The notes beneath the pieces are model-generated. The model saw only the letters and a list, made by a program, of their open reading frames with translations, was not told the origin of the DNA and did no database searches. DNA of 64,000 bases from Rufibacter psychrotolerans (GTDB lineage Bacteria > Bacteroidota > Bacteroidia > Cytophagales > Hymenobacteraceae): contig NZ_JAFFJV010000020.1 of the NCBI RefSeq assembly GCF_016924645.1, positions 62,001 to 126,000 on the forward strand, written 5' to 3'. A program made the position numbers and the translations under genes. This document shows, one piece after another, positions 1 to 64,000 of the stretch. Positions within the stretch are counted from its first letter, which is position 1; each line of letters starts with the position of its first letter.

Positions 1-3000
1 TGGAAAAAACCTGGAAGCCCGGTCAACTGAAACTGCAGCCCGAGGCGGTACTGGGCGTCTTCCCGCAGGCCGGCTCCTACCAGCTCACCGACTACGACGA
101 TCTGCTGGAGAACCCGCCCGCCGAGTCACTGGAAGAATTGCTCCTGCCACAAACCGAGGTGAACTCCACCCAAGCCCAACTGGAGCAGCAGCTGTTCACC
201 GCCTTTGACGCCGATTCCTCGCAGGAGGCGGCCCTGCGGCAGGTGAAGGCGGGCCAAAGCGTGGTGGTGCAGGGGCCGCCGGGCACCGGCAAATCGCAGC
301 TCATCTGCAACCTGGTGTCTGACTACCTGGCGCGGGGCAAGAGCGTGCTGGTGGTCTGCCAGAAGCGGGCCGCGCTGGACGTGGTGTACCAACGCCTTTC
401 CACCACCGGCCTGGACCAGTTCAGCGCCCTGGTGCACGACCTTAACCTGGACCGCCCCGCGGTGTTCAGCAAAATCAGGCAGCAGATTGAGCAGGTAGAG
501 GAGTACAAGCGGCAGAACGTGGCCCTGGGCAACATCCAGGCCGAGCGGCAGTTCCTGGAAACCAGCCGGCGCATCAACCAGATCTCGGAGCGGCTGAATG
601 GTCTGAAGGAGGCCCTGTTTGATGCTTCCCTTTGCGGCTGGTCGCCCAAGGAGCTGTATCTGCGCAGCAACCCGCGCGCGCCGCACCTGCCCGCCGAGGG
701 CATTTACCAGCAGTTCACCGCCCAGACCTGGCCCGAGTGGCGGCCGCGCCTGTTGCATTACCTGCAAGACGCGGGCCTGCTGCTGCACCCAGATTTCCCG
801 TGGAACGAGCGCCGCTCCTTCCATCTCCACACCTGGGCCGAGCGCCAGAAACTAGCCCAGCTGCTGGCCTTTGTTCCGGGCTCGGTGACCGCCATGGCCG
901 AACAGGTGAAGGAACTGATGCCCCCGCAGGCCGAGCCGTGGGATGCCCTGCAAGCCCTGCTGCAGGAGCTGCCCACTTTACAAGTAATCCAGACCACCTT
1001 GCAGGACAAGGCGGTTTCAAGGCTGTTTTTCGGGAATCTGGCCCAAAACAAAGACCAGCAGCCCCGCGAGGCCCTGCTCGCCCAACTGCAGGAAGAAACA
1101 GCGGCGGCGCCCATCAAACTCACGCCCGAGGAGGCAGCTGAGGTAACTCAGTTACTAGCGGCGCACGACCAGGCGCAAAGCGGCTTCTTCAGCAAGATAG
1201 GCTGGGGCTTTTCCTCGGCTAAAAAGCGGTTGTCGGCGTTCGCCCAGGGCAAGGGAATCGCCCAACCAGACGCGGCCGTGGAGCCTTTACGCGCGGCCCT
1301 GAAGCAGCTTGAGCCGCTGCAGGCCCAGTGGAAAAGCCTGCGCGAACTGGAGCCCACCCTGGAAATTCCGCACAACATTTTCAGCCAGGAGGCCGCGCGG
1401 GAGCTGGGCTACCTGCGGCAGGCCTGGGAGCTGCGCCAGACGGTGCAGAGGCTGCTGGCCTATGACGTGCTGCCCGATGGGCTGCTGCAGGTGGCCCCGG
1501 CGCGTTTCTCGGCTGTTTTCCAGGAAACGCTGCCAAAACTCCAGGCTCTGCAGGAGCAGCGGCAGGTTTGGCTCCAGTGGTTTACGCCTTCGCAGCTGGA
1601 AGCAATGATCACCAGCCCTGGGGCTGCCCAGCAAATGACCCAGAGCCTCCACGAGCACTTTGACCGCATGGTGGCCTTTGATGCGCTGGTGCAGACCTTG
1701 TCGCCGGAGTTGCGGGCCTGGCTGGAAGAGGTGCGCTTGGCGGTGCCCCAGAGCGTAGAGGCGCAGCTAGGGGCCATGGAGAACAGCGTTCTTTTAGCGT
1801 GGCTGCAACAGCTGGAAGGCCGAAGCCCCGTGCTCACCATCGTGAGTACCGGCGAACTGGAGCGCTTGGAGACCGAGCTGCAGGAAAAAATCAGGCAGAA
1901 AGCCGATTTGAGCCGCCAGATCATCCTGCTCAACCTGCGCGAGCAGACCTACCAGAACATGGAGTACAACCGGCTGGGCAACCCCGTCACGTACCGCCGC
2001 CTGCTCACGCAGGTGAGCAAAAAACGCATGCTGTATCCGCTGCGCAAACTCAACGCCGAGTTCGGCGACGAGATCCGGCAATTGTTGCCCTGCTGGCTGG
2101 CTTCGCCCGAGACCGTGTCGGCCTTGTTTCCGTTGGAGCGGATCTTTGATTTGGTCATCTTTGACGAGGCCTCGCAGTGCTTCGCCGAGGTGGGCGTGCC
2201 GGCCATGGTGCGCGCCAAGCAAGCCGTGATTGCCGGTGATGAGCAGCAGCTGGGCCCTTCAGACCTGTACCGCGTGCGGTTCGGGACGGACGAGGAGGAA
2301 ACCGAGGAACTGCTGGTGGAGTCTTTGCTGCAGCTGAGTGCGCTGCACCTGCCGCAGACCCTGCTCTCTGAGCATTACCGCAGCCAGTACCCCGAGCTGA
2401 TTCAGTTCTCCAACCAGAACTTCTACCGCGAGAAACTACAGCTCATTCCCCGGTTGGAGGCCATGAACGCGGCCGAACCGGCCCTGCAGTACCTCAAGGT
2501 AGACGGCGTGTGGGACAACCAGACCAACCGGGTAGAGGCCGAGCGCGTGCGCGACCTGGTGTTTGAGCTCCTGGGGCAGGGCCAGACCAACATTGGCGTG
2601 ATCACCTTCAACTTTCCGCAGCAGCAACTGGTGCAGGACCTGCTGGAAGAACAGGCCCAGGTGCAGAACGTGCCCCTGCCCCAGGAACTCATCGTGAAGA
2701 ACATTGAGAACATCCAGGGCGATGAGCGGCAGTACATCATCTTCTCCATCGGGTACGCGCCAGACGCCAGCGGCGTGGTGCGCGCCATGTTCGGCAGCCT
2801 GAACGCGGCCAAGGGCGAAAACCGCCTGAACGTGGCCATCACGCGGGCCATTAAGCGGGTGTACGTGGTCACCAGCCTGTGGCCCGAGCAGTTCCCCGTG
2901 GAGCAGGTGAAGCACCCCGGCCCCCGGCTGCTGCGCGACTACCTGGCGTTTGCGCGGGAAGTGAGCGAGCGCGGGTTCACGCCCAAGCCCCAGGCGCCCG

Positions 3001-3305
3001 CGCAGGTGCCGTCTGCCTTGCTGCTGTACCCACGGCTGCTGGAGACGTTCGCGCAGAATAGTACAAATCTGAAAATTGCGTTGGAACTTCCCTTCGCCGA
3101 CCTCACTTTGCGCAACGGCAACCGCTACCAGGCCGTAGTGTTAACCGACGACGATCTGTACTTCCGTCGCCCGTCTGCCAAGGCATCGCACGCCGATGTG
3201 CCCCTGCGCCTGCAGGCCCGGGGCTGGAAATTTGGGGCGGTGTACAGTCGGCAGTTCTGGAGCCAGCCCCAGCAAGTCTGGCAGAGACTAACCGAACTGA
3301 CCTAA
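1..3305 (+). CDS. Superfamily 1 (UPF1-like) DNA/RNA helicase, 5' end outside window
   Basis: The reading frame is open from base 3, so the gene starts before the window; the first possible internal start (TTG at 138) is not the real one. About 1100 residues are visible. Walker A (GPPGTGKS) is at bases 273-296 and Walker B (DLVIFDEAS) near 2148-2174, about 600 residues later. This large insertion between motifs I and II is typical of the long AAA_11/AAA_12 helicases. The C-terminal helicase lobe has a clear motif VI (AITRAIKRVYVV, near 2840). The last ~100 residues, with GWKFGAVYSRQFWSQP, resemble the Vsr/MTES-type endonuclease-like domain that closes many such proteins, but I cannot identify catalytic acids, so nuclease activity is doubtful. 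The role is probably nucleic-acid unwinding; the exact process is unknown. No defence genes are adjacent. The next gene starts 4 nt after the stop. Confidence 0.85.
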   Translation, partial: EKTWKPGQLKLQPEAVLGVFPQAGSYQLTDYDDLLENPPAESLEELLLPQTEVNSTQAQLEQQLFTAFDADSSQEAALRQVKAGQSVVVQGPPGTGKSQLICNLVSDYLARGKSVLVVCQKRAALDVVYQRLSTTGLDQFSALVHDLNLDRPAVFSKIRQQIEQVEEYKRQNVALGNIQAERQFLETSRRINQISERLNGLKEALFDASLCGWSPKELYLRSNPRAPHLPAEGIYQQFTAQTWPEWRPRLLHYLQDAGLLLHPDFPWNERRSFHLHTWAERQKLAQLLAFVPGSVTAMAEQVKELMPPQAEPWDALQALLQELPTLQVIQTTLQDKAVSRLFFGNLAQNKDQQPREALLAQLQEETAAAPIKLTPEEAAEVTQLLAAHDQAQSGFFSKIGWGFSSAKKRLSAFAQGKGIAQPDAAVEPLRAALKQLEPLQAQWKSLRELEPTLEIPHNIFSQEAARELGYLRQAWELRQTVQRLLAYDVLPDGLLQVAPARFSAVFQETLPKLQALQEQRQVWLQWFTPSQLEAMITSPGAAQQMTQSLHEHFDRMVAFDALVQTLSPELRAWLEEVRLAVPQSVEAQLGAMENSVLLAWLQQLEGRSPVLTIVSTGELERLETELQEKIRQKADLSRQIILLNLREQTYQNMEYNRLGNPVTYRRLLTQVSKKRMLYPLRKLNAEFGDEIRQLLPCWLASPETVSALFPLERIFDLVIFDEASQCFAEVGVPAMVRAKQAVIAGDEQQLGPSDLYRVRFGTDEEETEELLVESLLQLSALHLPQTLLSEHYRSQYPELIQFSNQNFYREKLQLIPRLEAMNAAEPALQYLKVDGVWDNQTNRVEAERVRDLVFELLGQGQTNIGVITFNFPQQQLVQDLLEEQAQVQNVPLPQELIVKNIENIQGDERQYIIFSIGYAPDASGVVRAMFGSLNAAKGENRLNVAITRAIKRVYVVTSLWPEQFPVEQVKHPGPRLLRDYLAFAREVSERGFTPKPQAPAQVPSALLLYPRLLETFAQNSTNLKIALELPFADLTLRNGNRYQAVVLTDDDLYFRRPSAKASHADVPLRLQARGWKFGAVYSRQFWSQPQQVWQRLTELT

Positions 3306-3309
3306 CACT

Positions 3310-4236
3310 ATGAAAAGCAAATTACTGGAGCTCTCCGTGGGCTTTTGCCTGCTGTTGGCGGTGGCCTGTGACACCGGCTCGGCCAAAGCCGAGGAGGGCA
3401 CCGCCGAAACCAAATCTGAGAAAGAGGGCAAGAAGAAGAAAGACAAGAACCCGGCCACCGAGGGCTTTACCGTGAACAACAACTATGACCTGCAGGAGGT
3501 GAGCAAAATGGGCAAGAAAACGGTGCCCGAGAGCTCGGGCCTGGAAACCTCCAGTGATGGTAACTTCTGGACCCACCCCGACGCGGGCAACGACGCGGTT
3601 TTGTACAAGATTAACCAGTCTGGCGAGCTGCTGGAAACCATGCAGGTGCAGGGCGCCAAAAACAACGACTGGGAAGATGTGGCCCGCGGCGAGGACGGCT
3701 TCCTCTACATTGGGGACATGGGCAACAACGAGAACACCCGCCAGGACCTGCAGATTCTGAAGGTAGACGAGAAAGCCAAAAAGGTGGTGGCCACCATTCC
3801 GTTCAAGTACGCAGACCAGACCCAGTTTCCGCCATCAAAGCAAGACCAAAACTATGACGTGGAAGGCTTCCTGATGCAGGGCAACAACTTTTACCTGTTC
3901 ACCAAGAACCGCGGCAAAGGCGATTGGGTAAAACTCTACAAGGTGGCCAACCAGCCGGGCCAGCCGCAAACCGTGCAGCCCCTGGACAGCGTGCAGATTT
4001 CCACCAAAATCACCGCCGCCGATATCTCGCCCAACGGCCGCCACATCGCCCTGTTGGGCGAAGGCTGGGTTTACCTGCTGGAAGCCGACAGCCCAGACGC
4101 GGCTTTCAAAGGCAAGAAAGAACAGATTCCGCTGGGCAAAGCCGGTCAGGCCGAAGGACTGGTCTTCGTGAACGACACCGACATGATGATCTCCAACGAG
4201 AAAGGCACCCTGTTCATGCTGAGCTTGAAGAAGTAA
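3310..4236 (+). CDS. Lipoprotein, probable beta-propeller-like
   Basis: 308 residues. The N-terminus is a lipoprotein signal peptide with lipobox LAVAC (Cys about residue 20), so the mature protein should be lipid-anchored. A Lys/Glu-rich linker (about residues 27-48) follows. The remainder contains short repeating blocks such as ESSGLETSSDGNFWTHPDAGN, DWEDVARGEDGFLYIGDMGNN and DVEGFLMQGNNFYLFTKN, the pattern of a blade-based propeller (SMP-30/YncE-like), which is a fold inference. The gene starts 4 nt after the helicase stop, so the two may be co-transcribed, although a functional link is not obvious. No catalytic motif was recognised and the function is unknown. Confidence 0.8.
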   Translation: MKSKLLELSVGFCLLLAVACDTGSAKAEEGTAETKSEKEGKKKKDKNPATEGFTVNNNYDLQEVSKMGKKTVPESSGLETSSDGNFWTHPDAGNDAVLYKINQSGELLETMQVQGAKNNDWEDVARGEDGFLYIGDMGNNENTRQDLQILKVDEKAKKVVATIPFKYADQTQFPPSKQDQNYDVEGFLMQGNNFYLFTKNRGKGDWVKLYKVANQPGQPQTVQPLDSVQISTKITAADISPNGRHIALLGEGWVYLLEADSPDAAFKGKKEQIPLGKAGQAEGLVFVNDTDMMISNEKGTLFMLSLKK

Positions 4237-4329
4237 GAAGTTTGAAGAGATAACCGTAATTGACGTTCACCTGTTTTTCCACAAACGGGCATCTCCATCT
4301 CACATTAAAGTCAAAGCAAAAAAATGCTG

Positions 4330-4397
4330 GCGCGAGTCTTAGACTCGTGCCTACGGATGGCGGGTAGTCTCCAGACTACCCTCGCTGCCCCGCAGCG
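4330..4397 (+). repeat. Three-hairpin dispersed element, copy 1
   Basis: Three consecutive hairpins. The first has arms 4330-4339 and 4341-4350 (CGAGTCT/AGACTCG core). The second has arms 4362-4370 and 4373-4381 (GGGTAGTCT-CC-AGACTACCC, perfect). The third has arms 4383-4388 and 4392-4397 (CGCTGC-CCC-GCAGCG). A second copy lies in inverted orientation at 32298-32363. Two stem pairs differ between the copies in a compensating way, so pairing is conserved while sequence changes. Confidence 0.8.
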
Positions 4398-4616
4398 AAA
4401 GGACGTTTCCGGGGGCATAACCTTTTGTTTTGAGAAGGATAGCAGAAAGCCTGCACCGCCACAAAAACTGTTCGCATCACCTTTAGGCACAAGTCACGAA
4501 ACGCGGTCATGCGGGTTACACAGATGCCTGTTTCAGGGCTGTTTATCCAGATTCAGGCATAAAACGCAGGCAAGCCTCTTGGCCTTGGTAAACTGAAAAT
4601 AGACCTTCCTCGCTTT

Positions 4617-4648
4617 GGGCTTCTTTTCCTGAAACCATCCTGAAAACG
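4617..4648 (+). repeat. Short intergenic palindrome copy
   Basis: GGGCTTCTTTTCCTGAAA followed by CATCCTGAAAACG. This is a degenerate member of the window-wide palindrome family, located 77 nt upstream of the next gene. Confidence 0.5.
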
Positions 4649-4724
4649 CGCCCGCGGTTTTTTCGTTTTAGGGATACAGGCAGGCGGCGGGGAACACACA
4701 AACCATCCATTACAACGAAAGCGC

Positions 4725-5594
4725 ATGAGTGATACAATCTTAGTAACGGGCGCCACCGGCACGGTAGGTTCGGCCACGGTGAAAGCCCTGTCGGCGGTGG
4801 GGGCCAGGGTGAGGGCCGGAGTGCGGTCTACCATCAAAGGAGAAAACCTGAAACGCCTGCCCGGGGTAGAGGTGGTGGAGCTGGACTTTGCCCGCCCCGA
4901 AACCCTGGCCGTGGCGTTTACCGGGGTGAGCACCGCCCTGCTCATCACGCCGTTTGCCGCCGACCAGGTGGAAATGGCCCGGAAACTGGTAGATGCTGCC
5001 CAGGCGGCCGGTTTGCGCCACGTGGTGCGCCTGTCGGCGAGCGGGGCCGAGGTGGAGCCCGGCATCCAGCTGGGCCAATGGCACCGCATGGCCGAAGAGT
5101 ACCTGAAAGCCACCGAGCTCAACTACACCATTCTGCGGCCGGGTACTTTCATGCAGAACTTCGTGCACCAGCACGCCCCCAGCATTGTGCAGGAAAACAG
5201 CTTCTACCTGCCTATGGGCAACGGCCGCGTCGCCTACATTGACGTCCGCGACATTGGCGATGTGGCTGCCGAGATCCTGCAGCGCCCCGAGGGGCACGAC
5301 GCCAAAGCCTATACGCTCACCGGGCCGCAGGCGCTGTCGGGTTACGAGGTGGCGCAGGTGCTGTCTACTGCCACCGGCCGCACTATTTCCTACATTGACG
5401 TGCCTGAGGAAGCCGCCCGCGCCTCTATGCAGCAAGGCGGCCTGCCCGACTGGATGACCGAAAGCCTCCTGGAGCTCAACGCCATCTCGCGCACGGGCTA
5501 TGCCTCTGGGGTCACCAGTGACGTGCAGCAGATCATCGGGCGGGCGCCGTACTCGTTCCAGGATTTCGCGCTGGCCTACAAAGAGTGTTTCTGA
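4725..5594 (+). CDS. NmrA-family NAD(P)-binding oxidoreductase
   Basis: 289 residues. The N-terminus shows a Rossmann dinucleotide-binding motif, ILVTGATGTVGSATVKAL (GxxGxxG, residues 8-14). It is followed by the NmrA/QorB-like signature VELDFARPETLAVAFTGVSTALLITPF and the conserved ILRPGTFMQNF segment. Members of this atypical SDR group bind NAD(P)H and act either as quinone/NAD(P)H oxidoreductases or as redox sensors; which applies here cannot be told from sequence. The gene stands alone, with about 490 nt upstream and 360 nt downstream. The ATG start is followed directly by the hydrophobic first beta strand, so the start is convincing. Confidence 0.88.
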   Translation: MSDTILVTGATGTVGSATVKALSAVGARVRAGVRSTIKGENLKRLPGVEVVELDFARPETLAVAFTGVSTALLITPFAADQVEMARKLVDAAQAAGLRHVVRLSASGAEVEPGIQLGQWHRMAEEYLKATELNYTILRPGTFMQNFVHQHAPSIVQENSFYLPMGNGRVAYIDVRDIGDVAAEILQRPEGHDAKAYTLTGPQALSGYEVAQVLSTATGRTISYIDVPEEAARASMQQGGLPDWMTESLLELNAISRTGYASGVTSDVQQIIGRAPYSFQDFALAYKECF

Positions 5595-5957
5595 GTTAGA
5601 TTCCGGAAAAAAGCCCCTAAACAGAAGTTCCGTGGGCAGAATCCTTCAGGAATCCGTGCTGTTTTCCCAGAAAAAGGCCAAAACCGGCCCCCGCATTGGC
5701 AGAACTTTGGCGCAGGCGAAAGCAGTAGCGGGTTTGCCGTTCTATGGGTGTTTTAAGCCCGATTTCACGAAAGTAGCCCCAAAATAGCGGCATAAATCGG
5801 CCCTACGCTCACCATTTTGCACCGGGCACAGCTTCAAGCGTCGACCAAAGCGCCGGAGACCCGCAACTATTCTGTTCTTAATTGGCTTGTGGAGAAACAA
5901 AAAGCCCCGTTGGTTACAACGGGGCTTTTGCGTTAGAAAGGAAAGCTATCTGATGGG
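5595..5957. other. Intergenic region with three short palindrome copies
   Basis: 363 nt between convergent genes. Copies of the short palindrome family lie at 5599-5622 (immediately after the stop), 5661-5686 and 5749-5785. The last is long, with GTTTTAAGCC on the left and GTAGCCCCAAAATAG on the right. A bidirectional terminator closes the region at 5900-5929. Confidence 0.6.
5900..5929. terminator. Bidirectional intrinsic terminator
   Basis: A perfect 12-bp stem (AAAAGCCCCGTT / AACGGGGCTTTT) with loop GGTTAC. T-runs occur on both sides. It sits 29 nt beyond the stop of the minus-strand low-complexity gene and also faces the convergent oxidoreductase. Confidence 0.85.
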
Positions 5958-8228
5958 TTAGTCACGGTCATCTCTGGAAGAGGAACCGCCGCGCGATGAA
6001 CGCCCGCCCCGGTTGCTGCCGCCAGAGAAGTCATCTTCGCTGTAGTCGCCGGAGCGGCCATACTGCGAACGGTTCTCGTAGCCAGATCCGCCTCCGCCGT
6101 AGCTGGACTGTCCGCCCTGGCTGCCGTAGCCGCCGCGCGAGCCCATGTCGTTGGATGAGGAGCCATAGCCGCTGGAAGAACCGTGGCTGCTTCCGCCCTG
6201 ACCGTAGCCACCCATGCCGTAATCACGGCTCTGGTCGCCGTAGCCGCCGCCGGTAGAAGCGCCGCCTTGTCCGCGGTTACTGCCGCCAGTGCCGGAAGAC
6301 TGGTAGCCGCCACGGGAGCCCATGTCATTGCCCATGTTGCCGTAATTAGAGCCACCAAAGTTGCCTCCGCCGTAACCACCGTAGTTACCGCCCTGTGAGC
6401 CTGAGCCCGAGCCGTAGGAAGATCCGCCGTAGTTACCACCCTGCGAGCCTGAGCCGCCTTGCGAAGAGCGGGAGCCAAAGTCGCCGCCTTGGGCGTTGTG
6501 GGTGCTGTAGCCGCCGTGGCCACCGCCCGATTGTCTGCCACCACCGCTCATAGAGCCGTAGCCGCTGCTGTCACCGCCCTGGTACCCGCCGCGCGAGCTG
6601 CCTTGCCACTCCTGGTTGCCCCCTTGTGAGGAACCATAGCCGCCGCGGGAGCCCATGCCCGATGAACCCATGGAGCCGGAGCCTCCGCCGTATCCACCGC
6701 GGGAGCCCATGTCAGAGCCGTAGCCGCCACGGGAACCCATGTCATGGGAACCGTAGTTGCTGCCACCCCGGCCAGAGTCACTGCCATACGGACCGCTGTA
6801 GCTGTTTCCGCCCTGGCTGTAGCCGCCGTCAAAATCTGAGTTGCCGTCATAGCCACCCCGTGACCCGCCGCGTGAACCATATTCTTCGCCGTAAGAGCCG
6901 CCTCTGGAACCCATGGCGCCGTAAGAGCTGCTGTTTTGGTTGCTGTAACCCTGGCTGTACCCGCCGTGGCTGCGGCCGTGGTCATTGCCGTGCATGCCGT
7001 ACCCGCTCTCAGTGCCGTAGCCCATCTGGTTGCCGTAGTAGCCAGAGCCACCGTAGTTAGAGTAGCCGCCGCGGTCAGACTCTGAGCGGCTGGAGTTTCC
7101 GGCGTAACCCCCTTGGGAACTCATGCCGTACGGGTTGCTGCCCATAGAACCAGAGCCGTAGCCGCCGCGCGAGCCCATGTCACCGGAACCGCCGTAGCCG
7201 CCCTGCGAGCCGCTGCCCATTGAGCCGTAGCCACCCTGGCCATAGTTAGAACCGCCCTGGTTGCCCATTGAGCCGTATCCGCCTTGGCCGTAGCTGGAGC
7301 CTCCCTGGTTGCCCATAGAACCGGAACCGTAGCCGCCCTGTCCGTAGCCTGAGCCACCTTGTGAGCCGTAGCCGCCTCTGGAGCCCATGTCATTGGAGCT
7401 GCCGTACATGCCGCTGCCGCGGTTGCTTTGGTCATCCTGGTTGCTGTAGTTGCCGCCCCCAAAGCTGCCGCTGTTGCCCATAGAGCCGCCATAGCCGCCC
7501 TGCGAACCACCGTAGCCCCCTTGAGAGCCGCCGTAGCCACCCTGTGAGCCGCCATAGTTGCCGCCACCGCCACCGCCGTAGTTGCCTCCGCTGTAGCTTT
7601 CGCCATGCTGGGTGCCGTAGCCGCCGCGCTCGCCATTGAAGTTGCCGCCGCCGCTCACGCCGCTCATGGAAGAGCTGCTTTGGTTGCCGGCGTCGCCGCC
7701 CTGTGAGCCGCCGTAGCCCATGCCGCTGCCCACAGAGGCGGAAGAGCCAGCGGTCATGTTGTTATCTGAGTCAGACCCCGAAGAGCTGCCTGATTTGCCC
7801 GAGCCCGACTTGCCACTACTTGCTTTTGACGTGGTGGACGAGCCGGATTTAGAGCTGGCCTTAGGCGTGCTGGACGTTGTGGAGGCCGAGGTTTTGCTGC
7901 TGCCGTTCTTTTTATCAGAAGTAGAGGAGGAGCTTTTCTTAGAAGAAGTAGACCCGCCGGAGCTTGTGCCTGAACTGGCGCCCGAGCCGGTTAACCCAGA
8001 GATGCCGGTGCTGCCTACCCCTGAGCTAAGAACAGAACCAGAGCCGCCCGATCCACCGGAAGAGGAGCCGCTGCTGCCTTGTGCCCCGGTAGACCCGGTG
8101 GTTGACCCTCCGGTAGAGCTTTGGCCCATGTTGTCAGAGGAAGAGGAAGAAGCAGTTGCCCCTGTGCTGCCAGCACCAGTAGAGGAGCCTTGGTTTTTGT
8201 CTTGCTGCTCTTTTTGATTGTCTTTCAT
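5958..8228 (-). CDS. Gly/Ser/Tyr/Gln-rich low-complexity protein with RGG boxes
   Basis: 756 residues from the ATG at 8228, which has a strong Shine-Dalgarno AAAGGAG about 8 nt upstream; the frame is open for 32 more codons but without such a site. No signal peptide, membrane helix or cysteine was seen. Residues 1 to about 170 are Ser/Gly/Thr/Lys-rich. The rest is built of degenerate repeats such as GGYGSQGG, SYGQGGYGSMGNQGG and MGSRGGYGS, with many SRGGY (RGG-box) units. The end is acidic/basic (DYSEDDFSGG...SSRDDRD). The composition recalls eukaryotic FUS/hnRNP-type disordered regions, in which Tyr-Gly and Arg-Gly-Gly units drive RNA binding and condensation; that parallel is inference only. 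A leader hairpin precedes the gene and a terminator follows it. No family was recognised. Alternatives are a desiccation or stress protein or a surface/matrix protein. Confidence 0.75.
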   Translation of the reverse strand: MKDNQKEQQDKNQGSSTGAGSTGATASSSSSDNMGQSSTGGSTTGSTGAQGSSGSSSGGSGGSGSVLSSGVGSTGISGLTGSGASSGTSSGGSTSSKKSSSSTSDKKNGSSKTSASTTSSTPKASSKSGSSTTSKASSGKSGSGKSGSSSGSDSDNNMTAGSSASVGSGMGYGGSQGGDAGNQSSSSMSGVSGGGNFNGERGGYGTQHGESYSGGNYGGGGGGNYGGSQGGYGGSQGGYGGSQGGYGGSMGNSGSFGGGNYSNQDDQSNRGSGMYGSSNDMGSRGGYGSQGGSGYGQGGYGSGSMGNQGGSSYGQGGYGSMGNQGGSNYGQGGYGSMGSGSQGGYGGSGDMGSRGGYGSGSMGSNPYGMSSQGGYAGNSSRSESDRGGYSNYGGSGYYGNQMGYGTESGYGMHGNDHGRSHGGYSQGYSNQNSSSYGAMGSRGGSYGEEYGSRGGSRGGYDGNSDFDGGYSQGGNSYSGPYGSDSGRGGSNYGSHDMGSRGGYGSDMGSRGGYGGGSGSMGSSGMGSRGGYGSSQGGNQEWQGSSRGGYQGGDSSGYGSMSGGGRQSGGGHGGYSTHNAQGGDFGSRSSQGGSGSQGGNYGGSSYGSGSGSQGGNYGGYGGGNFGGSNYGNMGNDMGSRGGYQSSGTGGSNRGQGGASTGGGYGDQSRDYGMGGYGQGGSSHGSSSGYGSSSNDMGSRGGYGSQGGQSSYGGGGSGYENRSQYGRSGDYSEDDFSGGSNRGGRSSRGGSSSRDDRD

Positions 8229-8282
8229 GGTTAAATCTCCTTTGTTAATGGTTTTGGAATGGTTAGTTGGATACGCTGATGC

Positions 8283-8326
8283 ACTTGCCCGGAAGCCGGA
8301 ATTAGTTTTCCCGCTTCCGGGCAAGT
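8283..8326 (-). promoter_or_regulatory. Hairpin in the 5' leader of the low-complexity gene
   Basis: A perfect 14-bp stem: ACTTGCCCGGAAGC at 8283-8296 and GCTTCCGGGCAAGT at 8313-8326, with a 16-nt loop. It ends about 54 nt upstream of the start codon, and no T-run follows on the coding strand, so it is not an obvious terminator. It may stabilise or regulate the mRNA. Confidence 0.5.
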
Positions 8327-8569
8327 ATTAATACTATACGAACGGGTGTTCGCATGGTTAGCGCCTTCTATTACCATTTTGTAAATAATAGAAGATAAAC
8401 TTGGAGATTTGTTGAAAGAAGCCGGGCCTGAAGCCAAACCTTTTTGCCAAAATGATTTTTCAAGAATCTGGAGTGGGTGTACTCTCACCCAGGCCAGCAG
8501 CCAGCGGGAGGGCACCCAGACAATCCCAGACCCGTTGGGGTGCTTACGCCCGGTCAGCGGCTGGCATGG

Positions 8570-8605
8570 GTTTTCTGGGCCTTTTCCAGGAAAAAGGCCT
8601 AAAAC
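8570..8605 (+). repeat. Short intergenic palindrome copy
   Basis: GTTTTCTGGGCCTTTTCCAG followed by GAAAAAGGCCTAAAAC. This is a near-complete copy with both GGCC arms and the AAAAC flank, about 70 nt beyond the stop of the minus-strand phosphatase gene. Confidence 0.7.
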
Positions 8606-8673
8606 GGTTTGTGATGGTAGACCTGATTAAAACCCTTCATCGGTCCGGTCTGTGCCACGGCGCAAGGGAGGGG

Positions 8674-9783
8674 TTAGGAAAGTTTTTCTCCGTTGGTGGG
8701 TTGAGGAGTGCTGCCGGGGGAAGGAGAGGGGGTGGCGTCAACGTCCAGGTTGTTGATGAGTTCCTCGGCGTCTTCCTGCTCCTGTTCATCGGGTTCGGGC
8801 ACGTGGTGCTCATCGGCCTCCAGCGGTTCATAGTTGAGGCGCACAAAAATAGGGAAGTGGTCTGACCCAAAGAACGGCAACCGCCTGATCCTGATCAGCC
8901 GGAAGGCGGGGTCATAGAAGATATGGTCCAGGGAGTAGCGGAAGAACGGCACAAAGGCGTTGTAGGTATTGTAAAAGCCCCGCCCGATGCGCGGGTCCAG
9001 CAGGCCGCTGATTTTCCGGAACAGGTTGGTGGTGTACGACCAGGCCACATCGTTCAAATCGCCAATCACAATGCTGGCGTACGGTGAGTCTTTGGCCATT
9101 TTGGCCACCGTGAGCAATTCGGCCTCGCGGGTGTCAGTGTCCTTGTGCAGGTGAGGCGGTTGCGGGTGCACGGTAAACAGGTCAAACCGCTTGCCGGTGG
9201 GCAGTTCCACCACCATGTAAAAGGAAGGAATGCCCTCTTCTACCAGGTACCTTACCTCTGTGTGGGAAAGCTTGAACTTGCTGAAGAACATCATGCCGTA
9301 GGTGTTCTCCAGGGGCTCTTTAATGCAGTAGGGGTAGCGTTCATCCAGCTCAGAAAGGGCCTGGGCCCAGCGGTGGTTAGGTTCGTTGATGAGCAGCAGG
9401 TCGGGGTCATTTTCCCGCACTACCTTCAGGAACCGGTCATAGCGGGTGTTAGACATGCGCACGTTGGAGATCATGATCCCGAAGGAGTTCTTGGGGGCCT
9501 TTATTTTTGACCTGAGCGCCTGCGGCCGTACCAGGGGCGTGAACTTGTACACGTGCACCGCCTCGTTGAGGATGGCCAGCACCAACAACCCCGCAAAAAT
9601 CTTCTGCGTGAGCAGCTCAAAGCCAATGAACCAGCCATACAGCCCCAGCACCAGGAGCCCCAGCAGGGCTACCTGCACCCTGGGAAAATCAAGGACACGA
9701 ATCCACCAGTAAGTGCTCTTTACCAGGGTTAACAAAGAAGCTAATATGACAAAGCAGCCAAGTAGCTCAAGGGCGATTCTCAT
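8674..9783 (-). CDS. Membrane-anchored endonuclease/exonuclease/phosphatase-family protein
   Basis: 369 residues. The first ~85 residues form two or three hydrophobic helices, and the EEP domain (about 100-330) follows. Signature residues are visible: the Asn-Glu metal-ligand motif (LLINEPNHRW), the His motif FTVHPQPPH, IVIGDLNDVAWS (Asp and Asn) and the final GSDHFPIF (Asp-His). The fold hydrolyses phosphodiester bonds in nucleic acids, phospholipids or inositol phosphates; with the membrane anchor, a lipid or an extracytoplasmic nucleic-acid substrate is possible. The tail (about 330-369) is Glu/Asp-rich and disordered. The gene appears monocistronic, with a palindrome copy beyond its stop. 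Confidence 0.85.
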   Translation of the reverse strand: MRIALELLGCFVILASLLTLVKSTYWWIRVLDFPRVQVALLGLLVLGLYGWFIGFELLTQKIFAGLLVLAILNEAVHVYKFTPLVRPQALRSKIKAPKNSFGIMISNVRMSNTRYDRFLKVVRENDPDLLLINEPNHRWAQALSELDERYPYCIKEPLENTYGMMFFSKFKLSHTEVRYLVEEGIPSFYMVVELPTGKRFDLFTVHPQPPHLHKDTDTREAELLTVAKMAKDSPYASIVIGDLNDVAWSYTTNLFRKISGLLDPRIGRGFYNTYNAFVPFFRYSLDHIFYDPAFRLIRIRRLPFFGSDHFPIFVRLNYEPLEADEHHVPEPDEQEQEDAEELINNLDVDATPSPSPGSTPQPTNGEKLS

Positions 9784-9879
9784 AGGTTGATGGTTCTAGT
9801 CCGTTCACATACTCAATTTAAGCCGCAGGGTTGCCTAAGTTTTCACCGGGGCCAGCTGAATAGATACCAACCAAAAAAG

Positions 9880-9926
9880 ATGCCGTTTCTGGTCCGGTTT
9901 CAGAAAACCAGGCCAGAGACGGCATC
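9880..9926 (-). terminator. Intrinsic terminator of gldH containing the short palindrome
   Basis: A long imperfect hairpin: outer arms GATGCCGT and ACGGCATC, inner arms GGTTT/AAACC around CAGA. On the minus strand it is followed by a run of six T. It begins 24 nt after the gldH stop. Confidence 0.8.
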
Positions 9927-9950
9927 CAAGAAGTTATAAGCAGACGGGCG

Positions 9951-10433
9951 TTACGGCGCCACCTTTTCTACGCGTACCCCCACGGCCATAATGCCGGGCA
10001 GGGGGTCTTGGCGCATGTACTGGTTAAGCTTGAGGGTGTACTTGCCGGGTTGCCCAAACCGCACGTTTTTCAACGCCCTGAACTGGTGGTCAAAGATGTC
10101 GCCGGCGCCGTTGCCCTTGGGCTCGCCGGTCTTGGGGTCCATGAGGAACATCTCGTGCAGCATGGAGTTGATCTGCCTGCCGTCTGGGCCCACCAGGTAG
10201 TGCCGCAGATACAGGTTGTAGAACGGGTAGTGCAGCGCGTTGCGCACGTTGAAGAACACGTTGTACTGCTGCGTGGTATCTGTCACCTCAAACGTAAAAA
10301 CGGGGGCCAGCTTTACCGGCCACTCGTTGTTGGGAATATCCTGGTTTTCCTCAAAGACGCGGTTGGCATCACAGCTGCCCAGCAAGAAACCCAGGCACAG
10401 CAAAGCCATAAAAAAAGACAGGTGCTTACTCAT
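9951..10433 (-). CDS. gldH: Gliding motility lipoprotein GldH
   Basis: 160 residues with lipoprotein signal MSKHLSFFMALLCLGFLLGSC (lipobox Cys at 21). The sequence is typical of GldH: VFTFEVTDTTQQYNVFFNVRN and NLYLRHYLVGPDGR, with HQFRALKNVRFGQPGKYTLKLNQYMR near the end. GldH is a cell-envelope lipoprotein needed for gliding motility in Bacteroidota, where the Gld proteins overlap with the type IX secretion machinery. The start codon overlaps the ricT stop by one base (TAATG), so the two are translationally coupled. The ricT-gldH order is common in this phylum. Confidence 0.93.
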   Translation of the reverse strand: MSKHLSFFMALLCLGFLLGSCDANRVFEENQDIPNNEWPVKLAPVFTFEVTDTTQQYNVFFNVRNALHYPFYNLYLRHYLVGPDGRQINSMLHEMFLMDPKTGEPKGNGAGDIFDHQFRALKNVRFGQPGKYTLKLNQYMRQDPLPGIMAVGVRVEKVAP

Positions 10434-12151
10434 TAACCTTCTGGGTTAGGCGTGGGGGTTGCGTTTTCTGGGGCACCCGGCCGGCGGTTGCGGTGGTTGC
10501 GGTTGCGGCTCCTTCTGGACCGCTGCTCCCCTTCGGCGCGGGGTGGCCGGTCGGCGGTAACGGCTCCTTCAGTAGGGACCATCTCCACAGCGGGTTGCGG
10601 CCGGTTCTGCTGCGGCTGTCTAGGGCCCTGGGGCCGTTCTGCCCGGGGCGGGCGGTTTTCCTTGGGGGCCCGGTTAGGGTCGCGTTCGGGCTTTGGTTTG
10701 CCCTGGCCCTGTTGCTGCGGCTGTCCTTTGCCCTGCGGGCGCTCTGGCCGGGGCCTGGGCTCACCGCCCTGGTTCTGCCGCTGGCTGCCACGCTCCTGCT
10801 GGTTTCTGGCTTCGCCGTTTTCTGCCCTGGGCGCGCGTTCTGGCCTTGGGGCCCCGTTCTCTTCTGCCTCGGCTTTTCTGCCATTGCGCTCTGACCGGCC
10901 TTTGGGCGAGTCAGAAGACTTGGCGATGCCATCGGGGCGGTCTCTCCGGACCTCCGGGGTAGGCGTGGACTGGGCCAGTTTCTCGGCCGCGTTGCCGCCG
11001 CTTTTCTTTTTCTTGCGCTTTTTCTTGCCCTTGCTGAACTGCTCGTCCAGGCGGTCCAGGTTGCCTTCCAGCGACTCCACAAAGTCCACTACCTCGGCCT
11101 GCTGCTGCTTTTTCACCTCTTCGGCCAGGTTCTCGGGCATCTCGCCGGCGGCGTTCATCTTGAGCACCTCCTGCACGCGCTCCACGGGTACCGGAAACCA
11201 GTTGCTGTCGCCGCGGTAACCGAACCACATGATGCGCCGGAAAATATCGGTCTTCTGCAGGAAAGCCTCGCCGGCCTTGGTCTGCAGCGGACGGTTCACG
11301 TTGGGGATGTCCTTGAGGGCATCCATGTAGGTTTCCAGCTCATAGTTGAGGCAGCACTTCAAACGCCCGCACTGGCCCGAGAGCTTGCTGGGGTTGAGCG
11401 ACAGGTTCTGGTACCGCGCCGCAGTGGTAGACACGCTTTTAAAGTCGGTAAGCCAGGTAGAGCAGCACAGTTCGCGGCCGCAGGAGCCAATGCCGCCCAA
11501 ACGGCCGGCCTCGTGCCGAAGGCTGATCTGGCGCATCTCAATGCGTACCTTGAACTCCTCGGCCAGTTTCTTGATCAGTTCCCTGAAATCCACGCGGTCA
11601 TCGGCGGAGTAGAAGAAGGTGGCCTTGGTTCTGTCGGCCTGGTACTCCACGTCTGAGAGCTTCATCTTGAGCTTGAGGTCCTGCACAATGGCGCGGGCGC
11701 GGTACATGGTGGTAGACTCCTGCTCGCGCGCGGCGTTGAACTTCTCCATGTCCTTCTCCGTGGCGATGCGGTAGATGCTCCGGATCTCGTCATTGTTCTG
11801 AACTTTCTTCTTGTTCATCTGCAGACGCACCAGTTCGCCTTTGAGAGACACGTGGCCAATGTGGTGCCCGTTGGGCACGTCCACCACCACGGCGTCGCCG
11901 GTGGTGAGCTGAAGCCGGTTTACGTTCCGGAAAAATTCTTTGCGGCCGCCCTTAAAGCGGATCTCCACTATATCAAACTCCTTAAAAGACACGGGTATCT
12001 CCATGTCTGAGAGCCAATCAAACACATTTAAACGGTTACAGCCTCCCGTGCTGCAACCGCCGTTGCTTTTGCAGCCAGCCACTGCCACCTCGCCATCGAC
12101 CGAGATAGCCTTGGAGCCGCAGCCGCCACTAGAACATGAACTACATCCCAC
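10433..12151 (-). CDS. ricT: PSP1/RicT-type iron-sulfur regulatory protein
   Basis: 572 residues. The N-terminus carries six cysteines (positions 3, 6, 11, 27, 33, 38). The PSP1 core spans about 90-275, with diagnostic Cys clusters CGRELCC (224-230) and CGRLKCC (261-267). RicT (YaaT) is part of the Ric complex that promotes RNase-dependent RNA processing in Bacillus; in Bacteroidota its role is less clear. From about residue 370 onward the protein is a low-complexity Arg/Pro/Gly/Gln-rich tail with poly-Lys (KKRKKKKSGG), likely disordered and possibly RNA-binding. This tail is unusually long, because the Bacillus protein ends soon after the core. It is coupled to gldH. Confidence 0.9.
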   Translation of the reverse strand: MGCSSCSSGGCGSKAISVDGEVAVAGCKSNGGCSTGGCNRLNVFDWLSDMEIPVSFKEFDIVEIRFKGGRKEFFRNVNRLQLTTGDAVVVDVPNGHHIGHVSLKGELVRLQMNKKKVQNNDEIRSIYRIATEKDMEKFNAAREQESTTMYRARAIVQDLKLKMKLSDVEYQADRTKATFFYSADDRVDFRELIKKLAEEFKVRIEMRQISLRHEAGRLGGIGSCGRELCCSTWLTDFKSVSTTAARYQNLSLNPSKLSGQCGRLKCCLNYELETYMDALKDIPNVNRPLQTKAGEAFLQKTDIFRRIMWFGYRGDSNWFPVPVERVQEVLKMNAAGEMPENLAEEVKKQQQAEVVDFVESLEGNLDRLDEQFSKGKKKRKKKKSGGNAAEKLAQSTPTPEVRRDRPDGIAKSSDSPKGRSERNGRKAEAEENGAPRPERAPRAENGEARNQQERGSQRQNQGGEPRPRPERPQGKGQPQQQGQGKPKPERDPNRAPKENRPPRAERPQGPRQPQQNRPQPAVEMVPTEGAVTADRPPRAEGEQRSRRSRNRNHRNRRPGAPENATPTPNPEG

Positions 12152-12560
12152 AGGTAAATTCCTTTTATATAGATAATTCTTGTTTTCAAAAAAGTAAGGT
12201 CCAAACTACTCTACAAGCAAGGCACCGCCCCTAAAGGTAAGAAAGTCTATTTGCCTGATTTTGAAAGAAATACAGGGGAAATAGGATAGGAGCAGGGGCC
12301 TTTTGGGTGCTTTTTTACCGCTATTTCGCAGACCCTAATTAACAAATATAATAACTTAATCTGAATAGGTGGGCACGTTTGCCCGGGTTATCAACATCCC
12401 GTTTAGGGGATATTTGGGGAAAACGGCCCCAAAACGCTTGCCTCCACCAACAAAAAACCGGGTGAGCCGCGTTCCCCTGCTGCCAATCCAAATTATTTTC
12501 CTGTTTTGGTTCTGCAGGCCAATTGCGTACTTAGCGGCCCTAAACCCTACTTAATATTCT
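12152..12560. other. Divergent intergenic region
   Basis: 409 nt between divergent ricT and the GNAT gene. An A/T-rich segment (12160-12370) probably holds both promoters, but no clear TTTG/TAnnTTTG pair was found. A moderate palindrome-family copy (ATTTGGGGAAAACGGCCCC plus AAAACG) lies at 12412-12435. Confidence 0.4.
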
Positions 12561-13415
12561 ATGCAGTTTGCCTTTGCCGATGCGCTCTCTGTCACCGAGC
12601 TGTGCACCCTGTTCAACACCGCCTTCTCTGACTACGTGCAGCCCATGGTGCTCACGGAGCCCATCCTGGAACTGAAGCTAACCCGCGACGGTACCCAGTT
12701 GGGCGTGTCGCCGCTGGCCCTGGACCACCATGCGGCCGTGGGCTTTATTCTGAACGCATTGGGCGACTGGCAGGGCCGGAAAACCGCCTACAACGGCGGC
12801 ACCGGCGTGGTGCCCGAGGCCCGGGGGCAAGCCCTTGCGGAGCGGATGTACCAGTTCTGCCTTCCGGTGTTGCAGCAGGAGGGAGTGGAGCAGTGTCTGC
12901 TGGAGGTGATCAAGGAAAACACCCGCGCTTTTCTGGTCTACCAGCGCCTGGGGTTTGAGGTGGTGCGGCATTTCAGGTGTTTCCGGGACACGAAGACCCA
13001 CCTGCAGTGGCACGGGCACGCGGCAAAGGAAATAGAGCTGCGGGAAGTCGCCCACCCGGATTGGGCCCTGTACCAGACGTTCTGGGAGGTAGAGCCCAGT
13101 TGGCAATACCATACGGCCGCCGTTGACCGCAGCCTCGCGCATGTGAAAATTGTGGAGGCGCACCACTTGGGCCGGTGCGTGGGCTACGGCATGGTGTACC
13201 CCCTGACCGGGGCCGTGGCCCAACTGGCGGTGAGCCCGGCCTGGCGCCGGAACGGAGTAGGCCAGGCCCTGCTCCAACGCCTGGCAGAACTGGCTACCGC
13301 CCCGGCCATTTCTGTGATCAACGTAGACGAGCAGAGCAACAGCACCCTGCAATTTCTGCAGAACCGGAAGATGACCGAGATCATGGGCCAGTACGAGATG
13401 ATCAGGCCTGTGTAG
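12561..13415 (+). CDS. Protein with two GNAT acetyltransferase domains
   Basis: 284 residues. The first half shows a GNAT-like fold with acetyl-CoA loop features (GTGVVPEARGQALAERMYQFCLPVLQQEG, then ENTRAFLVYQRLGFEVVRHF). The second half contains a clearer motif A (AQLAVSPAWRRNGVGQALLQRLAELA, with R/Q-x-x-G-x-G/A) and ends QSNSTLQFLQNRKMTEIMGQYEMIRPV. Tandem GNATs usually keep one active domain; here the C-terminal motif is the more canonical. The substrate is unknown. A palindrome copy and a bidirectional terminator follow the gene. Confidence 0.87.
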   Translation: MQFAFADALSVTELCTLFNTAFSDYVQPMVLTEPILELKLTRDGTQLGVSPLALDHHAAVGFILNALGDWQGRKTAYNGGTGVVPEARGQALAERMYQFCLPVLQQEGVEQCLLEVIKENTRAFLVYQRLGFEVVRHFRCFRDTKTHLQWHGHAAKEIELREVAHPDWALYQTFWEVEPSWQYHTAAVDRSLAHVKIVEAHHLGRCVGYGMVYPLTGAVAQLAVSPAWRRNGVGQALLQRLAELATAPAISVINVDEQSNSTLQFLQNRKMTEIMGQYEMIRPV

Positions 13416-13421
13416 CGTTTC

Positions 13422-13451
13422 GGGGGCTTTTTTCAGAAAACAGGCCAAAAA
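13422..13451 (+). repeat. Short intergenic palindrome copy
   Basis: GGGGGCTTTTTTCAGAAAAC followed by AGGCCAAAAA, 7 nt after the GNAT stop and directly abutting the terminator stem. Confidence 0.7.
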
Positions 13452-13501
13452 GGGAACGGGGCAGAAGCAACTTGTAAAAGCGCTTCTGCCCCGTTCCCTT
13501 T
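13449..13501. terminator. Bidirectional terminator between convergent genes
   Basis: A perfect 20-bp stem (arms 13449-13468 and 13482-13501, starting AAAGGGAACGGGGCAGAAGC) with a 13-nt loop. It sits between the GNAT and polysaccharide deacetylase stops. Confidence 0.85.
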
Positions 13502-13517
13502 GTAAGCGGAAAGGTTT

Positions 13518-14312
13518 TTAGTTGGAGGTTTTTTGGGCCAGGTTGGCGGCTTTCATGTACTTGGTGGCCTCCAGGAACGTGGTGGTCCAGATGTCTTTTT
13601 CGTGTTGCTTCAGGAACTGCAGCAGTTGGCGGTGTGCCTCCAGCGATACGTTCAGGGAGTGCTCGCCGCCCACCCCGTGGAACAGGAACACCACCATGCT
13701 GTTAGACGCCATGGCCTTTTTCACCAGGGCAATCAGTTCCTCGCCAGTCTGGCCGTTGATCATGAAACTGCCCACGTTGTACAGGTTGGTGGGCTGGTGC
13801 GGAATCAGCACGCCCTGTACCCCGCGCGCCGACACGAATTCCCCTTTGATGCCGTCCAGGTACGCTACGCCACCCACGTGGGTATCGCCGCAGGGGTAGG
13901 CAAAGGTGCGTTCCTTTTTGCCGTCAAGGGCCTCCAGGGCGGCGTTCGTCATCTTCACCTCGTCCTGAATGCGGCGCACCGAGTACGTGGCCAGGTTATA
14001 GTCTGCCGTGACAAAGCTGCGGCCGGGTTTGCTGCCGTCGCAGGGGTGAAAGAGCGTGTGGTTGGCTAGTTCGTGTTTGTTGGCGGCCACCTTTTTCCAC
14101 TCGGGCAGGCGTTTGGAGAAGGGGGCGGCCGCGGCGGTCAGGTAAAAGGTGCCTTTCAGTTTGAACGAGTCCAGGGCCGGCACCACTTTGTCCAGGTGCA
14201 CGTTCAGGGCATCGTCATAGGTGAGCACCACGGCGCATTTCTTTTTGTTCCAATCCTGCGCGGCAAGAGAAAAGCTGTACAAGCCGACCAATAAAAGGAG
14301 GTACTTTTTCAA
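13518..14312 (-). CDS. Secreted polysaccharide deacetylase (NodB-like)
   Basis: 264 residues with a signal peptide (MKKYLLLLVGLYSFSLAAQ). The NodB domain shows motif 1, VLTYDDALNVHLD (TYDD, metal Asp), and motif 2, NHTLFHPCDGS (H-T-x-x-H-P). A third-motif-like segment (TFAYPCGD) and a late FLFHGVGGEH His follow. These enzymes remove N- or O-acetyl groups from carbohydrates using a divalent metal; the substrate here is unknown. Secretion to the periplasm or surface is expected. The gene is probably monocistronic, because a possible terminator separates it from the upstream minus-strand gene. Confidence 0.88.
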   Translation of the reverse strand: MKKYLLLLVGLYSFSLAAQDWNKKKCAVVLTYDDALNVHLDKVVPALDSFKLKGTFYLTAAAAPFSKRLPEWKKVAANKHELANHTLFHPCDGSKPGRSFVTADYNLATYSVRRIQDEVKMTNAALEALDGKKERTFAYPCGDTHVGGVAYLDGIKGEFVSARGVQGVLIPHQPTNLYNVGSFMINGQTGEELIALVKKAMASNSMVVFLFHGVGGEHSLNVSLEAHRQLLQFLKQHEKDIWTTTFLEATKYMKAANLAQKTSN

Positions 14313-14405
14313 GGGTGTATCTGTTAGGGTGTGAAGTAGCGCCCCAAGCTATTTTACCTGACCTGGGCTCTCTAAAGATACATAAAAACAGGAGCAAAAC
14401 AGAAA

Positions 14406-14431
14406 CCCCGGCAGCGCTAAAACTACCGGGG
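14406..14431 (-). terminator. Possible terminator
   Basis: CCCCGG (14406-14411) pairs with CCGGGG (14426-14431), with inner AG/CT pairs. It resembles the hairpin at 62505-62544 and lies 38 nt beyond the stop of the next minus-strand gene. Only a weak T tract follows. Confidence 0.5.
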
Positions 14432-14468
14432 CTCTGTTTTGTTCCTGAGCAATGGGAAATGCCAGGGT

Positions 14469-14966
14469 TTACCCGTTGGAGCCGCTTCGTTGGCCCAGCT
14501 TCCAGGCGGCTACCGCCGCCACCAGGAACACGCCAATGGCAGCGGTCTGCATAAGACCAGAGCGGTTGTGCTTCCACTCGGCGGGCATGCCTTTCTCGGC
14601 CCAGATGTTGGGGAATTTGCCGTTTTTGATGTCGTCAATGATGCCTTCCACCACGTTGATGCGGTCTGCCAAAATCAGCGGAAGCCAGTGGCCGTAGTCG
14701 TTCTCGCTTTTCTTGAAGGCCAGGCGCCGGATCTTGCCGCTGAGGCCGCTGGGCGGAACCGAAGTCCCGAACACGGCACTCACGCCGGGGCGCTCAATGG
14801 AGTGGAACACCTCTACGGTAACGGGTTGCTGGGTGGGCCGCTGCCAGGTGTAGCCCCGCTGCTCTTCATCGGTGCGGTGCTTCATGGGGTACGTGGGGTC
14901 ATTCTTGGGGTCTGCGTCAATTCCCCAACCTGGTATATGTGAATAGTCTCTTGCTGTATTTTCCAT
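14469..14966 (-). CDS. Small membrane-tethered protein of unknown function
   Basis: 165 residues. The start reads MENTARDYSHIPGWGIDADPKNDPTYPMKH. The middle is polar, with VFHSIERPGVSAVFGTSVPPSGLSGKIRR. A single C-terminal helix (about 143-160, TAAIGVFLVAAVAAWKLG) precedes a short basic tail, suggesting a tail-anchored inner-membrane protein facing the cytoplasm. It lies 12 nt downstream of the zinc alcohol dehydrogenase on the same strand, so the two form an operon. The arrangement suggests that it docks or accompanies that enzyme, but this is inference. I do not recognise a named family. Confidence 0.75.
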   Translation of the reverse strand: MENTARDYSHIPGWGIDADPKNDPTYPMKHRTDEEQRGYTWQRPTQQPVTVEVFHSIERPGVSAVFGTSVPPSGLSGKIRRLAFKKSENDYGHWLPLILADRINVVEGIIDDIKNGKFPNIWAEKGMPAEWKHNRSGLMQTAAIGVFLVAAVAAWKLGQRSGSNG

Positions 14967-14978
14967 GGTGTTTCGCGT

Positions 14979-16133
14979 TTAGATTCTGGCTGATGGTGGA
15001 ATAAGAACCGGTTTTATGCAGTTGTCTAGCTTCTCAGAGAACATGCGGTAGGCATCAGACACTTCCTCCAGCGGAATGCGGTGCGTAATGAGCGCTTTGG
15101 GGTTCAGGATACCGTTCTGCACGTGTTCTATGAGCCTGGGCAGCAATCTGGGCACCGAGGCCTGGTTGGCCCGGATGGTGATGCCTTTGTTCACCACGTT
15201 GCCAATGGGTACCAGGTTGTCGGTTGGGCCGTATACCCCCACAATGGAGACAATGCCGCCTTTTTTCACGCAGTTGATGGCCCAGTGCAGGGCCGTGGCA
15301 GAACCAGCCTGGATCAGGAGTTTTCTACCGGTAATGGTTTGCAGGGCGTTGCCGGTGGCCTCGGCGCCCACGGCGTCAATGCAGACATCGGCTCCCATCC
15401 AGTCGGTGGTTTTCTTCACAAACACCGCCGGGTCTCCAATCTCGTTGTAGTTGTAGGCCTCGCAGTGCGCGTAGTTCTTGGCAAACTCCAGACGGTAGTC
15501 TACTTTGTCAATGATGATGACGCGGCCCGCACCGAACAGCCAGCTGCAACGCGCGGCCATGATCCCCACCGGGCCAGCCCCAAACACCACCACGGTATCG
15601 CCGGGCTGGATGCCGCCCATCTCAGCGGCCTGGTAGCCGGTGGGCACCACGTCGGTGAGCATCACGGCATCGTCGGGGTCCATCCCCTCAGGAATCACGG
15701 TAGGGCCTACGTTGGCGTAGGGTACCCGCACGTACTCGGCCTGGCCGCCATCATACCCGCCAGCCGTATGGGAGTAACCGAAGATACCGCCCACCGCAGA
15801 GGCCTGCGGGTTAGATTCGTGGCAGTTGCCAAACAAGCCCTGCTTACAGAAGGCGCACTGCCCGCAGGCAATGTTAAAGGGCACCAGAATATGGTCGCCC
15901 ACCTTTACCTTGGTCACCTCTGACCCCACCTCTTCCACTATGCCTGTAAATTCATGCCCGAAGGTCATGCCCACCCGCGTATCGGGCACTGATCCGTTGT
16001 ACAGGTGCAAGTCTGAGCCGCAGATACAGGCGCGGGTTACGCGTACAATGGCATCCTGGGGGTGCTGGATCTGGGGCATGGGTTTCTGATCTATGCGGAC
16101 CCTCAAAGGGCCCCGGTAATTCATGGCTAGCAT
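14979..16133 (-). CDS. Zinc-dependent alcohol dehydrogenase
   Basis: 384 residues of the medium-chain dehydrogenase family. The catalytic-zinc region shows CICGSDLHLYNG and GHEFTGIVEEVG. The structural-zinc Cys cluster is CGQCAFCKQGLFGNC, and the NAD-binding Rossmann motif is VVFGAGPVGIMAA. The length and the DNCIKPVLIP ending match the glutathione-dependent formaldehyde dehydrogenase-like group of zinc ADHs, which oxidise short alcohols or formaldehyde adducts; the substrate is not certain. An AGGA-type ribosome site about 10 nt upstream supports the ATG at 16133, and a second ATG three codons later is possible. It is the first gene of a two-gene unit with the small membrane protein. Confidence 0.9.
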   Translation of the reverse strand: MLAMNYRGPLRVRIDQKPMPQIQHPQDAIVRVTRACICGSDLHLYNGSVPDTRVGMTFGHEFTGIVEEVGSEVTKVKVGDHILVPFNIACGQCAFCKQGLFGNCHESNPQASAVGGIFGYSHTAGGYDGGQAEYVRVPYANVGPTVIPEGMDPDDAVMLTDVVPTGYQAAEMGGIQPGDTVVVFGAGPVGIMAARCSWLFGAGRVIIIDKVDYRLEFAKNYAHCEAYNYNEIGDPAVFVKKTTDWMGADVCIDAVGAEATGNALQTITGRKLLIQAGSATALHWAINCVKKGGIVSIVGVYGPTDNLVPIGNVVNKGITIRANQASVPRLLPRLIEHVQNGILNPKALITHRIPLEEVSDAYRMFSEKLDNCIKPVLIPPSARI

Positions 16134-16453
16134 ACGTATTTTTCCTAGAGGTTAAAGTGGGACATTGGTTTCACCTGCCCGGTTAAGGGGCAGCGTTGCG
16201 CCAACCGCAACATTATCTGATTACTTATCTGCCTGATTAAAGTTACAATAGGCGGCCAGCGGCAGGGTGGCGGCAGCGGACCTTTCCCCTTTGAGCCCGG
16301 GGAAGTGAGCCTCAGTATTTGCCGCGGGGTAGCATCTAGATGAACCTTCTGGGGCTATCTTAGTATAAATTTTAGAGCGGCGGCGCCAAGCTTCCTGCGG
16401 AGCAGTGAAGCATCTTTTGCGCGCAGCCCTGTTACACCCCAAAACAGAATAAC
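16134..16453. other. Divergent intergenic region
   Basis: 320 nt between the dehydrogenase and the DsbA-family gene. No repeat copy of note is present. A TAAATTTT motif near 16370 could be part of a -7 element for the + strand gene, but no matching -33 box was found. Confidence 0.4.
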
Positions 16454-17149
16454 ATGAAAGTTGAGATATGGTCTGATGTGGTTTGCCCCTTCTGTTACAT
16501 AGGCAAGCGGCGGTTTGAGAAAGCCCTGGAAGGTTTTGCGGCCAAAGACAAGGTGGAGGTGGTCTGGAAGAGTTTTCAGCTGGACCCCGACCTGAAGTAC
16601 GTGCCCGGGCAGTCGTTGCACGAGTACCTGGGCAAGAGGAAAGGCGGCACGGCAGCCGAAGGAAAGCAGATGAACGACCACATGGCCGCGGTAGCCAAAG
16701 AAGTAGGGCTGGACTACGACCTGGACCATGCCATCATCACCAACACCCTTGATGCCCACCGCCTCATCCACCTGGCGCACCAGCACCACAAGCAAGACGC
16801 CATGAAGGAAAGGCTGCTGGCCGCTTATTTCACCCAGGGCAAGAACATAGGCGACCTGGACACCCTGGTGCAACTGGCCGAGGAAGTGGGACTGGACCCC
16901 ACAGAGGCAAGAGAAGCCCTGCAGAGCGATGCCTTCCGGAAAGACGTGCAGCTGGACCTGTACCACGCCCAGCAGGTGGGAGTACGCGGCGTGCCGTTCT
17001 TTGTCTTCAACAACAAATACGCCGTTTCGGGCGCACAGCCCACCGAGCTGTTTCAGGAGGTACTGGCCAAAGTGTGGGAAGAGGAGAAGCCCCAGGTGCT
17101 TGGGGGCGAAGGAGCCGGGTTCTGCACCCCAGACGGCGTATGCGACTAA
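16454..17149 (+). CDS. DsbA-family (FrnE-like) thiol oxidoreductase
   Basis: 231 residues. The N-terminal thioredoxin-like strand ends in the active site CPFC (VVCPFCYIGKRRFEKAL), followed by the helical insertion. The C-terminal cis-Pro loop VRGVPFFVFNNKYAVSGAQP is intact. There is no signal peptide, so the protein is cytoplasmic, as is usual for FrnE-type proteins, which are linked to oxidative-stress tolerance in other bacteria. A DJ-1/PfpI-family gene starts 24 nt downstream on the same strand, suggesting a joint thiol/carbonyl stress function. The ATG at 16454 directly precedes the first beta strand. Confidence 0.9.
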   Translation: MKVEIWSDVVCPFCYIGKRRFEKALEGFAAKDKVEVVWKSFQLDPDLKYVPGQSLHEYLGKRKGGTAAEGKQMNDHMAAVAKEVGLDYDLDHAIITNTLDAHRLIHLAHQHHKQDAMKERLLAAYFTQGKNIGDLDTLVQLAEEVGLDPTEAREALQSDAFRKDVQLDLYHAQQVGVRGVPFFVFNNKYAVSGAQPTELFQEVLAKVWEEEKPQVLGGEGAGFCTPDGVCD

Positions 17150-17173
17150 GTACCCCACCCAAAACCTAAGACT

Positions 17174-17863
17174 ATGAAAGTATTGATGGTATTAACCTCG
17201 CACAGCGAGTTAGGCGACACCGGCGAGAAGACCGGTTTCTGGATAGAAGAGTTCGCGGCCCCTTACTACGTGTTCAAAGACGCGGGAGCCCAGATAACCC
17301 TGGCCTCGCCCAAAGGCGGCCTGCCGCCCATTGACCCCAAGAGCGATGCCCCCGAAAACCAGACCGAGGCCACCAAGCGCTACAAACAAGACCAGGAGCT
17401 GCAGCAATTACTAGCCCGCACCACCAGGGTCGCCGAAGTGTCGGCGGAGGCGTTTGACGCGGTGTTCTACCCCGGCGGCCACGGTCCGCTGTGGGACTTG
17501 TATGAGTCGCCCGAATCGGCTAAGCTGATTGAGGCCTTCTGGAAAAGTAAGAAACCGGTGGCGGCCGTTTGCCATGCCCCGGCCGTGCTGCTCAACGTCA
17601 AAGATGAAAACGGCGAGCCCCTGGTCAAAGGAAAGAAAGTGACCGGCTTTGCCAACTCAGAGGAAGAAGCCGTGGGCCTGACCAAGGTGGTGCCGTACCT
17701 TTTGGAGGATGAACTGAAGAAGCAAGGCGGCAACTACTCCAAAACCACCGACTGGGGCGTGCACGTGGTGCAGGACGGCCTGCTGATTACCGGACAGAAC
17801 CCGGCCTCGTCTGAGGAAGCGGCCCGCCAGTTGCTGCACCTGTTACAGCAACGAGCCGGCTAA
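17174..17863 (+). CDS. DJ-1/PfpI-family class I glutamine-amidotransferase-like protein (Hsp31 type)
   Basis: 229 residues. The nucleophile elbow is AAVCHAPAVL, with Cys about residue 136, and an upstream acidic/glycine motif YPGGHGPLWDL fits the Hsp31/HchA-like branch. The opening VLTSHSELGDTGEKTGFWIEEFAAPYYVF contains the conserved Glu that polarises the Cys. Relatives act as glyoxalase III, protein deglycase-like or chaperone proteins; which activity applies here is open. It is paired with the DsbA/FrnE-like gene 24 nt upstream. A 23-bp perfect bidirectional terminator follows. Confidence 0.9.
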   Translation: MKVLMVLTSHSELGDTGEKTGFWIEEFAAPYYVFKDAGAQITLASPKGGLPPIDPKSDAPENQTEATKRYKQDQELQQLLARTTRVAEVSAEAFDAVFYPGGHGPLWDLYESPESAKLIEAFWKSKKPVAAVCHAPAVLLNVKDENGEPLVKGKKVTGFANSEEEAVGLTKVVPYLLEDELKKQGGNYSKTTDWGVHVVQDGLLITGQNPASSEEAARQLLHLLQQRAG

Positions 17864-17883
17864 GCCCGAAGATGCGCCAGCCC

Positions 17884-17933
17884 AAAAGCTGAATCGGGCC
17901 TGTTTTCTGAAAAACAGGCCCGATTCAGCTTTT
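17884..17933. terminator. Bidirectional terminator containing the short palindrome
   Basis: A perfect 23-bp stem (arms 17884-17906 and 17911-17933) with loop CTGA, giving T tracts on both strands. Its centre, GGGCCTGTTTTCTGAAAAAC, is a perfect copy of the window-wide palindrome. It lies between convergent stops at 17863 and 17937. Confidence 0.9.
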
Positions 17934-17936
17934 CTT

Positions 17937-18719
17937 TTATTTTCCCAGCCATTCTTTGAACGCCGCAGCGCGCTCGTTGCTGATGATGATCTCCTTGTCC
18001 GTGGTGGGCTTCACGTAGACTTTCAGGCGGCCCTTCAGGTAGGGGTGGATCTCGTCAATGGAGTGGATGTGGGCAATGAACTGGCGGTTCAGGCGGCTGA
18101 ACTGCTCGGGGTCCAGGAGTTCCTGCAGGGTGTCCAGGGTATAGTCGGTGATAAAGCGCTGGCCGTTGGTGGTGATCAGGAAAACGATCTTGTCCTCGGC
18201 GTAGAAATAGGCAATCTCATCGGTAGACACCGACCGGATCTTCTGGCCGCTCTTCACTAGGAAACGATTTTTGTAGTGCGGCGTTTCGGCTACCGGGGAG
18301 GCATTTCGGTTCAGCAGGGCCATGATCTGGTGCATGTCCAGGGCCGGAGTCTGGGGCTGCGTCTGACGCAGGGCCTTGAACTTGTCCATGGCGGCAGCCA
18401 GGTCCTCATTGCTGATGGGCTTGAGCAGGTAGTCAATGCTGTTCACCTTGAAGGCCTTCACGGCATACTCGTCATAAGCCGTGGTGAAGATGATGGGGCA
18501 TTTTACCTCTACCTTCTGGAAAATCTCAAAGCTGTTGCCGTCAGACAGGTGAATGTCCAGGAAGGCCAGGTCCGGGGCCGGGTTGGTCTCAAACCAGCGC
18601 ACGGCATTCCGGATAGAGTCAATGGTGCTCACCACCTGGATGCTGGGGTCATAGCGGTGCAGCTGGGCCTCCAGCTTTTCAGAGGCCAGATATTCGTCTT
18701 CAATGAGGAGGATGTTCAT
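17937..18719 (-). CDS. LytTR-family response regulator
   Basis: 260 residues. The receiver domain (1 to about 120) has acidic EDE residues at the start of MNILLIEDEYLASEKL, a phospho-acceptor Asp in LAFLDIHLSDG and the conserved Lys in YLLKPI. The LytTR DNA-binding domain spans about 155-258 (FLVKSGQKIRSVSTDEIAYFYAEDKIVFLIT...RQFIAHIHSIDEIHPYLKGRLKVYV). It should be phosphorylated by the kinase encoded immediately upstream, whose stop codon overlaps its start (TGATG). Targets are unknown, and no obvious target operon is adjacent. Confidence 0.93.
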   Translation of the reverse strand: MNILLIEDEYLASEKLEAQLHRYDPSIQVVSTIDSIRNAVRWFETNPAPDLAFLDIHLSDGNSFEIFQKVEVKCPIIFTTAYDEYAVKAFKVNSIDYLLKPISNEDLAAAMDKFKALRQTQPQTPALDMHQIMALLNRNASPVAETPHYKNRFLVKSGQKIRSVSTDEIAYFYAEDKIVFLITTNGQRFITDYTLDTLQELLDPEQFSRLNRQFIAHIHSIDEIHPYLKGRLKVYVKPTTDKEIIISNERAAAFKEWLGK

Positions 18720-19831
18720 CAGGCGGCTTTGTTAAGGAGCGGTAATTTAGCAATGAAATTATCAGCGGTCACTTGCACGTCTACTTTTTTATCGGTGATG
18801 AATTTGTAGCGGTTGATGATGTTTTTGAGGCCCACGCCGGTAGACTCCTCGCTGCTCTCGCGCAGTTGCAGGTTGTTCTTGATGATGATGTAGTCGCCCT
18901 CCACAAACACGTCAATGAAAAGGGGCTCGTCGCGGCTCACAATGTTGTGCTTGATGGCGTTTTCCATGAGCAGCTGCATGGTAAGCGGGGCTACCTGGTG
19001 GTTGTGCAGGTGGTCGGGCACGTTCATGTTTACCTGCAGGTTCTCCCTAAACCTGATCTTGAGCAGGAACAGGTAGGAATAGATAAAGTCCAGCTCGGTG
19101 TGCAGTGTCACCAGCTCTTTGTCTTTGTTCTCCAGCACGTAGCGGTACACTTTAGACAGCTGCTCCACAAACTTGGCGGCCATGTCCTGGTCTTTGTAGA
19201 TGAGCGAGGAGAGGGCGTTGAGGCTGTTGAACAGAAAGTGCGGGTTCACCTGCTGCTTCAAAGACTCAAACTGCACTTTGATGGTCTCCTTCTTGAGCTT
19301 CTCAGACTGCATGAGGTAACGGTGCCACTGGTTGTAAAAGTAAATGCCCGACCGGATAAAGTGCACGAAGAGCAGGATGATGCTGCCGAACACGAACACC
19401 TCCTTCACGTTGCGGCGGGCTTCGGGGTCCTGGAAGTCAAACGCCAGCTGGCCCAAGAACAGGCGCGGCACAATCTCAAACAGCACCATCACCAGCAGGA
19501 TGTACACCTGCACCGAAATCCACTCATAGATAAAGCGGCGCAGGCCGTACTCGCGCCAGTCATACTTGCGGCTCAGGCGTTTGGCAATCAGGCGGGTGCC
19601 CTCCAGCACCACGTTGACCATGAGCGCGTTGTGGAACAGCCGGAACACATCTGCCGCCTCAAAGTCACTCAGCCCGGTACGGTGAATAAAAAAGAAGGTC
19701 CAGAAAATAAGGAACGCGATACCCGTGTTGGCCAGGTAGCGCAGCAGGTTTTTATGCTTGAATTGAAACTTTTTCTTCATAAAGGGAGACTGCACAAACA
19801 GCCTGTCCAAAAACTCGGTAGAGAGAATCAT
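18719..19831 (-). CDS. LytS/YehU-type sensor histidine kinase
   Basis: 370 residues. Four predicted membrane segments lie between about 25 and 170. Then comes the His_kinase motif QVNPHFLFNSLNALSSLIYKDQ, with the phospho-acceptor His, and an HATPase region (MQLLMENAIKHNI, then GVGLKNIINRYK). This is the standard partner of LytTR regulators in Bacteroidota. No large extracellular sensing domain is visible, so the signal is probably sensed in or near the membrane. The start at 19831 is chosen for frame extent; an alternative ATG lies 17 codons later (MKKKFQFKHK), and neither has a strong ribosome site. Translation is coupled to the regulator. Confidence 0.9.
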   Translation of the reverse strand: MILSTEFLDRLFVQSPFMKKKFQFKHKNLLRYLANTGIAFLIFWTFFFIHRTGLSDFEAADVFRLFHNALMVNVVLEGTRLIAKRLSRKYDWREYGLRRFIYEWISVQVYILLVMVLFEIVPRLFLGQLAFDFQDPEARRNVKEVFVFGSIILLFVHFIRSGIYFYNQWHRYLMQSEKLKKETIKVQFESLKQQVNPHFLFNSLNALSSLIYKDQDMAAKFVEQLSKVYRYVLENKDKELVTLHTELDFIYSYLFLLKIRFRENLQVNMNVPDHLHNHQVAPLTMQLLMENAIKHNIVSRDEPLFIDVFVEGDYIIIKNNLQLRESSEESTGVGLKNIINRYKFITDKKVDVQVTADNFIAKLPLLNKAA

Positions 19832-20271
19832 AGTTCAATATACAATTGACAACCAGTTTCAGCACCAGGTACTGAAAAGAGGCTTCTGCTCACGATGATA
19901 GCTTACTTTTTTAAAACAGCCCAAAAACGGCCTGGCCGGGCGCTCAGCGCTTTCCTGTGCATTCCTTTGGAAATGCCAGGGGCACCAAGGCTGCTTTCCA
20001 GGGGTTTCAGAACTTTTCTTTTTCCAGAAAAAAGGCCCCGAAACAGGCAAATCTAGCAGTTGGCATCCTGCAGCCCTGGCGTGCAAAACAGAAACGGCTG
20101 GCAGCTTTTTCCTAAGTTTGCGTACAGTACAGAGCAGTTGGCACCTTTCCCGGCTAAGTTTGCAAGTAGTTGTTTTGCCGTCAAGGGTACAACCAAATCC
20201 TGACCAAGCCGGAAATTAACAGACTGAACCCGGGTTAGTTGCCGCCTAAGTATCTGTGCACCTGTTACTTT
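19832..20271. other. Divergent intergenic region with two palindrome copies
   Basis: 440 nt. Palindrome-family copies lie at 19901-19930 (weak) and 20012-20045 (good). TAAGTTTG occurs twice, at 20113-20120 and 20155-20162. Each fits the -7 consensus TAnnTTTG, but neither has a TTTG box at the proper distance, so they are only candidate promoter elements for the SMR gene. Confidence 0.45.
20012..20045 (+). repeat. Short intergenic palindrome copy
   Basis: Core TTTTTCCAGAAAAAAGGCCC followed by CGAAAC. It lies in a divergent region, unlike most copies, which follow stop codons. Confidence 0.6.
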
Positions 20272-20610
20272 ATGATGAAAACTATGAATTCAGCGTGGAT
20301 CTATTTGATTGTGGCCGGCATCTGTGAAATAGGCTGGGCCATTGGGTTAAAGTACACCGAGGGCTTTACCCGGCTCTGGCCTACCGTGATTACCGTGGTG
20401 GTGATGATCCTGAGCTTCGTGCTGCTGGCCCAGGCCATGAAAACCTTGCCGGTTGGCACCGCCTACGCCTCCTGGACCGGCATTGGCGCCGTGGGTACCG
20501 CTATCCTGGGCATGGTCTTGTTCAATGAGCCCAAAGACGTGATCAGGCTGGTGTGCATCGGGTTGATTATTGCCGGGGTGTTGGGGTTGAAGTTTTTAGC
20601 GAAGGAGTAA
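20272..20610 (+). CDS. SMR-family transporter, SugE/Gdx-like
   Basis: 112 residues from the ATG at 20272; ATGs at 20275 and 20284 are equally possible, and the longer frame from a TTG is unlikely. There are four transmembrane helices. The segment [23 protein letters not shown] has the essential membrane Glu and the G-x-K-x-x-x-G-F-T-R-L signature of the SugE/Gdx branch, and [27 protein letters not shown] is the second hallmark. Gdx proteins export guanidinium in exchange for protons, and some members export small quaternary ammonium compounds. I looked for a guanidine-riboswitch-like leader and saw none I could support. The gene appears single. Confidence 0.9.
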
Positions 20611-20694
20611 GAATTTATTCTCTACAGTGTGATTGTGTTTTCTGACGGGGTGGCGTTTGATGATATTCCAAACTGCAGTATACAAGTTGGCTTT

Positions 20695-20884
20695 TTGCTG
20701 GCGTAGTGCCGCTTGCCTATGGGTTTATGGGCTACTTTTTCCATAGCTGATGAAAAGCGCTCACGGCCGCGGGGCCCCGTCTTTGCCCTTCGCACTGCCC
20801 TTGCGGCCCACGCTTGCAGTCTGCTCTTTGCTTCTGCTCTTCAGGGGCCACAAGCGAGGCGCTCGAGCCAAAGACTGGAATCGG
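20695..20884 (+). repeat. Large-hairpin dispersed element, copy 1
   Basis: About 190 nt, with an inverted second copy at 32532-32723. The arms around 20760-20812 (with CGGCCGCGGGGCCCCGTC, then CCTTGCGGCCCA) and 20845-20884 (with GGGCCACAAGCGAGGCGCTC) are almost identical between copies. The 34-nt stretch between them differs at 13 positions by my count. The arms can pair: GTCTTTG with CAAAGAC, CTTG with CAAG, GGCCC with GGGCC. This makes one long imperfect hairpin with a variable tip. Confidence 0.75.
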
Positions 20885-20943
20885 GATCTTCCGGCTGTGG
20901 ACTTGCATAGCAGCGATATCGCTAATCATTGTGCAAGAACTTT

Positions 20944-21017
20944 TCTAACTATGGCGCGGATTTACTTCCGTGACTTACGTTCAAAAGTCACGGAAGTAAA
21001 TCCGCGCCATAGTTAGA
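20944..21017. repeat. 33-bp perfect inverted repeat
   Basis: Arms 20944-20976 and 20985-21017 are exact reverse complements, beginning TCTAACTATGGCGCGG, around an 8-nt loop. No T-run follows. It is too long and perfect for an ordinary terminator, so a mobile-element remnant or dispersed hairpin is more likely. Confidence 0.85.
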
Positions 21018-21029
21018 GGCCCTCGCCAA

Positions 21030-21064
21030 AGACCTCGCAGTGTCTTCCAGACCTGTGAGGGTCT
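21030..21064. repeat. Imperfect CCTCACAGG-type hairpin
   Basis: AGACCTCGCAGTGTCT and AGACCTGTGAGGGTCT flank TCC. They are imperfect inverted copies, related in core sequence to the perfect hairpin at 40181-40213. Confidence 0.5.
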
Positions 21065-21185
21065 ACCTATCGTGACTTTTACTTCTTCCATGGTTCAAGT
21101 TTGTGAGGTAGACCTATCATGAAGGCAGTTTGCAACTGCCGTGTGGCGAAAACCTCAGAAATGGCTTGCCGGCAAGAAGGAGAAC

Positions 21186-22043
21186 CTACTTTCTGCGGTA
21201 GGCAAAAAGAGAATCAGAGGTGAGCAGGTAAATAAACTTATCACCTACCAAAACCTGGCGGTAAGGCTGGGTTTGCTCTGGCAGTGGCAGGGTGCGGGTC
21301 TGGAACGTGTAGAGGTGCTGAAACTGGAGTTGGTTGTTGGACAGGTAATACAGTTCATCGCCCACGAAGCCCACGTACGTGAGATTAGGGTAGGGCAATT
21401 TCTTCTGGTAGTTGCCCATGTTGTCAAACACGTAAATGCCTGAGAGCCGGTCTACCATGTACAGCTTGCTTTGGTACTCGCGCAGGAACGTGATGTCGTG
21501 CTGGCGGCGGTCCAGCAGCAGCTCCAAAGGGTTCTCAAACACGGCCCGGTTCACGCGGGTGTCAATCTTGAGCAGTCTAAAAGTAGTTTCGTCAAAGAGC
21601 CACAGCCGGTCATCGGCGGCCAAGGTGGCGGCCCGGATGGTGCCATCGGTAAACTCGCGCAGATCGGCCATGCCCAGTGGGGTCAGGAAGCGGTCCAGCA
21701 GTTGAACGCGCTGGCGGTCATCGTAGAAGACCAAGATTTTGGCCGGGCTCCAGGCTTCCAGCATGGCCACCCTGCCCTGCACCGGCGGCGAAAACGTGTT
21801 TACCACCTTGCCCAGCGTATCTAGCTGAATAATGTTCTGGCGCGTATCTGACAGGTACACGCGGTCGAACCGGTCAATGGACAGCAAGGCATTTCCTTTG
21901 GCCGGCAGCTGAAACGCCAGCGACCAGGCTGGCGCGGGTGCCTGGCCCATTCCCGTTTTCGGCGCGAAAATGCTAAAACACAGCAAAAACAGGCTAAGCA
22001 GGCTGGTTTTCAAAGTAGGTGAGGGTAAGTTCCTGGCCATCAT
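21186..22043 (-). CDS. Exported protein, probable beta-propeller, unknown function
   Basis: 285 residues with an N-terminal signal peptide (about residues 10-34, ending KTGMGQ). The body has repeated short beta-rich units: FDRVYLSDTRQNIIQLDTLGKV, WSPAKILVFYDDRQRVQLLDR, DRLWLFDETTFRLLKIDT and GIYVFDNMGNYQKKL. These are spaced like propeller blades, which is a fold inference. The start overlaps the upstream LpxH-like gene by 50 nt. The signal peptide needs most of this N-terminus, so the overlap is probably real, with ATG 22043 or 22040. It is the last gene of the minus-strand cluster beginning with rsfS. Confidence 0.8.
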   Translation of the reverse strand: MMARNLPSPTLKTSLLSLFLLCFSIFAPKTGMGQAPAPAWSLAFQLPAKGNALLSIDRFDRVYLSDTRQNIIQLDTLGKVVNTFSPPVQGRVAMLEAWSPAKILVFYDDRQRVQLLDRFLTPLGMADLREFTDGTIRAATLAADDRLWLFDETTFRLLKIDTRVNRAVFENPLELLLDRRQHDITFLREYQSKLYMVDRLSGIYVFDNMGNYQKKLPYPNLTYVGFVGDELYYLSNNQLQFQHLYTFQTRTLPLPEQTQPYRQVLVGDKFIYLLTSDSLFAYRRK

Positions 22044-22776
22044 AGACTGCGTAAGAGCAAAAATTGACCCATTCTCCCAGGTTCAGGTAGCGGCTGCGGT
22101 CGCCAATGGGCAGGTCCAGGGGCAAATGCCGGTGCCCGAACACGTAGAAATCATGGTGCTGCCGGCTTTCCACGCGGTGGCAGTAGTGCACCAGCCACTC
22201 GTCGTCGCCCTTGAACACCTCGTCTACCTTGGTGTTCTGGATGCGGCTCCGGCGCGACCAGAAGCTGGCCAGGCCAATGCCCACGTTGGGGTGGATGCGG
22301 GCGAAGAACCACTGGCTCACCGGGTTGGCGAACACCTTCTTCAGAACTTTATAGGTGTAATCCTTCGGACCCAGGCCATCGCCGTGGCCAATGTAGAACG
22401 TATGGTTGCCGATCTGGGTGGAAACAGGTTTCCGGATAACGGGGATGTTGAGTTCCTTGGGGAAGTAGTCGAACATCCACATGTCATGGTTTCCCGTGAA
22501 AAGGTAGATGGGAATGCCGCTGTCGGCGATTTCGGCCAGTTTTCCCTGTAACCGGATAAAACCACGCGGAATGGCGTGCCGGTACTCAAACCAAAAGTCA
22601 AAGATATCGCCCAGCAGGAAAATGGCGTGGGCGTCTTGCTTCACCTGATCTAACCACCGTACAATCTTTTTCTCCCGTGCCAGGCTTGCTTGGGGGGTAG
22701 GTACCCCTAAATGGAAATCTGAGGCAAAGTACACTTTCTTGCCGGGGGGCAAGTGGTCAATCGGTGTGATCATCAA
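21994..22776 (-). CDS. lpxH: UDP-2,3-diacylglucosamine diphosphatase (LpxH-like)
   Basis: 260 residues of the calcineurin-like metallophosphoesterase family. Metal-binding blocks are visible: FASDFHLGVP (D-x-H), FLLGDIFDFWFEY (GDxxD), FTGNHDMWMFDYF (GNHD), YIGHGDGLG (GHGD) and FGHRHLP (GHxH). LpxH hydrolyses UDP-2,3-diacylglucosamine to lipid X in lipid A synthesis. Bacteroidota carry several related enzymes, so the assignment is by family rather than proven. It overlaps the LUD-domain gene upstream by 20 nt and the hypothetical gene downstream by 50 nt, a tightly packed operon. Confidence 0.85.
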   Translation of the reverse strand: MMITPIDHLPPGKKVYFASDFHLGVPTPQASLAREKKIVRWLDQVKQDAHAIFLLGDIFDFWFEYRHAIPRGFIRLQGKLAEIADSGIPIYLFTGNHDMWMFDYFPKELNIPVIRKPVSTQIGNHTFYIGHGDGLGPKDYTYKVLKKVFANPVSQWFFARIHPNVGIGLASFWSRRSRIQNTKVDEVFKGDDEWLVHYCHRVESRQHHDFYVFGHRHLPLDLPIGDRSRYLNLGEWVNFCSYAVYDGQELTLTYFENQPA

Positions 22777-23407
22777 TGACGAAAAGAATGAGTTCTTTGG
22801 GGCCGTGGGCGCCCATCACTAAGGTTTTCTCAATGTCGGCGGTGCGGCTGGGGCCACTTACCAACGACAGCATAGACGGCAGCCGCTTGCCGTATTTTTC
22901 CTGCACAAACTGCAGCGCCTGCTTTATATCAGGCACCAGCTGTGACAATTTGGCCACCACCAAGTGCATGGCCGGGTACACCGAGAGCCTTCGGCCGCTG
23001 GCGTTGGCCGAGGAAACCAGAATACTGCCGGTGCGCGCCACCAGGGCTTCACAGGTAGTAAGGGCCGCCTGGGCATTCTCTATGAAGTCGTCCTCGGTAC
23101 CGTTGAAATGAATGCCGCCCGCGTGCAGAATCTTCTTGAGGGTGGGCTCCCACACGTACAGGTTGTCCAGGCCGCGCTCTTTCTTGAAGGCAAACAGCTG
23201 GTCAAAGAAGTCTTCCTCGTTCTCGCAGTACACAAAGGTGCCGCTGTTGCGGATGAACGTCTCGGCGAAGAGCACGGAGAGGTCTTCCAGCAGCGGGCCG
23301 TAGACCGAGGTGGAGAAGTCTGGGGTAGGAGGCAGAAAAGGCGCTGACTTAGCCAGCGCCTCTCTTACCTTGCGGAGCACAATCTCTTTGGATTTGGCTT
23401 CGTACAT
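22757..23407 (-). CDS. LUD-domain (LutC/YkgG-like) protein
   Basis: 216 residues. The LUD domain covers most of the protein; the stretch LVARTGSILVSSANASGRRLSVYPAMHLVVAKLSQLVPDIKQAL and the ending SGPSRTADIEKTLVMGAHGPKELILFVID are characteristic (SGPSxTADIE). LutC is part of the lactate-oxidising LutABC complex, but LutA and LutB are absent here. Isolated LUD proteins next to ftsH are common in Bacteroidota and their role is not settled. It lies 39 nt downstream of ftsH, with one palindrome copy between, and overlaps the LpxH-like gene. Confidence 0.88.
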   Translation of the reverse strand: MYEAKSKEIVLRKVREALAKSAPFLPPTPDFSTSVYGPLLEDLSVLFAETFIRNSGTFVYCENEEDFFDQLFAFKKERGLDNLYVWEPTLKKILHAGGIHFNGTEDDFIENAQAALTTCEALVARTGSILVSSANASGRRLSVYPAMHLVVAKLSQLVPDIKQALQFVQEKYGKRLPSMLSLVSGPSRTADIEKTLVMGAHGPKELILFVIDDHTD

Positions 23408-23417
23408 GTTGTGTTTC

Positions 23418-23449
23418 GGTTTTAAGCCTACTTTTCAGAAAATAGCCTA
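23418..23449 (-). repeat. Short intergenic palindrome copy touching the ftsH stop
   Basis: GGTTTTAAGCCTACTTTTCA followed by GAAAATAGCCTA, in reverse orientation. It begins within 3 nt of the ftsH stop, in the 39-nt gap before the next operon gene. Confidence 0.7.
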
Positions 23450-25558
23450 GGAACTGAAGGTGGTGCCTTCGCCCACGCCTGAGCTTTGGTGGCCGCTTGG
23501 TTCGGCGGCGGTAGGCGTGTCTTCCTGGTTTTGCTGCGATCCCGTAGGCGTAGTAATATGGCTTTCGCCGGCCAGCTCGCTCTGGGTCTTGCTGCGGTCT
23601 GTACCGGCCGTGTGGGCCTGGTACGTGGTAAGGCCGTCAAACGGACGCTTGCCCACCAAGCGCTCCAGGTCGTTCTGGAAGATGATCTCCTTCTGCAGCA
23701 ATTCCTGGGCTACCAGTTCCAGCTCATGGCGCTTCTCGGTCAATAACTGCAGGGTGCGCTCGTAGGCTTGCCCTACCAATAGCCGCACCTCATTATCAAT
23801 GGTCTCAGCGGTAGTTTCTGAGTACGGCTTGGTGAACGTATTGTCTGGCTGCTTAGAGTCGTAGAAAGACAGGTTCCCGATGCGGGGGTTCATGCCGTAC
23901 ATGGTCACAATGCTGTAGGCCATTTTGGTGATGCGCTCCAGGTCGCTCAGGGCACCGGTAGAGATCTTGCCAAACACCAGTTGCTCGGCGGCGCGGCCCC
24001 CCAGGGCCATGCACATCTCATCAATCAGCTGCTCGGTGGTATACAGGAACTGCTCTTTTGGCAGGTACTGCGCATAGCCCAACGCGGCCACCCCACGCGG
24101 CACGATGCTCACTTTCACCAACGGATCACAGTGCTCCAGGAACCAGCCGGCAATGGCGTGACCCGCCTCGTGGTAGGCCACAATTTTCTTCTCTTCCGGC
24201 GAGATGATCTTGTTTTTCTTCTCCAGACCACCAATTACGCGGTCAATAGCGTCGTTGAAGTCCTGCATGTCAATGGCCTTCTTGTTGCGGCGGGCCGCAA
24301 TCAGGGCCGCTTCGTTACACACGTTGGCAATCTCAGCTCCGGCAAAACCAGGCGTCTGAGCGGCCAGTTTACGGGCGTCAATGCCTTCTGCCAGTGACAA
24401 TGGGCCTAAGTGTACGCCAAAGATCTGGGTACGGCCGTTGATGTCTGGTTTGTCAATGCTGATCTGGCGGTCGAAACGGCCGGGGCGCAGCAAGGCAGAG
24501 TCCAGGATGTCTGGACGGTTGGTAGCAGCCAGGATGATAACGCCGGAGTCAGTGGCGAAACCGTCCATCTCTACCAGCAGGGAGTTCAGGGTGTTCTCAC
24601 GCTCATCGTTACCGCCGGGCATCTGCCCACGGCTCCGCGAACGACCAATGGCGTCAATCTCGTCAATGAAGATGATACACGGCGCTTTGGCTTTGGCCTG
24701 CTTGAACAAGTCACGCACACGGGCAGCACCCACCCCTACGAACATCTCCACGAAGTCAGAACCTGACAGCGAGAAGAACGGTACATCGGCCTCGCCGGCA
24801 ACGGCTTTGGCTAACAACGTCTTACCAGTACCCGGAGGGCCTACCAGCAACGCACCTTTCGGGATTTTACCTCCCAGAATGGTGAATTTGGTGGGGTTCT
24901 TCAGGAACTCTACAATCTCCTGGATCTCTTCCTTGGCTTCTTCCAGCCCGGCTACGTCTTTGAACGTGATTTTCACCTTGTTCTCGGCGTCAAACAGGGC
25001 GGCGCGTGATTTGCCAATGTTAAAGATCTGTCCGCCAGCTCCTCCGGTGGCCATGCGGCGCATCAGGAACCAGAAGCCTACCATGAGTAGGATGAAGAAC
25101 GGCCAGCCCATGAGAATCTCCAGCAAGCCGGTGCGTTTCTCAATCTCCAGCGGTACGCGCTGCTCGCGCGGCATTTCGGCCTGCAGTTTGTCCAGGTCCT
25201 GCTTGAAGCTCTCGGCCGTAATGATGGGGAAGTGGTAGTGCGCGCCTTGCGTGCTCATTGAAAGGCCGCCCCGGTTCTCCAGTTCAGCCCGGTATTTGTC
25301 GTTGCGCAGGGCTTCCTCTTTCAAGGTCACCTCTACCATGTTGTTGTTCACCACGGCCACTTTCTTCACATCCTGGGCCAGCAGCATCTCCTCAAACCGG
25401 GGTTGGCGGATCTCTACGGTGGCGTTCAGGTTGTTATAGTACGTCAAGCCGAAAATGAAAATCACGAGCGCCGCCAGCACCCAGATTTGCATAGTGGGCC
25501 GGGGCGGAGTGGTGGGGATTATTTTCCTTTTTCGCTTATTCTCTGGTTTGTCTGTCAT
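23447..25558 (-). CDS. ftsH: ATP-dependent zinc metalloprotease FtsH
   Basis: 703 residues. Membrane helices lie at about 24-41 and 147-167, with a periplasmic domain between. The AAA module has Walker A GPPGTGKT (240-247), Walker [12 protein letters not shown] (295-305) and [23 protein letters not shown]. The protease site is HEAGH (463-467). FtsH is a hexameric inner-membrane protease that extracts and degrades membrane and regulatory proteins. The C-terminal ~60 residues are a Gln/Ser/Thr-rich tail of no known function. It lies 47 nt downstream of rsfS, the usual Bacteroidota order. Confidence 0.97.
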
Positions 25559-25605
25559 GGATTGTTTCTCTTCAATTAAAGTAAACCTCCGGACCGGAGC
25601 TTTAT

Positions 25606-26004
25606 TTAGGCTACGGCCGGCGTAGAATCCTGGGTAGATTCTACGTGCGTAATCTCAGCATCGCCCCAGAGTTCTTCCAGAGCGTAGAAACCACGCTTTT
25701 CCTTGAGAAAGATATGGGCTACCACGTCAACGTAGTCCAATACCACCCACTCACGGTTGGTACGGCCCTCGCTTTGCCAAGGATGCTCTTTTGTCAATTT
25801 AAAAACTTCTTCTTCAATAGAGGAGGCAATGGCGTCTAGCTGGGTGTCTGAGCTGGCTGAGCTAATGATGAAGTAGTCAGAGACGGCATTTTTCAGTGAT
25901 TTCAGGTTAAGAACGACAATATCGGCCGCTTTCTTTTCCTGCATGCCTTTTACCACCAGTTCTGCCAATATGTCGGAATTGTCCTGAATCGTGTTTTGTT
26001 TCAT
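25606..26004 (-). CDS. rsfS: Ribosome silencing factor RsfS
   Basis: 132 residues from the ATG at 26004 ([18 protein letters not shown]). The frame stays open for 39 more codons upstream, but that part runs through the divergent birA gene and is not coding. RsfS features: [41 protein letters not shown], then [38 protein letters not shown] (W-V-x-x-D-Y-x-D-V-V-x-H-x-F). RsfS binds uL14 on the large ribosomal subunit and blocks subunit joining when nutrients are low. It is the first gene of the rsfS-ftsH-LUD cluster. Confidence 0.95.
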
Positions 26005-26044
26005 CTGGGAAATATAAATTTGATCTTCAAAAATACTAAAGTCT

Positions 26045-26809
26045 TTGCAAAAATTTTCTCCTGAGACCCTCTTTATAGGGCAACAGTTGGTTTTTATGCC
26101 AGAATGCGCTTCTACCAACACAGAGGCACATGAGCTTCTTCACAAAAATGGGGCCACGGACGGTTGTGTCATAGTGGCGGGCGCCCAAACCGGCGGACGC
26201 GGCCAACGTGGCAATACCTGGGACGTGGAACCTGACAAAAACATTACGTTATCTGTCATTTTAAAGCCAACTTTTCTGGAGGCCCAGCACCAGTTTTCAC
26301 TCAATATTGCCGTGTCGCTGGCGGTGCTGAACCTGCTGCGCGCCTATCTGCCCGTCGGCGCCTCCCTCAAATGGCCCAACGACCTGTATTGCCACAACCA
26401 GAAAATGGGCGGCATCTTGATTGAGAACTCCGTGAGCGGGCGGTTTCTGCAGCACAGCGTCATTGGCATTGGCCTGAACGTAAACCAGGTCACGTTTGCC
26501 CACCCCCGGGCCACCTCGCTGGCGCTGCGCACCGGCGAGCAGTTCCCCTTGCCTAAGCTGGTAAACGCGCTGCTGGAGAACCTGGAGCGCCGGTACCTTG
26601 CCCTGCGCAGCGGGGCCGCCGCCGCGCAGAAAGCCGAATACCTGCGGCACCTGTACCGGTACCAGGAATGGCATCTTTTTGAAGTAGACGGGCGAGTGGT
26701 GAGCGGGCAAATAACCGGGATAGACCCTGCCGGACGTTTGGCAGTACTGATAGAACAGAAATTGGAGTTCTTCCAGTTCCAGCAAATTAAGTTTGTGATA
26801 GAGGATTGA
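26045..26809 (+). CDS. birA: Biotin--[acetyl-CoA-carboxylase] ligase
   Basis: 254 residues from a TTG at 26045, the only plausible start after the in-frame stop at 26021; the first ATG is 17 codons later and would remove the conserved LFIGQQLVFM strand. Catalytic features: STNTEAHELL, GAQTGGRGQRGNTW (GRGRxGxxW-type biotinyl-AMP loop), LKWPNDLYCHNQKMGGILIEN (KWPND) and GIGLNVNQ. There is no N-terminal helix-turn-helix, so this is a monofunctional ligase (group I), not a repressor. It attaches biotin to carboxyl-carrier proteins. It is transcribed divergently from rsfS with only 40 nt between starts. Confidence 0.93.
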   Translation: MQKFSPETLFIGQQLVFMPECASTNTEAHELLHKNGATDGCVIVAGAQTGGRGQRGNTWDVEPDKNITLSVILKPTFLEAQHQFSLNIAVSLAVLNLLRAYLPVGASLKWPNDLYCHNQKMGGILIENSVSGRFLQHSVIGIGLNVNQVTFAHPRATSLALRTGEQFPLPKLVNALLENLERRYLALRSGAAAAQKAEYLRHLYRYQEWHLFEVDGRVVSGQITGIDPAGRLAVLIEQKLEFFQFQQIKFVIED

Positions 26810-26815
26810 GCGTTT

Positions 26816-26847
26816 CTGGCTTAATTTTTGAAAGGGAGGCTTAAAAC
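26816..26847 (+). repeat. Short intergenic palindrome copy
   Basis: TGGCTTAATTTTTGAAAGGG followed by AGGCTTAAAACA, 7 nt after the birA stop. Confidence 0.5.
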
Positions 26848-26915
26848 AACTTGTACATACCTGAGGCGGTATTGTTTTTTTTAGGGTTGAATATGGTAGA
26901 AAAACTATAAATTAG

Positions 26916-26946
26916 TTTGACCTTTGGCCGTTGGTGCTTATATTTG
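26916..26946 (+). promoter_or_regulatory. Bacteroidota-type promoter of the T9SS cargo gene
   Basis: The -33 box TTTG (26916-26919), a 19-nt spacer and the -7 box TATATTTG (26939-26946) match TTTG-N19/21-TAnnTTTG exactly. The start codon lies 47 nt beyond, so the leader would be about 40 nt. Confidence 0.75.
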
Positions 26947-26992
26947 ACCGCATCTGAAAAAATAGACTTAAACGCTTTTTGTACTATATGGC

Positions 26993-27640
26993 ATGAAAAT
27001 CTTTACACGCGTTTTCCTGGGGGTTCTGGCCCTGGGCTTAGTTTTTGGCAGCAAGGCTTCTACGTTGGGAGGGATTCCTGCGGGCCTGCCGGCCAATACC
27101 CGTTTGGTAAACACCTCCAATTCTGATACCTTGTTCCTGAACTGGCGTAAGCCCGTTGGTGAAACGGTATCAGTCTTTGGGATATTGCCTGGGTTGAATT
27201 TTCCCCTCCACAACCCCAACGTGAGCAGCCTGAGCACCAAGAAAAACAGCCCCTTCCTTTTCCTGACAAGAAACGCGGGGGGTACCGGCACTAAACCTAG
27301 CGTCAGAAACGCCTCGGCCTCTTACGCCAGCAACAGCCGCACCATTGCCGTGAACCAAGGAGCCAAGGAGACAAAGCTTATCCCATCGCTCAATGCGTAT
27401 CCCAATCCCTCCAGAGGGGTGACCAGGATTTCTCTGAGTGCGCTGGGCGATGACAAATACAAGATCAGGATCTCCAACGTGATTGGGAAGGTATACAAAG
27501 AGATTCCCCTGATGCAGCCCTCGGCCACTGAAACCATTGTGGTAGACCTCTCGCCGCTGCCGGCTGGGGTGTACTTCTACAGCCTGCTGGTGAATGAAAA
27601 GATGGTGGAGACCAAGCGGCTTATCTTGCAGCAGCAATAA
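26993..27640 (+). CDS. Secreted protein with type IX secretion sorting domain
   Basis: 215 residues. The signal peptide is MKIFTRVFLGVLALGLVFGSKAS. Residues about 25-125 show no recognised domain. The C-terminal ~85 residues form a type A sorting domain: LNAYPNPSRGVTRISLSA (Y-P-N-P-x-x-G), KIRISNVIGKVYKEI, DLSPLPAGVYFYSLLVNEKMVETKRLIL. Such domains target proteins through the type IX system to the surface or medium and are usually cleaved. The cargo part is short and lacks enzyme motifs. It has its own promoter and terminator, so it is a single-gene unit. Confidence 0.88.
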   Translation: MKIFTRVFLGVLALGLVFGSKASTLGGIPAGLPANTRLVNTSNSDTLFLNWRKPVGETVSVFGILPGLNFPLHNPNVSSLSTKKNSPFLFLTRNAGGTGTKPSVRNASASYASNSRTIAVNQGAKETKLIPSLNAYPNPSRGVTRISLSALGDDKYKIRISNVIGKVYKEIPLMQPSATETIVVDLSPLPAGVYFYSLLVNEKMVETKRLILQQQ

Positions 27641-27661
27641 GAAAGACTTGTTTTGAGTTAG

Positions 27662-27692
27662 AAAAGAGTCGGTGAAAGCCGGCTCTTTTTTT
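27662..27692 (+). terminator. Intrinsic terminator
   Basis: AAAAGAGTCGG pairs with CCGGCTCTTTT (one G-T pair) and is followed by a T-run. It begins 22 nt after the T9SS gene stop. Confidence 0.8.
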
Positions 27693-27762
27693 ATTTATTG
27701 CCCTTGGCAGAGGCGACACGTCTAGAAAATTGCTAATTTCGAGGGTTCAATCTTAACACATC

Positions 27763-30700
27763 ATGTTGCAATACAATCGGATCAACAATCTGGTGGGTTG
27801 GCTGGTATTTGCGGTGGCTACTGTGGCCTACGTGCTTACCCTGGAACCAACGGCCAGTTTCTGGGACAGCGGAGAATTCATTGCCTGCTCTTACAAACTG
27901 CTGGTACCCCATCCCCCGGGAGCCCCCTTCTATTTGCTGTTAGGCCGTATGTTCTCCCTGTTTGCGAGTGATCCCTCGCAGGTGGCCTGGTGGGTGAACC
28001 TGTTGTCTGCCCTCTCCAGCTCGTTTACGGTACTGTTCCTGTTCTGGACCATCACCATCCTGGCCCGCAAGTTGCTGGTGCCGGCGCGCAAGGCTAACAC
28101 CATTGGAGCCATGGCCACCGCTGCCGCTCCGGTAGCCGAGGAAACCATCATCCCCACCCTGGGCCAAACCATTGCCATCATGGGAGCCGGTGCCGTGGGT
28201 GCCCTGGCGTTCACGTTCTCAGACTCGTTCTGGTTCTCGGCGGTAGAGGCCGAGGTGTACGCGCTGTCTTCGTTCTTCACCGCCTTTGTGGTGTGGGCCA
28301 TGCTCAGATGGGAAAGCCGGGCGCATGACGCCATGTCTGACAAATGGCTCATTCTCATCGCCTACATGGTGGGCTTGTCCATTGGTGTGCACTTGCTCAA
28401 CCTGGTGGCCATTCCGGCCCTGGCCTTTATCTTCTTCTTCAAGCTTAGAAAGTACTCCAACAAAGGCGCCATCATTACCCTGGTGGTAAGCGCCCTGATT
28501 CTGGGCGTGGTGCTGGTAGGCATTATCCCCGGGTTGCCGTCCATTGCGGGTAACTTTGAGGTGCTGTTTGTGAACAGCTTCGGGCTGCCGTTTGGTGCCG
28601 GCGTGATCTTCTTCGTGGCCTTGTTCATTGGCGTGATCGTGTGGGCCGTACGGTACGCCATCCGTACCGGGAACCGGGCGCTGCACACGGCTCTGGTGAG
28701 CCTTATCTTCGTGCTCATCGGGTATTCTTCTTACCTGATCATTCCCATCCGGTCGGGCTACGACCCTACCATTGACGAGAACGACCCTGAGAACATTGTG
28801 AGCTTTGTGTCTTACCTGAAGCGGGAGCAGTACGGCGACCGTCCGTTGCTGTTCGGGCCGCAGTTCAACGCTGAGCCCATTGACCAGGAAGAAGGCGCTG
28901 CCCAATACATCAAAGGCCAGGACAAATACATTGAGGTGGGCCGCAAGGTGGAGCCGGTGTACGATTCCAAAGACAAGACCCTGTTGCCGCGCCTGTACAG
29001 CAACCAACCGGCGCATATTGCCCAGTATAAAAAATGGGTAGACATTCAGGAGGGGCAAAAACCATCATTCGGGCAGAACATGAGCTTCCTGTTCAGCTAC
29101 CAGATGGGCCACATGTTCTGGCGGTACTTCGGGTGGAACTTTGTGGGTCGTGAGGGCGACATCCAGCAGTCGGGTGTGCTCTGGCCGTGGGAAAGCTCTG
29201 AAGGGCTGCCCGAGCGCGTGGCCGAAAGCAAAGCCCGCAACAACTTCTACATGCTGCCCCTGGCGCTGGGGATTATTGGCCTTATTTTCCAGTTCAGGAG
29301 AAAACAGCGCGATGCCTTTGTGGTGGCCCTGCTCTTCTTCTTCACCGGTCTGGCCATTGTAATTTACCTGAACCAGCCACCCATTGAGCCGCGCGAGCGC
29401 GATTACACCTTTGCCGGTGCCTTCTACGCGTACTCCATCTGGATTGGCCTGGGCGTGCTGGCCCTCGCCGATTTCCTGCGCAGAACCCTTAAGTCTGACG
29501 TGTTGGCCGGAGTAGTGGCCACTGTGGTAGGCTTGCTGATTCCGGGCGTAATGGCGGCCCAGGGCTGGGACGACCACGACCGCTCAGACCGTTACCATTC
29601 CGTTGACTCGGCCAAAAACCTGCTGAGCTCCGTGGCCCCTAACGCCATCCTGTTCACCAACGGCGACAATGACACGTTCCCGCTCTGGTACGCCCAGGAG
29701 GTGGAAGGCTTTAGAACCGACGTGCGCGTGGCCGTACTCAGTTACATGAACACCGACTGGTATATTGACCAGATGAAGCGCCAGGCCTACGAGTCTGAGC
29801 CGTTCCCGATGATTCTGGAGAACGAGAACTACCGCCAGGGCATCAACGACTACCTGCCCTACGTGGAGCGCCCAGAGGTGGCCAGCGGCATTGACCTGAA
29901 GCAGTACATCCAACTGGTGAAGCAGAACCACCAGGCCCTGCAGATCGGGGACCGGGCTGGTCGGACGTACCTGTCTTTCCCCACCAAGAACTTCTTCCTG
30001 AACGTGGACAAGCAGGCCGTGGTAGACGCCAACGCGGTGCCTGCCGAGTACCAGGATTCTATTGTGAGCCAGATGCGCTGGACCATTGACAAAGGTGGTC
30101 TGGAGAAGAAGCACCTGGCCATTCTGGACCTGATTGCCAACAACAACTGGAAGCGCCCCGTCTATTTCTCTACCACCGCCGATAACTCTGACTTCTTAGG
30201 GCTGGAGAATTACCTGCAGCTAGAGGGCCTGGCGTACCGCGTGGTGCCAGTGCAGAGCAAAGACCAGGACCAGGTGGGCTACATCGCCAAAAACATCATG
30301 TATGACAACATGATGAACAAGCTTACCTGGCGCAACCTTGACCGCACCGACATCTTCTACGACGAGAACTACCTGCGTTTCCCGGCTAACGCCCGTGACA
30401 AGTACTACCAGCTGGCCATTGAGTACCTGAAAGCCGGCGACAAAGCCACGGCCCGTAAGGTCATGAACCACTGCTTCACACAGCTGCCGGATAAGTCTAT
30501 CCCGTACGACTATTACGTGCCGCCATTCATTGTGCCACTGTACGAGGTGGGCGAGCAGAAACTGGCCCAGGAGATTGTGAACGTGATGTCGGCCCGCGCA
30601 GACAAGGCCCTGCAATACTACTTCACCCAGAACTCCATGTTTGAGACCGAAATCCGCATAAACCTGTACATCATGCAGCAGTTGATTCAGGCCGCCCGCC

Positions 30701-30774
30701 AGGTGGGCCTGACCCAGAAAGCCGCCGAGATTGAGCAGCGCTTCATGCAGTACTACGGGCAAATGGGAGGGTAG
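27763..30774 (+). CDS. DUF2723-family membrane glycosyltransferase-like protein
   Basis: 1003 residues. The N-terminal half has about ten membrane helices and the signature LEPTASFWDSGEFIACSYKLLVPHPPGAPFYLLLGRMF. The acidic FWDSGEF motif in the first loop matches the catalytic Asp position of GT-C enzymes of the PMT type. A second helix cluster (about 500-600) carries EPRERDYTFAGAFYAYSIWIG. The C-terminal ~400 residues are soluble, with NAILFTNGDNDTFPLWYAQE. The family is thought to add sugars to exported proteins in Bacteroidota; this role follows from fold similarity. It is monocistronic, with a strong terminator. Confidence 0.88.
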   Translation: MLQYNRINNLVGWLVFAVATVAYVLTLEPTASFWDSGEFIACSYKLLVPHPPGAPFYLLLGRMFSLFASDPSQVAWWVNLLSALSSSFTVLFLFWTITILARKLLVPARKANTIGAMATAAAPVAEETIIPTLGQTIAIMGAGAVGALAFTFSDSFWFSAVEAEVYALSSFFTAFVVWAMLRWESRAHDAMSDKWLILIAYMVGLSIGVHLLNLVAIPALAFIFFFKLRKYSNKGAIITLVVSALILGVVLVGIIPGLPSIAGNFEVLFVNSFGLPFGAGVIFFVALFIGVIVWAVRYAIRTGNRALHTALVSLIFVLIGYSSYLIIPIRSGYDPTIDENDPENIVSFVSYLKREQYGDRPLLFGPQFNAEPIDQEEGAAQYIKGQDKYIEVGRKVEPVYDSKDKTLLPRLYSNQPAHIAQYKKWVDIQEGQKPSFGQNMSFLFSYQMGHMFWRYFGWNFVGREGDIQQSGVLWPWESSEGLPERVAESKARNNFYMLPLALGIIGLIFQFRRKQRDAFVVALLFFFTGLAIVIYLNQPPIEPRERDYTFAGAFYAYSIWIGLGVLALADFLRRTLKSDVLAGVVATVVGLLIPGVMAAQGWDDHDRSDRYHSVDSAKNLLSSVAPNAILFTNGDNDTFPLWYAQEVEGFRTDVRVAVLSYMNTDWYIDQMKRQAYESEPFPMILENENYRQGINDYLPYVERPEVASGIDLKQYIQLVKQNHQALQIGDRAGRTYLSFPTKNFFLNVDKQAVVDANAVPAEYQDSIVSQMRWTIDKGGLEKKHLAILDLIANNNWKRPVYFSTTADNSDFLGLENYLQLEGLAYRVVPVQSKDQDQVGYIAKNIMYDNMMNKLTWRNLDRTDIFYDENYLRFPANARDKYYQLAIEYLKAGDKATARKVMNHCFTQLPDKSIPYDYYVPPFIVPLYEVGEQKLAQEIVNVMSARADKALQYYFTQNSMFETEIRINLYIMQQLIQAARQVGLTQKAAEIEQRFMQYYGQMGG

Positions 30775-30799
30775 CAAACTTCCTTAGAATTGAGTAGGA

Positions 30800-30833
30800 G
30801 AAAGGCTGGCCACATGACCAGCCTTTCTTTTTT
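30800..30833 (+). terminator. Intrinsic terminator
   Basis: GAAAGGCTGG (30800-30809) pairs with CCAGCCTTTC (30818-30827), followed by six T. It lies 26 nt after the DUF2723 gene stop. Confidence 0.88.
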
Positions 30834-30837
30834 GGCT

Positions 30838-30879
30838 CCTGTTTTGAGCCCGTTTCACAGGAAACAGGCCCAAAACAGG
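30838..30879. repeat. Short intergenic palindrome copy, extended form
   Basis: CCTGTTTTGAGCCCG on the left and GGCCCAAAACAGG on the right flank TTTCACAGGAAACA. This is one of the most complete copies, with arms of about 16 nt. Confidence 0.75.
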
Positions 30880-31189
30880 TCAGGCGCTACCTGGCTCTAT
30901 AAGGAAAGTTGCCGCTGTCGGGCGCTTGTATTTCCTAAGAGAGGAACGCCTTCTCCCAGCAATGGGACGTCGGTTTTGAGCAAGGAATTGGCCATTGGTT
31001 GTGTCGCCCGCCAACCAGACCGCCAGATTGCACACTGAAAGACCGCCCCCGCGAGAGGCTAAGCGGTTCAGAAGTGAAGATATACGCAAAATGCGTTTGG
31101 GTCAGTTTCCCCAAAAAAGGCTTAGAGATGGGTGGATTCTACTTTCTGGGGTTTGGTCTCGTTTAAGGAGAAAGGGGCAGGAAACGCAA

Positions 31190-31223
31190 CTGGTAATTTT
31201 CTGCAGAAATACGGCTACCTTTG
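31190..31223 (+). promoter_or_regulatory. Candidate promoter of rlmB
   Basis: The -7 box TACCTTTG (31216-31223) fits TAnnTTTG. The -33 box is weak (CTGG at 31190-31193, 22 nt away). The start codon is 50 nt downstream, the same spacing as at rpsT. Confidence 0.4.
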
Positions 31224-31273
31224 CAGCCAATTCAGAAGGGCAGGGGCAAACTGCCCAGCAATTTTTAACATCC

Positions 31274-32086
31274 ATGGAGAACAGAAATAATAGAGATAGA
31301 GCCGGAGGCGGCAAGCCCAGGTACTTTAGCCAACCCAAGGCCGATAAAATGGAGATGATCTTCGGGCTGCGCCCCATCCTGGAGGCCTTGCACGCGGGCA
31401 AAACCATGGAGAAGATCTACCTGCTCAAAGGCACCAAGCACAGCATTAGCCAGGAGATCACCGAGATGGCCCGCGAAGCCCAGATCCCCATCTCCCTGGT
31501 GCCCAACGAGAAGCTGGACCAGCTTACCCGCAAGAACCACCAAGGCGCCGTGGCCTACTTATCGGCTATTTCCTATTCTCCGCTGGATGAGATTGTGGCT
31601 TCCCTGTTTGAGAAAGGCAAAGATCCTCTGCTGCTGGTGCTGGACCGCATCACTGACGTGCGGAACTTTGGGGCCATCGCACGGAACGCCGAGTGCATGG
31701 GCGTAGACGCCATTGTGATTCCCAGCCGCGGAGCCGCCCAGATCAACGCCGATGCCCTGAAAACCTCGGCCGGTGCCCTGAACCTGATTCCGGTGTGCCG
31801 CGAGGCCAACCTCAAAGACACGCTGCACTTCCTGAAGCAGTCGGGCATACGGGTGGTGGCCTGTACCGAGAAAGCCGAGGACAACCTCACCGATGCCGCC
31901 GTTGACCTGACCGGCCCCATTGCGGTGCTCATGGGCAGCGAGGAAGACGGCATCTCGCCCGAGTACCTGAAAAGAGCCGACGTGCGCGTGAAAATCCCGA
32001 TGCTGGGGCAAGTACAATCGCTAAACGTATCGGTGGCCAGCGGTATCATCCTGTACGAGGCCCTCAGACAACGCCAGCAAGCCTAA
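31274..32086 (+). CDS. rlmB: 23S rRNA (guanosine-2'-O)-methyltransferase RlmB (SpoU/TrmH family)
   Basis: 270 residues from the ATG at 31274; a Lys/Arg/Gly-rich leader (about 1-28) precedes the core. The N-terminal substrate-binding domain begins MEMIFGLRPILEALHAGKTMEKIYLLKG. The SPOUT domain has motif 1, LVLDRITDVRNFGAIARNAECMGVDAIVIP (N-x-G-x-x-x-R-x), motif 2, IAVLMGSEEDGISPEYL, and motif 3, VKIPMLGQVQSLNVSVASGIILYEALRQR. RlmB 2'-O-methylates G2251 (E. coli numbering) in the peptidyl-transferase P loop. The closest alternative is another SpoU-family tRNA/rRNA methylase. A terminator with a T-run follows. Confidence 0.93.
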   Translation: MENRNNRDRAGGGKPRYFSQPKADKMEMIFGLRPILEALHAGKTMEKIYLLKGTKHSISQEITEMAREAQIPISLVPNEKLDQLTRKNHQGAVAYLSAISYSPLDEIVASLFEKGKDPLLLVLDRITDVRNFGAIARNAECMGVDAIVIPSRGAAQINADALKTSAGALNLIPVCREANLKDTLHFLKQSGIRVVACTEKAEDNLTDAAVDLTGPIAVLMGSEEDGISPEYLKRADVRVKIPMLGQVQSLNVSVASGIILYEALRQRQQA

Positions 32087-32115
32087 CGCTTTTTAGAAGA
32101 CAGTAATCTGGCAGG

Positions 32116-32154
32116 AAGCCGAAGCAAGTACACCTGCTTCGGCTTTCTGTTTTT
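32116..32154 (+). terminator. Intrinsic terminator of rlmB
   Basis: AAGCCGAAGCA (32116-32126) pairs with TGCTTCGGCTT (32135-32145) and is followed by TCTGTTTTT. Confidence 0.85.
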
Positions 32155-32297
32155 AGGCCTGTTTTCTGAAAAAGGGATGAAAATAGGAAAACTGGGGAAG
32201 TGGCTTGTGATTGAACAGGCGCATAATGTGGCACCGGCTACAGAAGATGTAGCGCGTTGGCTATGATAGATGAACTTAAGTTTAGGAAGCCGTTTTC

Positions 32298-32363
32298 GCT
32301 GCGGTGCAGCAAGGGAGTCTGGAGACTCCCCACTATCCATAGGCACGAGTTAGAAACTCGCGC
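32298..32363 (-). repeat. Three-hairpin dispersed element, copy 2 (inverted)
   Basis: The hairpins are GCTGC/GCAGC (32298-32310), GGGAGTCT/AGACTCCC (32313-32330) and GCACGAGTT/AACTCGCGC (32343-32363). Compared with copy 1, one pair changes from T-A to G-C and another from C-G to T-A, keeping both stems. Confidence 0.8.
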
Positions 32364-32455
32364 CAGCCGGGTTTGCCAGCCCGGTTGGCAGGTAGCGGAC
32401 TAGCAAGAAGTTAGCCGTAATACCTTTTCTTCAACTAAAAAGTACGGTTAACAAG

Positions 32456-32489
32456 CTTGAAGAAGGTTCAAACTTGAAGAAGGTTCAAA
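32456..32489. repeat. 17-nt tandem duplication
   Basis: CTTGAAGAAGGTTCAAA occurs twice in direct succession (32456-32472 and 32473-32489). The unit itself contains TTGAA and TTCAA as inverted halves. Confidence 0.8.
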
Positions 32490-32531
32490 AAGGTGGCAGT
32501 GTAAAAGTGCAGACTGCACTTACTAAGCAGA

Positions 32532-32723
32532 CCGATTCCAGTCTTTGGCTCGAGCGCCTCGCTTGTGGCCCTTGGATAACATGAACTAAGCACAGACTGC
32601 AAAGTTGGGCCGCAAGGGCAGTGCGAGGGGCAAAGACGGGGCCCCGCGGCCGTGAGCGCTTATCAGAAACTATGAAACAACCCAGCCCATAAATCCATAG
32701 ACAAACTGCCGCTACGCCAGCAA
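32532..32723 (-). repeat. Large-hairpin dispersed element, copy 2 (inverted)
   Basis: 192 nt. The arms match copy 1 (20695-20884) with one difference in about 51 nt on one side and none in about 40 nt on the other by my count, whereas the central 34 nt has diverged. It lies about 160 nt upstream of the next gene's stop, in a convergent gap. Confidence 0.75.
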
Positions 32724-32885
32724 CAGCCAAATGCGCGCAGAGAGTCTCGGAAGAACAAAGAGACTTCAGGCCGCTTTCCAGATTAAAATAATCTGCAAAC
32801 ATCCCCAACCCCAATCCATGTAAACAAAAAAAGGCGTGAGCCACAAAACCGTGACCCACGCCTTCCAAGAAGAGAAAAATCAAAA

Positions 32886-33963
32886 TTATATAAAGTTCTG
32901 CCCTTTCATGGCCTTGGCATCCGCCACAAAGTCTTTCACTTTCTGCTCATCTTCCCGGCGGCACACCATGAACACGTTGTCATGCGAGGCCACAATGTAG
33001 TCTTGCAGACCCTGTACCACTACCAGTTGGTTTTCGGGGGTTTTGATGATGCAGTTGTTCACGTCATACAACAGCACGTTGCCGTCTACCACGTTGCCTT
33101 CGGGGGTTTTCTCCGAGAGGCTGTACAGAGAACTCCAGGTGCCCACGTCTGACCAGCCAAAGTCGCCGAGGATCACGTACACGTTGTTGGCTTTCTCCAT
33201 GAGGCCGTAGTCAATGGAGATGTTGCGGCAGTGCGAGTAGGCCCGGTTGATGAAGGCGTCTTCCTGATCGGTGTACAGCACCGGAATGCCTTCCTCGAAG
33301 GTCTCGGCCATGTCGCTGAGGTACTCCCTGAAAGCCTTCAGAATGGTTTGGGCGTTCCAGATGAAGATACCCGCGTTCCAGACAAACTCGCCGCTGTCAA
33401 TGAACATTTGGGCAATCTCCAGCGAGGGCTTCTCGGTGAAGGTTTTTACCTTTTTGAGCGTGCTCTGGTCATCGTCAATGAACTGGATGTAGCCGTAACC
33501 GGTGTCGGGGCGGGTGGGTTTGATGCCCAAGGTGACCAGAATGTCGCTTTTGGCGGTGGCCTCCAGGCCCTCTTTCACGCAGTTGATGAACGACTCCTCG
33601 CGCAGGATCACGTGGTCGGCCGGGGCCACCACAATGTTGGCGTTGGGGTTCTTCTTGGCTATTTTATAGCAGGCGTACGCAATGCAGGGCGCGGTATTAC
33701 GGCCAATGGGCTCCTGCAAGATCTGGTTCTTGTGCAGATCGGGCAGGTGCTCCTGCACCAGGTTGGCGTAGTCACGGTGGGTGACCACGTAGATATTCTC
33801 AGGTGGGCACACGCCCCTGAAACGCTTCACGGTGGTCTGGATCATGCTTTCGCCGGTTCCTAACACGTCATGAAACTGCTTGGGATGGTTCACACGGCTG
33901 ATTGGCCAGAAGCGGCTTCCAATGCCCCCCGCCATGATCACTACAAAGGTGTTTTGATTCATG

Positions 33964-33971
<8 letters not shown>
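32886..33971 (-). CDS. Mannose-1-phosphate guanylyltransferase
   Basis: 361 residues (358 if translation starts at the second ATG, 33962). The nucleotidyltransferase signature is VIMAGGIGSRFWPISRVNHPKQF (G-G-x-G-x-R-x-W-P-x-S-R). Further motifs are VVAPADHVI, GYGYIQF, FTEKPSLEIA, FVWNAGIFIW and IDYGLMEKA. It makes GDP-mannose from mannose-1-phosphate and GTP for polysaccharide, lipopolysaccharide or glycoprotein synthesis. There is no C-terminal isomerase domain, so this is the short, single-function type. Its start overlaps the kdsD stop by 8 nt, which couples it to an LPS-sugar gene. Confidence 0.93.
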
Positions 33972-34932
<961 letters not shown>

Positions 34933-35001
34933 GTTAGATTTGTATTAGACAAGACAACAACAGAAAGTACAAACCCTTGTTTCTCACAACAAGCATATTA
35001 C

Positions 35002-37179
35002 ATGTTAGTAAAACAAGAATCTTTAAAGAACAAATTAAAGGAAGTTTTCGGCTATAGTCAATTTAGGGGCAACCAGGAAGCGATTATAGAGAACATCATG
35101 GCGGGCAAGAACACCTTTGTGATCATGCCCACCGGTGCCGGAAAATCCCTATGTTACCAGTTGCCGGCCCTGGTAATGGAGGGGACGGCCATTGTTATTT
35201 CACCCCTGATCGCCCTGATGAAGAACCAGGTAGATCAACTGAACGCGTTTGGGGTGAACGCCCAGTTCCTGAACTCCACTTTGTCCAAAGCCGAAATGAA
35301 CAAAGTGAAGAAGGAAACCGTGAGCGGCGAGGTAAAACTCCTGTACGTAGCCCCGGAATCACTGACCAAGGAAGATACCCTTGATTTTCTCAAGCAAGCC
35401 AAGATCTCCTTTGTGGCCATTGACGAGGCGCACTGTATCTCTGAGTGGGGCCATGACTTCAGGCCGGAGTACCGCAAGATCAGGGGCATTATTGACAACA
35501 TAGGCAACCTGCCCATCATTGCCCTTACCGCCACCGCCACGCCCAAGGTGCAACTGGACATCCAGAAGAACCTGCAGATGGACGATGCCTCAGTGTTCAA
35601 GTCCTCGTTTAACCGCACCAACCTGTACTATGAGGTTCGGCCCAAGCACAAGACCAAGAAGCAGCTCATCCAGTACGTGAAGAAACACAAGGGGAAAAGC
35701 GGGATTGTGTACTGCCTGAGCCGCAAGAAGGTAGAGGAGATTGCCGAGCTGCTGCAGGTGAACGACATCAAGGCCCTGCCGTACCACGCCGGCCTGGACG
35801 CCAACGTGCGCATGGCCAACCAGGACGCGTTCCTGAACGAGGACGTGGACGTGATTGTGGCCACCATTGCGTTTGGGATGGGAATTGACAAGCCCGATGT
35901 GCGCTTTGTGGTACACTATGACACGCCAAAATCCATTGAAGGCTACTACCAGGAAACCGGCCGCGGCGGCCGCGACGGACTGGAAGGCAACTGCCTCATG
36001 TTCTACAGCTATGATGACATCATCAAGCTGGAGAAATTCAGCAAAGACAAGCCCGTGACGGAGCGCGACAACTCCAAGCTGCTGTTGCAGGAAATGTCGG
36101 CGTACGCCGATTCAGCGGTGTGCCGCCGCCGGCAGCTGCTGCACTACTTTGGCGAGCACTTTGACAAAGACTGCGGCTTCTGCGACAACTGCGTGCACCC
36201 CAAAGAGAAATTTGAGGCCGAGCAGGAGCTCACATACGCCCTGAAGGCGGTGGTGCAGACCAACCAGCGCTTCGGCATTGACCACCTGGTCAACGTGCTC
36301 ATAGGGCACAAAGAGCAGCACGTGGAAAGCTACGGCCACCACCAGTTGGAGGTGTTTGGCGTGGGCAAGGAGCAGGAGCCCCAGTTCTGGAGCTCGGTGA
36401 TCCGCCAGGCGCTGCTGTTTGATTACCTGGAGAAAGACATCGAGAACTTCGGGACGCTGAAGATCACCCAGAAGGGCGAGAAGTTCATCCAGAGCCCGCA
36501 CGCCATCAAGTTCGCCAAGGACCACAACTTTGACGAGGAAGTACAGCAGGAGGAAGAAAAAGAGGAAACCCAGGCCGCGGCCGGGCATGATGCCGTGCTG
36601 TTTGACCTGCTCAAGGCCCTGCGCAAGAAACTGGCCAAGGAGATGAACCTGCCGCCGTACGTGCTGTTCCAGGATCCCTCCATCAAGGAAATGGCTACTA
36701 CCTACCCTACCACCAAAGAAGACCTGGCGCACATTGCCGGGGTGGGCATGGGCAAGGTGCAGAAGTTCGGGAAACCGTTCCTGGAGCTTATCTCCAAGTA
36801 TGTGGAGGAGAACGACATTGTCACCGCCGCCGATGTGGTGGTGAAAACCACGGTGAACAAGTCTAAACTCAAAATCTACATCATTCAGCAGATTGACAAA
36901 AAGATGGACCTGGAGGAGATTGCCTCTTCCAAAGGCCTTACCATGCCCGAGCTGATTGAGGAGATAGAGCACATCTGCTACTCCGGTACCAAGCTCAACC
37001 TGGACTACTACATCAACGGAGTGCTGGACCAGGAGCGCCAGGAAGAGGTGATGGACTACTTCATGAACGCCACCACCGACAACATGGCCGTGGCCATCAA
37101 GGAGTTGGGCACCGAGGATTATACCGAAGAAGACCTGCGTTTGATGCGTATCAAGTTCCTTTCTAAGTACGCCAACTAG
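35002..37179 (+). CDS. recQ: ATP-dependent DNA helicase RecQ
   Basis: 725 residues from the ATG at 35002; the frame is open far upstream through kdsD, but that extension is antisense to a real gene. Walker A PTGAGKS (43-49), DEAH (141-144), aromatic loop CISEWGHDFRPEYRKI, motif VI QETGRGGRDG. The RecQ zinc module shows C-x-18-C-x2-C-x2-C (from CRRRQ to CGFCDNC). An HRDC-like domain follows (ALRKKLAKEMNLPPYVLFQDPSIKEMA), and then an extra ~110-residue helix-turn-helix-type tail. RecQ unwinds 3'-tailed DNA in recombination and fork repair. A terminator follows. Confidence 0.96.
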   Translation: MLVKQESLKNKLKEVFGYSQFRGNQEAIIENIMAGKNTFVIMPTGAGKSLCYQLPALVMEGTAIVISPLIALMKNQVDQLNAFGVNAQFLNSTLSKAEMNKVKKETVSGEVKLLYVAPESLTKEDTLDFLKQAKISFVAIDEAHCISEWGHDFRPEYRKIRGIIDNIGNLPIIALTATATPKVQLDIQKNLQMDDASVFKSSFNRTNLYYEVRPKHKTKKQLIQYVKKHKGKSGIVYCLSRKKVEEIAELLQVNDIKALPYHAGLDANVRMANQDAFLNEDVDVIVATIAFGMGIDKPDVRFVVHYDTPKSIEGYYQETGRGGRDGLEGNCLMFYSYDDIIKLEKFSKDKPVTERDNSKLLLQEMSAYADSAVCRRRQLLHYFGEHFDKDCGFCDNCVHPKEKFEAEQELTYALKAVVQTNQRFGIDHLVNVLIGHKEQHVESYGHHQLEVFGVGKEQEPQFWSSVIRQALLFDYLEKDIENFGTLKITQKGEKFIQSPHAIKFAKDHNFDEEVQQEEEKEETQAAAGHDAVLFDLLKALRKKLAKEMNLPPYVLFQDPSIKEMATTYPTTKEDLAHIAGVGMGKVQKFGKPFLELISKYVEENDIVTAADVVVKTTVNKSKLKIYIIQQIDKKMDLEEIASSKGLTMPELIEEIEHICYSGTKLNLDYYINGVLDQERQEEVMDYFMNATTDNMAVAIKELGTEDYTEEDLRLMRIKFLSKYAN

Positions 37180-37205
37180 AAATGCGTACCCATGATTAAA
37201 AAATT

Positions 37206-37236
37206 AAAAGCAGGTGGTCATGCACCTGCTTTTTTT
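37206..37236 (+). terminator. Intrinsic terminator of recQ
   Basis: AAAAGCAGGTG (37206-37216) pairs with CACCTGCTTTT (37223-37233), with a T-run continuing. Confidence 0.88.
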
Positions 37237-37260
37237 GTTTCCTTTGTATACGCTTTGTTT

Positions 37261-37292
37261 TTGGCCTGATTTCTGAAATCAAGCCCCAAAAC
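37261..37292 (+). repeat. Short intergenic palindrome copy
   Basis: TTGGCCTGATTTCTGAAATC followed by AAGCCCCAAAAC, between the recQ terminator and purD. Confidence 0.7.
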
Positions 37293-37315
37293 ACCCAAAG
37301 AGCCTTTAATGACCC

Positions 37316-37334
37316 GCCTGAGCCCCGCTCAGGC
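37316..37334 (+). promoter_or_regulatory. Hairpin just upstream of purD start
   Basis: GCCTGAGC-CCC-GCTCAGGC, a perfect 8-bp stem ending 15 nt before the purD ATG. It could affect ribosome access; the function is unproven. Confidence 0.4.
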
Positions 37335-37349
37335 ACAACTCACGCCTGT

Positions 37350-38654
37350 ATGAACGTACTGATAATAGGAGCGGGCGGCCGCGAGCACGCCCTGGCCTGG
37401 AAGATTAGCCAAAGCCCTTACTGCGACAAAATCTATGTGGCGCCCGGCAATGCCGGTACGGCCCAGATTGCCACCAATGTAGACATCTCCATCACCAATT
37501 TTGAGGAGCTTGCCAAGTTTGCCACTGATTTCAACATCATGATGCTGGTGGTAGGCCAGGAGGCCGCCCTGGTAGAAGGTATTGCCGACTACTTCGCGGA
37601 GAAAGAGTACCTGCAACACATTCTGGTGGTGGGACCGCGCAAGGCGGGCGCTCAGTTAGAGGGCAGCAAAGACTTTTCCAAGCAGTTCCTGTTGAAGTAC
37701 GGCATTCCTACGGCCCGTTACCAGACGTTCACCGCCGATACCTATGACCAGGCTCTGGCGTATCTGCAGAACCACCCGTACCCGGTAGTGCTGAAAGCCG
37801 ATGGTTTGGCCGCCGGCAAAGGCGTGGTGATTGCCCAGAATTACGAGGAGGCCAGCTTCACCCTGGCCGGGATGCTCAAGCACAATAAATTCGGCACCGC
37901 CGGAGACAAAGTAGTGGTTGAGGAGTTCCTGCAGGGCATTGAGCTCTCGGCGTTCATCCTGACCGATGGCAAGGAATACGTGCTGCTCCCCGAAGCCAAG
38001 GACTACAAGCGCATTGGCGTGGGCGATGTGGGCTTGAATACCGGTGGGATGGGTGCCGTTTCCCCGGTTCCGTTCGCCGATGAGGCCTTTATGACCAAAG
38101 TGCGGCAGCGGGTAATTGAACCGACCCTGGTTGGATTGCAGCAGGAAGGCATTCCGTACACCGGTTTCCTGTTCATCGGGCTGATGAACTGCAGCGGCGA
38201 CCCGTACGTGATTGAATACAACGTGCGCCTGGGAGACCCCGAGACCGAGGCTATTCTGCCGCGCATCAAATCAGATTTGTTTGAGCTGTTCAAGGCGCTG
38301 CATGACCATGAATTGGGCAAGTTCCAACTGGAGATTGATTCCCGCTCGGCCACTACCATCTTCCTGGTTTCGGGCGGATACCCCGAGGACTACGAGAAAG
38401 GCAAGGAAATCCAGGGCTTAGACAAGGCCTTGCCTGAGAACGTACTTTGTTTCCATGCCGGTACCAAGAAAACCCACGAGGGAACCATTGTGACAGACGG
38501 CGGACGCGTCATTGCCATCACCGGACTGGGCCAGGACATGGAAGAGGCTCTGAGCAAGGCAAACGCCGGAGCGGCGCAGATCAAATGGCAGGGAAGATAT
38601 TTCCGCCAGGACATCGGCTTTGACCTGAAGCAATATCTGGCAGAGCGTTTTTAA
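37350..38654 (+). CDS. purD: Phosphoribosylamine--glycine ligase PurD
   Basis: 434 residues, the usual size. The N-terminal domain begins MNVLIIGAGGREHALAWKI. The ATP-grasp domain shows PVVLKADGLAAGKGVVIA, GDKVVVEEFLQGIELSAFILTDG and NTGGMGAVSPVPF, with the metal-site segment EYNVRLGDPETEAILPRIKSDL. The enzyme forms glycinamide ribonucleotide from phosphoribosylamine, glycine and ATP in purine synthesis. No other pur gene is adjacent. Palindrome copies and a hairpin terminator follow. Confidence 0.97.
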   Translation: MNVLIIGAGGREHALAWKISQSPYCDKIYVAPGNAGTAQIATNVDISITNFEELAKFATDFNIMMLVVGQEAALVEGIADYFAEKEYLQHILVVGPRKAGAQLEGSKDFSKQFLLKYGIPTARYQTFTADTYDQALAYLQNHPYPVVLKADGLAAGKGVVIAQNYEEASFTLAGMLKHNKFGTAGDKVVVEEFLQGIELSAFILTDGKEYVLLPEAKDYKRIGVGDVGLNTGGMGAVSPVPFADEAFMTKVRQRVIEPTLVGLQQEGIPYTGFLFIGLMNCSGDPYVIEYNVRLGDPETEAILPRIKSDLFELFKALHDHELGKFQLEIDSRSATTIFLVSGGYPEDYEKGKEIQGLDKALPENVLCFHAGTKKTHEGTIVTDGGRVIAITGLGQDMEEALSKANAGAAQIKWQGRYFRQDIGFDLKQYLAERF

Positions 38655-38655
38655 G

Positions 38656-38682
38656 GTGATTTCTAGAAAATAAGCCAAAATC
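38656..38682 (+). repeat. Short intergenic palindrome copy
   Basis: GTGATTTCTAGAAAATAAGC followed by CAAAATC, 2 nt after the purD stop. Confidence 0.6.
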
Positions 38683-38703
38683 TTGAAAAGGTGTTTTCCC
38701 GCC

Positions 38704-38728
38704 GTTTTCAGAAAAATAGGGCAAAAAT
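38704..38728 (+). repeat. Short intergenic palindrome copy, right half
   Basis: CGTTTTCAGAAAAATAGGGC followed by AAAAA. It lies 21 nt beyond another copy and runs into the purD terminator stem. Confidence 0.55.
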
Positions 38729-38765
38729 GACAAAGGCCGGCAGAGATGCTGGCCTTTGTCATTTT
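38724..38765 (+). terminator. Terminator hairpin after purD
   Basis: A 19-bp stem (arms 38724-38742 and 38747-38765, one G-T pair) with loop GAGA, ending in TTTT. Confidence 0.75.
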
Positions 38766-38834
38766 CAGCCGGGAGGCAGAAGGTAATCTTTGCGCCGATT
38801 TTTCGTAGAACCAACATCATCAAGTCATAAATCA

Positions 38835-40118
38835 ATGTCTCAACAACCTGACTATACCACCGCCGAAGAAGCCGTAAAACTCATTAAGTCCGGAGACCGC
38901 GTGTTTGTGCACGGGGCAGCCATGACGCCATTGCGCCTGATCAATGCCGTAGCTGCCCGTGGCCCGGAGTTGCAAGACGTGGAGTTCATCCACATGCACA
39001 CCGAGGGGCCTGCGCCCTACACCTACCCAGAACACGCCGGCAGTTTCAAGACCAACGCCTGCTTTGTGGGCGGCAACATCCGGCAGGCGCTCAACGAAGG
39101 CACCGCCGATTACATTCCAATCTTCCTGAGCGAGATTTCCCTGCTTTTCCGCCGGAACATTCTTCCGTTGGATGTGGCCATGGTACAGGTGTCGCCGCCC
39201 GATGCCCACGGGTACTGTACGTTGGGCGCCTCGGTGGATGTGGCCTTGTCGGCGGTGGAGACTGCCAAGATCTTGATTGCCGAGGTAAACCCACGGGTGC
39301 CGCGCACGCACGGTGACGGCATTGTGCACGTAAGTAAGTTCCACGCCAAGGTTTGGGTAGACGAGCCGTTGCCGGCTCACGCCGCGAAAGCCTGCGGTCT
39401 GGTGGAAAGCAAGATTGGGGAACTGGTGGCTTCTTTGGTGGAAGACGGCGCCACCCTGCAGATGGGCATTGGCGGTATTCCCGATGCGGTGCTGCAGCAA
39501 CTGGGCAACCACAAAGACCTGGGCATCCATACCGAGATGTTCTCAGACGGTATCATTCCGCTGGTGGAGAAAGGCGTGATTACCGGAGCCCGCAAGAAGG
39601 TGTTGAAAAACAAGATTGTCTCCTGCTTTGTGAACGGCTCGCAGAAAGTGTTCGATTTCCTGCACGATAATCCGGGCGTGGTGATGAAGGAGACTGTTTT
39701 CACCAATGACACCTCCATCATCCGGCAGAACCCCAAAACCACGGCCATCAACAGCGCTATTGAGGTAGACCTCACTGGCCAGGTCTGTGCCGATAGCATC
39801 GGGACGTACCAGTTCTCGGGTGTAGGCGGCCAGATGGACTTTATGCGCGGCGCGGCCTTGTCAGAAGGAGGGAAGCCCATCATCGCGCTGCCGTCTATCA
39901 CCAACAAAGGCGAATCCAAGATTGTGAACATCCTGAAACCCGGGGCCAGTGTGACTACTACTCGCGCCCACGTTCGCTACATTGTGACAGAATACGGCAT
40001 CGCTGATTTGTACGGCAAAAACCTGCGGCAGCGCGCCAAGGAACTGATCAGGATTGCGCACCCCTCGCACCAGGAGGAACTGGAGCGTTTGGCGTTTGAG
40101 CGGTTCAAGGTACTTTAA
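38835..40118 (+). CDS. Acetyl-CoA hydrolase/transferase-family CoA-transferase
   Basis: 427 residues from the ATG at 38835 (MSQQPDYTTAEEAVKLIKSGDRVFVHGAAMTP). A longer frame to 38790 exists only through a TTG. Family features: GGNIRQALNEGTADYIPIFLSEI, MVQVSPPDAHGYCTLGASVDVALSA, QMGIGGIPDAVLQQL and GIHTEMFSDGIIPLVEKG (catalytic Glu expected in this segment), then GVGGQMDFMRGAALSEGGKPIIALPS. It is most like 4-hydroxybutyrate or acetate:CoA transferases, which exchange CoA between acyl groups using a glutamyl-CoA intermediate. The physiological acid is unknown. A CCTCACAGG hairpin and a terminator follow. Confidence 0.9.
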   Translation: MSQQPDYTTAEEAVKLIKSGDRVFVHGAAMTPLRLINAVAARGPELQDVEFIHMHTEGPAPYTYPEHAGSFKTNACFVGGNIRQALNEGTADYIPIFLSEISLLFRRNILPLDVAMVQVSPPDAHGYCTLGASVDVALSAVETAKILIAEVNPRVPRTHGDGIVHVSKFHAKVWVDEPLPAHAAKACGLVESKIGELVASLVEDGATLQMGIGGIPDAVLQQLGNHKDLGIHTEMFSDGIIPLVEKGVITGARKKVLKNKIVSCFVNGSQKVFDFLHDNPGVVMKETVFTNDTSIIRQNPKTTAINSAIEVDLTGQVCADSIGTYQFSGVGGQMDFMRGAALSEGGKPIIALPSITNKGESKIVNILKPGASVTTTRAHVRYIVTEYGIADLYGKNLRQRAKELIRIAHPSHQEELERLAFERFKVL

Positions 40119-40180
40119 TTGCTGGTTGTTAATTGCTGATTGTTTTCAATGCCACGGTGCGTGCTGTAATGCAAGCGATC

Positions 40181-40215
40181 AAACCTGTGAGGTTTTGAAA
40201 ACCTCACAGGTTTTT
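40181..40215 (+). terminator. CCTCACAGG hairpin, terminator-like
   Basis: AAACCTGTGAGGTTTT (40181-40196) is the exact reverse complement of 40198-40213, and a T-run follows. The same core occurs in the hairpin at 21030-21064, so this may be a dispersed hairpin serving as a terminator. Confidence 0.7.
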
Positions 40216-40220
40216 ACCGT

Positions 40221-40255
40221 TTATAGCCTGTTCCCTGAAAAACACCCTAAAAACA
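40221..40255 (+). repeat. Short intergenic palindrome copy
   Basis: TTATAGCCTGTTCCCTGAAA followed by AACACCCTAAAAACA. It lies between two hairpins and merges into the next stem. Confidence 0.55.
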
Positions 40256-40293
40256 GAACGGCCTGACTTAGAGAAGCCAGGCCGTTCTGTTTT
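40250..40293. terminator. Bidirectional terminator between convergent genes
   Basis: AAAACAGAACGGCCTG (40250-40265) pairs perfectly with 40278-40293 and has T tracts on both strands. It serves the CoA-transferase and bacilliredoxin genes. Confidence 0.85.
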
Positions 40294-40309
40294 ATGAAAA
40301 CGAGGCTGA

Positions 40310-40732
40310 TTAGCAGTAATCTTCAAATGCGCCTTGCAGGTTGTCTACAATGCGGGTTAAGTCATTGCCCTCGATGTGGTGGCGCTCAATCATGTGCACC
40401 AGCTCACCGTCTTTGAACAAGGCGATAGAGGGAGAAGACGGAGGGTAAGGCAGCATGTATTCACGCGCTTTGGCTACGGCTTCGGTTTCCATTCCGGCAA
40501 ACACGGTTACCAGTTTAGAAGGTCTTTGCTCGCTGCTGGCAACGGCCATTTTCAGGGCCGGACGGGCTTTGGCAGCGGCGCAACCACATACAGAGTTAAC
40601 GGCTACCAATACGGTGCCTTCTTTCTGATTTAATACTGCCTCAACTTCTTCAGGCGTCATTAGTTGCTCAAAACCGGCAGAAGTAAGGTCTTCGCGGATA
40701 GGGGCAACCATATATTCAGGGTACATTGCCAT
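40310..40732 (-). CDS. BrxA/BrxB-family bacilliredoxin
   Basis: 140 residues. The redox motif is Cys-Gly-Cys in VAVNSVCGCAAAKARPAL, the hallmark of BrxA/BrxB (YphP/YqiW, DUF1094). The remaining thioredoxin-like segments are TVFAGMETEAVAKAREYMLPYPPSSPSIALFKDGELVHMIERHHIEG. In Firmicutes these proteins remove bacillithiol from mixed disulfides. Bacteroidota members are assumed to act on low-molecular-weight thiol adducts as well. It stands alone, with about 210 nt upstream that holds no clear promoter match. Confidence 0.93.
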   Translation of the reverse strand: MAMYPEYMVAPIREDLTSAGFEQLMTPEEVEAVLNQKEGTVLVAVNSVCGCAAAKARPALKMAVASSEQRPSKLVTVFAGMETEAVAKAREYMLPYPPSSPSIALFKDGELVHMIERHHIEGNDLTRIVDNLQGAFEDYC

Positions 40733-40945
40733 GGGTATGGATGAATTTAGGTGAATTCTGTTTCTGAGGTAAAATTACGAAATCAACCTTAAAACACAGC
40801 GGGCCCTTTTCTGGTTTCCGAAAGGATAGCAATTCTCTTCCCGGAAACTGTAAAAGACTCCTCAAGAGCTGTTTTCTTCTGATTATGAAGGTTTGGGGCC
40901 AAGACTTTAACCAGAGAAGGCTTCTAGCCGAACTTCTTTCTGATA

Positions 40946-42052
40946 TTACTTACCGGGTGAATAGGCCCAGTTCCGGAGAAAGTCTCTGTCAGTCAACGTA
41001 TGGAGAAAGGAAATGATGTCCGTCTTTTCTGCGGCGGAGAGGGGGAGGCCTAAGGAGCCGTCTGGGCGCTTAAAGATAAGGTCTAACGTGGCCGAGGAAA
41101 CCATGCCGTGGGTGTAATGGTCCAACACCTGTGCTAGCGTTTGGAAACGACCATCGTGCATGTAAGGAGCGGTGACGGCCACGTTCCGTAGCGTGGGTAC
41201 CTTGTATTTGCCTACATCCTCCGGGTGTTTCGTGATGCGGCCTTTTCCCCAGGCCATTTGCTCGTGGTCCTCTGGGAAAACAGCGTCTAATCCGTTGTTG
41301 CGGTAACTTTGGTCAGTGAAGAAATCGGTGGCGTGGCAGGGGGCGCAGTGTTGCCGAACCAAGGCTAATCCTCTCAGTTCCGCCGAGGTCAGCATGGCGT
41401 TGGGTTCCTGGCGTGCGTAGTGGTCATACAAAGAATTGCCGCTGATGAGCGTCCGCTGGAATTGCGCCAGGGCCCGCATGATTGAAGATGATGTTATAGA
41501 ATCGGTCCCGAAGGCGGCTTTGAACTGAGGGGCGTAGGAGGAATGGTTTTGCAGTTCCCGGGTCAGTTCTCTGAGGTCCTGCGCCATTTCGTCGGCGTGG
41601 GTGAGTGGCCCTGCCGCCAGGGATTCCAGGTCTTTGGCACCGCCGTCCCAGAACCAGCCCTGGCTCCAGGCCAGGTTCTGCAAGGCCGGTACGTGCCTCC
41701 GCAAAGGTTGCCCGGAAGCTCCCACTGTGGTGAGTGCCAGCCCGTCTGAGAAAGCCTTTTCGGGTTGGTGGCAAGTGGCGCAACTGATCTGGTTATTGCC
41801 GGAGAGAATCGGGTCAAAGAACAATTTCTTTCCCAGCAGCACACCCTCTTTGGTAAACGGATTCCGCTCCGGAAACGGGACAGAGATTCCCAGGTTCGCG
41901 GGTGCAGCCACTGCGTAGCGATTGGGCTCTGGATGATCGGTTTCAACCCCTGATGAGCAGCCCATGATCCAGCAGCCCAGCAACCCTACAAGGCAGCCAA
42001 GTAAAGCAGGCCATCGGCGGAACGCCCAGGAGGAAAACAAGCCCAGCAGCAT
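40946..42052 (-). CDS. Dihaem cytochrome c peroxidase/MauG-family lipoprotein (second copy)
   Basis: 368 residues. The signal sequence ends in lipobox IMGC. Two haem-c sites are present: CATCH (ISCATCHQPEKAFSDG) and CAPCH (QHCAPCHATDFF). The late segment VAVTAPYMHDGRFQTLAQVLDHY is the conserved distal-region motif of bacterial cytochrome c peroxidases and MauG relatives. Such proteins either reduce peroxide or, like MauG and MbnH, oxidise aromatic residues of partner proteins. It starts 4 nt after the stop of the MbnP-like gene, and a paralogue lies on the other side of it, which favours the MbnH-like role. This is inference. Confidence 0.9.
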   Translation of the reverse strand: MLLGLFSSWAFRRWPALLGCLVGLLGCWIMGCSSGVETDHPEPNRYAVAAPANLGISVPFPERNPFTKEGVLLGKKLFFDPILSGNNQISCATCHQPEKAFSDGLALTTVGASGQPLRRHVPALQNLAWSQGWFWDGGAKDLESLAAGPLTHADEMAQDLRELTRELQNHSSYAPQFKAAFGTDSITSSSIMRALAQFQRTLISGNSLYDHYARQEPNAMLTSAELRGLALVRQHCAPCHATDFFTDQSYRNNGLDAVFPEDHEQMAWGKGRITKHPEDVGKYKVPTLRNVAVTAPYMHDGRFQTLAQVLDHYTHGMVSSATLDLIFKRPDGSLGLPLSAAEKTDIISFLHTLTDRDFLRNWAYSPGK

Positions 42053-42056
42053 GGGT

Positions 42057-42815
42057 TTATTTCAGTTGGAACATTTGCCGGATGTTGTCAGCCACCAGGG
42101 CCGCATTGGCTCCGCCCATCACGCTGGAGAACCCCGTAGCGCTCAGGTCAATCACGTTAGGACCACCGAACAAGGTCCTGGTATTGGTGAGCAGGTCCAA
42201 GGTGCGGTTCTCCCCGGTAAGGCCCCAGTTAGAAGGCAGCGCAAGGGTTATGGTGCGGTAATTCGCATCGTGGCCAATGTGGTACAGGAAGTTCTTGAAA
42301 GCACCCTCAGAAGTGTTGAAATACTGCCCTTCGGCTACCAGGAATTTGTAGCCGGTATCCCAGTCCCAGGCCATGTTCTGGTTGGGGTCCAGATCGCCTA
42401 CCTGGTCGGTGGAGTGGTTGCGGGCAGGGTCTACGCCTACGCTGAAGGTAAGCGTGGTATACGTTCCCGCAGGCACATCTGGTAATGTGAAACTCTCCTG
42501 GGTGTGATCAGCGGTGCGTTCAATGAGATGGTAGCTGTTGGGTTCCTCGTAGGTGGTGCCGTCTGGGCGGGTAAGCTTCACATTGCTGATGTAGTACCGG
42601 AAGGCGTTGAACTTTACCCGGTGCCCGTGTGCATTGGTGTACTCCTGTTCCAGCGCGAAAGGCTGCGTGTTAAAGGTGTGCTGAAAAGCCAGCGTGACCT
42701 GGCTAGGCCCGGCGACAGTAGAATCGTCATCATCTGAGCAGCTCCAGGAAAAGAGGGCAAGCACCAGGAGGAAAGCAGCGGAAAGGTTTTTACCAAAAGT
42801 AAAACGTGGCTTCAT
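42057..42815 (-). CDS. MbnP-family lipoprotein
   Basis: 252 residues. The lipoprotein signal ends FSWSC, followed by an Asp-rich stretch (SDDDDS). The body has the MbnP-type features VKFNAFRYYISNVKL, SFTLPDVPAGTYTTLTFSVGVDP and NQNMAWDWDTGYKFLVAEGQYF. In methanotroph MbnP, a tryptophan is converted to kynurenine by the dihaem enzyme MbnH, giving a copper site; the Trp-rich MAWDWDTGY segment is the natural candidate region here. The protein is flanked on the same strand by two dihaem MauG-type genes, 103 nt before it and 4 nt after it. Family assignment is good; copper binding and modification are inferred. Confidence 0.87.
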   Translation of the reverse strand: MKPRFTFGKNLSAAFLLVLALFSWSCSDDDDSTVAGPSQVTLAFQHTFNTQPFALEQEYTNAHGHRVKFNAFRYYISNVKLTRPDGTTYEEPNSYHLIERTADHTQESFTLPDVPAGTYTTLTFSVGVDPARNHSTDQVGDLDPNQNMAWDWDTGYKFLVAEGQYFNTSEGAFKNFLYHIGHDANYRTITLALPSNWGLTGENRTLDLLTNTRTLFGGPNVIDLSATGFSSVMGGANAALVADNIRQMFQLK

Positions 42816-42870
42816 AGTTGTAAGATAGAAAGTGGGGGATTCTGTCTGGTGCGAACGTAGGCTGTTTGCC

Positions 42871-42906
42871 GTTTCAGGTGTAGTTTAGAGAAAACAGGGC
42901 GAAAAC
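42871..42906 (+). repeat. Short intergenic palindrome copy inside the operon
   Basis: CGTTTCAGGTGTAGTTTAGA followed by GAAAACAGGGCGAAAACG. It lies about 13 nt beyond the stop of the first dihaem gene, between two genes of the same strand. Confidence 0.6.
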
Positions 42907-42918
42907 GTGTTTCTTGGC

Positions 42919-44031
42919 TTACTTATTAGGGTCAGAGAAGCGAGGGTCTTTGATGAAGGTTTCATCTGTGAGGGTGTGCAGAAAGGCAATGATTTGCCGC
43001 TTCTCCTCGCCCGTTAGTCCCAGCGTGGCGCCCCCGAAATCATTACGGGCTTCCTCAATGAGTGGGTCCAGGTTAGGGTCCTGCATGTTTACGTGCTCAT
43101 TGTAGTGGTTTAACACGTCTTCCAGGGTCTTAAACCGACCATCGTGCATGTAGGGTGCTGTAAGCGCAATGTTGCGGAGCGAAGGTGCCCTGAACTTACC
43201 TCGGTCACTTTCCTTGCCCGTAATCAGCCAGCGGCCCGCGTCTTTGGGTTCCGCATCCAGCCCGTTGTTATGGAATGTGTTAAAGGTTTGCAGGGTGCCG
43301 CCGTGGCAATCGCCGCAGTTGCCGCCGCGCAGGCTGATGTTGGGGTCTGGATGGGTGAGGAAGAGGCGCATGCCCAATAGCTCATCAACGGTCAGGTTTT
43401 CCTTGCCCTCCTGGTAGCGGTCAAACCTGGAGTTGGAGGAGATGAGCGTGCGGGTAAACTGGGCCAGGGCTTTGAGCAGGTTCTCTTTGGTGATGGGGCC
43501 TCTGCCAAAAGCCTTTTCAAATAGCGCTGGGTATTTCTCTGTGGCCTGCAATTTGGCTACGGCAACATCCAGGTTCTGGTGCAGCTCAATAGGGCTCTCC
43601 AGCGGAATCTTCGCCTGTTCTTCCAGTGACTTGGGTCCGCCGTCCCAGTTTAACTGGGAAACCCACAGCAGATTGGCCAATGACATGGCGCTGCGGGTGC
43701 CGGCAATACCGTCAACTCCTTTGCTTACGGCCTGCCCGTCGGTAAAGGCGAATTGCTGTTGGTGACAGCTCCCGCAAGACATGGTGTTGTTGGCAGAAAG
43801 AGCTTTTTCATAGAATAGGGTTCGGCCCAAAGCCACGCCCTCCTGGGTAAGCGGATTATCGGCGGGAATCGCCTGAATGCCCCCGAAGCGCTGAGGAAGA
43901 TCCAGTTGGTAGGGAGTAGGGGCGGGAAGGGGAGCAGGTACCTCTTCCCCGGGAGAAGCCTCGCTGCAGCTTCCCAGGAAGGAGGTAATGGCCACGCAGC
44001 CCCAGAGAAATAGCTTATGGTCAATACGCAT
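42919..44031 (-). CDS. Dihaem cytochrome c peroxidase/MauG-family lipoprotein (first copy)
   Basis: 370 residues from the ATG at 44031, where the lipoprotein signal begins (MRIDHKLFLWGCVAITSFLGSC). The frame is open 72 codons further, but that part contains a palindrome repeat and is not coding. Haem sites are CGSCH (MSCGSCHQQQFAFTDG) and CGDCH (GGNCGDCHGGTL), and the distal segment is NIALTAPYMHDGRFKTLEDVLNHYNEHV. It is clearly paralogous to the protein at 40946-42052. As first gene of the unit with the MbnP-like lipoprotein, it is a candidate MbnH-type protein oxidase or a cytochrome c peroxidase. Confidence 0.9.
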   Translation of the reverse strand: MRIDHKLFLWGCVAITSFLGSCSEASPGEEVPAPLPAPTPYQLDLPQRFGGIQAIPADNPLTQEGVALGRTLFYEKALSANNTMSCGSCHQQQFAFTDGQAVSKGVDGIAGTRSAMSLANLLWVSQLNWDGGPKSLEEQAKIPLESPIELHQNLDVAVAKLQATEKYPALFEKAFGRGPITKENLLKALAQFTRTLISSNSRFDRYQEGKENLTVDELLGMRLFLTHPDPNISLRGGNCGDCHGGTLQTFNTFHNNGLDAEPKDAGRWLITGKESDRGKFRAPSLRNIALTAPYMHDGRFKTLEDVLNHYNEHVNMQDPNLDPLIEEARNDFGGATLGLTGEEKRQIIAFLHTLTDETFIKDPRFSDPNK

Positions 44032-44416
44032 GAGGTCGTATTTGATTTTAAGGATAACGGCGAAGAGATTGTTTTCCGTATTCGCCTGTTTCAGGGCTGT
44101 TTTCAGGAAAGAGGGCCCAAAACAGAGGCTAAGAACGGGAATTATGCCCAAAAGCCTGGTCTCTCTGCCTTGCTTGATGAGAAACCCCGCGGAAATCTTC
44201 GGGAAAGGTGTCATAAGATGGCGGTAAATGTTACCTTTGCAGAGCAAAACAGAAACGCAGGGAACTCTTCTGGCTTGTATTTGTCTGTAAGAGAGGCAGA
44301 AAAGCAGCGGGGTGAATTATTTTTGAGGAAGAATTCTTGGAAATTAATCTGCTACCTTGTAGTTTTGCAAACTCATTTAGAATCAGAGTCAAAAGCATTT
44401 ATCTATAATCACAACC
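44032..44416. other. Divergent intergenic region
   Basis: 385 nt between the dihaem operon and rpsT. A good palindrome copy lies at 44093-44123 (GGGCTGTTTTCAGGAAAGAG followed by GGCCCAAAAC). The rpsT promoter is at 44337-44367. No clear minus-strand promoter was identified. Confidence 0.5.
44337..44367 (+). promoter_or_regulatory. Bacteroidota-type promoter of rpsT
   Basis: TTGG (44337-44340, near TTTG), a 19-nt spacer and TAGTTTTG (44360-44367), a full -7 match. It lies 49 nt before the rpsT start. Confidence 0.65.
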
Positions 44417-44674
44417 ATGGCTAACCATAAGTCAGCATTAAAGAGAATCAGATCCAACAACGCGAAACGCTTGCTGAACCGCTACCAGGCGAAAACTACC
44501 CGTACCTTTGTAAAGCGTTTGAGATTGACAACCGACAAAGCCGAGGCGCAAGAACTGTTCAAGACGGTATCTGGTATGCTTGACAAATTGGCGAAGAAGA
44601 ACGTGATTCACAAAAACAAAGCGGCCAACAACAAATCTAAATTGGCTCGTTTCGTGAATACCTTAGCTGCCTAG
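44417..44674 (+). CDS. rpsT: 30S ribosomal protein S20
   Basis: 85 residues: [35 protein letters not shown], then [33 protein letters not shown]. This is the classic basic, helical bS20 sequence, full length. S20 binds the 5' and 3' minor domains of 16S rRNA during early assembly. It is a single-gene unit with its own promoter and a strong terminator. Confidence 0.98.
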
Positions 44675-44709
44675 TTTTACAGCAGTATTTACATTTCTTG
44701 GGTTATTAT

Positions 44710-44738
44710 AAAAGCCTTGCTCTCAGCAAGGCTTTTTG
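44710..44738 (+). terminator. Intrinsic terminator of rpsT
   Basis: AAAAGCCTTGCT-CTC-AGCAAGGCTTTT, a perfect 12-bp stem followed by T. Confidence 0.9.
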
Positions 44739-44962
44739 TGTTTGTGCCTGTTTTACCATCTAAGCGGCATTTCTTGCTGGAAAATATAGGGCTTGTTTCA
44801 GTATTCTTTATGCCTTGATTGTAACACGTTTAAACGGGTTTATTCCTGTGTTATTAAAGATTGAAATACCGTGGTAATTTACCTGTAAAGCCGCGGGTTA
44901 TTTCAGGGAGTGAGGCCGAAATTCTCAAGTGGGTTTTAAGGGATTAAGGTCTGCAAAAGGCT

Positions 44963-45006
44963 AAAACAAAGGGCGGCTTTCTTTTCAGAAAGCCGCCCTT
45001 TGTTTT
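44963..45006. terminator. Bidirectional terminator upstream of the pyk stop
   Basis: A 20-bp stem (AAAACAAAGGGCGGCTTTCT pairing with 44987-45006) with loop TTTC and T tracts on both strands. Confidence 0.9.
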
Positions 45007-45030
45007 GGTAAAATGTTGGGTTAGAGAAGA

Positions 45031-46461
45031 TTAATGCACAATGCTCAATTTGATCATATTGGCGCGTTTCTTCTCCATGACCGGCATAGAGCCAATGTTG
45101 ATAAAGACATCGCCGGTTTGCAGGTGCCCCTCTTTCACCAGGATCTCTTTCAGGTCAGAGATGGTCTCGTCGGTAGACACAAAGCGGTCATAGTAGTAGC
45201 CTCTGATGCCCCACACCAGGTTCAGGGTGTGCAGGAGCACGCGATTGTCGGTGAAGACGAAGATGTCTGCCTTAGGGCGGTGCTTGGCCAGTTGCAGGGC
45301 CGTGTAACCAGACTTGGTAAGGCAGATGAGCGCGCGGGCATCGGTGTCGCGGGCCAGGGTCACGGCGCTGGCTACCACGGTGTCGTTGTAGAAGGTTGGG
45401 GACTGGGTGTTAAAGGAAAAATTGCGGTGGAACACCGGTGCCTGTGACTCCACCGATTGGATGGTGCGGGTCATGCTGCCGATGGTCTCAATAGGATAAG
45501 CCCCGGCCGCAGTCTCAGCGCTTAGCATGAGGGTGTCGGCGCCGTCCATGACCGCGTTGGCCACGTCGTTGGTCTCTGCGCGGGTTGGGCGGGGATTGGT
45601 GATCATGCTTTCCATCATCTGGGTGGCAATAATCACGGGTTTGCCCACTGCCTGGCATTTCTCCACAATCATTTTCTGGAGCATAGGCACTTCTTCCATG
45701 CCTACTTCCACCCCAAGGTCGCCCCGGGCCACCATCACGGCGTCAGTGGCCTCAATGATGGAGTCAATGTTGCGGATAGCCTCTGGCTTCTCAATCTTAG
45801 CCACCACCTTGGTGTCTTTGCCCCGCTCAGCGATGATGCGCTTGATCTCGTGGATATCCTCTACCTTCCGCACGAACGAAAGGGCTACCCACTCCACGTC
45901 ATTGTCTAACCCAAAGTGCAGGTCCTGAATATCCTTTTCCGTGAGGGAAGGGGCGGTTACCACCGTGTCGGGCAGGTTAATGCCTTTGCGGGGTTTCACC
46001 ACGCCGCCGTACACCACCTCGGTTTCCACCTCCTTGTCGCCGTCGGTGCTGATCACGGTTACCTCCAGCTTGCCGTCGTCAATCAGGATGGCGTCGCCGG
46101 GGCGCACGTCGTGGGCCAGGCGGGTATAGCTGGTAGACAGGCGCTGCGCGGTACCCACCGATTTGTCGCAGACAATGGTGAGGCGCTGGCCGCGCACAAT
46201 CTCCACGGCCCCGTTCTCAATCTCGTTCAGGCGGATCTTGGGGCCCTGCAAGTCCTGGAGCAAGCAAATATTAAAGCCTTCCTCGGCGTTAATGGCCCGT
46301 ACGGCCTGGATAACCTTTAAATGTTCCTGGTGGGCGCCGTGCGAGAAGTTCAGACGAAAAACATCTACTCCTTCCTGAATGAGGGCACGCAGGCGCTCCG
46401 GAGTGTTGCTGGCGGGGCCAACGGTTGCAATAATCTTGGTTTTGTTGAAATGTATAGCCAT
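45031..46461 (-). CDS. pyk: Pyruvate kinase
   Basis: 476 residues. Key motifs: KIIATVGPASNTPERLRALIQEGVDVFRLNFSHGAHQEH, DLQGPKIRLNEI, the active-site segment KVVAKIEKPEAIRNIDSIIEATDAVMVARGDLGVEV and PTRAETNDVANAVMDGADTLMLSAETAAGAYPIET. It converts phosphoenolpyruvate and ADP to pyruvate and ATP. The C-terminal domain is standard, with no extra PEP-utiliser domain. It lies 3 nt downstream of the IPExxxVDY gene, a linkage frequent in Bacteroidota. Confidence 0.97.
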   Translation of the reverse strand: MAIHFNKTKIIATVGPASNTPERLRALIQEGVDVFRLNFSHGAHQEHLKVIQAVRAINAEEGFNICLLQDLQGPKIRLNEIENGAVEIVRGQRLTIVCDKSVGTAQRLSTSYTRLAHDVRPGDAILIDDGKLEVTVISTDGDKEVETEVVYGGVVKPRKGINLPDTVVTAPSLTEKDIQDLHFGLDNDVEWVALSFVRKVEDIHEIKRIIAERGKDTKVVAKIEKPEAIRNIDSIIEATDAVMVARGDLGVEVGMEEVPMLQKMIVEKCQAVGKPVIIATQMMESMITNPRPTRAETNDVANAVMDGADTLMLSAETAAGAYPIETIGSMTRTIQSVESQAPVFHRNFSFNTQSPTFYNDTVVASAVTLARDTDARALICLTKSGYTALQLAKHRPKADIFVFTDNRVLLHTLNLVWGIRGYYYDRFVSTDETISDLKEILVKEGHLQTGDVFINIGSMPVMEKKRANMIKLSIVH

Positions 46462-46464
46462 GCG

Positions 46465-46890
46465 CTAGAAAAGCAGGTTTTCTTTGTAACGTAAACAATG
46501 TGGATCAAAGGAACGCACGTACTGCACCAGCGGCACGGCGTTAAGGGTCTGCAAAAGCTCTTGCTGCAGGTGGGTGAGCCCGCCAGACACTTGTATGACA
46601 TAGTCATACTCTTTGATGTCAGGTACTAGAAACGGAGAGGCCAGGGTGCTGGTTCCCACAGACCGGTTGCGGAACAAACGCAAAGAGCCGTGTTCTGCCC
46701 GGTGCAGGTAATTAGAGATAACTAACCGCCCTTTGTTCAGGAAATCTATGCACAGGTCTGCCTGTTTCACCAGCCTAATGCGGAAGTATTTATTCAGCGC
46801 CCACGCCAGCGTATGCTCCTTACTGGAAGAGACAACTCCAAATAAGTCGAAATCAAAATCATGTTCTACCTCTAGACGAAAAGATTTCAT
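46465..46890 (-). CDS. IPExxxVDY-family protein
   Basis: 141 residues from the ATG at 46890 (MKSFRLEVEHDFDFDLFGVVSSSKEHTLAWALN). The frame extends 28 codons upstream without family similarity. It belongs to the Bacteroidota family named after a C-terminal motif; here the motif region reads FLVPDIKEYDYVIQVSG. The function is unknown. It sits between pyk and the divergent acpP-fabF-rnc operon, the usual place for this family, so a link to lipid synthesis or to rRNA processing has been suspected from context only. Confidence 0.88.
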   Translation of the reverse strand: MKSFRLEVEHDFDFDLFGVVSSSKEHTLAWALNKYFRIRLVKQADLCIDFLNKGRLVISNYLHRAEHGSLRLFRNRSVGTSTLASPFLVPDIKEYDYVIQVSGGLTHLQQELLQTLNAVPLVQYVRSFDPHCLRYKENLLF

Positions 46891-47007
46891 GAGTTGTGCG
46901 GCACTAGTGGGTAATTTAGGCTTGGGGAGGCAATTTAAAGAAGGTAATTGGAAACACCGCAACCCTTGGCGCAAAAGTGCACGAATAAAACTATTGCGCG
47001 CAATTTG

Positions 47008-47039
47008 TTTGACATTGTGTTGCCAAATCTATTTCTTTG
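47008..47039 (+). promoter_or_regulatory. Probable promoter of acpP-fabF-rnc
   Basis: TTTG (47008-47011), a 20-nt spacer and TTTCTTTG (47032-47039, one mismatch to TAnnTTTG). It lies 28 nt before the acpP ATG. On the opposite strand, TAGATTTG (47024-47031) may serve the divergent IPExxxVDY gene. Confidence 0.55.
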
Positions 47040-47067
47040 CACTGTGTTTTAAAAAACTTCTAAAAAA

Positions 47068-47304
47068 ATGTCAGAAATCGCAGAAAAAGTAAGAGCTATT
47101 ATCATTGATAAATTAGGCGTTGAGGAATCTGAGGTAACGCCTGAGGCTAGCTTTACAAACGACCTGGGTGCCGACTCTCTTGATACCGTAGAATTGATCA
47201 TGGAATTTGAGAAAGAATTCAATGTGTCTATTCCAGACGATCAGGCAGAGAACATTGCAACGGTAGGCCAAGCGATCAGCTACCTGGAAGAGCACGCTAA
47301 GTAA
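47068..47304 (+). CDS. acpP: Acyl carrier protein
   Basis: 78 residues, acidic: [78 protein letters not shown]. The phosphopantetheine Ser is in the DSL motif (Ser about 37). It carries growing acyl chains in type II fatty acid synthesis. It is the first gene of acpP-fabF-rnc, with 77 nt to fabF. Confidence 0.99.
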
Positions 47305-47381
47305 TCCCTTCCTTCTTTTTTCCCTCTATCGATCCAATTTTTTACCTTATCATACAGGTTCTTTCCCTCTACTAGCAGCGT

Positions 47382-48635
47382 ATGGAGCTTAAGAGAGTTG
47401 TAGTAACTGGCCTTGGTGCGCTTACCCCTCTGGGGAATACCGTCTCTGAATACTGGAACGGCCTCGTGAACGGGGTGAGTGGGGCAGCGCCCATCACTCG
47501 CTTTGATGCCTCAAAGTTTAAGACCCAATTTGCCTGTGAAGTAAAAGGGTATGATCCTGAGCAATACTTTGACCGTAAAGAGGCCCGTAAAATGGACCTC
47601 TTTACGCAATTTGCGGTAATTGTGGCCGATGAAGCCGTGAAAGACGCCCGCCTGGATGATGAGTCTCTCAACAAAGAGCGCATTGGGGTTATCTGGGGCT
47701 CTGGCATTGGCGGTCTGCGTACCTTCCAGGAAGAGTGCGTGAACTTTGCCAACGGTGACGGAACACCGCGGTTCAATCCTTTCTTTATTCCTAAAATGAT
47801 CGCCGACATCAGCGCCGGTCATATCTCCATCAAATACGGGTTCAGAGGTCCAAACTTTGTGACCGTTTCAGCCTGTGCCTCGGCTACCAACGCTTTAATT
47901 GACTCGTTCAACTACATCCGTTTGGGAATGGTGGACGTGGTGGTGAGCGGTGGCTCTGAAGCCGCCGTGACAGAGGCCGGTATTGGTGGGTTCAATGCTC
48001 TGAAAGCCCTTTCTGAGCGCAATGACTCTCCGGCAACCGCTTCCCGTCCGTTTGACAAAGAGCGCGACGGGTTTGTGCTGGGCGAAGGCGCGGCTGCCAT
48101 TGTGCTGGAGGAATACGAGCACGCCAAAGCCCGCGGGGCCAAAATTTACGCCGAGTTGATTGGCGGCGGTATGTCTGCCGATGCGTACCACATCACCGCC
48201 CCGCACCCAGAGGGATTGGGCGCCCGCAACGTGATGGCCAACGCCCTCAAAGACTCCGGCATCAGACCAGAAGAGGTAGACTACATCAACGTGCACGGCA
48301 CTTCCACGCCGCTGGGCGATGTGAGCGAAGCCAAAGCCATTGAGTATGTGTTTGGCGACCACGCCTACAACCTCAACATCAGCTCTACCAAATCCATGAC
48401 CGGGCACCTGTTGGGCGCCGCCGGAGCCATAGAGGCGGTTGCGTCTATTCTGTCTATCCAGCACGGAGTGGTGCCGCCTACTATCAACCACACCACAGAT
48501 GATGACCAGTTCAATCCTAAGCTGAACTTCACGTTTAACCAAGCGCAGCAGCGGGATGTAAAGGTAGCCATGAGCAACACCTTTGGGTTTGGCGGACACA
48601 ATACCTCCGTAATTTTCAAAAAGGTTACTGAGTAG
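47382..48635 (+). CDS. fabF: Beta-ketoacyl-ACP synthase II
   Basis: 417 residues. The catalytic Cys is in VTVSACASATNALIDSF, and the two His are in NVHGTSTPLGDVSEAKAI and STKSMTGHLLGAAGAIE. The ending SNTFGFGGHNTSVIFKK is typical. It elongates acyl-ACP with malonyl-ACP. Its stop overlaps the rnc GTG start by one base (TAGTG), so rnc is translationally coupled. Confidence 0.98.
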   Translation: MELKRVVVTGLGALTPLGNTVSEYWNGLVNGVSGAAPITRFDASKFKTQFACEVKGYDPEQYFDRKEARKMDLFTQFAVIVADEAVKDARLDDESLNKERIGVIWGSGIGGLRTFQEECVNFANGDGTPRFNPFFIPKMIADISAGHISIKYGFRGPNFVTVSACASATNALIDSFNYIRLGMVDVVVSGGSEAAVTEAGIGGFNALKALSERNDSPATASRPFDKERDGFVLGEGAAAIVLEEYEHAKARGAKIYAELIGGGMSADAYHITAPHPEGLGARNVMANALKDSGIRPEEVDYINVHGTSTPLGDVSEAKAIEYVFGDHAYNLNISSTKSMTGHLLGAAGAIEAVASILSIQHGVVPPTINHTTDDDQFNPKLNFTFNQAQQRDVKVAMSNTFGFGGHNTSVIFKKVTE

Positions 48636-49390
48636 TGTTCAGCCCGATCAGACCGGTCTTTCGCGCGATCAACAAATTCTTTTACAAAGACAAGGCTTTT
48701 GTAAATGCCATTACCCACATCACGGGCATGGCACCAGACAACCTGCACCTGTACCAACTGGCGTTCACGCACACCTCGTACGTGCGCCAGAACCTGAAAG
48801 GCAACCAGGAAACCAATGAGCGTCTGGAGTTTTTGGGGGACGCCATCCTGGGCGCGGTCATTGCAGAGTACCTGTTCAAAAAGTATCCCTACAAAGACGA
48901 AGGTTTCCTCACCGAGATCCGGTCGCGCATGGTGAACCGCGAGTCTCTGAATAGCCTGGCCGTGAAGGTAGGGCTCCATTCCCTTATCAAGGTAGACAAT
49001 ATCTCGGGGGCTACCCGCCACAAGTTCATCAACGGAAACGCCCTGGAGGCTTTGGTAGGCGCCGTGTACCTGGACAAAGGCTACATTGACACCAAGAGCT
49101 TTATCCTGCGCAAGTTGGTAAAACCCCATTTTGACTTGCACCAGCTCACCACCACCACCAGCAACTTCAAGAGCAAGCTGATTGAGTGGGCCCAGGGGCA
49201 GAACCGCAGCATTAGGTTTGAGATTGTGGGCCAGAAGCAAAGTGGCAGCACCACGGAGTTCACTGCGGCGGTAGTGGTAGACAACGAGATTATTGCCAGC
49301 GGCAGCGGCCTCTCCAAGAAAAAAGCCGAGCAAGCCGCCGCTGAGAAAAGCATGGAGGCCCTCAAGGCCAAGGGTGCCATCCTGCCATAG
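48635..49390 (+). CDS. rnc: Ribonuclease III
   Basis: 251 residues with a GTG start overlapping the fabF stop. The catalytic signature is NERLEFLGDAILGAVIAEYLF, and the second acidic site is in NGNALEALVGAVYLDKGY. The C-terminal double-stranded RNA-binding domain (about 180-250) reads SKLIEWAQGQNRSIRFEIVGQ...GSGLSKKKAEQAAAEKSMEAL. RNase III processes rRNA precursors and cleaves double-stranded RNA. The dispersed hairpin repeats in this genome, if transcribed, would be natural substrates. Confidence 0.97.
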   Translation: MFSPIRPVFRAINKFFYKDKAFVNAITHITGMAPDNLHLYQLAFTHTSYVRQNLKGNQETNERLEFLGDAILGAVIAEYLFKKYPYKDEGFLTEIRSRMVNRESLNSLAVKVGLHSLIKVDNISGATRHKFINGNALEALVGAVYLDKGYIDTKSFILRKLVKPHFDLHQLTTTTSNFKSKLIEWAQGQNRSIRFEIVGQKQSGSTTEFTAAVVVDNEIIASGSGLSKKKAEQAAAEKSMEALKAKGAILP

Positions 49391-49403
49391 TTCTATTTCC
49401 CGC

Positions 49404-49430
49404 ACTTTTTCTGAAAACAGCCCTAAAATG
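49404..49430 (+). repeat. Short intergenic palindrome copy
   Basis: ACTTTTTCTGAAAACAGCCC followed by TAAAATG, 13 nt after the rnc stop. Confidence 0.6.
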
Positions 49431-49472
49431 CACTATTCACAGGTGCGTTCAGTAGACCTTTCCTAAGGTATT

Positions 49473-49503
49473 CTTGCTTCTGCGGCGTATAGTCTTAGTT
49501 TTG
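49473..49503 (+). promoter_or_regulatory. Candidate promoter of nadE
   Basis: CTTG (49473-49476, three of four to TTTG), a 19-nt spacer and TAGTTTTG (49496-49503, a full -7 match). The leader would be about 90 nt. Confidence 0.5.
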
Positions 49504-49598
49504 TAGTGTTCAGGCCGGCGCATTTACGCGGGCCAAACTCCAGTTTCTAACATGCAGGCGGGTTCTTGCGTTAGAAAAGCCTTAAACACGACCAAACT

Positions 49599-51458
49599 AT
49601 GAAACTTGCAGGCGCGGCCCTCAACCAGACTCCCCTGGATTGGGACAACAACCTCCGTAACATCAAATCGGCCATTGAGCAGGCCAAAGAACAGAACGTA
49701 GACCTTCTCTGCCTCCCCGAGATGAGCATTCCCGGCTACGGCTGCGAAGACCTTTTCCTGAGCGAATGGGTAGCGTTGGAGTGCTTTGAGCGGCTGCTGG
49801 AGATAAAGGAGTGGTGCGACGGCGTGATTGTGTGCGTGGGGCTTCCCATTCGGTTGAACAACACCACGTACAACACCGCCTGCGTCATCAAAGACAGGCA
49901 GATCTTAGGCTTTACCGCCAAGCAGTTCCTGGCCAATGACGGCGTTCATTACGAGCCGCGCTGGTTCAGTTCCTGGGTGCCCAATACGGTGGAGCAGTTT
50001 GAGATGCTGGGCCAGACCTACCAGATCGGCGACCTTATCTATGAACACCAGGGCGTGAAGTTCGCGTTTGAGATCTGCGAGGATGCCTGGCGCAACGCCA
50101 ACCGGCCGGCCTACCGACACAAGCCCAAAGGCGTGCAGCTCATCATCAACCCCAGCGCCAGCCACTTTGCCATGAGCAAGACCGATGTGCGTTACCACCT
50201 GGTGGTAGATGCCTCCCGGGAGTTTGAATGCACCTACCTGTACGTGAACCTTCTGGGCAATGAGGCCGGTAAAATGATCTACGATGGCGAAATTATCATC
50301 GCCCAGAACGGCAACGTGGTGCTACGCAATCAACTGCTTTCGTTTAAGAGCGTGGACTTTGAATGCGCCGAGGTCTCCTTTGAGAATCCTTTGCCTCTCA
50401 CGGCGGTGCAGCCGTTGCCGCCCGTAGACGAGAACATTGAATTTATCTCGGCCATTTCGCTGGCTTTGTTTGACTACCTGCGCAAAAGCCGCAGCCGGGG
50501 CTTTGTGCTGTCGCTCAGCGGCGGGGCCGATTCTTCTTTATGCGCCGTGGCCGTAGCCGAAATGGTGCGCCGGGCCGTGGCCGAGATTGGATTGGAAGAA
50601 TTCGTGCAGAAAACCAACTGCCTCACGCCCGAGGAGCTTCCTATTTTTGGGCAGTTTTCGGGAGATGCGCTTAGAAACGCCTTGGTGGGCAAACTGCTGG
50701 TAACCGCGTACCAGGGCACCGTCAACTCCTCAGATGATACTTACCGCTCCGCAGAAGAACTGGCCAAATCCATCGGGGCCGTCTTCTACAACTGGACCAT
50801 TGACGAGGAAGTGAGAAGTTACCGGGACAAGATAGAGCACGCCATTGGGCGTGAACTCACCTGGGAGCAAGATGATTTGACCCTACAGAACATTCAGGCC
50901 CGGGTGCGCGCGCCCGGCATCTGGATGCTGGCCAACCTCAGAAACTCGCTGCTCTTGGCTACCTCTAACCGCTCAGAAGCCTCGGTAGGGTACGCCACCA
51001 TGGACGGAGACACCGCCGGTAGTATCTCACCCATTGCCGGGGTAGACAAAGCGTTCATCCGGCAGTGGCTGGTGTGGGCGCAGTTGCAGTTGGGGTACGA
51101 GGGCCTGCAGTACGTGAACAACCTGCAACCTTCGGCGGAGTTGCGGCCCCTGGAGAAAACCCAGACCGATGAAGAGGACCTCATGCCGTATCCGCTCCTG
51201 AACCAGTTTGAGCGGCTGGCTTTCTACAACCGCCTTTCGCCGCAGCAGGTGTTTCAGGAACTGAAGGGCACCTACCCAGACGACCAACTGCGCCAATTCA
51301 TCCAGCGGTTCTATTCGCTCTGGAGCCGCAACCAATGGAAGCGCGAACGCTACGCCCCGGCCTTCCACCTGGACGATTACAACGTGGACCCGCGCAGCTG
51401 GCTCCGCTTCCCCATCCTGAGCGGCGGTTTCCGGCAGGAGTTGAGGGAGCTGGGGTAA
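49599..51458 (+). CDS. nadE: NAD(+) synthase, glutamine-hydrolysing
   Basis: 619 residues. The N-terminal nitrilase-type glutaminase domain (1 to about 270) has LLCLPEMSIPGYGCEDLF (Glu), the Lys segment and FAFEICEDAWRN (Cys nucleophile). The C-terminal synthetase domain (about 285-619) has the ATP pyrophosphatase P-loop LSLSGGADSSLCAVA and LLATSNRSEASVGYATMDGDTAGSISPIAGVDK. The enzyme amidates nicotinate adenine dinucleotide using ammonia channelled from glutamine. It is a single-gene unit. Confidence 0.97.
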   Translation: MKLAGAALNQTPLDWDNNLRNIKSAIEQAKEQNVDLLCLPEMSIPGYGCEDLFLSEWVALECFERLLEIKEWCDGVIVCVGLPIRLNNTTYNTACVIKDRQILGFTAKQFLANDGVHYEPRWFSSWVPNTVEQFEMLGQTYQIGDLIYEHQGVKFAFEICEDAWRNANRPAYRHKPKGVQLIINPSASHFAMSKTDVRYHLVVDASREFECTYLYVNLLGNEAGKMIYDGEIIIAQNGNVVLRNQLLSFKSVDFECAEVSFENPLPLTAVQPLPPVDENIEFISAISLALFDYLRKSRSRGFVLSLSGGADSSLCAVAVAEMVRRAVAEIGLEEFVQKTNCLTPEELPIFGQFSGDALRNALVGKLLVTAYQGTVNSSDDTYRSAEELAKSIGAVFYNWTIDEEVRSYRDKIEHAIGRELTWEQDDLTLQNIQARVRAPGIWMLANLRNSLLLATSNRSEASVGYATMDGDTAGSISPIAGVDKAFIRQWLVWAQLQLGYEGLQYVNNLQPSAELRPLEKTQTDEEDLMPYPLLNQFERLAFYNRLSPQQVFQELKGTYPDDQLRQFIQRFYSLWSRNQWKRERYAPAFHLDDYNVDPRSWLRFPILSGGFRQELRELG

Positions 51459-51495
51459 TGTGCTGATGTGCTAATTTTAGAATGATGTAAATTTC

Positions 51496-51535
51496 CCGTT
51501 TTCAGGCTCATTTCTGGAATAGAGCCCGAAAACGG
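51496..51535. repeat. Short intergenic palindrome copy, extended form
   Basis: CCGTTTTCAGGCTC on the left and AGAGCCCGAAAACGG on the right, around ATTTCTGGAAT. It lies 38 nt after the nadE stop. Confidence 0.75.
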
Positions 51536-51542
51536 ATTCCAG

Positions 51543-51704
51543 CGCCGTAGCGTCGTTCCGCGGAACGACGTGTCTCCCTGAAACTGAAACGCCTCAGATA
51601 AAAAAAGGCCTGAAGCCAGGGCAAAGCTGCGACACAAGGGTCTTAAAATTTGCGGCGGTTTTGCTGCGTAGAACAACGTCGTTCCGCGGAACGACGCTAC
51701 GGCG
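51543..51704. repeat. 162-bp MITE-like element with 28-nt terminal inverted repeats
   Basis: Positions 51543-51570 and 51677-51704 are exact reverse complements. Each holds the 20-nt self-palindrome CGTCGTTCCGCGGAACGACG and an outer CGCCGTAG/CTACGGCG. The 106-nt interior has no open frame of note, and no target-site duplication was seen. The structure fits a miniature inverted-repeat element or a double-hairpin repeat. Confidence 0.8.
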
Positions 51705-51779
51705 GTGATAAGAAAGAATCCCGACCTTGTTGCTGTTGGCTGGGTTTGGGCTCAATTCCGTAAATGAAGTCGAAAACAG

Positions 51780-52481
51780 ATGGCTGCGCAGCGGCGCAAA
51801 AGACAAATCAACCTTATGGATGACCTGGAATGCCCCTCGGGCTTTAATGAACCGGAACGCAAGGCGTGGCAGTTTGCGGTGCAGGCCCACGGGGAGCAGC
51901 GCCGCAAGTACAACCAGGAGCCGTACGTGCGGCACCTGGAGCGGGTGGCCCACACGGTGATGGCCTACGGCGGCACCACGGGCATGGTCATGGCGGCCCT
52001 CTTGCACGATGTGCTGGAAGATACCCCCGTGACCGAGGCCGAGCTGCGCACGTTTCTGGAGGAAGCCTGCCAGAACACCATTGTAAAGCCTGCCGAGGTG
52101 CTGCAGCTGGTGCTGGACCTCACCGATCAGTTCACCAAAGAACAGGCGCCCGGCTACAACCGCAAACGCCGCAAAGAGATGGAGCGCCAGCGCATTGCCC
52201 AGACCTCGCCCCGCGCGCAGACCATCAAACTGGCCGACATCATTGACAATACCCGCGACATCATTCAGCACGACATCAGCTTTGCAAAGGTGTACATTCC
52301 TGAGATAGTGGCTACCCTGGAGGTGCTGAGGCAGGCCGAGCCCTTCAAATTGTACCTGCTGGCCTGTTATGAGGTGCAAACGGCGGTGTTCAAGCTGGAG
52401 GAAGACAGGAGGGCCAGAACTAGTCCGCAAGAACAGGATGTACCCGGCCCGGAGGAACTCTCTAACCGTCCGGCTGGCTAA
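51780..52481 (+). CDS. HD-domain protein, probable small alarmone hydrolase
   Basis: 233 residues; an alternative ATG at 51816 would shorten it by 12. The HD domain begins AWQFAVQAHGEQRRKYNQEPYVRHLERVAHTVMAYG, with metal residues in AALLHDVLEDTPV (H-D) and a later Asp in TIKLADIIDNTRDI. This arrangement (R-x-G-E/Q...HxxxV, HDxxED, KLADxxxN) matches the hydrolase half of RelA/SpoT and stand-alone Mesh1/SAH enzymes. It lacks synthetase, TGS and ACT domains. It may hydrolyse ppGpp; other nucleotide substrates are possible. The C-terminal ~25 residues are a charged tail. Confidence 0.82.
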   Translation: MAAQRRKRQINLMDDLECPSGFNEPERKAWQFAVQAHGEQRRKYNQEPYVRHLERVAHTVMAYGGTTGMVMAALLHDVLEDTPVTEAELRTFLEEACQNTIVKPAEVLQLVLDLTDQFTKEQAPGYNRKRRKEMERQRIAQTSPRAQTIKLADIIDNTRDIIQHDISFAKVYIPEIVATLEVLRQAEPFKLYLLACYEVQTAVFKLEEDRRARTSPQEQDVPGPEELSNRPAG

Positions 52482-52511
52482 GGTATGCGCCATTGGCGGG
52501 TGCCAGACAGT

Positions 52512-52561
52512 AAACCCGTTTCGGGGCTGGTTTCAGAAAACCAGCCCCGAAACGGGTTTTT
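52512..52561. terminator. Bidirectional terminator containing the short palindrome
   Basis: A perfect 22-bp stem (52512-52533 with 52538-52559) and loop CAGA. The centre GGGGCTGGTTTCAGAAAACC is a copy of the palindrome family. It lies between the HD gene and the convergent receptor gene. Confidence 0.9.
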
Positions 52562-52579
52562 TAAGTACTTCCCTAGCGC

Positions 52580-54997
52580 TTATTTGCCGCCGCTGGCCGC
52601 GTCATCGTTCTGGATGGTTTTCTTCTGGCGGTTGCTGGTCTGCATCTTCCCGAAGTTCCAGTCAAAGCTAAGGCGCAGGGTCCGGTTGTGGGTATAATTA
52701 TGGACTTCTTGGGTGTAGGCGGGCGTGTTCACCCTGTGGTTGTAATCAATGGTCTTGGCAAATGGATTGTTCACCCCGAAGCTGATGCTGCCTTTGTCAC
52801 TCAGGATCTTCTTGCGCACCGAGAAGCTGGTGTAGTAGCTGGAGCCCCACTCGCCCTGCAGAATTTTGCCCCCCGAGTAATAGGCACCAGACACCTGGGC
52901 GGTGAGGGTCTTGGTGATCTCATAACTGGAGTTCAGGCTGAACGTGTATTGCAGGCCTTTATTGGTGAGATCGTTGCTTCTGATGTCCAGGTAATTCAGG
53001 GTGAAGCTGGGGCTGATGCTCAAGGCAGGCATGGGTTTGGTAGAGCCAGACAAGCTTAAACCATAGGCCCGGTTTTTAGCCAGATTATCAAACGTGATCA
53101 TTAAAACGTCTCGGGTGGTGCCGTCAAGGATCATGGGCTCAGATTTTACCACGTGCTGGATGGCGTTATCGGTTTGGCGCATGAACACAGAGGCGTTGAT
53201 GGAAGTGGTTTTGAAGAACGTGTTATAGCTGATCTCATACGAGTGGGTGAGTTCGGCGTCCAGCGTAGGGTTTCCTCTGAACCCGTTGTTGAAGTCCTCT
53301 AGCTGCAGGAACGGGTTCAGTGACCAGATCTGCGGACGCTGGATGCGCTGGGTATAGCTCACGCGCACGGTGTGGATGGAGTCCAGAGTGCGGGAGACTG
53401 ACAAGCTGGGAATCACGTTGTCATAGTCGTTGGCGAAGGTGCTGCGTTCCAAAGTGCCTTTGTTGGTGTTATGGAAAACGCCTTTGGTGGCGGTGTGCTC
53501 ATAGCGGGTACCCAGGTGGAAGCTGTATTTCTTCTTGAGCTGGAAAGCGTAGGTGAAATAGGCGGCCACCACATCCTGGTCATAATCAAAGTTGTTGATC
53601 ACCACAGAATCTGCCTTGGCCGGGAAAGAGAAGTTATAGGAGGTGTTGCTGGTGGCATCGCGCAGGATGGTTTTGGCGCCCAGTTCCAGTTTGCCCTCGT
53701 TCTTGAACCCTCGGCTGTAATCTACCTGAAACGTCTTCTCATCGCTGGGGGCATCGTTGTTGTTCACCTGGCTTTGGAGCAGGGCATTCTCTGAGTTGAA
53801 CAGCTTGTTGTCATACACGTCATCAGACTCGTTGTGGTTCCACTGGGCCAATACAGAAAGCTCGTGCTGCGGTTTGAAGGTGTGGGTGTACCCAAAGTTC
53901 ATGTCAACGCCTGCGCCTTTCCAGACGTTCTCCAGGTCTGAGTACTGGAGGCCGTTGGCATCACGGGTAAACTGGTCGCCGCGGCCGGTGAAGTTGTTTT
54001 GCCGACCGGCGATGCTTAGGTTGAAGGCATTTAGAGTATCAGGGTCAAAGGTTACTTCGGCCTGGCCGTAGAAGCCGTGGTTCAGCCCCAGGTGGGACAT
54101 TTCCTGGGAGAAGATACTTTGCCCCTCTACGGTGCGGGTCACCGAAGAAATCCGGCGGTTGTTGTTGTCATAGCCGCTCACCCGGGAGTTGAACCCGAAT
54201 TTCCCTTTGCGGGCATTCAGGCTGGCGTTCAGGTTGCGATTGCGGTTACCCAACGTAGCCCCTAGTTTGCCGCTCACGCCTTGCATGCTGTTCTTTTTGG
54301 TGATGATGTTGATGATCCCGGCGGTACCCTCGGCATCGTACTTCGCCGAGGGGCTGGTGATCACTTCCACGCTCTTGATCACATCGGCAGGTATCTGTTT
54401 GAGGGCATCGGCCAGGTTGTTGGCCATGATACCAGAGGCTTTGCCGTCCATGAGTACCTTAAAGTTGCCGCTGCCGCGCAGTTGTACATTGCCGTCGGCG
54501 TCTACGGTGATGGAAGGCACTTTCCGGAGCACGTCTGAGGCGGTGGTTCCTATGTTGCTGATATCCTGCTCGGCGTTGTACACCAACCGGTCACCTTTGT
54601 CTTCAATCAAGGGTTTCTGCCCCACCACGGTTACTTCCTGCAGTTTGGTGGCGCTGCTCCGCAGGCCGATCTTAGGGAATGAGATTTCCTGCTTGGCGGC
54701 AGACAGGGTAAAGGCGGGCAGCGTGCTGGTTACGTAGCCTAAGTAGCTCACGCTAACGGCGTAGGAGCCGTACGGCACTTTGGAGAAGGTGAACTGGCCT
54801 TTGTCATCGGTGATGGTGCCGTCTACGGGTTTGCCGGTGGCGGTATTGGTAAGAGTTACCGTGGCAAATTCCACAGGTTTGGTGGTGGCGGAGTCAGCCA
54901 CGGCACCGGTGATCTTTCCGGTTTGCGCCTGAGCCTCTAAGGCAGTGAAAGAGAAAAGACAAAAGGAAAGTAGCGCGAATAAGGTAGAGAGCCGCAT
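52580..54997 (-). CDS. TonB-dependent outer-membrane receptor, PF14905-type (paralogue 1)
   Basis: 805 residues. Signal peptide to EAQAQ (about 24). A carboxypeptidase-regulatory-like domain (26-110: GKITGAVADSATTKPVEFATVTL...GSYAVSVSYLGY) is followed by a plug domain (LRKVPSITVDADGNVQLRGSGNFKVLMDGK, then VEVITSPSAKYDAEGTAGIINIITKKN) and a beta barrel ending LSFDWNFGKM. After the barrel comes a 16-residue tail containing RQKKTIQNDDA, also found in the two paralogues at 55555 and 59632. It is likely to import, or help export, an unknown ligand; no substrate-specific partner (SusD) is adjacent. Confidence 0.9.
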   Translation of the reverse strand: MRLSTLFALLSFCLFSFTALEAQAQTGKITGAVADSATTKPVEFATVTLTNTATGKPVDGTITDDKGQFTFSKVPYGSYAVSVSYLGYVTSTLPAFTLSAAKQEISFPKIGLRSSATKLQEVTVVGQKPLIEDKGDRLVYNAEQDISNIGTTASDVLRKVPSITVDADGNVQLRGSGNFKVLMDGKASGIMANNLADALKQIPADVIKSVEVITSPSAKYDAEGTAGIINIITKKNSMQGVSGKLGATLGNRNRNLNASLNARKGKFGFNSRVSGYDNNNRRISSVTRTVEGQSIFSQEMSHLGLNHGFYGQAEVTFDPDTLNAFNLSIAGRQNNFTGRGDQFTRDANGLQYSDLENVWKGAGVDMNFGYTHTFKPQHELSVLAQWNHNESDDVYDNKLFNSENALLQSQVNNNDAPSDEKTFQVDYSRGFKNEGKLELGAKTILRDATSNTSYNFSFPAKADSVVINNFDYDQDVVAAYFTYAFQLKKKYSFHLGTRYEHTATKGVFHNTNKGTLERSTFANDYDNVIPSLSVSRTLDSIHTVRVSYTQRIQRPQIWSLNPFLQLEDFNNGFRGNPTLDAELTHSYEISYNTFFKTTSINASVFMRQTDNAIQHVVKSEPMILDGTTRDVLMITFDNLAKNRAYGLSLSGSTKPMPALSISPSFTLNYLDIRSNDLTNKGLQYTFSLNSSYEITKTLTAQVSGAYYSGGKILQGEWGSSYYTSFSVRKKILSDKGSISFGVNNPFAKTIDYNHRVNTPAYTQEVHNYTHNRTLRLSFDWNFGKMQTSNRQKKTIQNDDAASGGK

Positions 54998-55554
54998 AGG
55001 ATTTCTAATGAGGATTACGGTGGTTTAGTAAGTTCATAGGGTTAGGCATGCCGCTGAAAAAACCGGCACCATGGTCTAATGGCACAGGAAGGGGCAAGGG
55101 CATTGGTAAGCGGTGAGAACGGTTTGTCGCGCAACTATCTAGTAGATGTGAGACAGGGCAGACAGGTTGCCTCCCCCATGCAAACTTTTTTTGTTTTTGT
55201 GCTACTTTCCTGAAAAAAGGCTTGAAACGGCTAATTGGGGCTTGTTTTTACCGGTATGCCAGGGGGCGGCTGCGGCTGGCTTGTTGGTGAGAACACCAAC
55301 AAGGGTGAAAGGGTGAAGGTTGGATCAAGAACTGTCTTGGAGGAGGAAAAGTCGTTTCCAAATTGTGAGAACTTCAACAAGGGCGAAGGCTGGATGTGGT
55401 TTTCGGCAGGTTCTTCCAGAACGCCTCTTAAAGTGGGAGCGGCAACAAGGGGAGAGGTTTTACGGCCACATGGTTTTAGGAAGATTTCCAGAAAGTAGGG
55501 CAAAAAAAGAAGCACCCGGTTGGGGGTGCTTCAGTTGATGTAGTGGTGGGGAGC
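54998..55554. other. Intergenic region between receptor genes
   Basis: 557 nt. Palindrome copies lie at 55203-55230 and 55472-55506. A 10-bp hairpin (CTTGTTGGTG-AGAA-CACCAACAAG) is at 55280-55303. GAGAAC-nn-CAACAAGGG recurs at about 55290 and 55368. Short open frames on both strands (55231-55515) lack codon-usage support, and I do not consider them genes. Confidence 0.5.
55509..55532 (-). terminator. Terminator of paralogue 2
   Basis: GAAGCACCC (55509-55517) pairs with GGGTGCTTC (55524-55532). On the minus strand it is followed by seven T. It lies 23 nt after the stop. Confidence 0.85.
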
Positions 55555-58077
55555 CTAGTTGCTTTCTCCGGCTTTGGCGTCATCGTTCCGGATGGTTTTT
55601 TTGCGCCGCGGCTGTTGGTTCATCTCCATTTTCCCGAAACGGTACGAGAAACTCACCCGCACGCCCCGGTTGTAATTCTGGCTTAAACTGTTCTGCACAA
55701 AGGTCTCGTTGGAAAGCTCAGACTTGAACCGGATGGCCTTGGCAAACGGATTGTCTACCCCAAGGCTCAGGCTGCCTTTTTTCTGCCACAGCTCCTTGCG
55801 CACACTGAAACTGGAGTAGTAGAAACCCGAGAATTTCCCCTGGATGGTAGGCCGGGGCGAGCTGTAGGAGCCAAAGAACTGGGCCGCCAGCCCTTTCCCG
55901 AAATCATAGCCCGAGTTCACGTTCACGTTGTACTGCCAGGCGGCGTTGTTCTGCAAGACGCTTCTCAGGTTAATGTAGTTCAGGTTCAGGCTACCGCCGA
56001 TGTTCCACTTGGGCATGGGTTTGGTGTTGCCCGAGAGGCTCAGCCCGTAGGTCGCGTTCTTCCCGATGTTATAATACGTGGTGTAGGCCACGTTTTCTTT
56101 CTGCCAGGTGGTCTCGTCAATGGGCAAACCGTCTCCCTGGCCCACAATCCGCCGCACCGATTCAATGGCATTATTCGTCTGCCGCCAGTACACCGAGAGG
56201 TTGATGGAGCTGGTCTTGAAATAATTGCTGTAGCCCAGTTCGTAGGAGTGCGTCAACTCCGGCTCTAACTCCGGATTCCCGAAGGATACGTTTTTAGGGT
56301 CCTGCTCATTCACATACGGGTTCAGGTACCAGATCTGCGGCCGCTGAATGCGCTGGGTATAACCGGCCCGCACGGTCTGGCTTTTGAAATTGCGCGAGAC
56401 CAGGATATTGGGGATGAAATTGCTGTAGTTGTCGGTGAAAGCGGGCCGGGCCGGGGCAATGTAATTTCCCTGCAGATCTGTGTACTCAAAGCGGGCGCCG
56501 CTTTTCACGTTGTAGTTCTTGAGCAGTTTGAAGCCGTAAGACGCGTAGGCAGAGTACACATCCTGGTCATAGGTGAAGGCGTTGGGCGTTTCGGTCTGGA
56601 CACCGGTAGAAAGAAACTCCCGGCGGTACATCGCATCACTCTCCGCGTGGCGCAGAATGGCCTTGCTGCCCACTTCCAGCGAAGTTTTGTTTTTAAACGG
56701 ATGCGTGTAGTCTACCTGAAACGTCATCTCGCGGTTAAACCCCTCGTTGGTGTTGCGCAGCAGGTTGTCAATAAATTCATTCTGGTCCAAGTAATTATCC
56801 TGGTTAGAGAGGCTGTTCATCTTGCCGTTGGTCCATTGCCCCAACACCGATAACTCCTGCTGCGGCTTGAAGATGTGCGTGTAGCCCAGGTTCAGATCCA
56901 GCGAATTGTTCTTGTTCTGGCTGCTCAGGTCTGTATCAATGATCTGGGTGCCGTCCTTAGTTACGGTGCGGGAAAACTGATTTCCCCGGTTCCGGAAGGT
57001 GCCCCGGTACAGGTTCATCCCCACTGAAATGGTGTTGCTGGAATCCAAGTCGGCATCAAAGCCCAACTGCCCGAAAACCCCGCCTCCCCGGCGACTGAAA
57101 TCGCCGTTCTGGTTCAGCGTACTGGAATAGGCCTCGGCCCCCGGAATCTCTGTGATGAATCGTTCCAGTTCGTTCTCGCTCTTGTTGTTGTACTGCTGGT
57201 GCGTACCCAGACTGGCGTTGAAGCCTACTTTGCCCCGGCGGATGTTCACGTTCCCGTTTCCGTTGGCGCTGCGGCTGCCCAGGGAGCCGCCCACGCTTCC
57301 GTTCACGCCGTACAGCGTGTTTTTCTTGGTGATGATGTTGATGATCCCGGCGGTACCTTCGGCATCGTACTTGGCCGAGGGGCTGGTAATTACTTCCACA
57401 CTTTTGATCATGTCTGAGGGAATCTGGCGCAGGGCCTCGGCCACGCTGTTGGCCATGATGCTGGAGGGCTTGTTGTTGATGAGCACCCGCACGTTGGCGG
57501 AACCCCGCAACTGCACGTTCCCGTCCAGGTCCACCGAGAGTGAGGGTACTTTCTTGAGCACATCGGAGGCGTTGCCTCCAATGTTGGTGATGTCTTGCTC
57601 GGCGTTGTACACCATGCGGTCCACCTTGTCTTCAATGAGGGGCTTTTCGCCCACCACGGTCACTTCTTTGAGCTTGTTCTGGATGGGTTTGAGCACAATT
57701 CGGCCCAGTTCCACTTCCGGGTCTTTCTCAGAAACCGTAAAAGCCGGCCGGGTGTACGGTTCGTACCCAATGAAACTCACGGTAACCGAGTAGCTGCCGT
57801 AGGCCACGCGGGAAAGGGTGAAGCGACCCCGGGCATCGGTCACGGTGCCGTCTACGGGTTTGCCGGTGGCAATGCTCACCAAAGAGACGGTGGCAAATTC
57901 CACGGGTTTGGAAGTAGTTGAATCTGTGACCACACCGCTTATTTTACCCGTGGCGAATTTGAGACCTCCGCCCGAAGCAGTGGTTTGGGACGGAGTAGGC
58001 ACAGGTGCGGGCGTCTGCGCCCAAGCGGGGGGGACAGTTGCCAGCCCTAAAAGGGCAAGCCATAAAAGATGACGCAT
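55555..58077 (-). CDS. TonB-dependent outer-membrane receptor, PF14905-type (paralogue 2)
   Basis: 840 residues. Signal peptide MRHLLWLALLGLATVPPAWA, then a Pro/Thr/Gly linker. The regulatory-like domain begins GKISGVVTDSTTSKPVEFATVSL. The plug reads LKKVPSLSVDLDGNVQLRGSANVRVLINNKPSSIMANSVAEALRQIPSDMIKSVEVITSPSAKYDAEGTAG. The barrel ends VSFSYRFGKM, with a tail RRKKTIRNDDAKAGESN. The plug is closer to paralogue 3 than to paralogue 1 (RVLINxKPSxxMAxSVA). The ligand is unknown. Its terminator lies directly downstream. Confidence 0.9.
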   Translation of the reverse strand: MRHLLWLALLGLATVPPAWAQTPAPVPTPSQTTASGGGLKFATGKISGVVTDSTTSKPVEFATVSLVSIATGKPVDGTVTDARGRFTLSRVAYGSYSVTVSFIGYEPYTRPAFTVSEKDPEVELGRIVLKPIQNKLKEVTVVGEKPLIEDKVDRMVYNAEQDITNIGGNASDVLKKVPSLSVDLDGNVQLRGSANVRVLINNKPSSIMANSVAEALRQIPSDMIKSVEVITSPSAKYDAEGTAGIINIITKKNTLYGVNGSVGGSLGSRSANGNGNVNIRRGKVGFNASLGTHQQYNNKSENELERFITEIPGAEAYSSTLNQNGDFSRRGGGVFGQLGFDADLDSSNTISVGMNLYRGTFRNRGNQFSRTVTKDGTQIIDTDLSSQNKNNSLDLNLGYTHIFKPQQELSVLGQWTNGKMNSLSNQDNYLDQNEFIDNLLRNTNEGFNREMTFQVDYTHPFKNKTSLEVGSKAILRHAESDAMYRREFLSTGVQTETPNAFTYDQDVYSAYASYGFKLLKNYNVKSGARFEYTDLQGNYIAPARPAFTDNYSNFIPNILVSRNFKSQTVRAGYTQRIQRPQIWYLNPYVNEQDPKNVSFGNPELEPELTHSYELGYSNYFKTSSINLSVYWRQTNNAIESVRRIVGQGDGLPIDETTWQKENVAYTTYYNIGKNATYGLSLSGNTKPMPKWNIGGSLNLNYINLRSVLQNNAAWQYNVNVNSGYDFGKGLAAQFFGSYSSPRPTIQGKFSGFYYSSFSVRKELWQKKGSLSLGVDNPFAKAIRFKSELSNETFVQNSLSQNYNRGVRVSFSYRFGKMEMNQQPRRKKTIRNDDAKAGESN

Positions 58078-58408
58078 GAAGAGAGTTTAGAAGGTTGTTT
58101 TAGGAATAGTTATAAGGTATAAATAGGTAAGTTCTTGATTTTGCTATAAGTAATATTGGTAAGCTGTAAGTGGTTTGTTGGTAGATAGTTATAGTTGAAC
58201 TAGCTGGCTGATCAAAATGGCCGCAAGCCTGTTTCCTTTTTGTTTTTATAAAATCTGAAGGAATACAAAATCTGGCTGTGCTATGCTTTACAGGACAAGA
58301 AGCGACACTATGATTAGTATTAGTATATGATGATTCCTGTTTTAGGCTTATTTCTATAAAAGTAAGCACAAATCAGCACACCGCTATTTGGATGGTCTGG
58401 TACTTTGT
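58078..58408. other. AT-rich intergenic region
   Basis: 331 nt, with markedly lower GC than its neighbours. It probably holds the promoter of nothing on this strand beyond paralogue 2. A palindrome copy in reverse orientation lies at 58336-58374 (TGTTTTAGGCTTATTTCTAT then AAAAGTAAGC). No clear -33/-7 pair was found. Confidence 0.45.
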
Positions 58409-59326
58409 TCAATTTTCTTGTTGCAGAACCACGTTCATGCCCATGCCGGCCGCAGACATTTTATCCCACTTGGCTTGGCTGGCGTCTTTATGATAAATGG
58501 TGTGAAAACCTGGCAAAGCCGCTGCTAAAGTCAAGGACTTTGATGAGTCCAAAGGGCTACCTGCAATCCATTCCAAGGAGAGGACGAAATCCTGTTTCAT
58601 GTAGAGGTTATAAGGCTCCAAATCTGCCTGAATCCAACCTCTTTTCTTGTCTTTCACAGAGATAATAATGTCTTGGGAGGCTATGTTCTGGGAAGGCTTG
58701 CCATCGTGCAAAGTATATATGTTCACCCTGAATTTCACTTCCTCAAACTGATTGGAGGAGAGGCAGAAATTCAGTTTACTTAGAAAAGACTGCTTCGGAC
58801 CATTTGGGATGAGGATGCCGTGTTCACGGCCTAGATTTTCCTGAATGGGTTTAGGCATAATGGTGAAGGTATTATGCAAGAGGGTAAAGGGCCCAGCGTT
58901 GCCTCCTAATTCCTTCTTTTTCCAGTGTTTGCCATCCACTTTCACCTCGGCCAGTTGCACTGGCTTGGAAACAAGGGAAATCTCCAGCTTTTTCCTTTCG
59001 GCAACTGTGACCAATAGTTGCTCTATCTCCAGGTTCTGGGGTTCATACCCAATGGCCGAAATCCTGATTTTCTTGCTTCTATGAGCAGCGGGTATACTCA
59101 GGGAGAAAGCACCTTCTTCGTTGGAGATGGTTCCGGTAGATTCATCCAGCACGCCCACGCTGGCGTAGGCAATGGGCTTCTGGGTGCTGCTTTCCAGGAC
59201 AATTCCGGTGATAGCAGCGGTTTGGACTTGTTGTTGGCTCCGGTGGATGATAGTCCCGGAATACGCCGGAAGAGACGGACCTGCCAGGGCGCTCGCCAGT
59301 AGGAGCGAGGGAATAAGCTGTTTCAT
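58409..59326 (-). CDS. Exported protein with carboxypeptidase-regulatory-like domain
   Basis: 305 residues with signal peptide MKQLIPSLLLASALAGPSLPAYS. Residues about 38-125 form a CarboxypepD_reg-like beta-sandwich (AAITGIVLESSTQKPIAYASVGVLDESTGTISNEEGAFSLSI...IRISAIGYEPQNLEI). The C-terminal ~170 residues (LGGNAGPFTLLHNTF...FCLSSNQFEEVKFRVNIYTLHDGKPSQNI...EWIAGSP) are unlike any barrel and I do not recognise them; a second beta-sandwich is likely. It shares the N-terminal domain type with the three receptors around it but has no plug or barrel. It may be a periplasmic or surface accessory protein; this is inference. Confidence 0.8.
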   Translation of the reverse strand: MKQLIPSLLLASALAGPSLPAYSGTIIHRSQQQVQTAAITGIVLESSTQKPIAYASVGVLDESTGTISNEEGAFSLSIPAAHRSKKIRISAIGYEPQNLEIEQLLVTVAERKKLEISLVSKPVQLAEVKVDGKHWKKKELGGNAGPFTLLHNTFTIMPKPIQENLGREHGILIPNGPKQSFLSKLNFCLSSNQFEEVKFRVNIYTLHDGKPSQNIASQDIIISVKDKKRGWIQADLEPYNLYMKQDFVLSLEWIAGSPLDSSKSLTLAAALPGFHTIYHKDASQAKWDKMSAAGMGMNVVLQQEN

Positions 59327-59540
59327 GAAATGGGGGAAGTGCTCAACCAGCGCAGAGAGTGAGCAACCGGATGAGGAGTGAGCGATAAACCATACCTGAA
59401 AGCGCTGAACAAGAGAAAACTCACCCCTTCACCCAAACGGCACCGCCTGATAGCAGCTTTTGTAGTATGAACGGACTAGATATAGGATTATTATATATAG
59501 CTAAATAATATTATTTGACTGAGACAAGGAGCAGCAACCC

Positions 59541-59578
59541 CATTTTGCCCTATTTCTAGAAAAGAAGGCCCGAAATGG
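59541..59578. repeat. Short intergenic palindrome copy
   Basis: CATTTTGCCCTATTTCTAGA followed by AAAGAAGGCCCGAAATGG, with both flanks preserved. It is immediately beyond the terminator of paralogue 3. Confidence 0.65.
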
Positions 59579-59583
59579 AAAAA

Positions 59584-59613
59584 AAGAGCGATGGCACAGG
59601 TGCCATCGCTCTT
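59584..59613 (-). terminator. Terminator of paralogue 3
   Basis: AAGAGCGATGGCAC pairs with GTGCCATCGCTCTT (14 bp), with T-runs on the minus strand, 19 nt after the stop. Confidence 0.88.
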
Positions 59614-59631
59614 CAGGCTCAATGAAATGGG

Positions 59632-62163
59632 TTATTGAACCCCGTTGCTTTCGCCTTGCTTGGCGTCATCGTTGCGGATGGATTTCTTGCGGCGGGGCGG
59701 GCCCTGCTGCTGCATCTTCCCGAAGCGGTATTCAAACGTTAACCTAAAGCCGCGGTTATACTGCGTCACCAGCGTTCTGGTGCTGAACGGCAGGTACGGG
59801 GCGGCCTGGTTTTTGCCTTCCAGGCGGTTGTCAAACTTAAGCGCCTGCCTGAACGGGTTGTCCATGCCCAGGCTCAGGGCGCCTTTTTTCTCAAACAGCT
59901 CTTTTCTGATGGCCAGGTTGTGGTAAGAGAAGGAAGAGAACTTGCCTTGCAGCGTTACCCTGGGCGAATTGAACCCGCCGGAGAACTGGGCGCTGTAGCC
60001 TTTCCCGAAGGTGTAGCCTGAGCTCAGGTTGATGTTGTACATCCAGCCGGAGTTGGAGGCGGTGGGCGAGTTCAAGTCCACGAAGTACACGTTCACGTTC
60101 CCGTTCACGTTCCAGGCCGGAATGGGCTTGGTAGAGCCCGAGAAGCTCATGCCGTAGGTTTTGTTCTTGGCAATGTTGTTGAAAGTCACAAAGGTGGTGT
60201 CATTGATCACGTCAGAAACAGACTCAATGGCGTTATCCGTGATGCGCATGTACGCCGACACGTTGAGCGAGGTAGTCTTGAAGAAGGTGCTGTAGTTCAG
60301 CTCATAGGCATCGGTCAGCTCGGCATCCAGGCGTGGGTTACCATAAACTACTAAGTTAGGCCCTTGCTGCTGCCGGTATGGGTTCAGGAAGAACAACTGC
60401 GGCCGCTGAATGCGCTGCGTGAAGGTGGTTCTCAGTTTTACGTTGGGTTTCAGGTCGTACGCCAGCGTGATGTTGGGGATGAAGTTGTCATAGTTGGTGG
60501 TGAAATCCTGGGCAGGGTTGGCGAAGTCACCGGCCACATCGGTGTACTCGTAGCGCCCGCCAAACTTCAGGGCCGTTTTCTTGTTCAGGTTAAAGCCGTA
60601 TGACAGGTAAGAGGCCAGCACGTTCTGGTCATAGGAGAAATCGCCGTTCAGGTCAAGGCCGTTGTACAAAGAGGCACTGGACACGTCGCGCAGGATGCCT
60701 TTGGCGCCTACCTCCAGCAAGGTGTTCTTGGGCATGGGGTGAGCGTAATCGGCCTGGAAGGTGAGTTCTTTGTTAAGCCCTTCGTTCTCGTTGAGGGTGA
60801 GGGATCTCAGCGGCCCCTCCAACTCAAAGCGGCTTTGGTTCACGGTATTGTCCTGCTCGGTCTGGCTGTACAGGGCCAATAAGGTAAGCTCCTGCTGGGG
60901 CTTCTTGAACTGGTGCGTGTAGTCCAGGTTCAGGTCCATGCTCAGGCGCTGGTTATCGTTCTTCATAGACAGTTTGTACTCGTCCAGGAGCGAAGGCTCC
61001 ACAAAACCGGTCTGCGCCTCGTTCTGCGCCGCCTCATAAAACGTGGCATTCTGGTGGGACCGCATCTTGAAGCTGCCGCTGTTCACCCTAATACCCGCCG
61101 ACACGGTGTTTTTCTCATTGATATCGTAGTCCAAACTCAGTTGCCCAAACCCGAACATACCATCCACCGCGCTGGTACCCAACTGGTACAGCGTGTTCTG
61201 GAAGATCTCCTTGGTCTCGTCATCCTGGTTTTGGTTGACCTGCGTGAGGTTCATGGCACCTTTGCTGTAGAACCGGTTTACGCCCGCGTTCAGGCTAACT
61301 CCAAACTTGCCTTGCTTCATGCTCAGGTTGGCGTTCCCGTTGCTGGCACGGGTACCGGCCGTTAAGGTAGTGGAGCCGGTCACGCCCTGCAGGGCATTTT
61401 TCTTGGTCACGATGTTCACGATACCCGCCGTGCCTTCGGCGTCATACTTGGCCGAGGGACTGGTGATCACCTCCACGTTTTTGATCACATCGGCGGGGAT
61501 TTGCTTCAGGGCATCGGCCACGCTGCCGGCCATCACGGTGGATGGTTTTCCGTTGATGAGCACGCGCACGTTAGAAGAACCGCGCAGCTGAATGTTGCCG
61601 TCCTGGTCCAGGGCCACCGATGGTACTTTCTGCATTACATCGGCGGCGGTACCGCCGGTGTTGGTGATGTCTTTTTCGGCGTTGTACACCAGGCGGTCTA
61701 CTTTGTCCTCGATGAGGGGCTTTTCACCTACCACGGTTACCTCCTGCAGTTTGGTGTGGGCCGGGGTGAGCGTGACACGGTTCAGGTTCGCAGTCTGGTC
61801 GGCCGCCGAGATGGTGATCTGCTTTAGCTCCCTGGTTTCGTAACCGATAAAGCTGATGTGGAGGGTGTAGGTGCCGTTGGCCACCCGGGCCAGGGTGAAA
61901 CGGCCTTTGTCATCGGTCACGGTGCCGTCAACGGTTTTGCCGTTGGCCGCGTTGATGAGGGCAATGGTAGCGTACTCTACCGGCTTAGAGCTTTCAGCGT
62001 CTACCACCGTGCCGGTAATTCTGCCGGCGCCCTGTGGCGCCTGTACGGCAGGGGCAGCCCCGGCGGGAGCGGCCTGTGGACGAGGGGCATTTACTGGGTT
62101 CTGCGCCCACAGGGGGGCAGAAGTGGCGCAGCTTAACATGGTTAAGAGCAGAAGTTTTTTCAT
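59632..62163 (-). CDS. TonB-dependent outer-membrane receptor, PF14905-type (paralogue 3)
   Basis: 843 residues from the ATG at 62163, where the signal peptide begins (MKKLLLLTMLSCATSAPLWAQ); an upstream in-frame ATG adds 21 unlikely residues. A Pro/Ala linker leads to the regulatory-like domain (GRITGTVVDAESSKPVEYATIALINAANGKTVDGTVTDDKGRFTL). The plug reads MQKVPSVALDQDGNIQLRGSSNVRVLINGKPSTVMAGSVADALKQIPADVIKNVEVITSPSAKYDAEGTAGIVNIVTKKN. The barrel ends LTFEYRFGKM, followed by the tail RRKKSIRNDDAKQGESNGVQ. The ligand is unknown. The clear similarity of all three receptors points to local duplication. Confidence 0.9.
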   Translation of the reverse strand: MKKLLLLTMLSCATSAPLWAQNPVNAPRPQAAPAGAAPAVQAPQGAGRITGTVVDAESSKPVEYATIALINAANGKTVDGTVTDDKGRFTLARVANGTYTLHISFIGYETRELKQITISAADQTANLNRVTLTPAHTKLQEVTVVGEKPLIEDKVDRLVYNAEKDITNTGGTAADVMQKVPSVALDQDGNIQLRGSSNVRVLINGKPSTVMAGSVADALKQIPADVIKNVEVITSPSAKYDAEGTAGIVNIVTKKNALQGVTGSTTLTAGTRASNGNANLSMKQGKFGVSLNAGVNRFYSKGAMNLTQVNQNQDDETKEIFQNTLYQLGTSAVDGMFGFGQLSLDYDINEKNTVSAGIRVNSGSFKMRSHQNATFYEAAQNEAQTGFVEPSLLDEYKLSMKNDNQRLSMDLNLDYTHQFKKPQQELTLLALYSQTEQDNTVNQSRFELEGPLRSLTLNENEGLNKELTFQADYAHPMPKNTLLEVGAKGILRDVSSASLYNGLDLNGDFSYDQNVLASYLSYGFNLNKKTALKFGGRYEYTDVAGDFANPAQDFTTNYDNFIPNITLAYDLKPNVKLRTTFTQRIQRPQLFFLNPYRQQQGPNLVVYGNPRLDAELTDAYELNYSTFFKTTSLNVSAYMRITDNAIESVSDVINDTTFVTFNNIAKNKTYGMSFSGSTKPIPAWNVNGNVNVYFVDLNSPTASNSGWMYNINLSSGYTFGKGYSAQFSGGFNSPRVTLQGKFSSFSYHNLAIRKELFEKKGALSLGMDNPFRQALKFDNRLEGKNQAAPYLPFSTRTLVTQYNRGFRLTFEYRFGKMQQQGPPRRKKSIRNDDAKQGESNGVQ

Positions 62164-62466
62164 AAAGGTGTTATAGGTAGAAAAAGTGCTTGTTAAAACC
62201 GGTAAGCAGAAGAGGCTGCGGAACAATGCCGGCTGAACCCCGCGCGCCCTTTCTGGTGCTTCACAGTTGTGGCATTAGTATGCGGGGGAGGGGGAATATT
62301 ACAGGCCGCCGCAGAAAAAGGCCGCTTTTAACATAACCTTAACTAAAGCGCCGGCCATTGGCCTCTATGCGCGAGAGAATTGATTATGCTGGCGGGCTAA
62401 ACCAAAGAGGCACCGTTACCAGCAAGCAAGGATAGGTGGGAAGAAAAGCTAATACCGAAGCAGGAG

Positions 62467-62502
62467 GTTTTAGGCTTGTTTTCCTGAAAACAGACCTAAA
62501 AC
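62467..62502. repeat. Short intergenic palindrome copy, complete
   Basis: GTTTTAGGCTTGTTTTCCTG followed by AAAACAGACCTAAAAC. Both outer GTTTTAGG/CCTAAAAC flanks and the core are present; it is a good reference copy. Confidence 0.8.
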
Positions 62503-62504
62503 AA

Positions 62505-62544
62505 AAATCCCGGCAGCTACTAGAAGAAGTAACTACCGGGATTT
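62505..62544 (-). terminator. Terminator of the ferredoxin gene
   Basis: AAATCCCGG pairs with CCGGGATTT, with inner AG/CT pairs, followed on the minus strand by a T-rich run. It starts 24 nt after the stop. Confidence 0.75.
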
Positions 62545-62567
62545 AGTGCTATGCTAGAGCAAGAAGC

Positions 62568-62894
62568 TTACTCAAAGTCGGCCATCACGCGTAGAACGGT
62601 GCCGTCTAGTTCTGGGGTGACCTTGATCTGGCAAGAAAGACGGCTGGTGCTGGTGGGGTTGGGTAAGTTCTCCAGGGTGTAGAGCTCGTCATCAGAGGGC
62701 TCGGGCAGCTCCGGGGCTTCCACCAGTTGAATGTGGCAAGTGGCACAAAGCGCCATGCCGCCGCAGGTGGCCTGTACGTTAAACTCACTGGCCTTCAAAA
62801 CCTCCATCAGGCTCAGGCCCATGTCTGTAGGGGCCGGAACCGAGATGCGCTCGCCAGCGGGGGTTTCCACGTAAACGGTGATGTCTTCTTGCAT
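62568..62894 (-). CDS. 2Fe-2S ferredoxin
   Basis: 108 residues. The cluster ligands are C-x5-C-x2-C in QATCGGMALCATCHIQLVEAP, with the fourth Cys in SRLSCQIKVTPELDGTVLRV. The spacing is that of adrenodoxin/ISC-type [2Fe-2S] ferredoxins rather than plant type. It transfers single electrons and starts 3 nt after the stop of the ferredoxin reductase gene, so the two proteins very probably work as a pair. The electron acceptor is unknown. Confidence 0.93.
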   Translation of the reverse strand: MQEDITVYVETPAGERISVPAPTDMGLSLMEVLKASEFNVQATCGGMALCATCHIQLVEAPELPEPSDDELYTLENLPNPTSTSRLSCQIKVTPELDGTVLRVMADFE

Positions 62895-62897
62895 GGG

Positions 62898-63911
62898 TTA
62901 CAGGGTTGGCACTCCGTTTACGGTAGTGTATTTCAGAACGAATTTCTTGTCTGGGTTGATGACGGAGTACGCGCTCTGCGCCATCAGGGCCGCCTCATGG
63001 TAGCCGCACAAGATCAGCTTCAGTTTACCCGGGTAAGTGTTAATGTCGCCAATGGCGTACACGCCCGGTATGTTGGTGCTGTAATCTACAGTGTTCACCA
63101 CAATGGCCGATTTCTCCAACTCCAGTCCCCAGTTCTCCAGCGGGCCCAGCTTAGGCACCAACCCGAAAAGCGGAATGAAGTAATCTGTCTCTATCTGGTA
63201 CGCGTCAGCGCCGTCTGGCATGACGGTCACCGCATCCAGTTTGCCGTTGCCGTGTACCTCGGTCACGTTAGACTTCAGGAGCAGGCGCATGTGACCCTCT
63301 TCAGCCAGGCTAGACACCTTGGCCGCCGATTCCGGCGCGCCTCTAAAGGTGGTGCCGCGGTGCACCAGGGTCAGTTCCTTTGCCACATCGGCCAGGTAAA
63401 TGGCCCAGTCCAGGGCAGAGTCTCCGCCGCCGGCCAGGACCACGCGCTTGTCGCGGAAGTGCTCTGGGTCCAGGATCATGTAGTTCACGCCTTTGCCGCC
63501 TTCAAAGTTGGCCAGGTTGTCAATGGCGGGTTTGCGGGGCTCAAACGAACCCAAGCCGCCGGCAATCACCACCACCCTGCAGTAGATCTCGGTGCCCTCT
63601 GAGGTCACCAGGCGGAAAGAACCGTCTTCCAGCTTCTCCAGGTCCTCCACGCGCTCACCCAGGGTGAAAGTTGGGTGGAAGGGGGCAATCTGCTCCATCT
63701 GGTTTTTGATCAGGTCGCCCGCCAGGATGGAAGGAAACCCGGGGATGTCGTAGATGGGTTTTTTGGGGTAAATCTCAGAAAGCTGGCCGCCCACCTGGGG
63801 CAGGGCGTCTACCACGTGGCACTTCATCTTCAGAAGGCCCGCCTCAAACACCGCGAATAGCCCCACCGGACCGGCGCCGATGATACAGATATCAGTAGTT
63901 ACAGTTGACAT
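62898..63911 (-). CDS. Ferredoxin--NADP(+) reductase, thioredoxin-reductase-like type
   Basis: 337 residues. The FAD-binding motif is CIIGAGPVGLFAVFEAG (GxGxxG), then DALPQVGGQLSEIYPKKPIYDIPGFP. The NADPH-binding motif is VVLAGGGDSALDWAIYLADVAKELTLVHRG. FAD-domain ending: VYAIGDINTYPGKLKLILCGYHEAALMAQSAY. The CxxC of thioredoxin reductase is absent, which identifies the YumC-type ferredoxin reductase. It passes electrons between NADPH and the ferredoxin encoded 3 nt downstream. The 89 nt between its start and the window end show no feature I can support. Confidence 0.93.
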   Translation of the reverse strand: MSTVTTDICIIGAGPVGLFAVFEAGLLKMKCHVVDALPQVGGQLSEIYPKKPIYDIPGFPSILAGDLIKNQMEQIAPFHPTFTLGERVEDLEKLEDGSFRLVTSEGTEIYCRVVVIAGGLGSFEPRKPAIDNLANFEGGKGVNYMILDPEHFRDKRVVLAGGGDSALDWAIYLADVAKELTLVHRGTTFRGAPESAAKVSSLAEEGHMRLLLKSNVTEVHGNGKLDAVTVMPDGADAYQIETDYFIPLFGLVPKLGPLENWGLELEKSAIVVNTVDYSTNIPGVYAIGDINTYPGKLKLILCGYHEAALMAQSAYSVINPDKKFVLKYTTVNGVPTL

Positions 63912-64000
63912 ATAAGGTATAGTAGTTCAAACAGGCAGGTGCGGGCGTCTCCCTTGGCTGCCGTAAAGTCTAGCACAAACGGTTTACTTTCAGGTTTGCG

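Follow-up and report, generated by a model that had tools for sequence, protein, structure and literature searches.

The window analysed here, a stretch of 64,000 nucleotides from Rufibacter psychrotolerans, carries on its minus strand, at 5958..8228, an open reading frame with an ATG at 8228 and a stop codon at 5958–5960, which encodes a low-complexity (LC) protein of 756 aa. According to NCBI, Rufibacter belongs to the family Hymenobacteraceae; in the following, g1 denotes the genus holding Rufibacter, and g2 to g6 denote five other genera of this family. A preliminary description had treated the frame as a gene for a protein of 756 residues, and it indeed proved to be a real gene, on the minus strand. 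An upstream TTG start, which would give an ORF of 788 aa, was rejected, because it lies 10 nt past the -10 box of the promoter described below and before the ribosome binding site, and because the conserved alignment begins at the ATG at 8228.

The LC protein consists of 34% glycine and 24% serine and contains 58 Tyr, 28 Arg, 13 Lys and 41 Asp plus Glu residues, at a net charge of 0. Residues 1–170 (7719..8228, minus strand) start with a conserved MKDNQKEQQ and continue as a Ser/Gly/Thr/Lys-rich part almost devoid of Tyr. Residues 171–756 (5961..7718, minus strand) are built from Tyr-Gly-Ser-Gln repeats with SRGGY units, and their Tyr residues are evenly spaced. This part includes a near-invariant genus core (aa 365–411; 6996..7136, minus strand), whose invariant alignment columns read NPYGMSSQGGY...YGNQMGYG.ESGYG, and a single-copy family signature (aa 440–452, GSRGGSYGEEYGS; 6873..6911, minus strand). 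The YG/RGG grammar ascribed to the protein in the preliminary description is well borne out, since all motif counts exceed those in 1000 shuffles of the same protein: 16 RGG (shuffle mean 3.25), 9 SRGGY (0.06), 35 [GS]Y[GS] (19.9) and 43 YG (19.9), with none of the shuffles reaching the respective count. DNA tandem-repeat expansion as the origin was dismissed, as TRF gave short local repeats only.

Upstream of the LC gene, and likewise on the minus strand, are a gene of the Exo_endo_phos family (8674..9783; PF03372), a GldH lipoprotein gene (9951..10433; PF14109) and a PSP1/RicT-family gene coding for a protein with a long basic tail (10433..12151; PF04468, NF041131). Downstream, an NmrA-like gene (4725..5594, plus strand; PF05368) is convergent with the LC gene. 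The order of the locus is PSP1/RicT, GldH, exo-endo-phosphatase, LC and NmrA, of which the exo-endo-phosphatase and NmrA genes are not constant members.

A ribosome site and a terminator, both of which had been put forward in support of expression, are present. The former, AAAGGAG at 8237..8243 (minus strand), emerges from sequence reading and from the alignment of the g1 upstream regions; the latter is a predicted intrinsic terminator with a 13-pair stem at 5900..5929 (minus strand), and a hairpin with a T-rich tail was recognized by eye in all 16 aligned g1 loci. The same g1 upstream alignment contains a conserved block, AACCATGC-N10-TCGTATAG. In the window, the motif AAC-N16-CGTATAG occupies 8334..8359 (minus strand), and its generalized form AAC-N16/17-CGTAT occurs within 400 nt upstream of the LC gene at 38 of 38 loci from six genera (16 from g1, 16 from g2–g4 and six from g5/g6), the spacer being 16 nt in 31 loci and 17 nt in seven. 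Of 168 control genes taken from these loci (scored upstream of the first ATG of each ORF, genes too near the locus end being left out), only two were preceded by the motif, and it was found in 181 of 7600 shuffles. Judged by its sequence, the arrangement is that of an ECF sigma promoter; no sigma-70-type promoter was found for the LC gene. A hairpin predicted for the 5' end of the transcript (8284..8325, minus strand) has weak covariation support. As a regulatory RNA it was discarded, because it is uneven across the 16 g1 loci, with z-scores from -6.8 (the value in the window) to -0.5 and one locus lacking the hairpin (L033), and because it shows little covariation, only one of the six consensus pairs being changed on both sides. 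A search of the window against Rfam at gathering scores did not yield any match.

Profile searches detected the LC protein in 16 of 150 genomes of the family, all belonging to g1 and all with an open frame without internal stops; the gene is thus present and intact in each of the 16 same-genus genomes drawn. The preliminary description had held that absence of the protein together with a frame disrupted in close relatives would speak against its reading; no such disruption was seen in these 16 genomes. The g1 orthologues are 70–83% identical to the window protein, and dN/dS values relative to the window copy average 0.20, with 0.28 for the N-terminal Ser/Thr/Lys part (aa 1–170), the least conserved segment, and 0.09 for aa 365–440; for the latter region, comparison with the two closest copies gave 0.02–0.03 (range 0.02–0.09 overall). 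Of the residue types with at least ten copies, Tyr has the highest share of invariant positions (24 of 58), while Thr (one of 24) and Lys (one of 13) have the lowest. The intact frames, the level of identity and a dN/dS of about 0.2 argue against a chance ORF, and these alignments demonstrate a conserved gene, evidently under purifying selection.

Since the profile searches matched g1 only (16 of 150 genomes of the family; four of 241 genomes of the order), the LC protein had the appearance of a genus-restricted orphan, a notion refuted by reading the syntenic loci. The Exo_endo_phos gene, which adjoins the LC gene in 14 of the 14 same-genus genomes in which both were seen, was located in 59 of 60 genomes of the family (E ≤ 1e-20), g5 and g6 possessing only paralogues of about 40% identity. 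Twenty Exo_endo_phos loci were fetched and read for an LC protein. Each of the 16 loci from g2, g3 and g4 encodes a disordered protein (533–689 aa) downstream of the Exo_endo_phos gene and on the same strand, at a distance of about 0.6 to 2.5 kb, compared to 0.45 kb in the window. The NmrA gene comes next, in convergent orientation, at 11 of these 16 loci, and either NmrA or the equivalent of the window gene 3310–4236 at 12; within the fetched stretches of the remaining four, neither was present. The other loci (L103–L106, from g5/g6) harbor the paralogues of about 40% identity; they do not represent the syntenic place and stand outside the synteny count. In g5 and g6, GldH and PSP1 genes occur at seven of seven fetched loci, and six of the seven stretches encode a signature-bearing disordered protein beside them. 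In the seventh (L120, genome G044), which showed a weak profile match, no signature-bearing ORF was detected in the fetched stretch, and it is not part of the 38 loci.

A C-terminal profile built from the six g5/g6 proteins (profile A5) matched 79 of 150 family genomes from four of the six genera, but not one of the 16 genomes of g1 and none of g2. Across the phylum it matched three of 395 genomes, all three being Hymenobacteraceae, and the profile searches of order and phylum did not find any LC family member outside this family. The homologues in Hymenobacteraceae for which the preliminary description had recommended a search thus exist, in g1 by profile and in six genera by synteny. As profile A5 did not match g1, the g5/g6 proteins are tied to Rufibacter by locus, signature and promoter together with weak profile matches, rather than by high homology scores. 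Taken together, the sequence comparisons place a disordered LC protein at a common locus in six Hymenobacteraceae genera, and the family is spread over, and, at the sensitivity of these profiles, confined to the Hymenobacteraceae. The case illustrates how such proteins pass as orphans: by profile, the LC protein is a genus-only protein, and by synteny, it is family-wide.

The pattern [RQ]GGSYx[DE]E[YM], which was chosen after inspection of the same 32 g1–g4 sequences, occurs exactly once in each of these 32 proteins and in one of 9600 shuffles. The six g5/g6 proteins are not counted as tests of the signature, because they were picked for carrying it. A profile of the signature region matched 15 of 291 genomes of the order, all of them Hymenobacteraceae, with weak matches in g5 and g6 (E 1e-5 to 1e-2); it is not a sensitive probe, since it missed two of four g1 genomes. 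What the LC proteins have in common across genera is a short single-copy signature, GGSYxDEY, and the locus. The low complexity of the region and the many shadow ORFs on both strands could suggest that the repeats drift neutrally, or that a GC-rich repeat gives rise to a spurious ORF. We consider this reading already refuted by the dN/dS of 0.2, the frame intact in 16 of 16 genomes, the promoter at 38 of 38 loci and the signature in 32 of 32 proteins, and attach a negligible probability to it.

AlphaFold2, run with 16 orthologues, returned a mean pLDDT of 38 for the window protein and values below 50 for 745 of its 756 residues, in line with the almost complete disorder attributed to it beforehand. 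A folded core was likewise rejected, as no confident structure was obtained for either the 756-aa form or a 303-aa form. The window protein did not match any family of Pfam or NCBIfam at E ≤ 1, or any PDB sequence at E ≤ 0.01, and a Pfam domain was found neither in this protein nor in six relatives. Secretion was checked by the Kyte-Doolittle hydropathy of the first 55 residues of 38 family members, all of which lack a signal-peptide-like hydrophobic stretch (highest value of a 15-aa window ≤0.49), which supports the cytoplasmic character suggested by the preliminary description. On these predictions, the LC protein is disordered, very hydrophilic and glycine-rich, without a secretion signal and probably cytosolic. 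Gly/Tyr-rich repeats resemble those of adhesive and structural proteins, and a GldH lipoprotein gene is located nearby, so that the protein might be envisaged to reach the cell surface or biofilm matrix through some unusual export pathway. This is, however, very improbable in view of the hydropathy results for 38 of 38 members, the charged and conserved N-terminus, and the lack of Pfam domains in the window protein and six relatives.

The YG/RGG grammar is variable across the family. In all 34 long forms, Tyr residues over the final three quarters of the sequence are more evenly spaced than in all of 500 shuffles (for the window protein, none of 500 was as even). The long forms keep 6.4–10.1% Tyr, and their spacers shift from G/S in g1 to N/Q/D/R in g4. 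Four of the six g5/g6 proteins comprise only 297–303 aa, are acidic, with net charges between -18 and -25, and contain hardly any YG or RGG; these short g6 forms contain 10–12 Tyr, and 15, 17, 194 and 29 of 500 shuffles, respectively, were as even. RGG counts range from 2 to 8 in the g2–g5 proteins examined and from 0 to 2 in the four short g6 forms, which does not support RGG boxes as a family-wide hallmark. The short g6 forms are Tyr-poor and acidic and have at most two RGG, which means that not every member can work by sticker-driven condensation. Duplication of YG units could also produce an even spacing of Tyr.

The RGG and YGG motifs raise the question of an RNP scaffold or RNA chaperone, which would bind RNA and organise RNA decay or translation in connection with the RicT-family neighbour. 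The 16 RGG of the window protein, a count reached by none of 1000 shuffles, and the presence of a PSP1 protein at the seven fetched g5/g6 loci are compatible with such a role, and a Tyr/Gly-rich disordered motif of hnRNPA2 interacts with RNA (PMC9067507). Nevertheless, we regard it as unlikely, given the few RGG in other genera (2–8, and 0–2 in the short g6 forms) and the lack of domain matches in the window protein and six relatives; proximity to RicT may reflect mere chromosomal linkage.

In the genome of R. psychrotolerans, the pattern AACC-N14-16-CGTATA occurs at 14 sites, as compared to 11 for a reversed control pattern. This number is not above the control; the genome-wide count was therefore discarded as evidence for a regulon, and the case rests on the position of the sites and the identity of the genes. 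Twelve of the 14 motif sites, but only two of the 11 reversed ones, lie outside ORFs of at least 120 aa, and an ORF of at least 60 aa starts 29–106 nt downstream of eight of the 14, as against two of the 11 (62 and 66 aa). Among the genes behind the motif sites are those for DUF892, CsbD, DUF4142 and GAF proteins. Upstream regions were tested for 30 of the 39 DUF892 and 30 of the 43 CsbD matches listed, namely those with loci. For DUF892 (YciE/YciF), 25 of the 30 genes, from 21 genomes, have the motif 72–112 nt before the domain start, compared with none of 30 on the reverse strand and 44 of 3000 shuffles. By genus, it precedes 25 of 26 DUF892 genes in g1–g4 and none of four in g5/g6. In the case of csbD, the motif was found for six of 30 genes (four of five in g1, two of six in g6 and none of 19 elsewhere), the other 24 lacking it.

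Since the DUF892 genes of g5/g6 are without the motif, a promoter common to the LC gene and DUF892 is established for g1–g4 only; in these four genera, the sequences show the LC gene sharing an apparent alternative-sigma-type promoter with this stress gene family. We take the LC gene to belong, quite probably, to a stress regulon, and consider AAC-N16/17-CGTAT a candidate general-stress promoter for Hymenobacteraceae. The general-stress promoter of alphaproteobacteria, GGAAC-N16-CGTT, has csbD among its targets (PMC7083833). The LC promoter resembles this EcfG-type regulon in the -35 AAC, the 16-nt spacer and the CGT of the -10 box, but differs in that its -10 is CGTATA(G), its -35 lacks a fixed GG, and the phylum is Bacteroidota; the canonical consensus is not present at the 38 loci, all of which have CGTAT and variable bases before AAC.

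All 38 LC proteins contain more than 8% Gly and have GRAVY values below -1, the short Tyr-poor members included. The usual cut-offs for hydrophilins are 8% glycine and a hydrophilicity index above 1. By composition alone, which is what defines the class, the LC protein is a hydrophilin, with GRAVY used in place of a hydrophilicity index. PMC4190154 describes hydrophilins by their glycine content and hydrophilicity, with the glycine limit lowered to 6%, and as proteins of yeast and E. coli whose expression tracks osmotic stress. It is conceivable, if rather doubtful, that the LC protein acts simply as a soluble hydrophilin, a hydrated, flexible shield for enzymes and membranes during water loss that functions without condensates and in which the Tyr-Gly repeats are incidental. 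The uniform composition, short forms included, and the promoter type common to LC and DUF892 genes in g1–g4 are consistent with this. Such a shield would, however, leave unexplained the Tyr fraction and even Tyr spacing of the 34 long forms as well as the RGG enrichment and the near-invariant core of the window protein.

We lean, by a narrow measure, towards a stress-regulon, cytosolic, disordered protein of the hydrophilin class which is protective via Tyr/Arg-driven condensation or gelation. On drying, osmotic stress or entry into stationary phase, an alternative sigma factor would turn on the LC gene; Tyr, together with Arg, would provide stickers and the G/S/N/Q linkers would serve as spacers, and the protein would condense or gel reversibly and in this way shield nucleic acids and proteins. 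A conserved partner might dock onto the GGSYxDEY signature and the genus core. A protein that works by condensing or gelling would be expected to retain Tyr while its spacers vary, as seen here. Accumulation under stress and Tyr/Arg-driven condensation, to the protection of the cell contents, is considered the likeliest mechanism; a condensate or gel as such carries, in our estimation, roughly an even chance.

More tentatively, and on balance with some doubt, the LC protein may be a domain-free, stress-sigma-controlled condensate scaffold, with a sticker-and-spacer grammar at which the Hymenobacteraceae arrived independently of the stress-granule proteins of eukaryotes, an ancestral short disordered stress protein having grown longer. 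Acidic forms of about 300 aa, as found in one genus, would then have given rise to a Tyr/Arg scaffold of 500–760 aa, which on drying would turn the cytosol into a gel; to take the short form as the ancestral state is a guess. If this scaffold reading is true, the short-to-long series at one locus constitutes a natural experiment on the evolution of the grammar. Proteins at this locus range in size from 297 aa, with 12 Tyr, up to 756 aa, with 58 Tyr, so that natural variants are available for testing how sticker content relates to condensation and to survival of stress. The host bacteria are often associated with radiation and drying, and the promoter of the LC gene is readable and in four genera sets the gene beside known stress genes.

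Among the matches listed from the open-access literature, neither the LC protein nor its promoter is mentioned in titles or the beginnings of abstracts. Known hydrophilins, such as DtpA/DtpB of Acinetobacter and Hsp12/STF2p of yeast, resemble the LC protein in their high glycine content, strong hydrophilicity and disorder. The Tyr/RGG repeat grammar and the conserved signature, in contrast, set the LC protein apart, the sequences having been compared via family and PDB searches. The LC protein is also far longer than Hsp12-type hydrophilins. DtpA and DtpB support desiccation tolerance (PMC13232832). A precedent for a disordered region in a Bacteroidota protein is Rho of Bacteroides thetaiotaomicron, in whose IDR short sequences control starvation-linked condensation (PMC13269538). 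Rho, however, acts in termination, and it is a KE-rich subdomain, together with RNA, that drives its IDR, whereas the LC protein is Tyr/Gly-based and lacks a folded domain. The FUS-like character proposed in the preliminary description holds for the grammar: FUS/FET and hnRNP low-complexity proteins, like the LC protein, combine even Tyr in a G/S/Q-rich sequence with RGG units. It does not extend to architecture or descent, since FUS/FET proteins have a folded RNA-binding domain (RRM, zinc finger), whereas for the window protein searches of Pfam, NCBIfam and PDB revealed neither an RRM, a zinc finger or another domain nor any homology, and its RGG units are not kept family-wide. The LC protein presents a bacterial case of the grammar of eukaryotic condensate proteins that makes up a whole protein rather than the tail of an enzyme.

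A strong hairpin is predicted at window positions 8284–8325 on the minus strand, starting about 8 nt past the -10 box, and the transcript of the low-complexity gene thus probably begins with a stem-loop. Counterparts were predicted in the majority, but not all, of the 16 loci of g1, the genus holding Rufibacter; covariation is weak. Four long ORFs overlap the low-complexity gene, three in other frames of the minus strand (5933–6544, 6548–7051 and 7121–7636) and one on the opposite, plus strand (7720–8217); judging by their appearance, the GC-rich repeats give rise to them as shadow frames. The translation of the neighbouring RicT/PSP1-family gene (10433–12151, minus strand) has a long basic tail, rich in Arg, Pro and Gln, which looks disordered.

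Candidate members of the same regulon in the Rufibacter genome (loci L142–L154) encode DUF892, CsbD, DUF4142 and GAF proteins as well as three small proteins, for which no family scored above its cut-off. Four intergenic promoter-motif sites in this genome are followed by no ATG-initiated ORF of at least 60 aa within 260 nt downstream. The genome also codes for a second S/G/Y-rich low-complexity protein of 508 aa (C-terminus GFFERIGHGIRDAWNSIAGDDD; positions 1462–2985, plus strand, of locus L166 on contig C33), which matched nothing in Pfam or NCBIfam. Its gene lies 62 nt downstream of an AAC-N16-CGTATAA site that was picked up with 3 mismatches allowed.

The length of the low-complexity protein varies widely inside the single genus g6, where acidic forms of 297–303 aa (L117, L118, L119 and L122) occur besides a Tyr-rich form of 535 aa (L123). 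The AAC-N-CGTAT motif precedes 25 of the 26 DUF892 genes tested in genera g1–g4, and is absent from all four tested in g5 and g6 (L179, L182, L185 and L187). The low-complexity gene of g5 and g6 nevertheless retains the motif: the regulon may have been rewired.
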